This document shows positions 1-64,000 of a stretch of DNA of 64,000 nt, piece after piece (positions within the stretch are counted from its first letter, which is position 1; every line of letters starts with the position of its first letter). This DNA is from Syncephalis fuscata. Lineage: Eukaryota; Zoopagomycota; Zoopagomycetes; Zoopagales; Piptocephalidaceae. The DNA lies in assembly GCA_025786725.1 (NCBI GenBank), contig JAHLTZ010000006.1:1-64000 (forward strand). The letters run 5' to 3'. The notes beneath the pieces are model-generated. The model had not been told where the DNA came from and did no database searches. It saw nothing but the letters and a program-made list of their open reading frames with translations. A program made the translations under genes and the position numbers.

Positions 1-226
1 GTATAAGGTAAATATAATAATGCTTATTAAAGTAAAAAGTAAATAAATAAGTAAAATACCTTTTTGTAGTTTCTTTATTGTCCCCCTGGTGGTAATGGCC
101 GTAGAAGACAGCTGCTGTTGCTGTGTTGCCACTAAATTGACCACCTCCTATAGTTTGTATAAATAAATAAGGTTTAACGGTGGTCGTTACGTATAAACGG
201 TAGCCTACCTCGGTTGATTTCGACAT
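1..226 (-). CDS. 5' end of an unidentified gene leaving the window
   Basis: Only the first two coding exons are inside the window. Exon 1 (226 to 209) reads MSKSTE and ends at a GTAGGC donor. Exon 2 (147 to 60) follows a TAG acceptor in phase 0, reads 29 codons starting EVVNLVATQQQQ, and ends at a GTATTT donor. The next intron runs past position 1. The start is the first ATG, and the exon/intron sizes match the rest of the window. The peptide is polar with a Gln run and no recognisable domain. Both splice sites are good, so I think the gene is real, but the product is unknown. Confidence 0.5.
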   Translation of the reverse strand, partial: MSKSTEVGYRLYVTTTVKPYLFIQTIGGGQFSGNTATAAVFYGHYHQGDNKETTKRYFTYLFTFYFNKHYYIYLI

Positions 227-516
227 GGTACACGTATTTAAGGAATGAAGAAAGAAAACGTTACAAATGGTCTCCGCGTTACTAAAAAAGCAGGCCTTTT
301 ATTTTTGATAGTAATAACGTGAACATTTTTACTTATAATGTAATCAAATAAACAAACGACATTGACAATCGGTGTCAATATCCGTCAACATTACTATGTT
401 ATTTTGTTGTCAACTACATGGCTATTCAATGCTATTATACAACACTAATAACAATAAAAGCGAAAATAGCAGCTTTATAATTATAGACATATTGGCAAAT
501 CTGTATTATAAATGGA

Positions 517-1375
517 CTATGTCTTTACTTTGTCCATAAGTGCTTTACAAGCTATCGGCTTTTGGTTTTTAGAATAATCTTCTACGCTGGGAGCCTCAAG
601 CCATGGATCAAGTAATTTGTCAATAATGTAAACGATGCCATTACTAACATTAATGGAATAAGACGCAACAATAGCGCAGTTAACCATCATGCGCCGAGGT
701 TCCATATGGATAATAAGTGATTTGGGAGTATTGTCGCGGAAAAGAGCGCTTGTTGCTAGAAAAGACTGGGTATGTTTTGGCCAACTACCAAAATCGTAAC
801 TGTCTTTACTGGCTACGTGATAGGCCAACATATGTTCTAAATTGTTTAAGCCATCTGGATTTTTTACCGCTTCTTGCCATTTGTCGGCCAGTTTAAATCT
901 ACTATTATTAGTAGCGAATATCTAAATAGCATATTATTAGTATTGATCTAATCACAACTATTGTTTACTTTTATTCATCTAGGCTTGTCATCCAACTATA
1001 AAAATACAAATAAACAAACAAACAACTTACTGTGTATCGTTTTGACCGATCGCTTAAATAGCTTTTAAACTTTTCCGATGCATTGACAAGGCTTGCAAAA
1101 GAGGATAGACCTTTAACGTTGTTCAATACATCCATAATAGTAAGGTTGTTGTAGGCCTTGTTTTCCACTAATTCAAAGCCAGGACGTGTATCAAGTGAGG
1201 GATATTTCCCTGGAAGTTTGGCAGGTATGGCACCTTGTGTAATAGAAGGTAGCGTAGATTCTGGTCCAGTATCAGCTTGTGGCCGAGCAACTACTAGACC
1301 ATACAGACCAATGGTTAGAAATTGACATAGTATTGTCAAATATAACATCGATTTAAATGACAGATAATACAACAT
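517..1375 (-). CDS. Secreted fasciclin (FAS1) domain protein
   Basis: Two exons (1375-1031 and 921-517) joined by a 109-nt intron (donor GTAAGT, acceptor TAG) give about 249 residues. The N-terminus is a hydrophobic signal sequence (MLYYLSFKSMLYLTILCQF). A single FAS1 domain follows: the first helix region TIMDVLNNVKGLSSFASLV, the junction reading IFATNNSRFKLADKW, the conserved HMLAYHV stretch and the closing VYIIDKLLDP. FAS1 domains act in cell adhesion and at cell-wall or membrane surfaces. A second in-frame ATG at 1345 also fits a signal peptide. No GPI signal is evident, so a soluble or wall-associated secreted protein is inferred. Confidence 0.8.
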
Positions 1376-1790
1376 TGAGTGGTTTGATATGTGCAAGAAT
1401 ACAACGTGGTGCTGATAGTGTTAGGTTATCTTAATATGACAACAATACTAAGAGGAAGAAATGCTAGAATGCTTTGCAACGGTAATGAGAATAGTTGTCT
1501 TTAGGTGTAGACAACACTGTATCAATGGAGGCCTTGCTATGCTTATATTGAGTGACAGAAAATAAAAGAACAAAGAGCAATGCAATGGACTATTGCAGCT
1601 TATAACCTTCAGTTAGAAATGTTACACCATCGATGATAATGCAGAATGTCACTATTAATAGCATGAATCTCAGTGACATGTACTGTTGAAGTAAACGCTA
1701 TTGAGCGGGTGCTTTAAATAACTAGAGTGCAACATTAGCAATTGCTATTTGTTTAATTGCTTATCATCATTCTTGCTACTTTCAAAAGAT

Positions 1791-2072
1791 ATGTCAGATC
1801 TAGTTACAGTTCTATTGCTTTCCGGGTTAATATTGTTAATATGGCTAATGTCGGTGTATTTTCAATGGTTTGGAAATAAAGAAATATTGTATAAGCGAAC
1901 ACTTGGTATTCAGGTGAACTCAAGGGATATAGATTTATATTTAAATATAGCATCTAAAACGCCAGCACAAGAGAGATGTGAAGCAATGATACGATGGCTA
2001 CAAGGCGAATTTGCTCCACCATTATCGACAGGGCATCACTTGAAATATCGTTATGGTACACAGCATAAATAG
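1791..2072 (+). CDS. Small single-pass membrane protein, unknown function
   Basis: An intronless 93-codon reading frame beginning MSDLVTVLLLSG. Residues about 5-25 form one strong hydrophobic helix, followed by a polar tail containing YKRTLGIQ and EAMIRWLQGEF. The first ATG is used. Its stop lies 35 bp from the stop of the convergent SMC1 gene, a spacing seen between other real genes here. I do not recognise the family. The evidence is the open frame, the clear membrane segment and the position, so it is likely but unproven. Confidence 0.5.
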   Translation: MSDLVTVLLLSGLILLIWLMSVYFQWFGNKEILYKRTLGIQVNSRDIDLYLNIASKTPAQERCEAMIRWLQGEFAPPLSTGHHLKYRYGTQHK

Positions 2073-2107
2073 CTGCTATAAAAGAATATTTTATTATTAG
2101 CAACAAA

Positions 2108-5100
2108 TCATTCTTGGTAATCGGTTAACTAAATAAAGTATTTGTATTCATAATAATTATTAGTATCAAGTAATTAGCAAATGCTATTATATTTACCTTT
2201 AGAGTAAGTACGCGACTACTGCTTGATGTCTGATCTCGGTAGACGCCTACGAGTGATTGTGCGCACTCATACAGCGAATTTTTCAAAGAAATGACAATAA
2301 ATTGTGCCTGTTGTGTTAAACACTGTTGACTAATGTACGAAGCAATACGAGATACATTGGCATTGTCCAAAGCTGCATCGACTTCGTCCATAACGAAGAA
2401 TGGAGCTGGCCGATAGCTAAAATATACAAACAGTGGATTAGTTGATAATCACTGCTACTCACTACCTATCCCATCTTACCTATGAATGGCTAATAGTAGA
2501 GCAAATGCCGCCACTGTCTTCTCACCGCCCGATAGCTGTTCCATATCACGGAAACGTTTCATAGGTGGCATGGCATGGTATCGAATGCCTTCGAGATATG
2601 GTTCCTAGACTTTGCTATTAAATTATGCTGAAGACGTAATTAAGTTTAATACCTCTGTATTTTCAACACTCAAGTATGCGGTACCGCCCAATGGAAACGC
2701 TTTACTTTTCGTCAAATCCTTGTATACTTGATCGATCTTTGCTTCAATATGGCCGAACGCTTCCATAAATCGACGATGGCTAGCATGAATGCCATTAGTA
2801 TATTGTCATCATTACTGTCATTAATACATACCGTTCCTGTTTTACTTGCTTAAATCGTGTCTGTGCCTCGTCTGCGCTACGACGTGCTTGTTCAAAGTCT
2901 TGTTCAACAGCTCTATAACGACTCTCGGCATTATCCAAACTAATGGTTTTGTTTTTTAGTATCGTATTATTGTTAAACTTTGTAGTGTACGCTTACCGAT
3001 CAAGTGCTCGCAAATTAGGAGCAATGAGTTCTATCTCGGCCGTCAATTCTGATAAACGCGTGTCATATCGCTGTCCATAATCATCGTTGGCATCTTCACG
3101 GGCGCGGTGATCCAATGATCCGAAATCCAGTTCAATCGACCATTCATGTGAACGCATTAATGCCAGGGACGATGTTTGGCTTATCTCGCCCATGACAGTA
3201 TCGTCTACATCCATGGCTTCCATGCCAAAGTTTTCTGCTGCCTATAGAACAAAATAGCCAGTGTTAAATAAGAACCAGGTACTATTGCTTCTATAGCTAC
3301 TTCATTGTTCTCCATAGGAACATCTTCAATTGAGCCGCGTATAAATGGCAGTTTTACACCGTCTAATCGGCAACGACGCAGTATAAGTAGACGATCTGAA
3401 CCAAGCTTTTCCAAATCTGACTCCTAATATATAAATAAATAAATTAATAAATTAAGCGTTATATTACTATTGCTATCCCAACTACAAAAGTCTTACCTTC
3501 TCCATGGCTGTCTTAGCCGTTTCATCTACTCGTTCCGACCATTGTTCAACTTGTTTTCGATGTTGTCCCACTATTTCATTCTGGGCAACAAGCTGTTCAC
3601 GCAATTGTTTAATTTCTTGCTCAATGCTTTGTAATCCCTTTTCTCCATCTTGTTCACCGCGTATCAATATATTGATGTCATTCTGATGTATTTCAAGCTG
3701 ACGCATTTCATTTTCAAGTGATTTCTGAGCTTGTTGAGCTCGTGAATTTAACTCGTCCAATTGTTGATTTTCAAATGCCAATCTATTGCTGTTAGCCAAA
3801 TGTCACAAACTATTCATAAGACTTACTGAGTATTCAATTTTGTTTGTTGGACCGTAAATTGAAGACGCTTCTCATTATTCTGCTGTGTTATTAATAGTTG
3901 GCCTTGTTCATAATCACGAATATTTGCTAAACCAACTGCTTGACAGAATGATTCAAATAGCTCATCTTCAACGACATAAATCTCCTGTTCCTTTCCACCG
4001 ATATTGCTATCAAGTGTTGCCATGCTGGATTGCATCTATAAAATAGTTAATAACAACTATTACAATATTTCTTTAGTTACCTGTGTAATACGTGGTTTAA
4101 GCTGCTCCAATTCTCTTCGTGCATTTCCGACTTGTTGCTGAATAGCTGCCAATTTACGCATAACTGCACTCTAATGATATTATTAATAATTAAATTATAT
4201 GTATATAATATGATATATTACATACCAGTTCTTCCTTTGCATATGCCAAACGTGTTTCTAAACCAGTGATTGTGGTTTGTAACTGGGTATCAGTAGTGAA
4301 TTGTCGTTTATCCTGAGCTAGTGCTTTCAATTGGACAACTAGCGAATCACGTGTCTTTTTCATTGCTATTACAATTATTATACAGTAGTTATAGCCATTA
4401 ATATTAATTCTACTGTTCAAATGGCCTCATTCACCTTCAACTTCACGTTCTTCCCAACGACGAGCAGCGGATGCTACGCCGGCTTTACCACCCGTTATAA
4501 GACCGCTTTTATGAATAATTGTACCTTCCAAAGTAACCGCTATTAAATAATTAGCCCAATTAGTATATAAATAGGCTGGCAGATATAATAAAATGGTACC
4601 TTTTACTGGAAGCTTATCTTCATAGCAAATACGTCGAGCAATGGCAATTGTGTCACAGACAATATTACTACTGCAAACATATTGCATAGCACGCTCTAGC
4701 ACGGCATCATATGTACTCTAGGTTAAGGAAATAGTTGTCAATAGTGTAGTATTATTTTATAGTGTTATCAAAAGGATATTGTATTGTATCAATCAGCAGA
4801 CGAACACCAGAACCAAGAGAACGTAAACGCTCGTTTATAGTTGGTGTATGTAACGTATCTAGTGGTAGAAAGGTAGCTTGGCCAATGCGTTGTTCTCGCA
4901 TATACTGATATCAAAATAATGGTATATTAGTAAACCGACTAACGTGTATCAATTACATACTTGTATACATTCAATGGCCGTCGACTGTTTATCAACTATA
5001 ATAGCTTCCATATTCTTGCCAAGTGCCACTGATACTGCAGCATCATATTTACGCTGATTTGGTTTACATAGATCAAGTACACGACCATAAACACCTAATA

Positions 5101-7339
5101 TAATATAGTATAGTATAGTAGTTGGTTATTTCAATTATTATGTAACAACTTGATAGAATTACCTGGATAAATACGTTTCATATCGCGGACACAATTAGTA
5201 AAACGCTTCTCTCGGTCTGATGCCCGTTTAGCCATCGATGCTTGCATTAATCGTTGGAGTAAAACATTGAGCTTTTCGTTTACTTCTATTTCCTTGTGTC
5301 TATAGATATTATAAGCATTTTTATAGTAATTAAAATAATCATCACACTTACGCAATGCGTTCTTTTTCCTCATTGGCAGTGATTAATTCTAATTTTGCTG
5401 TTTCATAATTTTGTGATAATTGCACAATTTGTTCATTAATCTATAGTTTAAATAAATAAATAATATTAATTGCATAATATGATATCAATTGCATACCGAA
5501 TTACGCTGATCCACCAATAGTGTTTCTTCATCGCTTAGTTTTGTAAATGACTGTTGCGTATTTTTAAACTTTTCCTCTAAACGACTAACGGCTTCTTTGT
5601 CTGCCATACGTTGTCGTTTAAGTGTAGTAATTTGTTCCTGTTCACGTGCAGTCTTTAATTCACAGGTATCCTTGCTATTGATGCAATATCATTATTGTAT
5701 TAGTAGTTATGAAATTAACAACGATTGACCTACATTTCTCGGTAAGCTTGCAATTGTTGTTCATCTAATACTAAGCCGGACTTTTGTGCTTGTAATTGTA
5801 CGGTAGCTAGCATTGTTTTTACAGTTATTAATATGAATAGATTTGTATCTATTATTACCTTCAAATGTTTTGGCTGCTTCATTGACATTCTGAAGATCTG
5901 AATTCAGCGTTTTAACAACTCGTTGCTAAATGTAAGCTATATAAATAACAGAGCAAATGTATATAATCTCTTTATACCTGAGACTCGCGTTGATGAGTCA
6001 ATTTCGTAAAAGTATTTTGTAATTGTTGGATTTTTTGCTGCAAATGTCGAACCATTTCTTCAAGCTTTAATAGCGCTGGTTTCTAAATCAATTGGTAAAT
6101 ACCTGACCTTATTCCATTTATTATTAACACTTACACTCTCTTCACTGCCTTTCTTTAAACGGCGAATACGCTGTTCTTCTTGTAACATTTGTTTCTGGAT
6201 CTGTGCCTTGGCTCGACGTGCAGCTGCATATTCTGTATCGAATCCATTCTATTCACCAATGAGTTAGTATGTCAACTATCAATACACACACATATATATA
6301 TACATACCTTTTCTTGCTGTTGTTCTGCCAATGCATTATTAAGTCTGTCCAGCTCTCTTTCCAACTTAACAAATTGCTTTTCAATATGATATAGTCGCCA
6401 TAAGGATCGTATAATATTGACTTGTTCCTAAAGTGATATAATAGCCGTTATTCAATGCCTATTACTCTTTGACGTTCCTTTTACCTGCTGTTCTTTTAAC
6501 TGTTCATATCGTCGTGACTCTGCATGTGTTCACGAAACTGTTTCATTTCAGCAGCTATTTCCCGTTTTTTATTGAAATTGTCTGTGGAATTCTCAGTAGC
6601 TCGGGTTTGTTGCACTTTTAATCTTTCATACTCAGCGGCCAATTCATGGGATCTATGATAATGGTAAATAATCAATCATTATTGTTGTTACTAAATATTA
6701 CCCGCTTATTTCTTCAATTAATTGTGTCAAATCCTTGGGTGATTGTGAGGCAATCGATTCTACATCACCCTAATAGTTTATAGTTAGTAATTAATTAATT
6801 GGATCTGCAACTAATAGATTTACATACCTGGAATACCAAAAAGTTACGTGCTTTGACCAGAACATTTTGTTCTTCCAAATACTTTGCATACTCGGTATAA
6901 GTCACTGTGCGGCCATCTTTTTTATATTCACTAACACCAGTATGGGTAATACTGTATTCATAATAGAGTTGATAAGTAATACATAAGCTTATGATGTAAA
7001 TACTTGCCTGCGGGTTAAGCGTACTTCGTTAGCATCGTTATCAACGTAGACGGCAGTGACAGCTGCTCGTTTGCTTGTTTCAGTCGTTTTTGATGTTGCT
7101 GGACCTTTTCCACGTCGTGACGGGTCGTTTCCTGATCCACGATAGATAAGCTCGCTTAGCTGTGTTGAGCGTAACTGCGCTGACTTGACACCCAGCACAA
7201 AGCTAATGGCGTCCATTAAATTAGATTTACCCGCGCCATTGGGACCGATAATCGAGGTGAAGGAATCAAATGGGCCAATGATTTGCTGGCCGCAATAAGA
7301 TTTAAAGTTCTCGACTTCAAGGCAAAGTAAACGGCCCAT
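2108..7339 (-). CDS. SMC1: Structural maintenance of chromosomes protein 1 (cohesin subunit)
   Basis: The cohesin ATPase subunit that pairs with SMC3 to hold sister chromatids together in the nucleus. The gene is split into many short exons. Exon 1 (from 7339) starts [15 protein letters not shown] and carries the Walker A motif GPNGAGKSN. Coiled coils follow. The hinge lies near 4430-5100 ([38 protein letters not shown]). The C-terminal head has the signature [18 protein letters not shown] near 2520 and the Walker B/D-loop [10 protein letters not shown] near 2390. The last exon adds LTDYQE and a TGA at 2108. The first intron has a GC donor (GCAAGT). One base appears to be missing near 6522: the reading frame changes from ..FREHM to [13 protein letters not shown], both matching the family. 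Divergent from the RRG9-like gene, with 195 bp between starts. Confidence 0.93.
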
Positions 7340-7534
7340 TATGAAAGAAAAGTAAACGAGAATGAAAGGAAATCAACACTGGTCGTATTACGCGAAATAG
7401 AAATAGAGCGATTAATTTGAGGGAAATGGCACAATAAAAACGCGTTCATAATGAAATCTAATTTTTGAAGACTGAGTTATTTTTTTTTGCTTTTTACTAC
7501 TATTGATCTATTCTTAATTATTACTAATTAAGAC

Positions 7535-8760
7535 ATGACCACAATGTTCGGATTGAGCGCTGCTCATATGTCAAAACAGTATCTTAGTTTATTGAGGACT
7601 GTAAAGAATAATAGTAGACCACTAGTAGCCAATGTGAGTGTTGCTTGGTATTCACAAAAAAGATCATTTCCACCGGTAGCGGACGTGCCAGAGGAAGATT
7701 CAAGTATACACAGCCCGTAAAAAGGAGATTGAGCGCTGTGGAAAAACAGCGTCTTCAGGGATTGTCTGGTTGGAAGCTAAGATTAGAAGAGGAGAAGATG
7801 CGATCGTTTGGTCCTTGGCGTCCAGAGAAAAGAGTGGCTCGATCAACAATGGAACAAATGCGTATGTTGCATAAAGAGGTAGATACAAAAGTTATAACAT
7901 TATAAATAATGTAGTAAATAAGTTAAATACTAATAGTATATTTATTAATAGTTTCCTGATAAATACGATGTTAAAGCTCTTTCAGCACAATATAATATTT
8001 CATTTGAGGCTGTACGTCGTATTTTACATTCAAGTTTTGAACCAACACCCGAGATTGCAGAAAGACAGGAGAAAAGACGGCAGGAACAGCGAGATACATA
8101 TGTTACTGATTTAATGAATAAGCGCCGTGAAGGAGAGCGCGAGAAACGATATCAAACATCATCAGACTCGCAAAGTACAGATAGATACTCGAGAGACAAT
8201 GATAGATATTCGAGAGGCAATGATAAATACTCAAGAGATAATGATAAATATCGAGAGACAATGATAGATATTGAGAGATAATGAAAATACTCAAGAGATA
8301 ATGATAGATACTCGAGAGACAATGATAGATACTCGAGAGATAATGATAGATATTCGAGAGATAATAATGGCAACAATCGGTATGATTCGAGGTAAGTTAG
8401 AACAAATATATTAAATGTAAGTAATGGTTTATATATTAATGGTTTATCTGTGGTTGTAATAATAGATCAACACCACGGCGTCAAGGCAAACTTTCAGAGC
8501 TTGATATGATAATGGAAAAAGAGTCGATTAAAATACATCCAGCATTTACCAACCGATTTTTGGAAATTCCATTGTACAAATCAGTTCAACGTGATCTATT
8601 AAATGCTGGTGAACAGAAGTGGCAACAAAAGGTCCGTACAAGCCGTGCTAAACGGTTTGCCGAAACACTGGGTATTACCAAAGATCATATCAATGACGTA
8701 CGTTTACTGTATAAAACGAATCAAGAACAACTGAAGCAATCCAACACTAAGAAAATATAA
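7535..8760 (+). CDS. Rrg9/neugrin-family mitochondrial protein, frame broken in a repeat
   Basis: Exons are 7535-7633, 7714-7878 and 7952-8376ish, then a last exon from about 8465. The N-terminus is Ser/Arg/Lys-rich like a mitochondrial leader. The core reads GLSGWKLRLEEEKMRSFGPW, then MEQMRMLHKEFPDKYDVKAL and FEAVRRILHSSFEPTPE, which is the pattern of the Rrg9/neugrin family, needed for mitochondrial genome maintenance and respiration. After it comes a 7-residue repeat (DRYSRDN type, 8180-8365) in which three adjacent units each lack one base. The frame therefore meets TAA TGA at 8279-8284, then returns in frame and continues to 8760 (ending KQSNTKKI). Either the protein stops early or the sequence has errors. 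The product name is inferred from the core motif only. Confidence 0.6.
8180..8365 (+). repeat. 21-bp coding minisatellite, 9 units
   Basis: Nine head-to-tail units of the type GATAGATACTCGAGAGACAAT, encoding D-R/K-Y-S-R-D/G-N. Units 1-3 (8180-8242) and 7-9 (8303-8365) are 21 bp. Units 4, 5 and 6 (8243-8302) are each 20 bp, each lacking a different base. The net loss is 3 bp, so the frame is restored after unit 6. Confidence 0.9.
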
Positions 8761-8765
8761 AATGA

Positions 8766-9094
8766 AAATGGTTGTACATGGGATGATGTTTAAATACGCT
8801 GAAATAATAATAAACTAAAATATTTGGTATTTAACTATTTAATGTTTTTTATTTTATTGCATGTGTTTATTCAATATTTATAATAAAATGTACAATTGAA
8901 TAGTACTGTATATTTTTATTATCTTCTATATTATGTGCTTGCAAAATTGATATAATATTGTTGTGATCTAACTTTGTGCTGTAGTAGTAGAGCATTAGCC
9001 AATCTATCTAGTTGTTACTATTTGAGCAACTATGTAAGTAGCTCTAAATTTCATATTTCCTTAATACATGATCAATTTTATTTCACACACGTGT
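8766..9094. other. Gene-free AT-rich spacer
   Basis: Downstream flank of the RRG9-like gene. Very AT-rich with stop codons in all frames and several AATAAA-like motifs just after 8800 that could serve 3' end formation. I see no gene here. Confidence 0.5.
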
Positions 9095-9930
9095 ATTATT
9101 TATTATAATGTATAGTTCTGCGTATAATAAAGCAAATTACTTTATATTTTGCGCAAATATGCATATGACATATAGATAGCTATTGACAAAGTATACCGTA
9201 GTTGTATTGCATGATGATGTAATAACTGTGATAATACGCTAATAAATGTGTAAAAATTACAGGTTTTAGTCATTCATAACTTACATAAATAAAATACAGC
9301 AAAGTGATTCTTGGATTCGAGTTTTCCATGCTTAGTTATACAGATTGATATAAGAAATTGAACAAAAGTTTTTGCAACAAAAGCTGGTTAAAAATGCAAT
9401 TGACGTAAATGTTTGTTAACTAAAATTACGTCATAAGTCTACATATAGTATAACTCATTGCTGTGCATCGCTATTTCAACATAATTACTTGCTATCATGC
9501 TTGTTTTAGCACTATAGAGCGTCTTGGATTTAGTTTAGATTGAATCTTATCTTTATTATTAAATTTCTAAACTCGTGGAATTTACATACTTTCTTGTTAA
9601 CTAATAACACCTAAGTTGCATTTTTAACCAACTTTTTTGCAAAAATTGTTACTCTATAAATCATACTATTTCTTGCAACTAAGCATGGATAACTTGAATT
9701 CACCAATTATTTTAATATATTTTAAGTATATAGGTCATAAACAGCATAAAACAGCTATTTTTGCGCATTTATTAACATATTCGCGCAATTATTACATCAT
9801 CACACAATGCAACTACAGTATACTTTGCCAATAGCTATCTATATGTCATATGCATATTTGTGCAAAATATCCGACAATTTTCTTTATTATATGCAAAGTT
9901 ATACATAATATTATTAGCACTTTACTAAGT
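9095..9930. repeat. Imperfect inverted repeat with ~310-bp arms
   Basis: The left arm (about 9095-9405) and the reverse complement of the right arm (about 9615-9930) match with scattered differences. The clearest shared blocks are AAATATGCATATGACATATA followed by GATAGCTATTG, then GATGATGTAATAA, and near the loop TCCATGCTTAGTT and GGTTAAAAATGCAA. About 200 bp of AT-rich spacer separates the arms. No open frame or recognisable transposase is present. It could be a MITE-like foldback element or the product of an inverted duplication. Arm ends are approximate. Confidence 0.7.
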
Positions 9931-9966
9931 AGATTAAAAATACGTAAATTGCATTTTGGCTAACTT

Positions 9967-10220
9967 TATTTGCAAATCAGCGCTACGATAAAACAATCAC
10001 CAGGTTTACTGGTTCATTATTGACTGAAGATGCCATCGCATGGCTAGAACAATACGATGAGTGTGCTGAAAGGAATGGTTGGTCATCATCAACCTTGCTT
10101 CGTGCAACAACCATTTTTTAGCACACTCGTCGTAATATTCTTGTCACGCGATGGCATCTTCAGTCAATAATGAACCAGTAAACCTGGTGATTGTTTTATC
10201 GTAGCGCTGATTTGCAAATA
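9967..10220. repeat. Near-perfect palindrome built on a Gag fragment
   Basis: Arms at about 9967-10082 and 10106-10220 are inverted copies around a loop of roughly 23 bp. Both start and end with TATTTGCAAATCAGCGCTAC or its complement and are identical for about 80 bp outward from the palindrome ends. Divergence is concentrated near the loop. Confidence 0.85.
9981..10121 (+). mobile_element. Retrotransposon Gag-like fragment
   Basis: A short open frame reads RYDKTITRFTG, then TEDAIAWLEQYDECAERNGW, and stops at 10121. The pattern F-x-G ... D-A-x-x-W-L-x-x-Y-x-x-x-A-x-x-N-G-W is typical of the capsid region of Ty3-type LTR retrotransposon Gag proteins. Only about 45 residues remain. No protease, reverse transcriptase or LTR was found beside it, so this is a relic. 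A second, inverted copy forms the other arm of the palindrome. Confidence 0.6.
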
Positions 10221-11479
10221 AAAATGTTTGGCTAGGCTGAAAATTTACCTATGGGTGGTTTGTTCTATCAAATAGTTCCAAAATTCTACCCGGATTCTGT
10301 GTAGTAACTACCGGATAATCACCGCAGTCTGTGACAGGTCAGTGATTCTATTTATCGATTTAGGAACGAATCGGGAAGGGTTATTTGTGTCGACCAACTA
10401 TTGAATTAAATGAGCATTGGTGACTGGAACCGTCTTCGAAGTAATCGCTAGTCGTGCATGGCCTATAGCGCGGGCCTTGTCTTCAAGGCATAATGATAAA
10501 AAAGCACTTATTATTTCTTGTGATGAATAGCCCGACTATACATTGCTTCCAGACGCTAATCGCCAGTATGACGTATACTGGGCCACCTCTTGGGCAGGCC
10601 ATGTATTGGTCAAGTTGTTTATTTTGCAGTAACGTCAATGGTACTGACGGCACGACGATAGTAACAAATATAACTAAGTAGTAGTAATATATCAATATTG
10701 AAGTAATGGATATTGCTAATAAAGGAGTTGTAACGTAAATAAGGACGATAAGGAGTAATCAGTAGATAATGAACTAGTAGGATTGATCAGGAAGTAGTTT
10801 GTTCTTTCTGTGCTCGTTAATATAGATTTTATGGCAAAGCTGGAAAAATATCAGCGATTGTTTAGTCAGTAGAAAAATAGGAAATTTGAAATATTAAAAC
10901 AAAAATTTAATAAAATAAATAAACACAGTTAATTTTATTTATGCTTATTTAAGTAATTAAAATAAAATGCTATATTAATAAATATATATTTTAATAAATT
11001 CAAAAAAGTTTTAAATAATGTGCTTGTCTGCCAATTGTTTAATCATTCAAAAACTTTGCTAAATCAATTAAAACAATGCCAATTAAATGATTTTAACGAT
11101 TTAATATTAATAATAAATATATTTATTGAATATGCAATTATGACACTATTGTACAACACGATGTCCATTTACACCGTCTTCATTAATTCCTCATTTACTA
11201 TATAAAAGTTTATTGTTTCATTATTTGACATTCTCACGAACCCTGTCAAATTGCCTAATTTGGTATCGTAATTAATTACCATTTATAATTACCAACTATA
11301 AATAACTGATCAAATGCGCACTCTAAATAAACAATTAAGCTTTTAATTACATTCATTTGTTCATTCGTTTTTAAATAATATTATAATAACCAGTTTATTT
11401 AGTAATACGTGAACTTATTACTATTTAACTTGATAAACAAGCTGAATTCGGACCATTTAAAATATAGTAGAATCGATAC
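10221..11479. other. Gene-poor stretch
   Basis: 10221-10900 has a mixed base composition and short unconvincing frames on both strands, possibly degraded transposon sequence next to the Gag palindrome. 10900-11470 is extremely AT-rich with no coding signal. I cannot assign a feature. Confidence 0.4.
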
Positions 11480-11719
11480 TTAGGCCATTCTATCAATAGT
11501 GCTACTTGGTCTTGATGCGCTGCGCTGTCCACGTGCACTAGTGCTAGTGCTATTTCTTGGTGTGATGTCGTCTAACCAGGTCTCGAAATTGGTATTGGTC
11601 CTCATCGAGTTTGTACCGACACGCGCTTCACGTCTACGTCGCCAAGCACATCCAACTAAGCCAGCAACAAGTCCTACATTGCCTATGATAGTTAACATAA
11701 TGATCAATAGCTTATCCAT
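11480..11719 (-). CDS. Small membrane protein with Ser/Arg-rich tail
   Basis: An intronless 79-residue frame starting MDKLLIIMLTIIGNVGLVAG. Residues 3-28 form a single hydrophobic segment, ended by a WRRRREAR cluster that would place the tail in the cytosol. The tail contains a WLDDITPRNS stretch and many Ser, Thr and Arg residues. No family is recognised. The charge pattern across the membrane segment and the GC content, higher than in the flanks, argue for a real gene. Confidence 0.5.
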   Translation of the reverse strand: MDKLLIIMLTIIGNVGLVAGLVGCAWRRRREARVGTNSMRTNTNFETWLDDITPRNSTSTSARGQRSASRPSSTIDRMA

Positions 11720-12253
11720 TTCCAAACAAAAATGAATTTAAGTAATGTAAACTTGGACAAGTCGAATAATATTTTAAGCAATTGCTTAATGGATTTTCAA
11801 TACAGTTAAATAAAGCTTTATTGCTTTATATTTATATTTAGCAATTATTGACTAAGCAATAGCGTCACAAAATGTTTAATAGACAGTTACTGACGTTGCA
11901 GTATCTACATGCCAAATTATGTATACAGCTGTTATGAAATGCCATGTGTGGCTGTAAATCCCTGTCATTACCAATCACATTATGATACCAAGCCATAGTT
12001 TATTTCTCGCTTTAATGATTTTTATTTAATAAAAGTGATACTTTGTAAATGTCTACAATTTCATTAATGTTTAATAAAAAAATTTATTTTCTTAATAAAA
12101 TATAGTGCCAATCACCAGTATTAAAAATGTCATGATGCTAATAATAGCCGACATAATAATAGCAATAACGATAATAATAGGTTTTATTGTAACTTGCCCT
12201 TTAAGGGAAATAAAATAGCCATCACAAAGGCATAATCATTCGCCCGCATTGGA

Positions 12254-12472
12254 CTAGACGGACATTGATGCGCGTAATGTATGATCAGCCTTCAATGCAA
12301 CTTGACTGTTCACAAAATCCGTATCGTTGTGAACATACGTGAGGTTGCTGAGGCCAATGTGCAGCCACCCTTGGATTTCTTCTCAAGTTTCTTATTCCAC
12401 TACAACTTTACTATATAGCCTACTTCGTTTTTCTGTTATTGCTGTTACTATTGCTGCTGCTACTTCTGTCAT
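12254..12472 (-). pseudogene. Possible small broken gene upstream of the F-box gene
   Basis: From ATG 12472 one frame reads MTEVAAAIVTAITEKRSRLY and on to ..VVVE, then meets TAA and TGA four codons apart, then continues open with EEIQGWLHIGLSNL and ..FVNSQVALKADHTL to a stop at 12254. Both halves look coding and share a frame. No plausible intron of the size used here removes the stops. Unidentified. It could be a decayed small gene or chance in a GC-richer promoter region. Confidence 0.25.
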
Positions 12473-12609
12473 TACTGTATAGTCAATACTAGACTTGTTT
12501 TTTACTTGCACTTTGTTTTTCTATTTCTATCGATAGACTAAGTTAGCGTTTTTTCACCTCAAATATATCGACAACTAGGTCGATTTGGCTGTTTATACTG
12601 CGGATAGTT

Positions 12610-14632
12610 ATGACTGGCCGACAGTCCCAAGCAGGTCAAAGAGCAACACGAACCGGTCACTTTTTACGCCGTCTATCAGCATTTGGTAATTCATCAAATC
12701 CACGTTCCACTCAAAGTATATCTCCTGATGGTGCAGCAGCGGACACCTCCAATTCACTCCCGATGCAGTCGCCGATCGAGGGGGAGAGCCAACAATTAAT
12801 GGCGCTACATCAACTGGTGACTGGATCGCGATCAGCTGCACTTATATGTAATTCTGTTCAACAGAATAACGATAAAGGCAACATTCGAAATTATCAAATG
12901 GACAGCATAACAGTCGTTAATTCTAATGAAAGTAGACGGAAGAGATATAAGCAGCGCTCGTGGGTTGGCACGCAAGAGTCAGTGCCGACCAATGCTACAC
13001 TATTTACACCGCGCCAATTGCTTAGCTTTGGTCTTGGCTGTACACGAAGATCGACAGACGATAACTCCCGTGACATTGGTGTTAGTGATGTAAAACATCA
13101 ACAACCATATACCTCTAAATTAAAAAAGTACACTCGTGCTCATTCGGCCGATAGCATAAAAACGACGCCCAAAGCAACACTTGACTCATTAATTCCATCA
13201 TTAGTGCCATTACCTAGCAGAGGATCAAATGCTGATTCAATTGTTGAGACACCACTTGGTCGACCACAGAAACTACCACTAGAAATCATAGTAGCCATTT
13301 TATCGTGTCTTTATCGTCCCAAGGATATTCGGACCGCCCAGTTGGCCTGCCGTCTATGGCATAGTGCAGCCAAAACAGCCATGTCTAATTTACGCCGACA
13401 CCGCCCCTATGCTGGCATGTCCATTCTAGAGGCACTTAGGTAGTTTATAAACTTTTTATTACAATCAAACACTAATTATATACCATTTAGATGCTGCATT
13501 AATGATATGCCGCGTCCCTCTGCACATGATACAACTTTTCGTCGTATGGTATCTCAACTAGGACGTGATTATGTTCTGTGTAATCCAGACGTAACTGCTG
13601 GTAATTATTTATTAATAGCTTTTACATTACTAATGTTAATTGTTAATGGTAAAACATAGCATTCTATCCCATTGATCCACTTGATTTTATTCGTCCGCTC
13701 ATTTGGACTTTTTTATTTATCGACCGAGAACATCACGGCTTAGTGACCGATAACCATCAAGGTAATCGTGATAATAACGGGCACGGTGAACCTACAATAC
13801 ACCATGTCGCTCCTCCTGCCCAAACAGTACCACCAAATAATCATGTAAGATAATTTGTTTTAAATCATCTATCGTATGCTTATTCAATGTATTAGTCAAT
13901 CTGGCTTCCTAGTTTTCTTGGACGTCCTATGAATGGAGGTAACAATACGGTAGGAGGGCATGCACTCGACTGTCGGTATTTTGTACAACTTGTGCGCAAA
14001 GAATATCCACGTGGACGTGGGCTAGATAAACAGGCCCTTAAAGTAGATAATACGAATGATTATTATCAATATTTATTAATTTGATCTAATTAGGCAACGT
14101 ATGAAGATATCCAACAAAGACCATTGTTTGCCATCACACCTATTGTACCAAATATTGAACAACCTATTCAGCACGTATCTACAACAGTTAACAACGATAA
14201 CCACTCAACTCACGAACAGGAGAACGAACCAACATTTGGTGCATCAATGGCACTATGTCGATTACCACTTCGATTACGGCAATTGATCCGTCGTATACGT
14301 TATCGTCGTCGCCGTGATAGTCTTTATCAACAGCATGCTGAACGTTCTAGGCCACATGTTGCTCAATTGGTGACTACAAGTGTCAATTCCTCTGTATTAC
14401 CATTATCTGCTGCATTATCCTATCCAGTCACCAATCCCACTGTTGTTGAATCTTCCATTGATCCAAATATCCTAACTATACAATCATCTTCAAACGCTGT
14501 TTCTGCTTCAAATTCTTTATTACCAACATCAATACCGGATAACAATGCAAGATCACCGCCTTTCAATGAGACTATTTTTATATTTTCCCAATTACCATTT
14601 TATTCTTATTCTAGCACTGATACGACTTATTG

Positions 14633-14668
<36 letters not shown>

Positions 14669-14693
14669 CGCCATTTCAAATATTGAAGTTTAA
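12610..14693 (+). CDS. F-box protein
   Basis: Five exons (12610-13439, 13491-13600, 13660-13844, 13896-14042, 14094-14693) splice cleanly with GT/TAG signals into 623 codons. Residues about 219-255 are an F-box: KLPLEIIVAILSCLY, then DIRTAQLACRLWHSAA. F-box proteins dock substrates to the SCF ubiquitin ligase through Skp1. The first 215 residues are polar and probably disordered. No leucine-rich or WD repeats follow. An arginine-rich patch (LRQLIRRIRYRRRRD) lies in the last exon, which ends in a poly-Thr run encoded by an ACT microsatellite. The target is unknown. It converges on the FMT gene with 53 bp between stops. Confidence 0.75.
14634..14670 (+). repeat. (ACT)n microsatellite inside the F-box gene
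   Basis: About a dozen ACT triplets encoding a threonine run near the C-terminus of the F-box protein. Likely length-variable. Confidence 0.85.
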
Positions 14694-14746
14694 TAACATT
14701 ATTTTAATAACATAAATTAGTTATGATTATTTATTATTGAAATCAA

Positions 14747-16337
14747 TTATGCCATTTTATTAAAAGTTACTTCCCCACTTCGTAGATTATAGCCATTAAT
14801 CCATTCACGAATAGAAATCATTCGCTTATTCGCCACTTGCACATGCGTACAGCATAGCCAACCTTCTGCACATTTGACATAGATTATATCAGGTGCAGTA
14901 GTGAATACAACTGTTCCAGGCAAGTCTAGATGATGATCAATCGGTGATGCTGTTGTTGCAGATATCTCTCCTCGAAGCTGAATTGATTTATTACGAAACT
15001 GTGTTACTAATGGCGTCTACTTACAATTGGTTAATAATAAAACAAATATGATTGTACTGAAATAATACCTTTTCACCAATTGCTCGATGAAGACGTGTCA
15101 AATAAATAGCCGTTTGGTTTGTCCAATCAACAATTGCCGCTTGCCGATCTAGTTTGGGTGCTTTGGTTACTTGAGATACATCTTGTATCATAGAATGATC
15201 CTAGTGTTTATTACTAAATTAAATTTTAATTAAATATATAAACTACCTTTAGTGTAGGTAGATCTTTTAATGATTCTAGCAGTAAATTCGCGCCCTTTTC
15301 CGCCAATAATTCTTCCAATTGTCGATAGTTTGCATTTAATGGCATCGGCTATCATTTATTAATAAATCTGTCTATTTTAATAATATTACTTACCACACGC
15401 TCACTAAGAAGAATACGGCCTGCATCAAACTTGTGTGGATCTAATTCTTGTACCGTAACACCTGTCTCATCAATGCCATCTAAAATGGCATGTTGAATCG
15501 GTGCTGCTCCTCGATATCTATACTATTCTCGTTTAATATCTATTGAGTTACTATATATATATCTCTTACCGAGGTAATAATGAAGGATGAACATTTAGAC
15601 CACCCCAATGAAATGTTTTCAAAAGTGATGCAGGCAAAAAGTAGCCAAAAGATACAACAATAGCCAAGTCAAATGGACAGCCATCCTTTGCTAAAGGCAC
15701 CTAATAACATCCATTATTATTATTATTATTAGTGTCAATGACCTTCAAATAACCTAATATTATCATTATTATTGTTGTTGTTTACTAACCTTCCAATCGC
15801 GTAATGTCACTGGAGGTGGATAATGCACGGGTAATTGACACGCATCAACATAAGCCTTGACGGGTACTGTGCCATTTATTTATTAACATAAACCTACACT
15901 TATTTTATATATTGTATTATTTACCTGAATACGCATGCATCCCGCGACCTACTCGTCTTTCTGGCAGAGTAACTACCTCCAAGGTATTGACTCGATAGTC
16001 ATCAATAGCAACTATCTATCTTATTTAGATACATTGTTCTACAATAGCCATTTACATACCATAAGATTTATGCAATGCCATTAATGAAGGTAAACTAAAA
16101 TGGTCTGTTCCAAAGAACAATATACGATATCCATTGGAAGGTGGTATACGCGCAGGTCTAGTAGGCCATTATTAAATAACCGCGATTACTATGTATATAT
16201 TCTACTTACCTTGTTGATAATAAACGAGTCGTAATGCTACACGGTGTCAGCTTTGAATAGAGAAACTTGTATGTAGAGGCAAGTCCATAAGTGGCCGTGT
16301 CTCTTCTACTTGCGCATATCAGTGTATACGTGTTCAT
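14747..16337 (-). CDS. FMT1: Methionyl-tRNA formyltransferase, mitochondrial
   Basis: Formylates Met-tRNA for initiation of mitochondrial translation. The gene has about nine short exons. It begins MNTYTLICASRRDTATYG, a basic, acid-free leader typical of mitochondrial import, then GYRILFFGTDHFSLPSL, the Rossmann start of the family. The hydrolase/transferase core includes VSFGYFLPASLL, LNVHPSLLPRYRGAAPIQ and DETGVTVQ, covering the catalytic His and the SLLPRYRG loop. The C-terminal domain ends with WINGYNLRSGEVTFN. ATG 16337 is chosen because it gives the leader and splices in frame (GTAAGT donor, TAG acceptor). Divergent from the reductase gene with 253 bp between starts. Confidence 0.9.
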
Positions 16338-16590
16338 TTCAGTGTGGTAATACTCAAAAAATAAAATAAATACAAATCTATATTCGGTGGACTGAATTTA
16401 TTCGGAAAATTGATCCACACTGGCCATTCCTCGATAGCCAGCTTTTCTTTTTCTCTACATAATTGGATACATTCTATACGTGCTTGCTGTTTTCTATCCG
16501 CGGCATAGTTCTATATATGTATACGCTTGGTAGCTATATTCTATATTGATTCAAGTAGGTGGGAGAAGCAACAGCCTTGAGGCTTGTTTA

Positions 16591-17634
16591 CTAATGGGTT
16601 TGGCGTTTTTTTTGTTGGCTAGATTATTTATCCATGTCATGTCGAGTACCATAGACTGGACGGTGACATTAATAGCGGTCTTAGGCGGTGCTTTATGCGG
16701 CTATATGGAAGCCACAGGTCAAGTAAGTATGGGTGTGTATAGACCAGGGCAGCCATAGTATTTATCATGTTGTTTATTATCGCGTTGGCTAGTACAATCT
16801 TCCCTATAGTAAATTTCAAGAGCGAGCTTTTGGCACTTGGATGGCCAGTCGCGGTCAATGTCATCCGAAGCGTGCCTTTATTATTACCTATCTATTTGGA
16901 TTCATACTTTGTATATCTGCCTTTTGGAAGTACGGTAAATGGCACTCTCCTTATCATGTTGTAGCCGGTGGTTTTCTTATCGGACATCAGATTAAACGAT
17001 TAGGAGAGGTATGCTTTGTGCATCGGTAAGCAGCGGAAAGGCTAATCACACGATAATATAGCAACTAATACTCTAGTAATGCTAATAGATATTCGGGACA
17101 ATTAAGTAATATTATGGCAGCAATATTGATGCTGGCCAATGCTGCAGCAAGTGTTGTTTGTGCCTATGCAGTGCTTTATCGTCCACCAACAGTAGCCGAA
17201 GACAGATTCCGTGCTGTTTCTTGGCCCATTCCATTAGTGTTATTGGCATGGGGCGGTAATCTTTATCATCATAGAATTCTAGCCACATTACGGCCTACCG
17301 TTCCTATTCGACGCTATAATGCCGCCGAAGCATACCGAATACCAGGACGTGGCTGGTTTCTACGATCTGCTTGTCCGCACTACTATTTCGAAATACTAGC
17401 CTGGTTTGCATTTGCACTAATTGTACATCGAGCAATCGTGTACGGTGTAGCAATAGGCATAATGCTCTTTCTAGCTGGTCGAAGCTGGCGGACACGGTAG
17501 GGTATATTGTAATTGATCATACGTATCTACATACTAACAACATAATTATTACATATTAATCTAGTAATTGGTACTATGAAAATATTGATGGATTCACTCA
17601 AGGTGTTAGCTGCATTGTCCCATTTGGTTATTAA
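16591..17634 (+). CDS. Steroid 5-alpha-reductase family enzyme, polyprenol reductase-like
   Basis: Exons 16591-16722, 16793-17025, 17089-17496 and 17565-17634 give about 280 residues with five or six hydrophobic segments. Family hallmarks are the H-x-x-x-R-x-x-E-x-x-F-V-H-R stretch (HQIKRLGEVCFVHR), the YRIPGRGWF turn, SACPHYYFEIL, and a C-terminal NWYYENIDGF block in the small last exon. Members reduce a C=C bond next to a carbonyl or, in SRD5A3, help make dolichol for ER glycosylation. The spacing is closest to the SRD5A3/polyprenol type, but substrate is an inference. No upstream ATG is in frame, so ATG 16591 is used. The N-terminus could be longer through an unseen exon. Confidence 0.75.
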
Positions 17635-17808
17635 TATACAAGTAGATCATTTGTTTTCATTTTACGTATTTAGTTTCAAACGTTGCAAATACACTATTCT
17701 CTTAACATATAGATTAATTTGTCTTATAGAGCAAATACAATATCGTGTTCATAAAATAAACAATGATTAATGCTAATTGTTTAACCGATCAGTCAGTTAG
17801 TTGACAAA

Positions 17809-18853
17809 TTAGGCCGGTGAACGAGGTCCATTTGGCGTGTTAGAAGTAATGCTTGTCGAGGAACGACGGAGATAATAGGCACCTGCTGGTTGTAGTCGTC
17901 CCTTTTGCTCACAAACAAATAGCCATTCTGGTTTAACTACTGGAATATTCCAGCGAATGGCCGAGTCAAATGAAGCACCGCCAACATAACGTGCCAATAA
18001 ATGTGTTGTATCGGCCGATACTTCATCTGACCATTGGGCGTTAATACGTTCTACACACTCTTTAATTGCATCGATAGCATCCTGTTGTTCTTGTTGTGCA
18101 TGAGGAGCCAATGGTCCATCGCCACTACTGGCTGGCTTTTGGAATCGTCCAAATGATACATGAATACCCGTCAGATTCTCTAAAGTATGTGTTTTTGCTT
18201 CGACCGTATTTGAGGTAAAAGTACCGGCACTAGTACGCATTCTTAAATAAAACTTGTATTCTCGATCAACTTCCAGTCCTGTCACCTTGGCCCAACGAGA
18301 CTCTAAAGCAGGGAAGTTAAGATGGCAGCGTTCGCCATCTCGGTAGACTTCAAGTGCGCGTAGATCCGCAGCATGCAGTACCAACGGTGTCCACGATAGA
18401 GTGATTGAAGTTTGTGTACTAGATCGCACCTGTAGATGCGGTGGTTCAGGTGGAGCTGTACCAAATTCGCGTAATACTTGTTCTTGTAGTTCAAAGAATT
18501 CACGCTTATCTTCCGTCTCGGCTGACCGGTCGCGTCGTACCGAGATGTTAACGACAGCACCGGCTCCTACACCGATAGGTAGCAATAAAGACGGAAATTC
18601 GATGAGTTGGTTTTCTTCCGTTAGAAGAATAGCCTACAAACAACAAAGCAATCGAATGTAGTAGTGTTAGTATAAGCTTTTAAAGGCTAAACGCAAGCTT
18701 ACTTACCATGCCGGCGTCTACCTTGCCCACAGTGAAGCGAGCACTGGTGACGGGATGCTGTGAAGTAGGACTCAAAAGAGTCAAGTTGCCATTGGCAGTC
18801 TTTGATTTCATATCGTCAGATGACGTTACAGCCGTATCTTGTGCCTCCGCCAT
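17809..18853 (-). CDS. CHS5: Chs5-like exomer scaffold (FN3 + BRCT)
   Basis: Two exons (18853-18707 and 18633-17809; 73-nt intron) encode 323 residues. The N-terminal strand reads FTVGKVDAGMAILLTEENQL, typical of Chs5. A fibronectin type III domain follows (PPEPPHLQVRSSTQTSITLSW through THTLENLTG) and then a BRCT domain (GIHVSFG, DTTHLLARYVGG, WNIPVVKPEWLF). Chs5 is the scaffold of exomer, the Golgi coat adaptor that exports chitin synthase and other cargo. The protein ends soon after BRCT, so it lacks the long Lys-rich tail of the yeast protein. Divergent from the KxDL gene. Confidence 0.88.
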
Positions 18854-19076
18854 AGTCAATATCTACGGGTGCCAGAATAAACAAAAAAAAGAAAGAATAC
18901 AGCAGTATACTGGATAGTTAAAACCAAGTAAAAGGCAAGATGCAGAAGTAAACGACGGAATCTATGTTAGTTGCGACTGGCGACGTATTAATTAACCAAA
19001 GACTATTGGGCCAATCAAACAGCGACAGTTCTCTTGTGCTTCTTTATTCTCTTTCAAACTGTCTGTAAAGTGACTT

Positions 19077-19077
<1 letters not shown>

Positions 19078-19111
<34 letters not shown>

Positions 19112-19132
19112 TTATTATTATTATTATTATTA
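19078..19132 (+). repeat. (ACT)n(ATT)n microsatellite in a 5' leader
   Basis: About eleven ACT triplets run directly into about seven ATT triplets, 30 bp upstream of the KxDL start codon. Probably within its 5' untranslated region. Confidence 0.85.
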
Positions 19133-19162
19133 GTTCTACTGTATTAACTACTATCGATTTGT

Positions 19163-19979
19163 ATGGCTGAAATATCGCCACCCGTATCTGTGGCTGGTAT
19201 TAGTCGTTTATTTGGTGAAACGAATAATGTTGTAGCAAAAACTACGACAACTGAAGAGGAACAAGAAGAGAAGGAAGATGCAGTGACCGCGACTAGTCCA
19301 GAGCCAGTGCCCAGAGCTCAAGCGATGAGTAAACAGCTAACGAGCGATACTGTACTTACGGTTGGCTCTCAAGAAGCACCTAGCGTTGTATTAACAGCCG
19401 ACCATAGCGATAGTATTGGCCCAAGTCATACTATGAATTCTCGACAGTCTACTTACTCATCCCGTCCTACTTCATCGACTTATGATAACGTTGAAGGAAC
19501 AACTATGGGTCAAGTACTTACAGCACAGCTAGTCGGTTCAGTTAATGAACAGTTACTCGCCGAAATGATATCGTTACAAGAGAGAACGTAAGTGCCAATC
19601 ATTCTGATACTTTATAAATTGATTATTTATTAAAATGGCTAGTCTTATAACAGCCACTCATACACATGATACATTGGCAGCCTTCAATGAATTTGCTGAA
19701 GCACGATATGCTGAACTTCAGCGTCGGCTTGAGCATCATATTACATTTGTGCTTGGTCTACGTAAAGATCTAGACGGTGTATTCCGTCGATTACGGTAAG
19801 TGAACGACAACAATATTTATAATATAATATATATTTATAATATCTATATATATAGTACATTAAAAGACCAGTGCCGTGATCGATATCCTAATGCTAATCA
19901 ACAAGTACGAGAACTTTATCCACCGGCAACTTATTTAGCCGAAGGTGATGATGACTGGGATGGAGATCCCGAGGATTAA
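19163..19979 (+). CDS. KxDL-motif protein (BLOC-1/BORC-related)
   Basis: Three exons (19163-19587, 19643-19795, 19856-19979) encode 233 residues. The first 110 residues are acidic and Ser/Thr-rich. The C-terminal half is helical and carries the KxDL signature: GLRKDLDGVFRRLR, then TLKDQCRDRYP. KXD1-type proteins are subunits of BLOC-1-like complexes on endosomes and lysosomes (vacuole). The TAG acceptor at 19642 is chosen over the CAG at 19653 because only it keeps the frame. The protein ends in an acidic tail. Confidence 0.85.
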
Positions 19980-20584
19980 AAGTTGGAGCTACTTCCCTTT
20001 GAGTCCCCATCCTTAAACTAAAGGATAAAAAGATCCATAACTCAAATATTAAACCGTCAATCAGTTTTTACTACTGAGAAGTGGTTTGCTGTAGTGCCAC
20101 ATCAACTTTGATTGAATTAGCCAGAGTCTTAATTAATCTGCACAGTTTTCAATATTTGATATTGGTGTTAATAAATGTTAAATAGTATTCCATGTTACTT
20201 ACAATAAAATATTACATTTAATTATGATGTTGCTGCAACTGTGTTAGTTTGATTTCTTATAATAATAAACGATAAGAAATCAGAAGGTTTTGATTCACCA
20301 CTGGCCATTGTACTGAATATACTGTGCACGTTTTTTGTTGACATTAATATCTCGTTATTTATCCATTCGTTTAAACTATTAATCTATTGCTCCATTTCCT
20401 AGAATATGATTACATTTCACTATTTTAATAATGCCACTTTCTATGACTACACTTGTTTTTAAGAAACATTAACTTTGATTGTATTTTCTATTACACCCAG
20501 TAATTTATTGGCAGTACGCTCTATAACAGCGACTTTTAGTATTAAATAACTTTAATGTTTCTACTGTATCTTGACTCCCTTATT
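19980..20584. other. 3' flank and spacer without genes
   Basis: AT-rich downstream sequence of the KxDL gene. Open frames are short and of low complexity. I see nothing else to report before the inverted repeat arm begins. Confidence 0.5.
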
Positions 20585-21286
20585 TTTTATTGACTCATTT
20601 CACTACCTTTTTCTTATTACTATCTTATTGTCTTGTTTAGTAATATATTATACAGTAATACCAAATGAACAATATAAACAGCATGCGTACTTGAACATTG
20701 ATAAAAAACATTGTTTAGTCCCTGTTTTTATTTTTCTTATTTTACATCAACACCTGTTCAAGTAACCTTAACGGTATGCCGTATTATCTGGTTACAACTG
20801 TCGCCACAATAACTTTTAATAAAGAGACTCAGCCTATCATTATTGCATATGATGGAGGCCATTTGCTTCATCAATCGACAGCAAAGCATCTGCGCCTATC
20901 AAATTGATACCAAGAATGCTTAAGACAATGGTGAACATTAGAAATGCCAGTCGTCCTACCTTTTTGTCACCATAGACGAGTATTTACATTACAGATATGC
21001 CTAAAATGCAACAGTAGAAGATTAGAAAATAGAAAAGACCATTCAGATGCAAGGAAACCACACTGTACGTAGTAACAACAATAACACCTGCGGAACTATA
21101 TAGAATCGCGATCAATGGCTTTTATTAATATTTGATTAATCTCTCTACACATGGCCAACAACAACAGCAATAGCCAGGCTCGTGAAGTTCAAAGTAGTTA
21201 AATGCAAACATCACAGCTATGTTTGCTGTACATAACAGCATGACTTGAATTGGAATGGATTGTGCTTTGGGGACAGATGTGGGAGT
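20585..21286 (-). repeat. Left arm of a ~702-bp inverted repeat
   Basis: Reverse complement of 24105-24807 with only a few differences. The match ends abruptly at both sides (inner edge at GGGAGT, outer edge at TTTTATTGACTC). The arm holds the minus-strand copy of the dead membrane-protein gene described for the right arm. Confidence 0.9.
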
Positions 21287-21825
21287 CAAAGTCCAATTAA
21301 TTGCAATTACACCAGCCTATAATACTTGAACCATCTTCTATTTGCTATTGGATTATTCAAATAAATTTGGCATAGTATTGCATCAACAAACTCCTTCTCA
21401 ATAGTAAAAACTGATTGATGGTTTATCCGAGTTACGGATTTTTTGTTTAAAGTTTGAGGCTAGGGGCTCGAAAAAAGTAGCTCCACTTTGTTAATAAAGC
21501 TTACTAATCAATTCATCTGTCAAGATGCAACCACACACACACACACATACACACGTTTAAATGATATGAAAAGATTATTAATGGTTAAATGCACACAAAG
21601 ACAAGAATAGTCACTAAGATTCGTCGTAACAAAAACAACGCAATAGCGGCAATGGCCGGTGCGAGCAAGAATAGAAAGAAGGATAAGAAATGATAAACTA
21701 GTTTCTTTCAAACAGTGAATTAAACTAGGCACTATCGTTCTTTTTGTTGTTATTAACAACAATAGGAACTATTAAGAAATAAATATGTTTGTTAATAGTG
21801 TTATTGATATATACAGATAATGACG

Positions 21826-22209
21826 CTACTTACTAACAATAACCAGGATAATCACCACAACAATGGCGGCAATAATAAGTTTTAACTTCATATCCTTCCA
21901 CCACATGCGACGACGAACACGGTTGGCTCCACTACGGAACTGATTAGCACCACGTTCAAGTTCCTCTATGGTTAGTTATATAATGTAGTTAGTTCATCTG
22001 ACACTATTCTGTAGGATAGCTGCTGTTATCCTGTTGCTGCAGTGCCCTTGCTTACCCGTCTTATTATGAATATCCTCTGCACGTTCACCACGCTCCATCA
22101 CCTTATCGATGTTTTCCTGCATAATGCCTACGACTTCGTTGACCTGTCGCTGTACATGCTTCGCTTTGGAGTCATTTTGGTTCGAGTATGGATCGTATGG
22201 ACTAGACAT
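21826..22209 (-). CDS. Synaptobrevin/VAMP-type R-SNARE (Snc-like)
   Basis: Exon 1 (22209-22056) and exon 2 (21965-21826) join in frame. The protein starts MSSPYDPYSNQNDSKAKHVQ. The R-SNARE helix reads QVNEVVGIMQENIDKVMERG, with the zero-layer Arg in VMER. It continues ELERGANQFRSGANRVRRR, then the WWKDMK juxtamembrane motif and a C-terminal membrane anchor (LIIAAIVVVIILVIV). Such proteins drive fusion of secretory and endocytic vesicles with the plasma membrane. I place the stop right after the anchor (VSK). A GTAAGT overlaps this point, so a further short exon cannot be excluded. The gene sits between the two inverted-repeat arms. Confidence 0.88.
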
Positions 22210-23072
22210 GATGGCGCTTTACGTAGTGATGTCAAGGAGTAGAGAAAAGTAAGAGAGAGAGAGAAAAGTTAGTCAAAACGTCGTCTGTGTTGAATATTGC
22301 ACCCAAGAAACAAAAAAGGAGACGTCTATTTTAAGACCACGCTATCTTCGTACTTACTGTCAAATATAGTGATTGAACTAGTCAGTAAAAGAGATAATAA
22401 AGGATTTTTAGAGATGAGGCTATTACAATGGATATTGAGTAGGTGTCTGTGTATAGGACAGGTGAATAACACGCGTTTCAGGTGTCTGGTTCAAGTAGAA
22501 GTGGTGGTGGAAGAAGCCAGTACAAGAGGAAAGAGACTAGAGATTACAGATGGGAAGCTGAGTAAGAAAGAATAAAAACAGTGGATAAAGTGTGTGTGTG
22601 ATAAGATGTTTACCAGTATTTATTATTCTATTTCAAGTACGAAATAAGGAAGGGAATACCAACTGTGAGTGTGTGAACGTATATATTATCGTATAATACG
22701 TGTGTATCAATGAATATTATTGATTTCATGATGAACCAATTGATGAAGAAAGTTTATCTGAGAATGAGACTGAGTCGAAATGGTTTGGAAAATGGATTCG
22801 ATACAATTACATTGATCATAGATTGATTGTATTGATATGGCTATTCGGATAGTTATGGTTTTGATTGACATTTACTTTAACACCCCTTGCCCAAAGCAGC
22901 AAATTTTTTTACGCAATCGATTGTAACGATTTAAATAGTTGAATTGTGTTTAAATCATCACTCATAATAAATATTAATAAATGTAACAACATTATCATTT
23001 CCATAGAATACAATTAAATGTAATAGGACATTATATTAGTAATAATTTTAAATATTTTAATAAAACTTACGT
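22210..23072. other. Spacer between VAMP and the Fanzor fragment
   Basis: The first ~400 bp is purine-rich on the plus strand, i.e. pyrimidine-rich in the direction of VAMP transcription, as expected for a promoter and 5' leader. The rest is AT-rich without a convincing gene. Confidence 0.4.
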
Positions 23073-23757
23073 TTAATATCTGAAAAGTCTCATTAAGACA
23101 AACCGCGTTCTCTGCGGTAATTGTACTGCCCTGAGATGGTCTGGCAAACTCAGCTGGTCTGCCATTTCCATCCTGAATTGATTCGATAATATAAAAATAT
23201 TTTTGCTTGCCATGACATCCCGATTCCACACCACCTGGCAGTTTTGGCAGACTAAGGTGGTGTGGTGGGTAGGATTATTTACAGCAATCTTTTCTATTAG
23301 ACTTTTTTCCTTACAGACATGACAAATCTATTAAATTGTTAAATTGTTAAATAAAATAATGATTATATTAAATACTTACCTGAGAAGAAAGATACTCATC
23401 AATTTTAATGGCAACAAGATCTCCACGACGCTCTCGTCGTTTCAACATTTGCCAGCACCTGTTGACAACAGCAGATCGATGGCCCTTGTATACATTGTTC
23501 TGCTTGCCAAACATTGCATCGCCGAATACAATAAGTGGCATTTTGTCAGCTGTTTGTAATCTTGCTGGACACCATCCTTCTTTCACCCTTGGTGGATCAC
23601 TATTTAATTATATATAAATAATTATTCATACTGTACAGCTTTTAAAAAGTGTGTCATAAAATATAATTATTATGGCTATACAGTTCTTTGTATTATAAAA
23701 ATGCAGAATTCACCTACTAAATGTTCCAAGTGTTGATATGGCATTACATAGAAAACA
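23073..23757 (-). pseudogene. Fanzor (eukaryotic TnpB-like) nuclease, C-terminal fragment
   Basis: Three exons in frame: 23757-23714, 23599-23380 and 23327-23073. The translation contains LGTFSSDPP, MPLIVFGDAMFG, YKGHRSAVVNRCWQML, and the RuvC-II-like VAIKIDEYLSSQ. A zinc-ribbon follows with CHVC and CQNC pairs, then the RuvC-III motif VWNRDVMASKNI. This order (..DEYxSxxCxxC..CxxC..W-x-R-D-x-x-A-x-x-N-I) is the hallmark of TnpB/Fanzor RNA-guided nucleases. The frame ends with LMRLFRY. Upstream of 23757 the sequence is AT-rich with no RuvC-I Asp domain or N-terminal half, so the copy looks truncated and probably inactive. It lies about 350 bp inside the right arm of the inverted repeat. No guide-RNA end was identified. 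Confidence 0.65.
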
Positions 23758-24104
23758 CTACATAAGAAGACATCTAATATTATCAATAAAACATTTAAGC
23801 TTTTTTCAATACCTGACTACCCTGACCAATTCTTAAATTAATGTAATTACTATTTTTATTGCATAAACGTAGTAAATTACAACAAAAGTAACTTTTATTT
23901 ATATTTTTTTATTAGCTAACATTAATTTTGTTAAAAATGCCAAATAAATTGCTTATTTTACGAGATTAACTATAAAGACTTGAATAATTGACTTGTCAAT
24001 TAATTTGCTTTATATTTAAATTACTATTTGTCATTTGAGCTCATTCTATTACACTTTCCCTTTTCACTTAATATTTAAATTTGAATTTGGTTTTATTGTA
24101 CTTT

Positions 24105-24549
24105 ACTCCCACATCTGTCCCCAAAGCACAATCCATTCCAATTCAAGTCATGCTGTTATGTACAGCAAACATAGCTGTGATGTTTGCATTTAACTACTTT
24201 GAACTTCACGAGCCTGGCTATTGCTGTTGTTGTTGGCCATGTGTAGAGAGATTAATCAAATATTAATAAAAGCCATTGATCGCGATTCTATATAGTTCCG
24301 CAGGTGTTATTGTTGTTACTACGTACAGTGTGGTTTCCTTGCATCTGAATGGTCTTTTCTATTTTCTAATCTTCTACTGTTGCATTTTAGGCATATCTGT
24401 AATGTAAATACTCGTCTATGGTGACAAAAAGGTAGGACGACTGGCATTTCTAATGTTCACCATTGTCTTAAGCATTCTTGGTATCAATTTGATAGGCGCA
24501 GATGCTTTGCTGTCGATTGATGAAGCAAATGGCCTCCATCATATGCAAT
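24105..24549 (+). pseudogene. Decayed multi-spanning membrane protein
   Basis: One frame carries hydrophobic segments: TPTSVPKAQSIPIQVMLLC, NIAVMFAFNYFELHEPGY, then after two stops PLIAILYSSAGVIVVTTYSV and LNGLFYFLIFYCCILGISV, another stop, and RLAFLMFTIVLSILGINLIG to a final TAA. At least three in-frame stops at the same places in both arms show the gene was dead before the arm was duplicated, unless tiny introns are missed. The left arm extends this frame slightly further. I do not recognise the family. Confidence 0.55.
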
Positions 24550-24807
24550 AATGATAGGCTGAGTCTCTTTATTAAAAGTTATTGTGGCGACAGTTGTAAC
24601 CAGATAATACGGCATACCGTTAAGGTTACTTGAACAGGTGTTGATGTAAAATAAGAAAAATAAAAACTAGGGACTAAACAATGTTTTTTATTAATGTTCA
24701 AGTACGCATGCTGTTTATATTGTTCATTTGGTATTACTGTATAATATATTACTAAACAAGACAATAAGATAGTAATAAGAAAAAGGTAGTGAAATGAGTC
24801 AATAAAA
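24105..24807 (+). repeat. Right arm of the ~702-bp inverted repeat
   Basis: Inverted copy of 20585-21286. The segment between the arms (about 2.8 kb) carries VAMP and the Fanzor fragment. Confidence 0.9.
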
Positions 24808-26332
24808 GATGTGAGCCAAAGTAAAAATGACATGATCATGTAAATATCACGCGCTCAATCTGCTATTTTGTTTTATTTTAATATATAGCTATACAACTTT
24901 TATTAATGATCAATAAATAAATAAATATGTTTTTTATTACTGCAATAACGTATAATATTAGCTGTTTACTCCGATAAATAATTAGATTAAGCCTTATAAT
25001 AGTTGGCTTAGTTGATGATCATGTAAGTATATAAAAAGTTACAATGTGATTATGAATATTTATCCATACAACAACCAGAATTATAAAGTATAGCGACGAT
25101 AATAAGTTATTTAACTACTAAAACTCATTAATTTAATTTACAACTCTCTGTTTTCTGTGCGTTATCTCGGTTTAACATTGCTGTTGTTCTGGTCGCATTA
25201 GCAACAGCCAACTTAGCATAGCTATAATGATTTGCTATAGGTTAAACCAGAGGCCTTTGAGCTGATAGTTGTTTTCCATTGGTTTTTGCTTTGGCTTGTT
25301 TTTCTATAGTCCATTTTGCTTGACTTGTCAGAAGTGGTTTCAGAAATATGGGCAGCAGTTAGACCTTGGATGATTATCGATTTATATACGATCTATAGCC
25401 ACACTATACTTGGAATTACTGATAATTGTTTAGTGCTTTCTATTGTGTCTATTCTAGTGTCTGCATATTACATTGTGCATAGTTTAGTTGATGCAATTTA
25501 GTTTACAGCTAAAAACTGATGACAAAAATGACTTGTTGGAATGTTTCATTGCTCAAAATACTGTGATGCATCATGTTACAAACAGTACTTATTGTATAAT
25601 CAGTTTCAGGTGATTTGGATTAACCGCCATTTAAATGATGATAGCTGCACGACATGTAGCATGATATGCCTGGATGTAATGTGTTTGTGAATTCAAAACA
25701 ATGATTACCCCATAGCAATAGGCATAGTGTCGAATGAAATGCATACATGTACCAATCAACACACTTCATCATTTAAAAATTATGGCCAGTCTATACATAG
25801 CAGTAGAGACTTGTATAAAAATGCCATTTTGATATATTAAGCTTGTTTTGTATCAGTGCTGTGTGCTATTCTGTATGCATGCAGATATTGAGGACCGCAT
25901 TGGTAGAAATGGCAGTAAAAACATCATTATCGTTTTCACAAAACCAAACAATATATTTGTTTCCACCAAATAGTTAAATCGTGTAACAAAAAATACAGAC
26001 TAATATGTCTATTTTTAGCGCATATGTACTGGATTATCAGCATTGTTACATCATTCGTGCGAATAACTAACAGATTGAGGTAAAGACCTAGCAGGTCGTG
26101 CATATCGCATATGTACTGCTCATTAGAATTGCCGCGTTATCTGTGTAAATGCCGAACATGCCGAAATCAAGACTGGGCAGGTTGAAACCAAGAATCGGAG
26201 CCTCCTAACATGCCATGAATCTATCGGTACATGTGCACCTCAACCATTGTTTGAATTGTTTTATTGGTTCATATTACACATCAATGGTGTACCTCATACT
26301 ACAGTATACTAGCATCCCAGCATAGCCATAAG
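24808..26332. other. 1.5-kb spacer upstream of the micro-exon gene
   Basis: AT-rich, with short unconvincing frames (one of about 60 residues at 25316-25501, starting from a non-conserved hydrophobic stretch). No recognised domain, RNA gene or transposon end. The last few hundred bases are presumably the promoter of the micro-exon gene. Confidence 0.4.
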
Positions 26333-26340
26333 TATAAATA
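26333..26340 (+). promoter_or_regulatory. TATA box of the micro-exon gene
   Basis: TATAAATA, 145 bp before the ATG at 26478. It is followed by a CT-rich leader (CACACTCTACTTC, CTCCACTCT, CTCTTTTATTTG). A clear TATA box with a pyrimidine-rich leader suggests a strongly or inducibly transcribed gene. Confidence 0.6.
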
Positions 26341-26477
26341 GCCCACAAAATATACACAACCAACTGCAATATCATCATCACACTCTACTTCTTGCTAAAC
26401 ACGCACTACTCTCCACTCTATACCAACCACACTCTACTATCTCTTTTATTTGTTTGTCTCAACAAATCAATATCACC

Positions 26478-28571
26478 ATGAAGTTTTCCATTGCCGTCGT
26501 TTGCACCGTCTTTGTGGCTTTGATAGCCGCTACAGCCATGGTGGATGCTAACCCAGCCTTAGTTCGTCGTGGTAGTATGTTACAATAATAAACATTTCAT
26601 AGTATTATATTTATTAACAGTATTGCTAAATAATAATATTAATAGATCGTAAGTAGCATTGTATATTAATTGACTGTAAATTAATTATATGTTATGCACG
26701 GTGTTTCAACAATTTAATATTAGCAAATTGTAAGTTGTATTGTATATTAATTAATTACTCACTAATCACATGTTATGTATTATGTTTATCAATAAACTAA
26801 TATCAATAGCTCGTAGGTTGTATTGTATATCAATAGAGCATACACTAATTATGTGTCATGTACTGTATTCATCAATAACTAATATTAGTGGATTGTAAGT
26901 TGTATTGTATATTGATTGATTACTCACTAATTGCATGTTATACACCATGTGTACCAATGATTTAATATTAATAGGCAGTAAGTGATATTGTATATTGATG
27001 ACTTATAAATTAATCATATACCATATTGCGTAAATTAACAACTTAATATTATAGAGAGTAAGGTGTATTGTGTATTAACTGACTATGTGCTAATTATATG
27101 CCATGGATAATGTATATCAACAACTCTATTAATAGATTGTAAGCTATATTGTATATTAATTGATAATTGACTAATCATATATTATTTGCTATGTATATCA
27201 ACAATTTAATATTAATAGGTCGTAAGTAGCATTGCATAGGCAGACTTATAAATTAATTATATACCATGTATTGCGTACATCAATAACTTGATGGAATAGT
27301 TGGTAAGTAACATTATATATTAGTTATACCATTTACCGACTGTACTGATTATTTAACATTAATAGCTGGTAAGTAATATTATATATTAACTGACTATACA
27401 TTAACTATACTATTGATTGATTGTACTAATTGTTTAATATTAATAGGCAGTAAGTGGCATTCCATATTGACTGAACATACATTAACTATACTATTTATTG
27501 ATTTACCGATTATTTAATATTAATAGCTTGTAAGTGATATTGTATATTAACTGAATACATTAACCACGCTATTTATTGATCGTACTAATTGTTTAATATT
27601 AATAGATCGTAAGTAGTATTGTATATTAAATAACTATACATTAACCACACTATTTATTAACTGTACTGATTGTTTAATATTAATAGAATGTAAGTGATAT
27701 TGTATATTAACTGACTATATATTAACGCGCTATTTACTGATGATACCAATTGTTTAATATTAATAGATCGTAAGTAGTATTGTATATTAAGGACTGTATT
27801 GCTTATGTTATTTATTGCTTTTACTGACTATTTAACATTAATAGCTGGTAAGTAATATTGTATATTAACTGACTATATATTAACCACACTATTTACTAAC
27901 TGTACTGATTGTTTAATATTAATAGAATGTAAGTGATATTGTATATTAATTGACTATACATTAATTATGATACTTACTGATTGTACCAATGCTTATTATT
28001 AATAGCTCGTAAGTAGTATTGTATATTAACTGACTATACATTAATCACGTTGTTTACTAATGGTATTACTTGTTTAATATCAATAGGGTGTAAGTAGTAT
28101 TGTATATTAGTTGACAATGCATTAACCACGCTATTTACTGATTGTATCAATTATTTAATATTAATAGGCAGTAAGTGATATTTCATATTAATTGACTATA
28201 AAATATGCTATTTATTGATGATATTAATGATTTAATATTAATAGACAGTAAGTTTTATCGTATATTAACTGAGTGTACACTAAGTATATACCATGTGCTG
28301 TATCCATCATCAAATCGACATTAGAGTATTGTAAGTTGTGTTGTATATTAATTGATTACTTATTAAGCACATACTATACACCATGTGTACCAACAACTTG
28401 ATATTAATAGGCAGTAAGTAGCATTGTATATTAATTGATTACTCCCTAACCACATGCTATACACCATGTGTACCAACAACTTAATACTAATAGAAAGTAA
28501 GTAATGTTATATTACTAACTTGTAAATTAATTATATGGCATATGATATCTTTATTTGTAAATACAGAATAA
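26478..28571 (+). CDS. Secreted Cys-rich peptide gene made of 24 micro-exons
   Basis: Exon 1 (26478-26574) encodes a signal peptide (MKFSIAVVCTVFVALIAATA) and a short propeptide ending in Arg-Arg, a Kex2-type cleavage site. It ends in phase 1 at GTATGT (a GTAGTA donor 3 nt earlier keeps the same phase). Then come 24 micro-exons, each between a TAG acceptor and a GTAAGT-like donor. Starts: 26646, 26724*, 26810, 26889*, 26975, 27055, 27136, 27219, 27300, 27366, 27447, 27527, 27606, 27687, 27767, 27845, 27926, 28006, 28087, 28168, 28245, 28325*, 28411, 28494. All are 3 nt, except those marked * which are 6 nt. The last exon starts at 28567 and closes the frame with TAA (28569-28571). The spliced frame has about 60 residues. 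The mature part is about 29, with four Cys spaced C-x2-C-x11-C-x3-C and a basic C-terminus. All introns are 63-80 nt. The function is unknown. An unrelated read in phase 0 is also open, but exon 1 gives no donor for it. Confidence 0.8.
26575..28566 (+). repeat. Tandem array of 25 introns, mostly related
   Basis: Units of about 66-86 bp follow one plan: TAG, 3 or 6 variable nt, GTAAGTAGTATTGTATATTA, a middle resembling ACTGACTATACATTAACCAC, then TATTTACTGATTGTACTAAT and TGTTTAATATTAATAG. The central units (about 27360-28240) are the most alike. The first few and last few have drifted and form a second sub-type (ATTGATTACTCACTAA, CACCATGTGTACCAACAA). Unlike the intron bodies, the variable triplets show no fixed sequence. 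Confidence 0.9.
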
Positions 28572-29596
28572 TCGATGGTTTCAAGACATCAGCATTGGTA
28601 GTGCAATCAAACCACTATTCCAATACGCTTTAGGTATATATTCGGTGAAATGCAAGACCATTTGACAACTACGCCGTCCAGTCTATTTATATATCAAGTT
28701 TTGGCCAATGCTCCGGTTTATCCAGTCTTTAATCAATGGAATCGTTATTATATTATCAATTTCGCACTTAATTGGATCTATCCAGCTGTGCAAACTTGTA
28801 GTAATAAATAAATGGTTTCATTTTAGTTATGCTTTATTAGGCTATTATAGCTATATCTACGTTTATTTGCACCTAACAATCAGTATCGACCAACTAAATA
28901 AAAAATACTAGCATCAAATTTGTAGTAGTTTATTGATAAGAACAAAGCATTACCTGGGTTGGGATATAGCATAATAAACTAATAATGTTTCATAATTCCA
29001 TTCATGTAAATAAAACAAATAGCAATAGAATATTTCAATAATTAATTTTGAAATGGTTTCTACCAAAGTCTCAATAAGACTTGTATTTTCGTTAGTAACA
29101 CCTAATCGAATAGGCCCATATAACCTATAACTCAAGGTCAATGTTACAAGCACAAGCCTGACAGGCCTATTATAGTCAATATGTGTCACTTACTGATACA
29201 AATAATTGGTGTGACGATAATCAATTGATAAATTATTATCGCAACCAACCAATATAAATAAACCACTATTTATATTGATTGGACATTATCTTTTATTTGA
29301 CTTCTTTTTATTGATACGTACATTTGCCATATTAGTTCCAATTACATGTAGAATTCTGGCGCTTGCAGGCGAGCACAGAAAGTGCCAGTCCTCATCGCAA
29401 TCTTACTCTATTATTCTGTTTTAGAATTGCTATAAAATAAAATGATAAAATAGAAAATGCTATGAGATCGGCATTTGTTGTGCCCACCCGGGAGCGCCAC
29501 AATATTACCTGGTGCTGGTATTAAGATGATAAATACCAAGTATCACTTAAAGGAGATCGGATAAAAGATCGTGTTTATTAGATACGTTATAACAGT
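28572..29596. other. 3' flank of the micro-exon gene and spacer
   Basis: Includes a 67-codon ATG frame at 28708-28911 (MLRFIQSLINGIVIILSISH and another hydrophobic stretch) that may be chance. 29340-29560 is less AT-rich and contains short hairpins but matches no RNA class I know. No other feature. Confidence 0.35.
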
Positions 29597-30003
29597 TTGC
29601 ATACAAAGTGGCTGATATTACAAGTTAGCACAGGATTATTCTGTTACTTGTCTATTATGCTTAATGTTTTAGAATCAGAAAGTATCACTATCGACACCTA
29701 CAAGTGCAGTATAGTTGTTAATCAAGTATCTAGTCCATTCATCGATATAATTCCTGTTGCAGAATGTAAGTGTTTTTATTATTAATAATAAAGAAACCAG
29801 TGTTTACATATTTCTATTTAGAACCAACTACTTTAATGGTGCTGGCCCATCAATGTTGCGATATACAAACTGTGTTTTTTGGTTAAACATAGTATTTCAA
29901 ACAAAAAAGAATCAGCATTACTCGAGAACTTTACAGTTAAATGGCAACAAGTTTTACTATTATAAACCTTGGCGAACATTAAACCGATATATAATATATT
30001 AAT
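29597..30003 (+). other. Possible small two-exon gene, unidentified
   Basis: A hydrophobic frame at about 29600-29765 (WLILQVSTGLFCYLSIMLNV) has a GTAAGT donor after it, and a second open stretch after a TAG acceptor (29823-30002: NYFNGAGPSMLRYTNCVFWL). Joining them at the obvious splice sites makes a stop codon at the junction, so the model is not settled. Weak evidence. Confidence 0.2.
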
Positions 30004-30219
30004 GTTATAATAAAGTTTTAAACATAATATCTATATTTTATTAAATGTTGTTATATACAATGATTTCTGTACAACTTGGTAACATGTTTGGTAAACCAGC
30101 TTGATTTGCCTATAATCATTATTGTTTGCTTTTTGTTTATAAAAACTATTAGTTTTGTAATAGCAAACCACCATTTTTATTTACGATTCTATTACCGACT
30201 ATTGTCGTTCCATTTTATC

Positions 30220-32064
30220 ATGAAGAAGGTCGTGTCGAATCTTGGACCAATACTTGATTTGTGCAAACGCCGTGGCTTTCTTCTACCTTCCTATGGATTG
30301 TATAATGGCCTTCGCGGTGCACTCGACTACGGGCCTTTAGGCGTTGAATTAAAACGCGCCATTTATCACGAATGGTGGCGGGCCATTGTTGATAGCCGTG
30401 ACGACGTCCACGGTGTCGATACGCCTATTATAACGCCTAGAGAAGTGCTACGTGCTTCGGGTCATGAGGCAGGCTTTAGCGATCCCTTAGTGGATTGCCG
30501 TCTTACACGCGAGCGTTTTCGTGCCGATAAAGCACCTCCACTACGCGTTGAAGAAATCGAGACAATAGACAGTGTGAGCAAAGAGAAGCGACTCGAATGG
30601 CGTATACCTATTTACGCGCCAGATAAACTAAAAGCTCGGACCTGGCTTCAGTTAATTGAAGAGAAACTAGCCCCAAATGCCCGAGTAACGCGTGATAATC
30701 GATCTATTTATCTTTATTTAAATGAAAAGCCAACGGCACAAGCTATAGAGATTGTCAAGGCAGGTAAATCAGGCATAAAAGATACGCCACACAGTGAAGA
30801 TGAACACTCGTCGGTAGTATCGCATCAACAGCAAGATTTATACATGTTACAATTGCAATCAAAAACAGATTCAACTACATCAATTGCTTTTTCATTTGCC
30901 GGTTATGCTGAACCTAGTTCAAACTCACCGTTTCTTACGGAGCCACGCGCCTTTAATTTAATGTTCCAAACTCATATTGGTGTAGGAGAAGTGGAACAAG
31001 ACGGACATGGCACAGCAAATGATAGTGATACTACTGGATCCCTTGTTTATTTAAGACCAGAGACAGCTCAAGGCATATTTTCAAATTTCCCTTTATTACA
31101 TCGAGCAGCTGGTCAGCCAATGCTACCCTTCGGTATTGCCCAGTATGGCAAATCATTTAGAAACGAAATACGTACGGAGAAATCAGCTTTTCGTACTTGT
31201 GAATTCGAGCAATTAGAACTCGAATATTTTGTAGCCCCCACAACTGAAATGGCCGATAGTTGGCTTAACCGCTGGAAAGAATGGCGTCTGGCTTGGTGGC
31301 GGGCCTATGCCGTTAATGAAGGGCAAATGCCATCATCTGTAGCCAAAGTGGATAGTGAGCATAAAGAACATACAACAGCCACGAGTAATGTATTTAGATT
31401 ACGTAGTCACACCACCGATGAATTGGCTCATTATGCCAAATCATGCTACGATATTGAATATCAATTCCCTTGGGGATGGGGCGAAGTGGAAGGTGTAGCC
31501 AATCGAGGTGATCATGATTTACGACAACACAGTGAAGCAATTCGTAGTCTGGCCGGACTCGAAGTACCTTATGGCATTAACCAGGATGGTAAACCATTTA
31601 AAGGTGTTCCATGGGTCATTGAATCATCAGCTGGATTAAATCGCGCCTGTTTAGTTTATTTACTTGATGCTTACGCAGTGGAATCTAGTCCAGATCAATC
31701 AGCCGCCGCCACCCGTACTTATCTACGTTTACATCCACGTATTGCCCCCGTACAAGCGGCAGTAACACCTCTACAGCGTAATGATGCGCTATTAGGAGTG
31801 GCACGCCAAGTATCGGGGCAATTGCGTCGATTAGGTATTCGTACTGTATTGGATACCACATCTGCCTCTATCGGACGCCGTTACGCTCGCCAAGATGAGG
31901 CAGGCACTCCTTGGTGTGTTACAGTTGATTTCGAAACTGATGGACAAATTACGCTACGTGAACGCGATTCAATGCAACAAATACGTGTACCCATCGATCA
32001 AATAGGTCAACTGATACGATTTCGATTGGATAATAGTGGATTTGTACCACCCACTGACATATAA
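30220..32064 (+). CDS. Glycyl-tRNA synthetase, bacterial dimeric type, intronless
   Basis: Charges tRNA-Gly. A single 614-residue frame without introns. Class II motif 1 region reads RGALDYGPLGVELKRAIYHE. Further blocks are ASGHEAGFSDPLVDC, YLRPETAQGIFSNF, FGIAQYGKSFRNEI (motif 2), TCEFEQLELEYFV, WGWGEVEGVANRGDHDL and WVIESSAGLNRACL (motif 3). The anticodon-binding domain has LHPRIAPVQAAVTPL and RRYARQDEAGTPWCVTVDF. This is the alpha2 type as found in bacteria such as actinobacteria and Bacteroidetes, not the usual fungal Grs1 sequence. The Cys pair that binds zinc after DPLVDC is missing. No clear mitochondrial leader. ATG 30220 is the first in-frame ATG. The absence of introns in an intron-rich genome suggests bacterial origin or retroposition. 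Confidence 0.88.
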   Translation: MKKVVSNLGPILDLCKRRGFLLPSYGLYNGLRGALDYGPLGVELKRAIYHEWWRAIVDSRDDVHGVDTPIITPREVLRASGHEAGFSDPLVDCRLTRERFRADKAPPLRVEEIETIDSVSKEKRLEWRIPIYAPDKLKARTWLQLIEEKLAPNARVTRDNRSIYLYLNEKPTAQAIEIVKAGKSGIKDTPHSEDEHSSVVSHQQQDLYMLQLQSKTDSTTSIAFSFAGYAEPSSNSPFLTEPRAFNLMFQTHIGVGEVEQDGHGTANDSDTTGSLVYLRPETAQGIFSNFPLLHRAAGQPMLPFGIAQYGKSFRNEIRTEKSAFRTCEFEQLELEYFVAPTTEMADSWLNRWKEWRLAWWRAYAVNEGQMPSSVAKVDSEHKEHTTATSNVFRLRSHTTDELAHYAKSCYDIEYQFPWGWGEVEGVANRGDHDLRQHSEAIRSLAGLEVPYGINQDGKPFKGVPWVIESSAGLNRACLVYLLDAYAVESSPDQSAAATRTYLRLHPRIAPVQAAVTPLQRNDALLGVARQVSGQLRRLGIRTVLDTTSASIGRRYARQDEAGTPWCVTVDFETDGQITLRERDSMQQIRVPIDQIGQLIRFRLDNSGFVPPTDI

Positions 32065-32174
32065 TCAGTAGTATAGATACAAAATAATTAAACATTGATT
32101 ACTATTCATAATATCCATAATAATAATAATTTAATAATACAAATCCAAATTACTTAACAATATACATATTATAG

Positions 32175-35100
32175 TTATGGTAATAATGATACTTCATCAT
32201 TCTCGCTAATTAGCATTTCTTCCGCTTCTTCATTAGAATCAATAATAAAATCGGCCAAACTTCCTAAATCTTCTTCATCTGTTTCTGATACCGGTCTTGT
32301 AGCGGTATAGCGTGCTGGTTGTCCATTATACCTCATGGTATATCTTGACCCACCAAACAGAGCACGTCGACCTCCAAAGTGTTCATCCGCTTGACTCAAT
32401 AGTGATTCTCGGTAAAAGTTGGTCATTGATGTATCGGTCTCTTGATTGGCACTATCATTAAGTAGAACGGATATGTCATCGTCATTAATAAAGCTATTGG
32501 GTATATCGTCGCCTTCATCTTCTTCAATCTCATCGGCCGATGCTTCAGTGCCCGATAATTCTGCTTCCATTTCAAACCATTGGCCCATACAAGCTTTTCT
32601 TCTTTTTGTCTTTGAATGTCGATTCGATGCTACTTCTGCTGATTGTCCATGATGTATCAATGGTGGCGAGGATGATAGTAATAGTGTTGGTGGTGGTACA
32701 GATGCTTCATGATGTTCCGTCTGTCTTATTTCATTTGTTGGTGGTAGATCGGTGTTAGTGCTGTTAGTAGTAGGTGAACTTGATAATAATCTGGCACGTT
32801 CTTTATTACGAAAATCAGCTCTACCAAAACGGCCTCGTTGAACAGGAAGTGAAGATGGCGGTGACGTTGATTGTATATTAGCTACAACTTGTACATTATC
32901 CTGTATTGGTGTTGATAACAAGTCATTATCAAGTGAATCCAATGATGCTTGATCCAAGGCTAAAAGCAAATCATTATCTAATAGATCATGATCATTAATT
33001 GGATCACTTATTAATGGTTGATGATGTACATTAGAAGGTGTAGTATTTGATGTAGTTGATGTATTTAATGAGTGATTAGTGATAGGTATATTTAATAGAT
33101 CGTCTGTATCATTTAATATGGTTGACAGATCAGGTAATGTTGTTAAATAAAGATTAGATGGCAGTGTTGTTTTAGTGTTAGTATCTTCATCTTGTTCTAA
33201 TGTATTATTATCATTAAATACTGAACCAGGTGTAGTATTTAATCTAGTTGTTGTTACAATGAGATCTGATTCATTTAATAGATCATTCCATAATAATGAA
33301 TCAGTAATAGGGAATCCATCATCATCATCATCATCATCATGAATAATATTGGTATTGTCATTATTGATGTTGTTATTGCTATGTTGATCAGTATTTGGTG
33401 TAGATAGATTAATACTGGATATTATTGAACTATCCATAGTATCTTTTAATAACATGGCCATTGTTTCATTGTTATTGTTATTACTTTCTTCTTCTTCTTC
33501 CTCTAAATTTATTGGATCAGTTGGAAAGTGTAGATCTAATCGTTGATCTATATCTTTATCCGTAATATCTTCAGCCACTACTTGGCTATTTTTACAACAA
33601 AAAGATACTAGTCTAGAAGGTAATGGACGTGAATTAACACCATCAATAGATGGTTGCCATATATCTGACTGTCTTAAATGTCGACACATCATTTCTTCAT
33701 ACTCCTTTACTGTGTCATCTCCATTATCTAATACAAGTTCATCCATCATATACATTAAACGTACAAATCCTAATGTTTGATTTGTATGTTGAATACGATG
33801 AATAGGAGTAATACGGGTTTGTCGTACAGTAAATTTACTTAGATTGATACTTGGTATTGAATCGATGTAATAGCGTCGTCTCCATTCTTCTTCTTCAATT
33901 TCTGATAAATATGGATCTTTGTCACCTTTCTTATTTGTGGTTCCTCTTGTATATCTTTCTACTCTATCTAACATAGAACTTGTGCTGCTGCTACTATTCA
34001 TATTACTATTACTACTCGTAGTATTCTCATTAATATTCGATTCAGCTGAATAAATGATTTTAAGATCACATCGAGGTTTTACGGTGCCGGGTAGAATACG
34101 TGGATTACCTGGACACATACGAATACGATCTGGATCCATAATGGCTCGTTGTACATTCTTATACATGGCCTGTGACTTTGAGTATCGACTGGCTTCCTTG
34201 CCTTCAGTAAGTAACATAACAATACGTCCTTGACGGTGTCGACCTGTACGGCCCATACGTTGTAACTATATTAATAGTTAATAAAGTATATATTATTAGA
34301 TTAATAATTACCATTCGAGTGGGTGAACTTTGTGCATCAAAACATATAATAAGATCAACATCACCGATATCCAATCCTTCTTCACCAATAGAAGTAGCCA
34401 CTAATGTATTATAATGACCACTCTTAAATAACTCTAGTACCTATATTATATATATATATAGATATATATATGTGTTATTATAATATTCTTATTCATTTAA
34501 TTACATTACCTTTTGTTGTTCTTTTTGGCCAAATCCCTTCTGTACTTGCTGCTTAACTGCTATATCGTCTTCGTTCTCCAACTCTTCTCGTTCCTCCTCA
34601 CTATCCATTAATCGAGGTCGTTTTTTAGATGACTTCTTCTTATTGGACTGTTTTGATTTCTTTGTCTTTTTACCAACAGTTCGAGTACCGCGTCCAATAA
34701 ATTGAGATGCTCTAATTAGTGGCCGATGTGCATTCAAAACATCGACTAATTCACTGACTGAATCGCGGTATTCTGAAAATATCATAATTCGTGTATCTCT
34801 ACGTTCACTGCCAATGGCTCCGCTTTCCTTTAATTCTTGTTCATGTTGTTCAAAATGATTACGGACCAATGAAATTAAACGCGTCACTTTTGGATGACTG
34901 GGTGCAGTGGGCGATTGAACAGCTGCTTTGGCTATACGCATTAATTCGGTAAATGCCGCCTCTTTAGTTACTGCGCCTTTTAACGGGGCTATGGTTACAA
35001 GAAATGAACGAATACCATGCTGTAACATTAAATCCATAGAATAGGCGAGTCGATGCAATGTCATAAGATCGCCCATGACTTTAGGTGAAGCATTTCTGGC

Positions 35101-36457
35101 CATAGCCCCACGATAGTTTTGCATTGCTTTAATAACTTGAAATGGTGCTAATGAAGTTGGGTCTTTGTTGTAGAACTCAATACCTGGGCCTCCACGCACT
35201 CGGTCGATAATAGGCTGTATACACTTGCCCAATAGATTACGTATAGTAGCAATGGGGCCTGTTACCGGTATGTTTGTATATCTAGTGGCGATCATAGGTG
35301 TATCGACGTACTTGGTCTGTATCTTCAGTGCGTATTTCTATACGGCCAATACGTAGATTATCCACAATAGCCTGAACAATATCTGGATCACCACCCGGTG
35401 TGGCAGTAAGTGCCAATAGACGTACTTGAAATGGTCTTAATTCTCGAGCGATTTCACAATAAGCAAAATTGCCAGTTGCCTTATGAGCCTCATCGATAAC
35501 CAGACACGATACTTGTTCCCGTGGACAAATACCGCTTAATAGATCACGATGCATTGTTTGAGGTGTAAGAAAAAAGACACGCTTTTCACGCCATAATCGT
35601 GATCGTATTTCAGGTCGAAGTTCACCCGTTAATTCAACTGTATCATTAATTGGCGTGTCAACCATTTCACGATATGCCCGTAGTTGTTGTGATACCAGCG
35701 GTTTAGTAGGACAAGCAAATATAATTTTTGTATTAGGGAACCAGCGATAGTAGTTGTACATAACAACGGTGGCAATAAATGTTTTGCCCAAACCAGTTGG
35801 AATACAAGCTAGCGTATTTACAAATAACGCAGTCCGTATAATATCATATTGATAGTCACGTATAGGTCGATTTGTTGGATAGATCCAAGTAGCAATAGCT
35901 TCTTCATCTATAGAATGTGCACAAGGTGTACAGTCCCAATCAGTAATATCAAATTTTGGTGGAAATAAAGAACGTGATGTAGCATCAGCCGTTGAAGGTG
36001 GTGAAGTCAATGTACTTGTTGTTGTTGTAGCCTGAGTAAGTGCATGTCTTGAGAAATAATCAGTAATAGCACCTGTAGCTCTAACTGCACCTTCGACCAG
36101 TGTAGTTGGATTGGATAAATGGGTGGTTGTTGCTGTTGTTGTTGGTTTAAAATATTGCTGCGAGGATATGGTATCGGTTGCTTGTGTTGAATAAGCAAGA
36201 CTATTAGTATTGGCGGCTAATGACGTAGCAGTAGCACTATTATTTGACACATTCTCTTTATGACCAACAAGAGTACGTTCAATAGCATCCAATTCTGCCA
36301 CAGCTGCTGCGTCAGCTTCAGCACTACCAAATGTAAAGTGGTCGCGTTCAAATGCATCCATAACGTCCATTAATAGATCGTCAGCTAGTACGTTATCAAA
36401 TTCGTCATTATCGTCGAATTCATCACTATGGCAACGATTCATAGCCGCAGTATGCAT
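32175..36457 (-). CDS. MPH1: Mph1/FANCM DNA helicase, with one frame break
   Basis: An SF2 helicase that unwinds D-loops and remodels stalled forks. Exons 36457-34510, 34440-34312 and 34265-32175. The N-terminal ~170 residues are acidic and low-complexity. Helicase motifs: [12 protein letters not shown] (Q region), [10 protein letters not shown] (Walker A), VIDEAHKA (motif II), LALTATPGG (III), then [36 protein letters not shown] (IV/V) and [14 protein letters not shown] (VI). A frame change lies at about 35285-35295: ..RRYTYDRH meets TAG, and the family alignment resumes one base forward with [18 protein letters not shown]. No intron fits there. The C-terminal 650 residues are Asn/Asp/Ser-rich and probably disordered. 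Convergent with the GlyRS gene (110 bp). Confidence 0.9.
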
Positions 36458-36743
36458 ATTAACGAACGGTATTGTACAGAAATAAGATATGCAACACCAT
36501 AAAGACTAGCGAGAAAGAGAAAAGACACGAGAAAAGCTACAATAATAAATCTGGCGTATTTATTAATCTGAATATTACATATTTATCAGTTTGATGGCAC
36601 CAAAATTAAAGTTGGCTCTTAATTCATTATTACTCGATTTCACCTCTCATTTACAGCATTGCATTGACTTGTACGCTTACTTTTCTGTAGTTATTACTAC
36701 AACTACTTTCAGTTTTCTTTTGTTCATACGTGCATTATTAACT

Positions 36744-39700
36744 ATGGTGCAATTGGAATCGAGTCGTTTTATATCTCTAGGCCGTCTTCATCGCCTACCA
36801 GATGACATCCTTGGCCACCTCTTGCTATCCAAACTCGACGATAAAGTAACTAGACGTGTATATAGATATGACGTTTAAACTAATGAAATCGCCTTTAGAC
36901 CTTGTTGCTATTTGGCGCATGTAGTCGTTGGTCTTATGTATTGGCTCGACAAGAATCTCATTGGAGACAACGGTTTCTTGAGTATGTATTGCATGAGCTA
37001 CACGAGGACAAGCCATCAAAGACAATAGCGAAGAAGGCGTCTCGCGTGACTACGAGCACTGCTAGCAGTATCACGCGGCGACAAGCCATGGCACTCTTTG
37101 ATGGCTCGTGGTTCTCGGCCATGCAAAAGTTACGCCAAGTACTCGTGTTAAATAAGCCATACGCTGATATCATGCCAATGTCGTCCATTTCGTCGTCGTT
37201 GTCGTCATCTAACGGTGTTGATGAACAGCCCCGACGGCCATTTGATGGTGCACCTGGTTTATATTGGCCATTACATATACCAGGTAATTAGTATTTATTA
37301 TATACTGAATATACCTAATAGACCCATTCAACAAATAGCCGTTAGATCTTGGTATTTATATGAAAGCTGGCGTCTAGCCCATCTATCATTAGATCATCTA
37401 ATGACGCTAGAAATACCCGAACATCTTACATTAGATTTACTTCATGCGTCTATTCTATCAAATAAGCGATTTCAACGTGATTTCAATGCTACTTGTACAC
37501 CTGCACTGATCAATGGACTGGCCCTTGACTGGCCGGCTTATAAAGGTGCATGGTCTATTGATCAACTGGTGGAGAAGGTTAGTCAATAGACTATTGATTA
37601 GCAATCCGTTAACCCTTTATTTAACAATATTTGTTCATTGATATTATAGTGGGGTGATGTTGCCTTTAGAGTTTCTATTGAACAAGTGGGACCACGACCT
37701 GATCGTATTAGTCGATTTCACTTATCAATTCATGATTATGTCCATTACTGTCGACATCAACAAGATGCTTCACCTATTTATATATTTGATGCTGGATTTG
37801 GTGAACGTACACCTCGTATGCTAGAAGATTACAAGTAGATATAATTACTATATTATGTTTATATTTATTTATTTAAATATAATTAGATACCTCGCTATTT
37901 TGAACAAGATTACTTATCCTACTAGACGCTGTGGATCACCACCTTATCGTTGGTTTGTTATGGGACCGGCTCGTTCGGTAAATATATTAATTAACGTTTA
38001 CATATTGATACTAATACTGGATATCAATATTGTTACTTATAGGCGCATCATGGCATGTGGATCCATCGGGTACTTCTGGTAAATACCAATTATTTAGCAA
38101 TAACTAGTTGAATAGTAGTTATCTAATATGATATCATTATCGTTATCATTGTTAAAAATAGCCTGGAATACATTGATATCGGGGCGTAAGCGTTGGGCAT
38201 TGTATGTTTATTATTTATACAATTTATTATTAATATACTAATACTACATATATATATGTGTATATGTGTATAGATATCCTAACCATGTTATACCCCCTGG
38301 TGTCAAGTCTATAGATACGCTACAACCAATTAACCAAAGTCCAACCTCATTGGCCTGGTATCAAGATATCTATCCTACATTACCACCAGAACAACGCCAT
38401 TAGAGTGTATTCAAGAACCAGGACAGACCATATTTGTACCTGGTGGATGGTGGCATATGGTATTGAATCTAGAGGAAACAGTTGCAATAACTCAAAACTT
38501 TGCTGATGATCATAACTTGGAAGTAGTCTGCAACGAAGTGGTAGCAGATCCTAAAGTAAGACACTAATAGACTATATATATACTAAATACTAATATTATA
38601 CTAACACTATTAATAGTTATGGACAATATTTCAACAAACAGTTATTCAACATCATCCACAACTAAAATCATTTATGTCAAAGTTTAATGAAGATACAGAG
38701 ACCACCAATGATCCAGTGATCATTAAAGAAGGATTCTTAAATAGAACAGCATTTACAGATAGTTTTAAAGATTTAGATCTTTGGAGACCACGTTGTGAAA
38801 CAGCGATTACTCAATTAATAGATATTGATCATAGTAAACAATTAGTATTGCCAGAATTACCACTGGTATTAACGGCACTTAGTACGGGTCAGAATCCAGT
38901 AGGTTATAACATATATTGTTATTGTAATGCACTAATCACTAATAACCATACTATTTAGGTATTTAATGTCAATGATCAATGGATTATTAAATACTATGCC
39001 CATTTAGCAGGTGGTCATCAAGCATATGAGATGGAAGAACGTGTATTACGTGAATGTACTCAACAGAACACTTTATTAAACGATAGAATACCTCGACTAT
39101 TGGCACAGGGTCATTTATACGATGATAGCGATAACGATAAATGGTCATGGCCATATATTATCTATCAACGAGTCAATGGTACTCCACTTCAACCACTTAT
39201 TATAGAAGATAAAGAAGAGTTGGTTGATTGGTCTCAAGTATTACCATGGCTAGCCGATACACTAGCTAGTAAGTCGATAGATTATTATGTATTAATAAAT
39301 ATTGATCATATATTAATAATATATTGTGTATTTATAGAATTACATGTGTCATCACCTAATACATCATTACCACCATCACCACCACACTCATCTTCACAAT
39401 TTCGTCAATATTTACTTGCTTTGAGTAAACATTGTTATACTCGACATCAATCATGGCGACATCTACCACCATGGCTTATTGATGATATTGAGCGATATAT
39501 GAAACCATTTATTCAATGGTTAGAACATGGCATTGTTCAAGGAAGAACCCATCGATATACAGTAAATAGGCAACAAATTGATCAATGGCTATCTCGTGGT
39601 ACATCAATCCATGGTGACTTAAATGCAGCTAATCTCATAGGAGAGACGATGACATCATCAATTCTATCCAATTCATTGTGGCAAATTACAGGTCTTATTG

Positions 39701-40092
39701 ATTTTGCTGATACTAAACAGTATGCGGATCCATTGTGGGATTTTATTCCATTACATATATCCGTATTTGGTGGTAATGTATCTAGATTCCATGCATTTCT
39801 ATCTCAATATCGGTCTCGTGTACCTCTACACTATATTGATTGTAGTCGTAGAAAGTTACCATTTATGGCGGCTACCTCATCATCGGCAAAGCATCGACAT
39901 CGTGTTCCTTTATCCCTACTCACCGCTTCAACACGCCACTATCCATTCCCGCTTGAGTATATTCTAACCTGCTATCTACTACTATGGCCCTATGAAGGCG
40001 TGGTTCGATGGTTAGTATCCATTCGATCTGAACTATGTGCTTGTCGACGATTAGATGAATTATCATATCAATTATGGCTATCCTCGGCTTAA
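36744..40092 (+). CDS. F-box/JmjC/phosphotransferase-like fusion protein
   Basis: About ten exons. The order is: F-box (residues 1-50: [27 protein letters not shown]), a linker, then a JMJD6-like JmjC hydroxylase domain ([20 protein letters not shown], the Fe(II) site [20 protein letters not shown], and [20 protein letters not shown] with the second His). After this comes an aminoglycoside-phosphotransferase/kinase-like domain ([20 protein letters not shown], the catalytic loop [12 protein letters not shown], and [17 protein letters not shown]). JmjC enzymes use 2-oxoglutarate to hydroxylate or demethylate proteins. Frame problems occur at 37834 and 37977 (one base short for the expected join), at TACTAG near 37920, and near 38397 (CGCCATTAG where the family needs one more base). 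The gene is likely intact in life, with sequence errors, but a pseudogene is possible. Confidence 0.8.
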
Positions 40093-40262
40093 TAAAGATA
40101 TTACACGTATATACATACATACACATACACATACACATATGTTTCATTTAAATAGTTTAATAATAAATGCCAGCTTATAAGCATACGCACAGACATAGAC
40201 ACGCACATACTCATGATGATCAGGCGATGAATAAACTGTATGATAGATTGATCAACTAGGAT

Positions 40263-41317
40263 TTACATCGACTGCATTTCATTGTCTTTCCAGTAGCCAA
40301 TGAGTTTGACTTGGAATTCGGCTGCTTGAACCCAGAACAATTTCTATAATTACATATAGATAGATTAGATATATGATATGAATAGATAATAGATGATAGA
40401 TGTACTTACCAGTAGATGGGATTGGTTAGGTGATAGCGTGTCACCCTCATTGCATATTGTATAAGGCTGCTCAATAACCAATTTACCGCCATCTCGTCGT
40501 AGGGGAATACCTAGTGAACGTAATTGTGTATCCATATTACCGGGGAATGGATCTTCACCTCTCATAAGTGTACCCTCTGGTATAGTAACTGTTTGGTCAA
40601 TTCTATTGCCGGTACGTGCATAATCTGGCTTGCGGAATTCATCGAAATAACTAGATATTATATTATATGAATTAATATACATGTTATTAATAATATAATA
40701 TAATTACTTACCGAACAACATCATCTAATGATTCATTGGTAAATAAAAGACCCACTTCACCGACCAATCTCTAATTATAGTTATTAGACAATCAGATATA
40801 CTTATTATGAATAGTCATAATAACTTACCGATGATAGTTTTTCAAGATTTTCTTTATAGGCTGATTCCGGTGAATCACCCAATGCTTTAACCAATACTTT
40901 GTTACTACCAAATAGGAATCTATTTATATTAATAGTATTAGTATTAGTATTTATGTTGTATATTGTATATTGTATATCTAGTTATATTGATTACTTACCG
41001 ACTATCGGCCATGGCCTTACGTATTTCCTTCATATATTGATTACGCATATTAGATACGGAAAAGACAAAGATAGTGGAATATTGATCGGCACATTCTCGG
41101 ACCTATTTATTATAGTTAGTATATATATATATATTAAAGTCAAATGACTCGCTAGTAATAACATCTACCTTTTCAATAAGCGATTCCTTCTCAGTACGGC
41201 CTTTACGTGTTGCCTGGGTCAATGAGACTATAGTATATAGACGCTAGTTAGTCATCATTTATAAAAGTACAATAGTTAAATAAACATACAGATCTTTTGA
41301 CGTTTTGATTTAGGCAT
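40263..41317 (-). CDS. MRT4: Ribosome assembly factor Mrt4 (uL10-like)
   Basis: A nucleolar paralogue of ribosomal protein P0 that occupies the stalk site on pre-60S particles. Starts MPKSKRQKI, then SLTQATRKGRTEKESL, IFVFSVSNMRNQYMKEIRKA, SRFLFGSNKVLVKALGDS, LVGEVGLLFTNESLDDVV, DYARTGN and TLSPNQSHLLKLF. These are in the order and length of the family. Six or seven exons, the short first one at 41317 to about 41289. Stop TAA at 40263. It lacks the acidic tail of P0 and of animal MRTO4, as expected for a fungal Mrt4. Convergent with the JmjC gene. Confidence 0.92.
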
Positions 41318-41514
41318 CTTGATTTAGTATATAAAGAAAATGTCGTTCGTTGAAAGAAAAGAACAAAACCGTAAAAGAAGGGCGTTTGAAATAATAAAAA
41401 GAAAAAAAGAAAAAAAACTAATCCAATCACACCATAAAATCAATTATTTTTACGAGCATTAGCATCAATGGTATTTATTTATTTATTTGTTAATATTAAT
41501 ACAGTCCATTTAAA

Positions 41515-43769
41515 TTAAGACTTTCTTTTAGCCAAACAACGACGACAATACCATTCAGCTCCTTCTTCAGCCATTTCAGGTCCTATGCCAACACATTCAC
41601 CATGGAACCAGACTGCACATTGATCACAAGCAATCATAAATCTACCATGATCTATAGTAGGCGTATCACATATACAGTTGATAACCTCTTCAGTATCATT
41701 ATATTGCGTAGATGGATTAGTAACAGTGCTAGAAGTAGATGGTCCTAATAAAGGAGTTGTAGTAATAGTGTTGTGGTTAGTAGACAGTTTAGATACTGGA
41801 GATGGAGAGGGTGGTGGTGGTAATCCAATCGATATCTTGCCAATCTTCAACCTAATCTTTGGTAGACCAGTACTGGCCGGTGTAGATACGGTTGATGGTG
41901 TTGATACTGACGTTACTGTAGATAATGAGTTATTGGCGGCTATTGATGTTACTGATGCAGTAGAAGTTGGTTTTACTTTCATAGTAGTTGGTGTGGATAC
42001 TGATGATGGCACTGATACTGTAGGTGTATTTACTTTACTACTGTTACTACCTATTGCCGTTACTATAGATCGATGATCTAATTTCTTTTCTAAAGACTGT
42101 TTTGTAGATGTTGCCGATATCACTCGATTAGTATTAATCGCTGATGGCGTTGGTGTTGATGGTGGCGGTAATGGCTTATGAGGAATAACTACATTTACTA
42201 CAGACGGCGCATTCTTTTCAGTATGTGACACCTTTTTGGTTGACTTCTCTTCAGTAATCATAGGTAGATTCTTGGATAATTGACTACTCTTTAATTTAAT
42301 AGTCGGTGTTGATACAGAGGATGTGCTATCCTTTGATGATGATGACGGTGGTGGAATAGATCGACCTCGAATAGTATAATTATTAGTCACTAGACGGGCT
42401 ACCACAGCTGGCTGCATTAGATGCTGTACGGTATCCGATACAGATGGCACTTTGCCTAATTCACAGGGACCAAATAGTGTATCCATTGGAGCAGCCATGA
42501 CTCGTTTAGGCGCTGTAATAAGTGATAACTGTGGTCCAGTGACTGTTGCTCCAACCGGTGGTGGTGCAGGCTGTTTGATATGCTTTACACTGACTTTTGG
42601 TTTATCTTCAACGACAAAAATGCCTGGATAGTCAATTTGCATGAAATCATCGAGTAATGTCTCGGGTACTTCAAACTGTAGTGTATTATTCAATGCAGTT
42701 GAAGAAGCGATAGTTTTAGGTAATGGAGTTGCTGCATCTGCTGATTGTAGAGCAATAAGGGCCAGTTGATCAGCTTGTTCTGCATTATAATGGCGTCGTT
42801 TTCGTTTTATTTTCTGTGTATGATGATCAGATGGATTAGAAGTAGTTAAAGAGGAAGAAGAAGAAGGTGGAAGAGGTGTAGCATCTATATGATCAGTTAC
42901 AGTATAACTATTATCTGTTGTTGTTGTTACTGATGGTGTTGTTGAAATAAATGGTTGTGTAGATGTTAATATTAATTGTGAATGGCTATTTAATTCTTCT
43001 GTAGTTCCATTTAATGGTAATTGAGGTAAATGTTGAGGAATATAATATGGACGATGATCTGGTTCTTCTACAGGTAGTTTAATAGATTCTAATGGATTTA
43101 CATCTGTATCTATTTGCATCATAGATAAATGATCTTCTTTGCTTCTTCTCCTTCTTCTTTTACATCTTCTTCTTCTTCGTCATCTGTCTTGTATTCATAT
43201 AGTAAATAAGGTGATCCAGGTGGTACACGTCCTGATTGTACTAATTGTTGTAAAACAGATACAGCATTACCACTAATCGCTTTTACACTCGTTTCAGCTT
43301 CATTTAAACACCAATGTCGTAATTCGCCTTGATTTCTACCCATCGTGCCACCATATCCCGCTTCACTATCAACATTACTGCCGCCACCACCGCCTGTGCC
43401 TACACGATCCAAAGCGATAGCCATATCCTGTAGTGTTGCTTGAGTACGACCAGCCATTTCTGCAGCCATTTTAACGGTTCGGCCTAATTGTCCAAGTTTA
43501 AGGGCAAGTAATTCAGCTAGTACTTGAGTTGACGTCGTGGTAAGATGCGTAAATGGAGTAGCACGGGCCACAATACGAGAGGCTAGTGTACGTAGCATTA
43601 GATGACAGAAATCAGCTGTATCTGGTGACTGTATGCCATTAAGCATATATGGTTGTGTTGTCGTGGACAATAGACTAGAAGACGCTTTGGCCGTGGTTGT
43701 GGCTGTGGTAGATCCTCCAATTCGACCTGATCTACCACTATTACCGCTAATACGGTATGGATTAGGCAT
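41515..43769 (-). CDS. TAF3: TFIID subunit TAF3 (histone fold + PHD finger), split frame
   Basis: Two overlapping frames belong to one protein. The upstream one (43769 to 43119) has a histone fold of the bromodomain-associated type: FCHLMLRTLASRIVARATPF, LLALKLGQLGRTVKMAAEMA, GRTQATLQDMAIALD. The downstream one (43122 to 41515) begins MMQIDTDVNP, has RPYYIPQHLPQLP, which matches the segment after the TAF3 fold, a long Ser/Thr/Pro-rich middle, and a C-terminal PHD finger (CICDTP, MIACDQCAVWFHGECVG, WYCRRC). Histone fold plus C-terminal PHD is the TAF3 architecture: it pairs with TAF10 and reads H3K4me3 at promoters. The break lies in an AAGAAGAT stretch near 43130 where one more G would restore the frame. 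Otherwise a TGATG stop-start overlap would be needed. Confidence 0.8.
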
Positions 43770-44106
43770 ATTGCTACTCCTATCACTATATCACTATATC
43801 ACTATATATATATATAAATACCTGTAGTATTATAAAATACGGATACTAGTGAAATACGTATGAATAATGAGAGTAAGTGGGTGAGTGAGGAGAGGGGATC
43901 GATGAAGTGAATTAAAAGATAAATTGTAATGACTATGGTCAATAAGTTAAATAATAAAACTATTGATCGTAAATAAAGCGTTCAATTCCTGGTCGTCCAT
44001 TTCTACACTTTCTTTTATTCAATACACATTCTACTGATCAGTAGAACTATTAACACTAAACAAGTCTATTCAGTATATATTAACGTGAATATAGCCATAC
44101 AACAAT

Positions 44107-44715
44107 GGAATCCACTACTTCTACTATTAGGAATGATAATCAAATTGACACGACATTCCAACTGGACGAGGAACGTGTTCATGAAAACTATCGACTTGGT
44201 AAAGCGATTGATAATTTATGGCTATGTCATAGTAAGTAACATCTATCTATTTCAGTATAGTATTAACTCTATAGAATAGCACTAGGCCATCACTTTCTAG
44301 ACTATTATCGATATGGACAACGTCGTTCATGTACTGATAAATGGGAGCATGTCAAGTTCTGTATGAAATTAAATACCATGTCAGAAGAGACCAAACAAGT
44401 AAGTAGTTTAATACATTATTGTTCAATCAACTGAATAAAACCATTATCTACATCAATATACGATTAATAACACTAGAAAGAAATTTATACTCGAGAAAAA
44501 GCAAAATGGGAGTTAAAACGTCAAAAACCAAATTTGAATAATATTTGGACAGAGCGTAGGTAAGTACTATGATGAATATGACAATATATCATATATATAC
44601 TGGATCATTAAACTAAATTGACTAAATTGACTCATATCACTATCATCTTCATTATACAATTTATAGTGAACCGCCTTCTCCTTTTAAACCTTATACTGAA
44701 TCATCTCACGTGTAA
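44107..44715 (+). CDS. EMI1-like DUF3128 protein
   Basis: Four exons. It starts MESTTSTIRNDNQIDTTF and contains the domain core LWLCHTLGHHFLDYYRYGQR, then CTDKWEHVKFCMKL and TREKAKWELKRQ..NNIWTER. The pattern C-x-n-YYRYG-x-n-KW-x-n-C is the DUF3128 family, which includes yeast Emi1, a protein linked to mitochondrial maintenance and early sporulation gene induction. The conserved Cys residues suggest a twin-Cys fold. About 130 residues. Convergent with VPS20 (106 bp between stops), divergent from TAF3. Confidence 0.75.
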
Positions 44716-44821
44716 ATACTATGTCCACACGTAGTATTGTCCCTCATGTCCATTCATCGACTAGGCTGGAATAAATGCATAATCTATAATAAATAGGATA
44801 AGTATACTTCTACAGTACATA

Positions 44822-45799
44822 TTAATCAATATTACCACGATTTTGACCATATTCTGCCTCTAATTCAGCCCATTCATCATTCTCTATCTGTTCCGTCTCC
44901 TGTTTACTACTTATCATTGACTTGTTGGGTATTGAAGGTGCGTGTTCTAATTGTTGTTCAACCTTAGATGACAATGGCTCTAGTAGTGGTAGTGGTGGTG
45001 GTAGTGATGGTGCCGATATAGAAGTGCGTACCCGATCCAATTGAGCTGCGTCTTCTTCAGCTTGTACCATGTCATTAAGTTCATTTTCAATATCATGTAA
45101 CTCTTCTGGCGTGAGACGTTCTGTAATGGCCTCTTCCACTTCCTATATACATAGTATTAATGTTAATAACAGTTATAGAATAATGAATGCATTCATAAAT
45201 TAGTTCATTATTATTAAATACGCTATTATATCTATTTACTTTTTGATAAGCCAAAGCACCGGCCGTCTCTTCCATTAATTGATCAACAGCATCGAGAGAC
45301 AACTCCTTTTGAATTTCTATCAATACTCTATTACCATTTTTAATGCCTTCTATAATACTGCGTTGTACAGTGGCAAATTCAATGGATTGTGTCTAAATAC
45401 AATTTACATTAATAAAATATTCATTTGTTAGAATAAACAGTATTACCAGTTCTTCCAGATTCATCAATTGTACATCCGTCTTTTCCAACAGTCCTTCTTG
45501 GTAACGACGTTTCTTTAAGGCTAGTAATGCCCGTCTTCGGTCACCACGTACCAAATGATGACGGGCTACTAATTGCTCATGTTCCAGAACAGTCTGAATC
45601 TATTTAAATAGTATTCAATAAGTGTACAAATAAGCATAACCAAGTGTCATCTCTAAGGATATACTGATGGCAGTCCGTTGAATGCTACTCTGCTTACCTT
45701 TAACTGATAGTGTTGCAACTTATCACGCTGTACTTTTAGTTCTAATATTGCTCTGTCTTGCTCTGTGATACCAGTCTGTTTAACCAGTACATTGCCCAT
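44822..45799 (-). CDS. VPS20: ESCRT-III subunit Vps20/CHMP6
   Basis: Starts MGNVLVKQTGITEQDRAILE with Gly2 available for N-myristoylation, as in CHMP6/Vps20. The Snf7 helical core follows: LKVQRDKLQHYQ, LKKRRYQEGLLEKTDVQLMN, SIEFATVQRSIIEGIKNG, QLMEETAGALAYQK. The C-terminal tail is Pro-rich and ends in an acidic DEWAELEAEYG segment of the MIM type. About five exons with TAG acceptors. Vps20 links ESCRT-II to Snf7 filaments in endosomal sorting and membrane scission. Divergent from the SMPD4-like gene. Confidence 0.88.
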
Positions 45800-46054
45800 G
45801 GTATATACGTTGACTGGTATATACACCTATTGTTGGCAGAAATGACAAGTGTAGGAGTAAGTGTAGCAATATGAAATAATTTCCGAAGCAAAAGTACAAA
45901 TGTGTACAAAAAAGAAAGACTATTAATTGATTCATTGATGGTGTCGATAATTAAAATAAACAACGTCAGTTAAACGACTTTTATTTGTCTAATCACTTTT
46001 ACACGATTGAATAGCATTGTTGTTACTGTTACTGTTATTGATAGTATAAGTACT

Positions 46055-49000
46055 ATGGCTGCAACCGCTTCGGTAGTAACACTGCCACCACAAGCATTGG
46101 CGCTTGATCCTAATTTGGCGCGTTATCTTAACCAGGATCAGATCCTTCCAGCATGTCAAACATTAATGTCGACACTTAGTAAAACACTGGCACCTACCGG
46201 TTACAGTACAGGCGACGATATTCCGCGTCGTCTTCATAGCCAACTAACAGATATATGTAACGCATTCTTTGGTAGTAATGGGCGACGGTAAGTATTGATA
46301 CGTGAAATACCAACATTAATATTAATCATATTTATATAACTTGATATAGTGGATGGCTTCACAAATCACTTAATAAAACAGAAGAGAATGCGATACGGGC
46401 ACTATTTAATCCATCAGGTCCATTAATACGCCAACTATTTAGAGGATGTAATCGTGATGATTTACTCTTTCAAGTACCGATTGATAAATTGCCTGTAAGT
46501 TATTTGTCTACTCTATTTGCATAGTAGTATAACAGATGAATATGATAGCCTCGATGGAAGACTATTATTCAAGAGGGTCGGCATCTTGAATTGCCCAATT
46601 CAATTCGTATTCGATTAGAGACGAGTAAAACTATTAATCGACCAGGCACAGCTATTAATCCAACGGCTAGTATGACAGCATCAACTACAGCCAGTTTACT
46701 TGGTAAACATCCTAGTAATCCTGCTGGAAAAGCCCCTATAGTAGAACAAGCGACCACATTTAAGCTCTGTATCCTTTAATTACTAATACTATAGTATTAT
46801 TGATTTTTAAATAGCGTATATTGCCTTAACGATTGTTGTTGTTACTATCGTAATTAGATATGCTTGAATATTGGATGTTTTGTTTTATTAGATCATTAAC
46901 TACAGGAACGGGCAGTGTATTCAGTACAGGTGGTAACTACGTAAGTTCTAATGAATCAGCCATTAGACCATCAGGACCACCGACTATTTATCAAGAATTG
47001 GCTATTGATCTACTACATTACTTTCTTCCATTGCCGGATAAACTAAGTAAAAAGGCGTCTGGTGTATTTGAAAGCAGGTAAATATAGGTAGAAATGTATA
47101 CCTTTGAATAAATAGCATAATAACAAATACAACTATTATTATAGAACACTAGACTCTTATGTTGATCAAGCGGTTAGAATGGATAGTACGCTGTTCTTAT
47201 TTACAGTGGCTGCTGAATGCTGGTTACCTTCAGTGCGCAATTATAATTCAGCCACTAAGTCAAGTAGTTCAATTGTAGGTTATATATATATATACTCTAT
47301 TAATACTGTATATTAATAAAATGATTAGTCATTTGCTATTGCTCGATTTGCCTATGAACTGGTAGCACATGTTACCGATACCGATTTACGTACTTTAGAG
47401 ACGCCATCCAACGAGAATAATATTCGACTTCAAGCTTATGGTTCAGTTAAAAAGTAAGTTATTATATATTAATACAATAGTATGTCAATATACTAATTAA
47501 CTATTTAAATAGTTCGGTGTATAATATTGTACGGGAGCGTCTGTACCCATTTTTGTACCAAGCATTAGAAACATGTCCATTGGATGCCACTTATGAAGAG
47601 GTAATGATTTATAAGAATAGTGTTACTAATACTAACATTGAAATAAATAGATTGTATCTATTTGGTTAATCTATTTAACACCATGGCATATGTTTGTTGA
47701 AAAGAATAGCAAAGATCAAGCTATATTAAAGCCAAATGAGCTAGAAAAACAATGGTAATTAGCCATGATTGTACCATTGAATTGATAGATAACGTTTAAT
47801 ATGAATATATAGGAAAGTGTTCATTTTGGACAATCTACTATTCTATACACGATTAGTACAGATATTCTTGCAACGAGCATCACAATTCGATGTTATTGGA
47901 AGACAAGAGAAGACAACGGCCAATTGGCCCAATTCAAATACCTATGGAATTGGTTCAACAGGCGCATCTCCATCTGCTCAGCGTTCGCTTAATTGGCGAG
48001 TACAATGTCGTTTAGTAGAGCGACTTATGGAGAAACTTGGTCTTATTGGCCTAATAGATATTTTAAAAGAAGGTAATTAATTTGATATCTAGATGCATTA
48101 ATATTAATACTATAGGGCATAAATAGGCGAGATTATTATGTTAAATAAAGATGGTGATATGATAGGCAACGATATAGCCGCTCTAAGTAGACATCCAATG
48201 GTGAACACAACGGCTACAGTTATTCCATCTCATAGAACCGATACCAAAGATGTTGTTTTACGAGCCAGATGGCATCAATTGTCATCAGAGAAATACGATT
48301 GTTTATATCTTACCGTCAGACCACATGCTACAGTAAGTGGTTATTAAACACCATTAATTGACTATTAATGTAGTGATATAGATTATGCGGGCCCTTGCTC
48401 ATTTCCGTTTGGCTGAGAAATCTTGTCAAGAAAAGTTAAAGGAATTGGATCCACTTGCTCTCGTCTTTAAAGAGGGCAAATCGCCGGAAGAAGTGGCACA
48501 GGCTACGGCGGCCCTTACCGCCTCCCAATTAAACGAAAGCTTTATCCAAAAAGCAATCACTACAGTAAAGAAGTGGAGACAAGGGGATCAACATGAGCGT
48601 AAAGTACAGCAATTACAGCGCTATATTCGAGTAATTGGTGGGGTGGCCGACAACATTCAAACAGCATTCAAAGTAGGTTTATAGTATAGAATATACAGAA
48701 TATATAGAACAATAGTATTTATAATAATGGTAATGATAGATCTCTGAAGAGGCCACGCGCCAATTAGGTCTTTATGCAGCAAATCAAGGTACTGATTATG
48801 CTGGTCTATGGGCCGAAGTATTGCCTACTGATTCAAATGTACTATCCCCTACGGGTCGACGTATGGTAAGTAGATATTCTAATAGATGTGGTAGTAGATG
48901 GTGGCTATTTACGCTGTATTCTCTATTAGGTACGTCAAGGATGGCGTAAATGTTCACCCACCGGTATTAAACCTCGTGGTCCACGTGCTCAAGCATTTGT

Positions 49001-49388
49001 TATGAGTTATGAGAATGCATGGCTAGTTGAATGGACACTATTGGCTGAGCAATGGTTAAATGAAGAGGTAAGTAATCAGTAGATTAGAATACACACGCCA
49101 CTAATACATTGTTATGTTATGTTATTAATATAACATTATATTATATAGTTGGTTAATCTGGTTGATGAGAGAACGATTATACAAATACCGACCATTCGAC
49201 TACGATGGCTGGCCAATTATGTTAATCTAGCGCATGTATTGCTTTGGTGTTGGTTAACTGCATACTGGCCATTCTTTGGTCTATTCCTTCTAGGCCTACT
49301 TTTATTAGGATGGCTTGTTGTTTATGGCATCGAACGATTAAGTCATTTAACAGGCAATAATAGCGACAGCAGTAATGTCAATCTTTAA
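46055..49388 (+). CDS. SMPD4-like protein (neutral sphingomyelinase 3 family)
   Basis: About 13 short exons from ATG 46055. Recognisable blocks are CNAFFGSNGRRWLHKSL, GCNRDDLLFQVPIDKLPPRW, YMLEYWMFCFIRSL, IYQELAIDLLHYFLPLPD, FTVAAECWLPSVR, SIWLIYLTPWHMF and LDNLLFYTRLVQIFLQRA. The C-terminus has two adjacent hydrophobic segments (VLLWCWLTAYWPFFGLFLLG, then LLLGWLVVYG) anchoring it in ER/nuclear membrane. The family is annotated as sphingomyelin phosphodiesterase 4 in animals. Its enzymatic activity is debated, so function here is by family only. Confidence 0.75.
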
Positions 49389-49435
49389 TCGTATCAATAA
49401 CAATAAAAATGATTTTTCTTATTATTATTATATTA

Positions 49436-49970
49436 TCAATAAACTATATTGGTTTCTAGAATTACAAAGGCTACCACATAATCACCATCATGAGAGATGG
49501 AAAGATGACTGTATGAAACTATGTTTTGTTGATCAGTCATATTAAAGCGTATCTTTGGTTGACCTAAATGGTTTCAATAACAGATAGAATAACAATGTCA
49601 ATATAATTACCTTTATCTTTATAAATTGAGACATCACTCCATTTAAGTATTCGATGTGGATAGTATGCCTTGTAGATAGCTTCTTTAGCAGCCCACCTGT
49701 TAGATCATAGTATATTATTATTTATTATTTATTGTATTAATCAACTTACCGAGTGGCTAAATAACGAATATTGACATCAGTTGTTAAGTTGTTATCATGG
49801 TTATTAGCAGTATCAATAATATACTTTTGTTTCCATTCTACTAGTTCGCTCGGTGATAGAATACGACGTGTAAACTTATGTATAGCCCAGGAATTACGCG
49901 TAATTACTTTATGAATACGTGATAATTGTACAATATCTGTACCAATTCCGAGAATTCGACTACTTTGCAT
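49436..49970 (-). CDS. PPT2: Holo-ACP synthase (4'-phosphopantetheinyl transferase)
   Basis: Exons 49970-49750, 49696-49611 and 49563-49436. The AcpS signature starts at once: RILGIGTDIVQLSRIHKV, then RRILSPSELVEW, RYLATRWAAKEAIYKAYYPH (with the Mg-binding Glu in WAAKEA) and SHLSISHDGDYVVAFVI. It transfers phosphopantetheine from CoA to acyl carrier protein. In fungi a stand-alone enzyme of this type serves mitochondrial ACP. No obvious targeting leader. Its start is only 91 bp from the divergent CHID1-like start. Confidence 0.88.
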
Positions 49971-50061
49971 GCTTATTGGAATCTATAAACGTAGTTGTAA
50001 TAGGTGTAGTTAAATAAATAATAGGAAAATTATAACTTTGATATCTCCATTCTTTATTACC

Positions 50062-51762
50062 ATGAACTGGTTATTGAAAACCATACTCTTCATAACATTA
50101 TGGCTAGTCTCTAGTCATTATAGTGTATTGACTGGTACTTTTTCTAAAGTACTGGCCTCTTCATCCGAGGAATGGCTAACCGCACCCGGGGTTGACTTAA
50201 CACCAGACGATAGCGATAGTACAGACGTGGAACAAGGACCAGCTGCTCTAGCTCAATTGTTAGAAAATGATATGGCCACTGCTAATATAACGGCTGCTGC
50301 AATACACCATAGTAAACAATTCAAAGGTGGTCCTACTCTGGCCTATATTACACCATGGCATCGAGATGGTTGGTAGGATTGATAAATACTAAAATATACT
50401 AACTAAATATAACAGGCTATGATGTGGCCAAACAGTACCATTATATATTTGATTAGTAAGTCATTTATTTACAAATAATAATGGATGAATAGCAATTCTA
50501 ATGATACCAATAGTCTATCGCCAACATGGTTTCTAGTAGAGCGTCAGTAAGTCACATGTCAACTATATTTATTTAATCATAATAGTTACATTATGTTGAC
50601 AATTATTACAGTGCTACATTAGATTATAAAATAGTCGGCGAACATGATATCTCTCTCAATTGGTTAGAATCTATTCAAACACTATCAAAAGAGAAAAGAG
50701 GGAAAATTGTACCTCGATTTTCATTTCATCAATGGCAATACACTGACTATATTGCCTTCGTAAATGATCAGTCAGAACAACAAGCACTAGTAGAAGAAAT
50801 AGTAGACATGTGTCGGTTAGTATCAATCAAATTAGCGTATACTCTTCTAATAATAATAATAATATAGGAAATATAAATTTGATGGATTAGTACTCGAAAC
50901 ATCTATTACACATTTACTGTCACCATTTATACGTCTGCTATCAACGATATTACGACAAGATGAACAATATACTGATAATCTACCTATTATCGTTGTTGTT
51001 ATTCCTCCATATCCACCACCAACATCTGACAATAGTGATGGTTCATTGCCGTTATCAGCATGGATAGATCAGTTGGGAGATTCAGTTGATGCGTTCTCTC
51101 TAATGTCTTATGATTACACTGTTGGCGGTCATGGTAATGGGTAGGTTAATCAAGACTACCACTCATTTAACTATTAATAATAACAAATGAATTAGCCAAG
51201 GACCTAATGCGCCATTAGAATGGATGCGTGGACTGTTAAAGAGTTTTGAATTAAATAGACAGTCATTACACCATCCAGTATTGCTATTAGGATTAAATCT
51301 TTATGGTTATATTTTAAGTGAACAACAAGCACCTCGAGCTATTATTGGGAAGGATTTCATGGCATTAGTGCAACAGCATGGCTTCCATAGTGATTCGGCG
51401 TATGTATGGGATATTGATAGTAAAGAACATGTGTTATGGTATTTAGTTGATAATATAGCTCATGCAGCATGGTATCCATCTATGGAGGTAGCTACTACAG
51501 TAATGATAGCAACAAACTATTTACTAATATTATTGCTTTATAGTCAATTCGACTTCGACTAAAACTTGCTGAAGAATATAAAGGTAATGTTTCAATGCAA
51601 TATTATTATTACCGGTAATATTAATAAGTATAATCTATAATATAATTAGTTGGAATAGCACTATGGGAAATTGGACAAGGATTGAATATGTTTGTAAGTA
51701 ATATGTATTTAATATGTATTTACTATTATATTAACACGAACAAAAAGTACGATCTATTTTAA
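50062..51762 (+). CDS. CHID1-like GH18 (chitinase-domain) protein
   Basis: A signal peptide (MNWLLKTILFITLWLVSS) and then the GH18 fold typical of chitinase domain-containing protein 1: AYITPWHRDGYDVAKQYHYI, LSPTWFLVER, FDGLVLETS, IIVVVIPPYPPP, DAFSLMSYDYTVGG, GPNAPLEWMRGLL, LLLGLNLYGY, HAAWYPSMESIRLRLKLAEE, GIALWEIGQGLNMFYDLF. CHID1 proteins bind sugars in the secretory or lysosomal system and usually lack the DxxDxDxE chitinase catalytic motif. I do not see that motif here. About nine exons. The last splice uses an AAAAAG acceptor to add YDLF and stop at 51762. Confidence 0.85.
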
Positions 51763-52489
51763 ATCAGTTATCGTTAAAACATTTGTAAATAAACCATTCA
51801 ATTGATTTACATTTCATTATATAGCTATTCGCCTATTAAATTATTAGTAAATATTATAATTAATACACGTAGTAACAGTAGCTATATAATAGAACATTAA
51901 TAGACAAGAAACATATATCAGATTTGTTGTTATTGTTGTTTACCGATCAATATGAATGTTGAACGCGTGGACAAATAGAAGTGAGGTAGTCGTGGTTGGT
52001 TGGTTGGTTGGAAAGGAGAGGAAGAGAGACAAAGAAGCGAATGGGACTTGTAGAGGAAGCAGTTGATAAAGGTAAGTATAGACACCAAGAATAGCCTCTA
52101 ACACTTACAACTAACGAGTAGATAGATGGATGGACAGGTAGACAGACTACAAACCAACAAATCAACACCGAAAGATACGCATCAACCGATCTTTTCAAAA
52201 CGACCAATGCGCCTATACAATAAAAAATAATGAAAGGCGAGGAGGATGCGAACACCATCAAATAATATTCTAAAAAATCTAAAACAATTCAGTAATAACA
52301 TTTACCAAATATAATAATGACACTAATAACCATTCTATACATCAATTGATATAGAATAACCGTGGTCGATCACCTCAACTATCTGCGCGACTCCACTTTT
52401 GAAAATAACATAGTTGCAATAAACAATAAAAGACTAGCTAATATATAATGAATATATACAGCACTGGTCTTTTTTGAATATATCCTCCA
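51763..52489. other. Convergent 3' flanks
   Basis: Shared downstream region of the CHID1-like and SAP genes. Purine/pyrimidine skewed (GGTTGGTTGGTTGG near 51995) with no convincing gene. Confidence 0.4.
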
Positions 52490-55267
52490 TTACCAGACAC
52501 CCGATGGCTTTATCGCAGTGGTAGGTGAATTTACATAGGACCAAGCAGAATTCGCATCATTACCTACTGGATAAGATGATGCAATCATAGATGCATTGTA
52601 AGGTGTATATTCATTGTTGTTATTTCCGTTGCTATTTGAAGATAATGGACCAGACATAGTAGGCGTTGATGTCTCATCTTCAGTGTTAAGGTATGGATGA
52701 TATGGTTGATAATAGTTAGAGCCGTTATTGTTATTATAGTTATGCGTATTACCATGATGGTTGGCCAGGTTTAAATGGTTACTATTATTATTATCTGGTG
52801 TTGATTCATTAAGTGTAGTGTAATGATCGGTCATGTCGTACATTGCTTGTGAGGATGAAGACGAAGGAGAGGAATAATGAGGTGAATGAGGATAGTGGTG
52901 TGGATAATAAGATGATGGCGTTGAAGAGGGAGGTGGCAATGTAGTCTTGTAGCTATTTAGAATCCAGTCATTCATGGAATTGACAGGCCATGATTCAATC
53001 GGTGTGGTCATCATATTAGTGGCATAGCCAGTAACTGCTGCAGCCTTTGATAATGGATCATCATCATCAAGAATATGATCAGCAGTGGCGGCTGCAGCTG
53101 TAGCCATTGTACGTGAACCCAAATCAGACTGACTAAGTGGTGGGGTTATAGGATTGATGGGCGCCATAATGTGTGGGTTGGTCGGCGACAAATCGGATAA
53201 ATTAGGACGAGCATCATCGAGTGATCGACGTGGCAGGATAGCCGTGGTATTAGAACCACCAGCAATGTCTGATACAGGTGTTTCGGTAATCGGCGATACA
53301 GGTGCACTCATAATGCTAGCTGGATAAGGGAATCGATAGTTACTAGCATTACACGTTATCGTCGTTGGACTTTGTTTGGTGGCTGTCTTGGCTAGTTCAA
53401 TCTCTTCTCGTACACGCAATACAAGCTCGGCCTTTTTGCCTCGTGTATCACGATTGTAACGGCGTAAGAGACGCTTTAGCGTTGTTACGGTTACATCATC
53501 AAGATCGACTGAAGTAAGATCGATAGAGGGACGTGATCGGCGCACTGTACCAGGTGCCGATGTGGTATTATCTCCATTGCTGCTTTGAACAAGTGGTGGC
53601 AATGGTAGACGGGCCACCGGTGCAGCCTGTGAAGGGAATATTTTGGGCTGATTCATAATAGCACGGCCTGGTATAGTCAATGGTGCCAATGCGGTCTTCT
53701 TACGATTTGATGCAGGACAGGATTGTGTCACCGTCAACGGTTGTGGCTTCATAAGCAATGGGGGACTGGCGACATTTTGCTTTGGTGAATCACTTTGGCT
53801 GCGATTTACAGGCATGGGTCCTTGAGAGGTGGGCGGTGTCAATGCGCCATCAGATGGTGTTGGATTAGGCGAGTTCCATAGCATCATAGATGGCATAAGC
53901 GGCTGATTGTTGCATTCCTGAGTTGCCGATTGGCCATTGGAAATGGTAATAGCCCGACGACGTGTATTGTTATTACTCTTACTGTTACGCTTTGACGAGG
54001 AAGTGGTAACCTGATTTAGAGAAATATCAAACTTTAGCGTACTTTCAATGCCCAATGAAGCTGGACTAGGACGTGGCTGCTGTTGCGTTGAACTGGTTGA
54101 ACTGGCCCGTGGGCGATTAGGATTATTACCGCCCATGTAGCGTGATCTAATGGCTGCCACTGAACTTGGCTGAGGATTGGCCCGAATAGACAGAGGACGT
54201 GGCGATAAACGACCTGTATTGGTGTCCTTGGCATTACTGCCTGATCGCTTGCTACGTGTACTGGCTGCTTTACCATTACGTTGCTTTTGCTGTAAGCTTC
54301 GTGAACGATTTACGCCGGTTTCGGTAGGATTGGGCAGTATACGGCCTCTAATCGGATCGGTAGAAATAATTGGCTTCTCATTGTTGGAAGGAAGCGAGAC
54401 AGAACGCATATGACCAGGTATAGTCGCTACCGTCTCTAAGGAAGTCTGAGTTGGCATATTCATGGTCATTGTGGTTGCTTCAGGCCAGACGTATACGTTC
54501 TCAGAGTGACCATCATGATAATTGCTATTAGGAATAATATCAGGGAACGGTATCAATGAAGGCGACAGCTCATCTTGCGTCATAAGCATATCGGGCCATC
54601 TTTGCTCGCCTGTAACTGGCGGTGAAGGTGGCGAACTAGACAGTGTCGATGGCATCTGCATCATGGATGTCTGTCCAATCAACATACTTAACGGCATACA
54701 GGAATCAACGATATTCGAGCATGAATCCATAGACAATGTATGGCCTTGTGACATACCACCATGGTGATTAGTTGAAGCCATTAACGAAGGAGATGGTGTA
54801 TGCGACAGCGATTCTCCATGGTTCAGTACACCAGATTGCTGGCTGATCTGCATCTGCATTAGCCATTCGGATAAAGTTGGATCCGGTGACATTTCATGCG
54901 GGGACTGGTAATTAGCAGATACGGGTGTGTTTGATTGATATTCCGTATGAATGGAATCCATAGCAACAGCCGGTAATTCTGGCGTTAAATGATGTACAGA
55001 GTCATTGATAAATGCCGAAGTATCAACCGTCGTGAACGATTGAGGGGATGGCAATGGATTAGTAATGGCGTCCATCGAGCCGGATATAGCGATTGGCGAT
55101 GGCTGGTGGCGTAAAACATGCTCCAAAGCCTCCCATTCTTGATGGAATGACATATCTTGGTCTTGTTGCATCATATACATGCCAGGCTGTTGATTTTGAT
55201 CCCGCGATTGCATAGTATTAAATTGTAGTGCCATATTCAATGAAAGTGGCTGTTCTTGGTGATCCAT
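52490..55267 (-). CDS. Large SAP-domain protein, probable transcription regulator
   Basis: A single 925-residue exon starting MDHQEQPLSLNMALQFNTM. Most of it is low-complexity, rich in Ser, Pro, Gln, Asn and Met. One folded unit is visible around residues 575-630: SIDLTSVDLDDVTVTTLKRL, then LRRYNRDTRGKKAELVLRVR, a SAP (two-helix, DNA-binding) motif. An Arg/Ser-rich basic stretch lies at about 320-380. This resembles fungal regulators with a lone SAP domain, but no specific orthologue is recognised. The long intronless frame contrasts with neighbours and fits a disordered regulator. Its upstream region (55268-56500) is pyrimidine-rich in the gene's direction and may hold a long 5' leader. Confidence 0.75.
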   Translation of the reverse strand: MDHQEQPLSLNMALQFNTMQSRDQNQQPGMYMMQQDQDMSFHQEWEALEHVLRHQPSPIAISGSMDAITNPLPSPQSFTTVDTSAFINDSVHHLTPELPAVAMDSIHTEYQSNTPVSANYQSPHEMSPDPTLSEWLMQMQISQQSGVLNHGESLSHTPSPSLMASTNHHGGMSQGHTLSMDSCSNIVDSCMPLSMLIGQTSMMQMPSTLSSSPPSPPVTGEQRWPDMLMTQDELSPSLIPFPDIIPNSNYHDGHSENVYVWPEATTMTMNMPTQTSLETVATIPGHMRSVSLPSNNEKPIISTDPIRGRILPNPTETGVNRSRSLQQKQRNGKAASTRSKRSGSNAKDTNTGRLSPRPLSIRANPQPSSVAAIRSRYMGGNNPNRPRASSTSSTQQQPRPSPASLGIESTLKFDISLNQVTTSSSKRNSKSNNNTRRRAITISNGQSATQECNNQPLMPSMMLWNSPNPTPSDGALTPPTSQGPMPVNRSQSDSPKQNVASPPLLMKPQPLTVTQSCPASNRKKTALAPLTIPGRAIMNQPKIFPSQAAPVARLPLPPLVQSSNGDNTTSAPGTVRRSRPSIDLTSVDLDDVTVTTLKRLLRRYNRDTRGKKAELVLRVREEIELAKTATKQSPTTITCNASNYRFPYPASIMSAPVSPITETPVSDIAGGSNTTAILPRRSLDDARPNLSDLSPTNPHIMAPINPITPPLSQSDLGSRTMATAAAATADHILDDDDPLSKAAAVTGYATNMMTTPIESWPVNSMNDWILNSYKTTLPPPSSTPSSYYPHHYPHSPHYSSPSSSSSQAMYDMTDHYTTLNESTPDNNNSNHLNLANHHGNTHNYNNNNGSNYYQPYHPYLNTEDETSTPTMSGPLSSNSNGNNNNEYTPYNASMIASSYPVGNDANSAWSYVNSPTTAIKPSGVW

Positions 55268-56768
55268 TGAAAACAAAAAAGGCCAACAAATATCTAGAAA
55301 TGTATTTATAAAGGTTAGTATAAATATCTGCTATTTTACATTAAATAAAATAGACTTTTAACAATTACACACGCTAAATGAAGAAATGCCGTATTGGCAA
55401 TGCAATAATAATAATAAAAAAGCTTAATGGCAATTTAAATTGATTTCAAATTGACAAATGATGATCAATTTGATAGAATTGTTATAACAAGAAAAGGATA
55501 AAATAATAACGCTTTAATAGCGGAGTTCAAGTCATGATACGGCTGAGTATAAATACCAAATTTTTTTAAGTAAATACTAGCACTATGAACCATATATATG
55601 TATATATAACACATCATCCAAACTGGATATTATGGCAACACTTGATATCAATATCAAACAGTGTCTGAGAATATACATACAGATACAGATACATACACAT
55701 ATACATGCACACGTACATACACATACACATACACATATGTATATCAAACATTCAAGGTGGCTATTCATTACAACATAGTGTTGCACTGCTATCTTACCTT
55801 TAATCAGTATTTAACAGCTGGGCTACAAGGCTATTTAGTGGCAAAGATAGGTGTTATGGCCGCTATAGTAAATGTATAAAATATCTCTAGAAAAAAGTAT
55901 TGGCTGTACCAAAAAAGCTAGGGATTTTCGACAGGAAATGTATATATGTTTTGGCCGATATCTATAGACAGATAGAAGGTGTATAGCCAATAAAGGTTAA
56001 AAAATACTAGAACGGAGACGACTACTGTTTGAGATTGGCAAACGGGAGTATATTGAAGACGGAGAAAAAAGTCAAGAAACCTAGTTAATTTGAGAACGTT
56101 GCATAAATTGACAAAGCCCAATTCGACAAGGTTAATAAACAGATAATATCGACGGGTGGTAATAAGGGAAACCGACGTACAAGAAGAACGAGGGATAAGG
56201 AAAAGGGCGAAGAGGAAGAACACGAGACGCTAGTATATTTGTATAGAAGTAAAAAAAGACGTAGTGTTGTAGAAGTAGTTTAATAAGAGAAAAGTCAAGG
56301 CGATGTGTGTGTGTGTGTGTGTGTTGTAGTGATTGAATCTGTGAGTGTAAATAACAACAAAAGCAACAGGCGAATGGAGCAATGTGACACAGACAATATC
56401 TATTTGTGTAGAAAAAAGGAACGGTAAAAACAGCTGGACTGTCAATGATACGACGATGATATCGCTAACTGTAAACGACGATCTATAATGGTAAGCAAGC
56501 ACGGGGTAGTCGTAGTGCTGTTGTTAAGTAGGTAATCGCAAGAAATAATCAAGAAATACTCGGTCGATAATAACAAGATCAAACTGAGTGCTCTATTCTA
56601 AAAATCAGGTGCGTAGAAAGACAGGAACAAGGAAAGAAGGTTCGTCGTATTCCCTTTTTCTATCCAGATATATGTGATAACGAGATGCAGGCTATTGAGC
56701 GAGGCAGTGAGCATGAGTGAGCGAGTGAGTGGAGAATGAAAGTTAATGTAGAATGCAACCGCGTGTCA
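55268..56768. other. Gene-free region with short tandem repeats
   Basis: Contains (ACATAC/ACAC)n repeats at about 55676-55740 and a (GT)n run at 56304-56325. On the minus strand 55900-56650 is T/C-rich, suggestive of leader sequence for the SAP gene. Hydrophobic frames on the minus strand come from this skew and look non-coding. Confidence 0.45.
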
Positions 56769-57760
56769 TGAGCAAAGGTGAGCTGTATTTGGAAAGCGGC
56801 GATGATAACAATAGCCTCAATCATAACAATAACAATAGTAATAGTAATAATTTAATATTAATAACAATAGCAATGATTTCAATAGTAGTAATCATGGCCA
56901 TCACACTATGATGACGAGCCATGCAAAGGCTACCTGTTGCTTGATTTTACCGTATCCGATGTCGTCATGAGGGAGAACAGAGGTCACAGATAGTAGAACA
57001 AACAAGTATGCTGGTCTACGCCATTGTCTGGCAAGAATTAAACACTTTATTATCCATAAAAGAACAAGGCTCGGTAATAGTGTCAAGAAAAGCCGTTGCT
57101 ATTCCCGATGTTGCTTGTGCGGCATTGCTTTATATTTTAGGAATATAGGAGTTATATTTATTAAAATAGTAAGATAGGCGATAGCACTTTTGGTGAAAAG
57201 GTAGGCCAGCCAAGAAATGATGGCGTTGTAGAGGAAAGTGAGAGAGCAATAGAACGGTAGTACACAAGTCGGCGTGTCACTCAAAGCGTTCAAAACAGTC
57301 TGGACCTCATTTTTGTTGACTCCTGCAGTTCTCGTTCCAGTTACGCAAGCGTCGAAATATCAAGATAGCACACGGATGCCACAAGCGTAAATTAACCGTA
57401 CGTAAAATGCAGCAATGGCCAACACGTCGAGTGACTGCAGTAACAATGCGAATGGCCATGCCAGCGAATGATGGTCATTACGTCCTATTTGCGTTCAATT
57501 AGGCAAGGTGGCAACGTGCTGTGCTGCTCCATTTGCGGCAATAATGATGCGGTGCCGGCCGGTAGACGGAAAACTTTGTCACTTGCGGTTCTTGCGGTAT
57601 ACATGTGCATGCATTTGAAGCAGCATGGCATGGTGCGGGCTTGCATTAAAATTTACAGGTGCACGGCTAGATGCCTCATTATTCTAAGTGATAGCATAGG
57701 CAGTGGATGGACACCATGCATCTGTTTTTATCTTTTTGCAAAGTTTATGGCAAGATAGTG
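56769..57760 (+). pseudogene. Possible relic of a GATA-type zinc-finger gene
   Basis: GC-richer than its surroundings. It starts MSKGELYLESGDDNNSLN followed by Asn/Ser-rich and His-rich coding-like sequence in two frames (56769-56955). At 57300-57670 scattered pieces resemble GATA fingers: TRRVTAVTMR and NDGHYVL in one frame. Further on are CSICGNND..GRRKT and VYMCMHLKQHGMVR in a second frame, with a CGSCG between them in a third. Pieces lie in the right order but in different frames. It is either a decayed transcription-factor gene or one damaged by sequence errors. Identification is tentative. Confidence 0.3.
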
Positions 57761-58100
57761 TGACAGTCGATGGATGGATCATTTTATTGATTTCATTAAT
57801 GATAAAATGAGTATTGTTAAACTTTTAACTTGTAAAGTAATTTACAATAGCGGAGATTGAAATATGTCTTGGCGCATTTGATGTGCTAATCATCTCATTT
57901 TAGACAGCTGTAAAATATTTAAATGTGATTAATAAAACATCAAAATTATTTATAAACATACAATAGTTATAAATGAGTAAAAAAAGCAAAGCTATACCAA
58001 AAATATAACTGTACAAATAAAAAACACCAGCACTACAGTGGTGCTAGAAACAGTAATAATAATAATAGTAATAGGCATAACGATACGTGTACTGTTACCG
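57761..58100. other. AT-rich spacer
   Basis: No coding signal. Contains AATAAA-like signals on both strands, fitting the 3' end of the coiled-coil gene. Confidence 0.4.
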
Positions 58101-60089
58101 TCATGGAGATGATGTTGTTGAGGTAGGAGCGATATCCTGGTAAGCCGGTGGTTGCTCGCCCTCCACTAGTGCACGTTCAAACACTTTAATACGTAAGTCA
58201 GTAAGTATATCGCGCTTTCGTTGTAGCTCGGCATACACTTGGTGGGCATGATGATTTCGCTGAGCAGCTTGACGACCATGATCATCCAAAACGGCATCCA
58301 TTTGTCCTACAACAGCCATCAGTGCATTATAGAGCCGAGTCATTCGATCTGTGCACTAATTAGCATCACAACTAATATATGTATATATATATCACTTACC
58401 TCGAGTAAATAAATCACCGGTTAGGAAAGAGGCAATTGAGGAAATAAGATCATTTTCATAATCTACAAGACCTGCAGGTATTGTTTCTGGTACACACGGA
58501 TCAAGCACTCGTGCCTGTGCTTGTCGATAGCAAGCTTCGGCAAGCTTTTGCCTTGATGCTAATAATAAATTACGTTAAAGTTATAATAAAGCTGGTTAAA
58601 CTGTAAACAGGCCTACCTCGCATAGGCGCTGTTTGCATATAGCCATTGGTGGTAATGGCACCAAAGATAGATATAGACTCAATACGGTGCAACTGTTCAA
58701 CAACATTGGAAAGTGCATCAGCTAGCGATGACCGTGCAGACTGAAGATGTACGTGAACTGCATCATCGCGTAAAACAACATCTCGAAACTAAATAAATGT
58801 GTTAGAATGTATTAAATAAACATTTGCTTAATAATAAACAAGCTAAATATACTTGCCGAAACATAACGAGCTGTCAATTCTGATAGTTCTGTCTCTAATG
58901 CATCTTCCTCGGGACATTCTGTCGTTATTAAATATTAAATACTACTATTAAATTATCAAATTTACAATGCTAATTACCTGGTGTTGGTCCATTAAAAGAC
59001 TTTAATAAATCAATTATTAATTATTGGTATTTATTCATGACCACATTACTTACTTGATCTACAAATTGTCGTAATGTAGCCCGCATTGCGTCTAATTGCT
59101 GTTTATCGTGCTCAAGTTTACCAATCTTAATGCGTAGCTGTTAGATTTATACAATTGATTAAGCACTAAACAGCAATTCAAGCTTACCTTTTCCGTTGCT
59201 TGTTCTATTTGATCTCGTAATTCCTGAATATGTCTTTCTGTACGCTCAGTCTGTGCTTGGGCAGAAAGATATTCCTGTTCTTTTTTTTCTAAATTACGGT
59301 GTGCATCTCCCTAGTTGTATTTATTAGTCTCTACGTTCGTTTTCTACCTTAAGACTATCTAATTACCGTGAATGCATGTTTGACACGCTTTAATGAAAAA
59401 CGACGCATTTCTCGAACTTTTGATAACAATGAATCACTATTAATATAAACATTAGTTATTACATTTAGTTATTACATTTAATAATTGCTTTAATAAACTT
59501 ACCTACGATGTTGCAAGGCAGAGATCTCTTCAGTCGCACTATTCAGCTGCTCTCTTAGCACATGAAGCTCTTCTCTTCGTGGGCTCAGCTCAACTTCAGC
59601 ATATTCTAATGCTCTTATGCCATTGCTTAGACGTAAATACTCGGCAAGATCCAGTCCTCTGTTGTTCTGTGCAGAAGTAGACGGCGTCTGCCTTTGCGCA
59701 GTTGTGTTTGGCATCGAAAAGGCCGGTGAATGATTAATTGTAGGCATTGTTCTAGTATAGGGCGTCAGCATTGGCATTGGCATCGACGTGGGCACCGACC
59801 CACTGCGAGGAGGATAGGCCGGTGCAATGTGGCCAGCAGAAAAACTACGTGAAGGCGGCGCTGGAGGGAGTGCACGCGGTGGAAGAGCTGGTCCTTCAGC
59901 TAACAGGGACTGCTGTGCAAGTGCAGCACCAGAAGAAAAGTTCGCTGGTGCAATTGAATTGGAAGATTCGTGCCAAGTGTCGCCACCTGACGGAAATCGC
60001 ATAGGATAAAAAGGCGAAGAGCCGTGGCTTTGGTGCTCGGCACTGAAAGGAGTTGAGCGTCCACTGGAGGGAGAGAAAGCAGTCGTCAT
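58101..60089 (-). CDS. Coiled-coil protein, unknown function
   Basis: About eight exons from ATG 60089 (MTTAFSPSSGRSTPFS). The first ~160 residues are Ser/Pro-rich and disordered. The rest is helical with heptad character: LDLAEYLRLSNGIRALEYAE, LHVLREQLNSATEEISALQ, GDAHRNLEKKEQEYLSAQAQ, RHIQELRDQIEQATEK, KIGKLEHDKQQLDAMRATLR. The C-terminal part has LADALSNVVEQLHRIESISI and MTRLYNALMAVVGQMDAVLD, ending in a Pro/Thr/Ser tail. No catalytic motif. It could be a cytoskeletal, membrane-traffic or tethering protein. I do not recognise the family. Confidence 0.6.
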
Positions 60090-60601
60090 AGAGATAACAA
60101 TCGTTAAGACGTACCGCAGCGGTGAAGAATGTTTAAGTAAATAAAAATAAAGCAAAGACAGAGCTTATAATAATAGTTCGTCTACCTATGAAAATGGCGT
60201 AGATAGTCAACGTATAAGAATTACAAATGAAAGAATAAAAATGTTCCTAGCTACCATTGATAGTAAGTTTCAAGAGATTTGGCCAAGACCAAAACCTGTC
60301 TATTTTAGGATGTATCGCGGAAAAGGAAAAAGTTCTATCATGCACCCACAAGCAATCATCGGACCACGATTGCAGTTTGACTAATTGGATAATAAACACC
60401 TAGACGTTAAGTATTTTGACTCGGTTATACTTTGCTGCGTTAACTTTAAAGTGGTCTCGTGGTCGTGTGAAACAAAATAATAAAACTGCGTAAAAATTAT
60501 AAATTCAGCCTGATTGACATTTACGACGACGGTACAAGTAAAACAATTTAGATATATATAATTCATAATATGTTATTTATTTACTTGCAATGGGATATAA
60601 T

Positions 60602-62240
60602 TTAATGCTGTTCAGTCATACCACGTTCTGCCTGATGAGTGGCAGCAACATCTTTCTCTTGGTTCATTTCGGCAAATGGATCGCTGTTGCGTCCAACCAT
60701 GTCAACTGGACGACGTTCTGGATGATTAATGTACGAATTGTGATATCCATAGCTAAAGTATATAACAATACCAATAGCCATCCAAATAAACAATCGTTCA
60801 ATTGTTGGGATGGTAGCTGTACCAATCAATCCAAGTGATAATGCTGCGCCAATGCCTGGAATGATAAACGGCCCACCTGGTACTTTGAAACGGCGTTGAG
60901 TGTCTGGTGCAGTATAGCGTAAAATGATTACACCAACATTGACTAGGAAAAAGGCGAGCAACGTGCCAATTGATGTCATTTCACCGAGAACATCAATAGG
61001 CAATACACCGCCGGCAATAGCGCAAATAACACCAGTAATAATTGTAGTAACATATGGTGTACGATATTTAGGATGGATTTTAGCAACAAACTTGGGGAAT
61101 AATCCGTCGTTGGCCATGGCGTAGAAAATACGAGGTTGTCCCATTAAAAGATCAACATTACAGACGTTAAACCAGCAATGGCACCAATGTCGATAATAAT
61201 GACAAGCCATTTCCAGCCCAGTGCCTTTTCGATAGCATAGGTAAGTGGATGAGCAATGTTGAGTTCGTTATAAGGCAAAAGACCAACAAGAATGGTAGCA
61301 ACAGCAATGTAAAGTACGGTGCAGACAACAAGAGAACCAAGAATACCAATTGGCATGTCTCGTTGAGGATTTTTGGCTTCTTGGGAAGCAGATGATACAG
61401 CATCAAAACCGATATAGGCAAAGAATACTACAGTGGATGCAGTGAAAATTCCCTTACCGCCATATTTGCCATCATCGGTACGTGGTGGAATAAATGGTGT
61501 ATAGTAATCGCTATTAACCTTGCTGCAACAGGCAAAGATAAATAGCAAAATAACAATAAGTTTAACAACAACCATAGCAGCGTTGAATCTAGCCGAAGCT
61601 TTGATACCAAATATCAAAACTACAGTAATAGCTAATACAATCACTATGGCAGGTAAATTTATGTAATCGCCTGTAGCCTCGAATGCTTGAGCCTTCTGGT
61701 CAAAACGGACTGGTGCATTGATAAAGTGTGTTGAAAAAGTAGTTCCAGACACAGTTTCCAGAAACGACACCATATAAGCGGCCCAACCAACGGATACGGT
61801 AGCAGAACCAACAAGGTATTCAAGAATTAAATCCCAGCCAATAATCCATGCAAGGAATTCACCCATAGTTGCGTAAGTGTACGTGTAGGCAGATCCGGCA
61901 ACTGGAATCATCGACGAGAGCTCAGAGTATGACAATGCTGCAAATGCGGCAGCAAGACCAGAAATAAGAAACGAAATAACTACAGCGGGACCAGCATAGT
62001 TTGCAGCAGCTGTACCGGTCAATACGAAAATACCAGTACCAATAATGGCACCGATACCCATTCCGGTAAGCTGGATAGCTCCAAGCGATCGAACAAGGTC
62101 GCCATTATGTGCTTGAGCTGCAAGATCGGCCAGAGACTTTCTGGTAGCAAGTTTTCTGCCAACAATACGAGTTTCTCTGAAAATGTCATATAATTTTAAA
62201 AAATAAATCACCGTTATAGAATATACGTAAAAGGTGGCAT
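60602..62240 (-). CDS. APC-family amino-acid permease, with one frame break
   Basis: Exon 1 is tiny (62240-62227, MPPF plus part of a codon). A 50-nt intron leads to exon 2 at 62176. About 529 residues with 12 membrane helices. Family blocks are GAIQLTGMGIGAIIGTGIFV (first helix, substrate GAIIGTG), ELSSMIPVAGSAYTYTY, FFAYIGFDAVSSASQEAKNP, GAIAGLTSVM.. and GQPRIFYAMANDGLFPKF. This is the cationic amino-acid transporter/YfnA-like branch of APC. The frame is broken at about 61150: ..TSVMLI meets TAA, and LLMGQPRIF resumes as if one C were missing from ATC(C)TTTT. The tail PFAEMNQEKDV is cytosolic. The specific substrate is unknown. Confidence 0.88.
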
Positions 62241-63947
62241 AAGATAGAAAGATACGGGTTTGGATAGTGTGGTGTAGCTTTTAGTAAATCAATCAACGTT
62301 TAAAGCAGTAGGTTAGACTTGAGAAAGCTAAGATTTCAACGGTGCGATTCAAATAACACAGCAATATAACAATTATATGGAGTGGCAATTTAGAGCAAAA
62401 AGCGGTATGACAATGTGAATAAACGTAAAAAACTTAGCAGTACGAAGTGGCCGTAGTGATTGAAGAAGATAGGTTCGCATTAGTACTATGTAGAAAGCTA
62501 TAAACGCCAACGCATATCACAGCTTTATATTGTTTTCGAAACAAATCATACCGCCATTAGACAGTCCATGGCGTGATCAAATAATTTATGACGCGATTAG
62601 TTCATGGCCCCATTATTTGCCGATGGCTGGGAATAAATCGTTATCTGACTGGCTGTGTAATGACAAACCAAGGCAAACTACACGTCGTTTACTAAAGTTA
62701 ACACCGTCATGAAATGTATATTTTTAAATTATCATAGTATTTAAATCATGATAAGCATGATATCGAAATACAATGAGATAGAATTCTGAGATACTATGGC
62801 GTTTAATATAATCGGTAATCCTAATTACAATAGCCGTGATTTAAAACAACATTCATTATTAATACTATAAAATTGCTGACGATCTCTACTAAACCTTTAC
62901 TACAAAAGTAACGTTGATTAAATAAAGTAGTAAATTGTATTTAGCGCATCACAAATGACAACAACCTTCATTAATGGATAATAATAAAACTTGTTTTTAA
63001 AGAAATATATACCCGCTGAGAATTTATCTTTCAACTTTGGGGACTGAGCAAAAATATTACAAAGTCATGAGAATAAATTTAATTTCTAGAAGCATTTTTA
63101 CGGTCCAGACTTTTAAAAGACATATCAATATAATGGCAAATATGGCTAAGGCGACAGCAAGTGCATCACCGCATTCAATGGGTGTTCTATACTTATAATT
63201 AATAAGCATAGCAACACGCCATGTGACTAGTTTATTCACTCATATGTCGTCATAAATTGCATAATTTAACGATTAAAGTGGCTGAATATTGTTTTAGTTA
63301 TACGGCTGCTCATTAAAGCGAAAAAACACAACAATAATAATGCTGATTAAATTTAATGTTAATATTAGTTACTTGTTAACATCTAATTGATACATAAATA
63401 GTCATAATTGCCTATTATTTTAAACACATTTTTACCCATGCAAACTAAAAGCGCTACATAAAAAAGCAAAAATGAAACGGCGCTCAACTTTCATTATTGA
63501 TAGTCATTTATCATTCACGTAATACAATATTATGAATATTAAAATTATTTTATTATTCAATAAACAATTATAATTATTTTATTTTACCTTCTTTTGGTTA
63601 CAAGAGCTGATTGGTTTATTAGTTGAGCCTGCTGTAATTGACAACTAATAAAGAGAAAATGTATTTACACAATTAACAAGTCAGAATGTCTTGTATTAAA
63701 ATAGGTACACATCTTTAGTTAATTAACCACTAGTAAAATAAGTAAGGCGCAGTCAAAGTAATTACCACTTGAATAATTGGTTATAGTATAAATGCATATG
63801 TAATAAATTGTAAGATTATTTATTTGAGCGAGTAATTTGTTGAATTTTTAAATAATTGAGCCTAATGATCTACTATTAACAACTAGTTGAATATGTGATA
63901 AAAATTAGTCAACTAAATTTCAAAACTAATAATTATTTAAATAAAAT
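62241..63947. other. Intergenic region
   Basis: 62530-62712 has a 60-codon frame of coding-like composition (PLDSPWRDQIIYDAISSWPH, ending LLKLTPS) without start context or recognised family. It may be a gene remnant. 62713-63947 is strongly AT-rich with no feature that I can support. Confidence 0.35.
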
Positions 63948-64000
63948 AATTTAGATATATATAATTCATATGTTATTTATTTACTTGCAATGGGATATAA
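63948..64000 (+). repeat. Direct repeat of the permease 3' flank
   Basis: The last ~53 bases match 60545-60600 apart from a 3-nt gap (shared AATTTAGATATATATAATTC, then ATGTTATTTATTTACTTG, then CAATGGGATATAA). In the first copy this sequence directly precedes the permease stop codon in plus-strand order, so the window ends where a second permease 3' end would begin. Confidence 0.75.

Follow-up and report, generated by a model that had tools for sequence, protein, structure and literature searches.

The closest described counterparts of the gene family reported here are the micro-exon genes (MEGs) of Schistosoma, which encode variable secreted proteins of a parasite, as is predicted for the fungal family, and combine a signal peptide with many tiny exons, most of them multiples of three in length (excerpts from PMC10526429). 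Their exons are given as 3-81 bp in the abstract of that source and as 6-81 bp, most of 15 bp, in its results, with introns of 100 to almost 5000 bp. A second parallel is offered by the bicycle effector genes of aphids, in which, according to excerpts from PMC9168663, internal exons are numerous, unusually small and nearly always in one phase, and which evolve rapidly, while the bicycle product is described in excerpts from PMC13041983 as having a saposin-like fold. Moreover, the 1-nt exon of Arabidopsis APC11 resembles the micro-exons described below in lying under the size thought to be definable, and the ratchet points of recursive splicing resemble them in that an acceptor adjoins a donor used after the first ligation.

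Our locus lies in a window of 64,000 nucleotides, the whole stretch of Syncephalis fuscata DNA that was analysed, and is very probably a functional gene of a large family encoding small secreted cysteine-rich peptides, whose spliceosomal splicing we infer from the genomic sequence. All parts of the gene and its flanks listed next are on the forward strand. The 5' flank (24220-26477) is common in blocks to other family loci and holds the 5' UTR; when 17 family loci were compared with the window by blastn, upstream blocks had ~74-88% identity, some loci matching over part of the stretch only, and a TATA-like box at ~26333 and the 5' UTR were assigned by eye. Exon 1 (26478-26574) comprises the ATG, a putative signal peptide and Arg-Arg, and ends in phase 1 before GTATGT, as read from the sequence and by a parser. 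The initial annotation placed 24 micro-exons behind it, 21 of 3 nt and three of 6 nt, and all were recovered with these sizes and positions by the parser, which had no frame rule and allowed exons of 1-40 nt, while a strict pattern found 23 of the 24, the exception being the third, which has a GTAGGT donor. In order, they are ATC (26646-26648), CAAATT (26724-26729), CTC (26810-26812), TGGATT (26889-26894), GCA (26975-26977), AGA (27055-27057), ATT (27136-27138), GTC (27219-27221), TTG (27300-27302), CTG (27366-27368), GCA (27447-27449), CTT (27527-27529), ATC (27606-27608), AAT (27687-27689), ATC (27767-27769), CTG (27845-27847), AAT (27926-27928), CTC (28006-28008), GGT (28087-28089), GCA (28168-28170), ACA (28245-28247), AGTATT (28325-28330), GCA (28411-28413) and AAA (28494-28496). 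The last exon (28567-28825) adds two coding bases and the TAA (28569-28571) and continues into a family-conserved 3' UTR, its limit at 28825 being the point where homology to one locus stops and not the transcript end. One parsed intron measures 63 nt and the rest 65-100 nt (71 for the first, 70 for the last). The predicted spliced product, MKFSIAVVCTVFVALIAATAMVDANPALVRR-GNPNSLDCKNCLAGTYQYPESRCNKYCKK-stop, has 60 residues and agrees with the C-x2-C-x11-C-x3-C arrangement after Arg-Arg and the stop that had been proposed. A scan for clustered sites found no second array within the window; a glycyl-tRNA synthetase adjoining the gene has 72% identity to a Syncephalis plumigaleata protein.

Judged by similarity, the window gene is a member of a large family of arrays in the S. 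fuscata genome, where it has 97 matching pieces and where the exon-1 tail occurs 138 times with at most one mismatch (reversed control: 8). Among 92 exact exon-1 tails listed, 70 are also among the 71 listed tails with a GTATGTT donor, and some of the remaining 22 are arrays with another donor. Between the CGT codon and each of the 71 listed donors there are 1 or 4 nt, although 1-7 nt were allowed, and all 71 are therefore in phase 1. We analysed 40 array loci, including that of the window, taken from similarity matches to the window gene, and 10 further loci hand-picked from the exon-1-tail list, of which three proved to be arrays (L055 being truncated where its contig stops) and seven intronless. 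The sample comes from one genome and was first chosen by similarity; its loci are paralogues, so locus counts are not independent. Public annotation seems to miss the array family, and the annotated S. fuscata proteins P0127 and P0129 appear by eye to run into an array intron (RKLYC stretch). Three others (P0126, P0130 and P0131) carry much the same signal peptide before quite different mature proteins, so that different genes may have the signal exon in common as a module. Several repeats were also observed. The left end of the family block in the window (24216-24747, forward strand) has an inverted relative at 20567-21298 (reverse strand), and relatives of this block end flank other family loci on one or both sides, L018 having two in the same orientation; a mobile or segmental unit is possible. 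By eye, two pairs of arrays look alike in triplets and spacing, one direct and ~19 kb apart (C2:225815-228574 and C2:245207-247823), the other inverted and ~55 kb apart (C1:475893-478076 and C1:531562-533989). A 21-bp tandem repeat with nine copies and 85% matches occupies window positions 8180-8365.

The parser used dynamic programming with donor and acceptor weight matrices that were first seeded from sites spaced 3 or 6 nt apart and then re-estimated from parsed units, with a small penalty per exon base and a preference for introns of 55-100 nt; because it picks exons by splice-site score and was seeded on this spacing, some of the splice-site conservation stems from its design. Of the 40 loci, 32 were parsed in full, the sequence pieces of the remaining eight missing a start or an end; in these 32, 952 of 957 internal exons were 3 or 6 nt long (904 of 3 nt, 48 of 6 nt, three of 2 nt, and one each of 4 and 7 nt, for which in-frame alternatives exist at adjacent sites). 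With matrices frozen from these loci, all 45 exons of two further complete arrays had 3 or 6 nt (43 and 2, respectively), as had 232 of 235 in nine incomplete arrays (the eight and L055; 223 of 3 nt, nine of 6 nt and three of 2 nt), where calls lacking a neighbouring intron of 55-100 nt were discarded. In total, 1229 of 1237 internal exons across 43 parsed arrays have 3 or 6 nt, so that, as in micro-exon genes, most coding exons are tiny and divisible by three. Array genes contain 13-42 phase-1 micro-exons of one or two codons, separated by introns that peak at 78 nt and mostly span 72-80 nt, a usual size for fungi. Across the family, GTAAGT donors are near-invariant and acceptors are TTTAATATTAATAG-like; donor frequencies in parsed units are 100% G, 98% T, 99% A, 94% A, 98% G and 94% T, with T at -3 in 97%. 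GT-AG ends, a GTAAGT-like donor and an AG acceptor match U2-type introns, a match partly due to the way units were parsed. Eighteen introns are longer (429-902 nt, in the 14 loci L021, L027, L029, L030, L033-L037, L039, L040 and L043-L045), and among those in the alignment listed most carry a ~400-bp insert with shared ends, L027 and L036 having a different, larger one. The ~400-bp insert looked tRNA-like by eye, but ARAGORN detected no tRNA in the four loci scanned, and two loci searched with Rfam gave no match.

Across the genome, 2716 copies of TAATAG-N3-GTAAGT were counted, the reversed control having five, while other spacings of the same motifs gave 26 against 36 (N2), 14 against 20 (N4) and 11 against 16 (N5). 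At the N6 spacing, TAATAG yielded 15 against 7 and TATTAG 84 against 12. In 34 parsed genes, 671 of the 1002 micro-exons fit the strict pattern, and scaling the 2716 strict sites by this share gives a rough estimate of ~4000 micro-exons in the whole genome. The arrays are repetitive, and Tandem Repeats Finder reports repeats of about 81-83 bp whose adjacent introns are slightly more alike (0.685 one unit apart, 0.637 at twelve), as expected of a minisatellite in which TAG-NNN-GTAAGT belongs to the repeat unit by chance, with no coding role. Yet a neutral repeat would not hold the N3 spacing at this level with N2 and N4 at that of the control, nor would it focus change in the NNN or yield the order-dependent cysteine frameworks described below, and we give such a minisatellite practically no credence.

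The reading frame was evaluated in 27 of the 32 loci, those with multiples of three only (801 exons, 840 codons), using 1000 within-gene shuffles of exon order. Phase 1 contains two stops (L034 and L046) where 51.6 (37-70) were expected, and 144 cysteines against 68.2 in the shuffles (maximum 88). In phase 2 there are 87 stops, and none of the 27 genes is free of them. Phase 0, which is independent of exon order, has seven stops and three cysteines; as micro-exons rarely begin with T, few stops can arise there, and thus stop counts separate phase 1 from phase 2 and from the shuffles, not from phase 0. An in-frame stop follows 0-5 codons into the last exon in all 27 loci tested. Likewise, the nine incomplete arrays have 5, 0 and 16 stops and 3, 35 and 14 cysteines in phases 0, 1 and 2, respectively. 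Predicted mature peptides are usually 28-46 residues long with 4-8 cysteines, typically arranged as C-x2-C-x3-C-x8-14-C-x3-4-C-x3-C with hypervariable residues between them. Using cysteine patterns composed after the products were known and applied equally to 500 shuffles, 26 of 34 products have a four-cysteine framework (shuffles: mean 0.05, maximum 2) and 15 of 34 a six-cysteine framework (shuffle maximum 1); six have neither (L019, L025, the short L034, L035, L046 and L048). A hydrophobic N-terminus was recognised by eye in 35 of the 40 loci, those with a start found. Exon 1 might instead be joined straight to the last exon, the array forming one long, non-coding intron and the product ending just after Arg-Arg. 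Such a 2 kb intron is possible, and the frame would survive it as well, nearly every micro-exon having a length divisible by three. On the other hand, stop depletion and cysteine enrichment coincide in the exon-1 phase only with the natural exon order, a cysteine-rich peptide stands at the same place in intronless paralogues, and splice sites of the units are more conserved than intron bodies, partly by construction of the parser. A single long intron is thus very improbable.

Seven loci (L049-L054 and L056) combine the same signal exon with a contiguous, intronless peptide. Five of them (L049, L050, L052, L053 and L054) end at the stop region common to the arrays, whereas L051 continues beyond it; an in-frame stop occurs in L054, and the signal part of L056 has a defective frame. 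Among seven intronless peptides (L049-L053, P0121 and P0124, thus leaving aside L054 and L056), all fit the four-cysteine and five the six-cysteine pattern. In nucleotide alignments to 33 of the 34 predicted spliced arrays, natural exon order scored above the mean of shuffled orders for 27 (L049), 25 (L050), 27 (L051), 28 (L052), 28 (L053), 31 (L054) and 30 (L056) of the 33, and L054 is nearly alike to predicted spliced L030 over several predicted junctions. The frame-free parses of 43 arrays, the stop and cysteine shuffles and these intronless paralogues together uphold the initial reading of a secreted peptide predicted to be assembled from one- and two-codon exons. Intronless copies could be the only expressed members, with the arrays a silent archive or decaying copies, considering that seven of the ten hand-picked loci are intronless and that L052 is publicly annotated as read here (P0123). 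Frame, stop and splice sites are intact in most arrays, though, and some intronless copies are themselves irregular (the L054 stop, the L056 frame defect, the read-past of L051), which leaves a silent archive improbable, if less so than one long intron.

How the two gene forms are related can be approached from their flanks. Homology blocks shared with array loci extend more than 1 kb upstream of six of the seven intronless loci, and most of these are therefore not plain retrocopies. The homology of L056, in turn, is limited to a stretch that starts ~100 nt ahead of the ATG and stops at a short run of A behind a polyadenylation-like signal, as in a processed retrocopy, and both ends of L052 resemble those of L056 by eye, though L052 also has a homologous block further upstream; from these ends we conclude that some message of the family was probably reverse-transcribed. 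The opposite order, in which the intronless form is ancestral and introns were gained to form the arrays, instead of spliced transcripts having given rise to the intronless copies, draws on the array-like upstream flanks of the six loci. Against it stand the retrocopy-like extent of L056 and the uniform phase, intron sequence and period of the arrays, which suit unit duplication better than ~30 separate gains, and we consider ancestry of the intronless form rather unlikely.

If the arrays are spliced, as the preferred reading holds, the introns would be of the U2 type, their strong and uniform splice sites allowing recognition by intron definition. They would be removed one after another, each 5' neighbour being first joined to the growing upstream exon, because an acceptor and a donor only 3 nt apart presumably cannot both be occupied. 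Once a micro-exon had been joined upstream, the next GTAAGT would become usable, leaving one codon per step. A comparable sequential model has been proposed for the 1-nt Arabidopsis exon (excerpts from PMC4674806). RNA folding that brings intron ends together was rejected as an aid (mean z of +0.17 against dinucleotide shuffles, 200 introns); no consensus RNA structure was found in 128 aligned introns, and no known RNA element in window positions 24000-30300, L021 and L043 (Rfam, up to E 0.1). A variation compatible with serial splicing is that micro-exons are included but variably skipped, which would give many peptides per gene differing by codons, as proposed for schistosome MEGs. Loss of any 3- or 6-nt unit preserves the frame, and six loci (L015, L019, L020, L031, L042 and L032) each contain one 2-nt unit that is best omitted, so skipping of a unit seems tolerated. 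Its omission opens a downstream cysteine-rich frame, clearly in L015, L019, L020, L031 and L042 and most weakly in L032 (one cysteine, then a stop), whereas inclusion leaves one cysteine or none downstream in the three loci counted. Splice sites are nearly uniform and strong, however, and random omission would disrupt the cysteine spacing, which makes variable skipping a possibility that we do not favour.

In their divergence, the arrays reverse the usual rule, with introns conserved and exons hypervariable. Exons differ more than introns in all 25 closest pairs (factor ~1.8 to 4.4) and in 59 of 60 pairs of a wider set. Where introns differ by 0.040, 0.109, 0.185 and 0.215, exons differ by ~0.12, 0.38, 0.54 and 0.58, the signal exon by 0.025, 0.066, 0.113 and 0.127, and splice-site bases least, by 0.007, 0.011, 0.035 and 0.040; distant pairs may align non-corresponding units, and splice-site conservation is partly parser-made. 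The three codon positions of micro-exons change alike, and amino-acid-level positive selection finds little support as the sole cause of exon divergence, as position 3 changes equally fast. Nor is change in general strictly confined to exons, since changed triplets have more diverged flanks as well (ten pairs). In eleven pairs, once flank difference is matched (2-19 of ~140), the rate of change in exons is 3.0-4.4 times that of the flanks. In L014 and L015, two bases are changed in each of the adjacent micro-exons 25 and 26, with flanks differing at 0/140 and 1/140. With introns that differ by 2.4%, L017 carries 35 units and L022 carries 32, and peptide length is therefore altered by whole codons. 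Tentatively, each gene might be a codon-cassette array with one ~81-bp unit per codon, in which the intron serves as a conserved recombination scaffold and codons can be added, lost, swapped and perhaps skipped singly. Frame and splicing would thereby be kept while each unit varied mainly at its three coding bases, with combinatorial splicing as an option; if true, such an array would serve specifically to produce hypervariable peptides.

The precursor would be secreted and then cut at Arg-Arg by a Kex2-like protease, as the conservation of this motif suggests. Homology is silent on function, because no relative was found in Pfam, the PDB or foreign proteins. A profile of 23 products searched against 5.8 billion proteins gave 12 matches among 168 candidates, all from S. 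fuscata, a restriction that holds for annotated proteins, the search being blind to unannotated arrays in other species. Pfam returned nothing better than E 0.043, each hit by one of the 23 products, and the best match in a PDB profile search was hepatocyte growth factor (E 0.9). The fold model of the intronless P0121 was too poor to use (mean pLDDT 59.9, pTM 0.31). Alpha-hairpinins, helix-turn-helix peptides of the form C-x3-C...C-x3-C whose two C-x3-C motifs are linked by two disulfides, have a cysteine spacing that resembles that of the array peptides; four of the five PDB matches were vicilin-type chains, one named hairpinin, at E 3.6-9, which is not significant. Syncephalis species are parasites of moulds, and hypervariable residues on a cysteine scaffold in a parasite suggest a role directed at host or competitors. 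Its probable targets, proposed independently of homology, belong to the mould under attack or to competing organisms.

Among effector families, the SP7-like effectors of Glomeromycotina, repeat-containing and with one conserved intron before the first repeat (excerpts from PMC11333574), differ by description in gene structure, which speaks against membership. Descent from schistosome MEGs found no backing in the profile search, whose matches all came from S. fuscata. Unlike Schistosoma MEGs, the fungal arrays have internal exons of one or two codons and look-alike introns of ~78 nt, and bicycle genes differ in having about 17 exons on average that are not single codons. The architecture had been put forward as undescribed in fungi, and in the openly licensed PMC literature searched neither one-codon exons in series nor this Syncephalis family turned up. 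APC11 of Arabidopsis has one isolated tiny exon, against 13-42 consecutive ones in the fungal arrays. Ratchet points of recursive splicing lie inside long introns and leave no exon sequence, whereas the array model keeps 3 nt per step. If transcripts confirm this, joining dozens of 3-nt exons in a row is routine for the S. fuscata spliceosome, with some four thousand of them in the genome by rough estimate, and the long-standing question of the lower limit of exon size and the need for exon definition becomes testable on a natural substrate with intronless controls. The arrays appear to be extreme split genes, in which nearly every amino acid of the mature peptide has its own three-letter exon. 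As the passages on MEGs and bicycle genes that we drew on describe no runs of one-codon exons, we call the predicted array gene an extreme micro-exon gene that, within the tests made, has an origin of its own.
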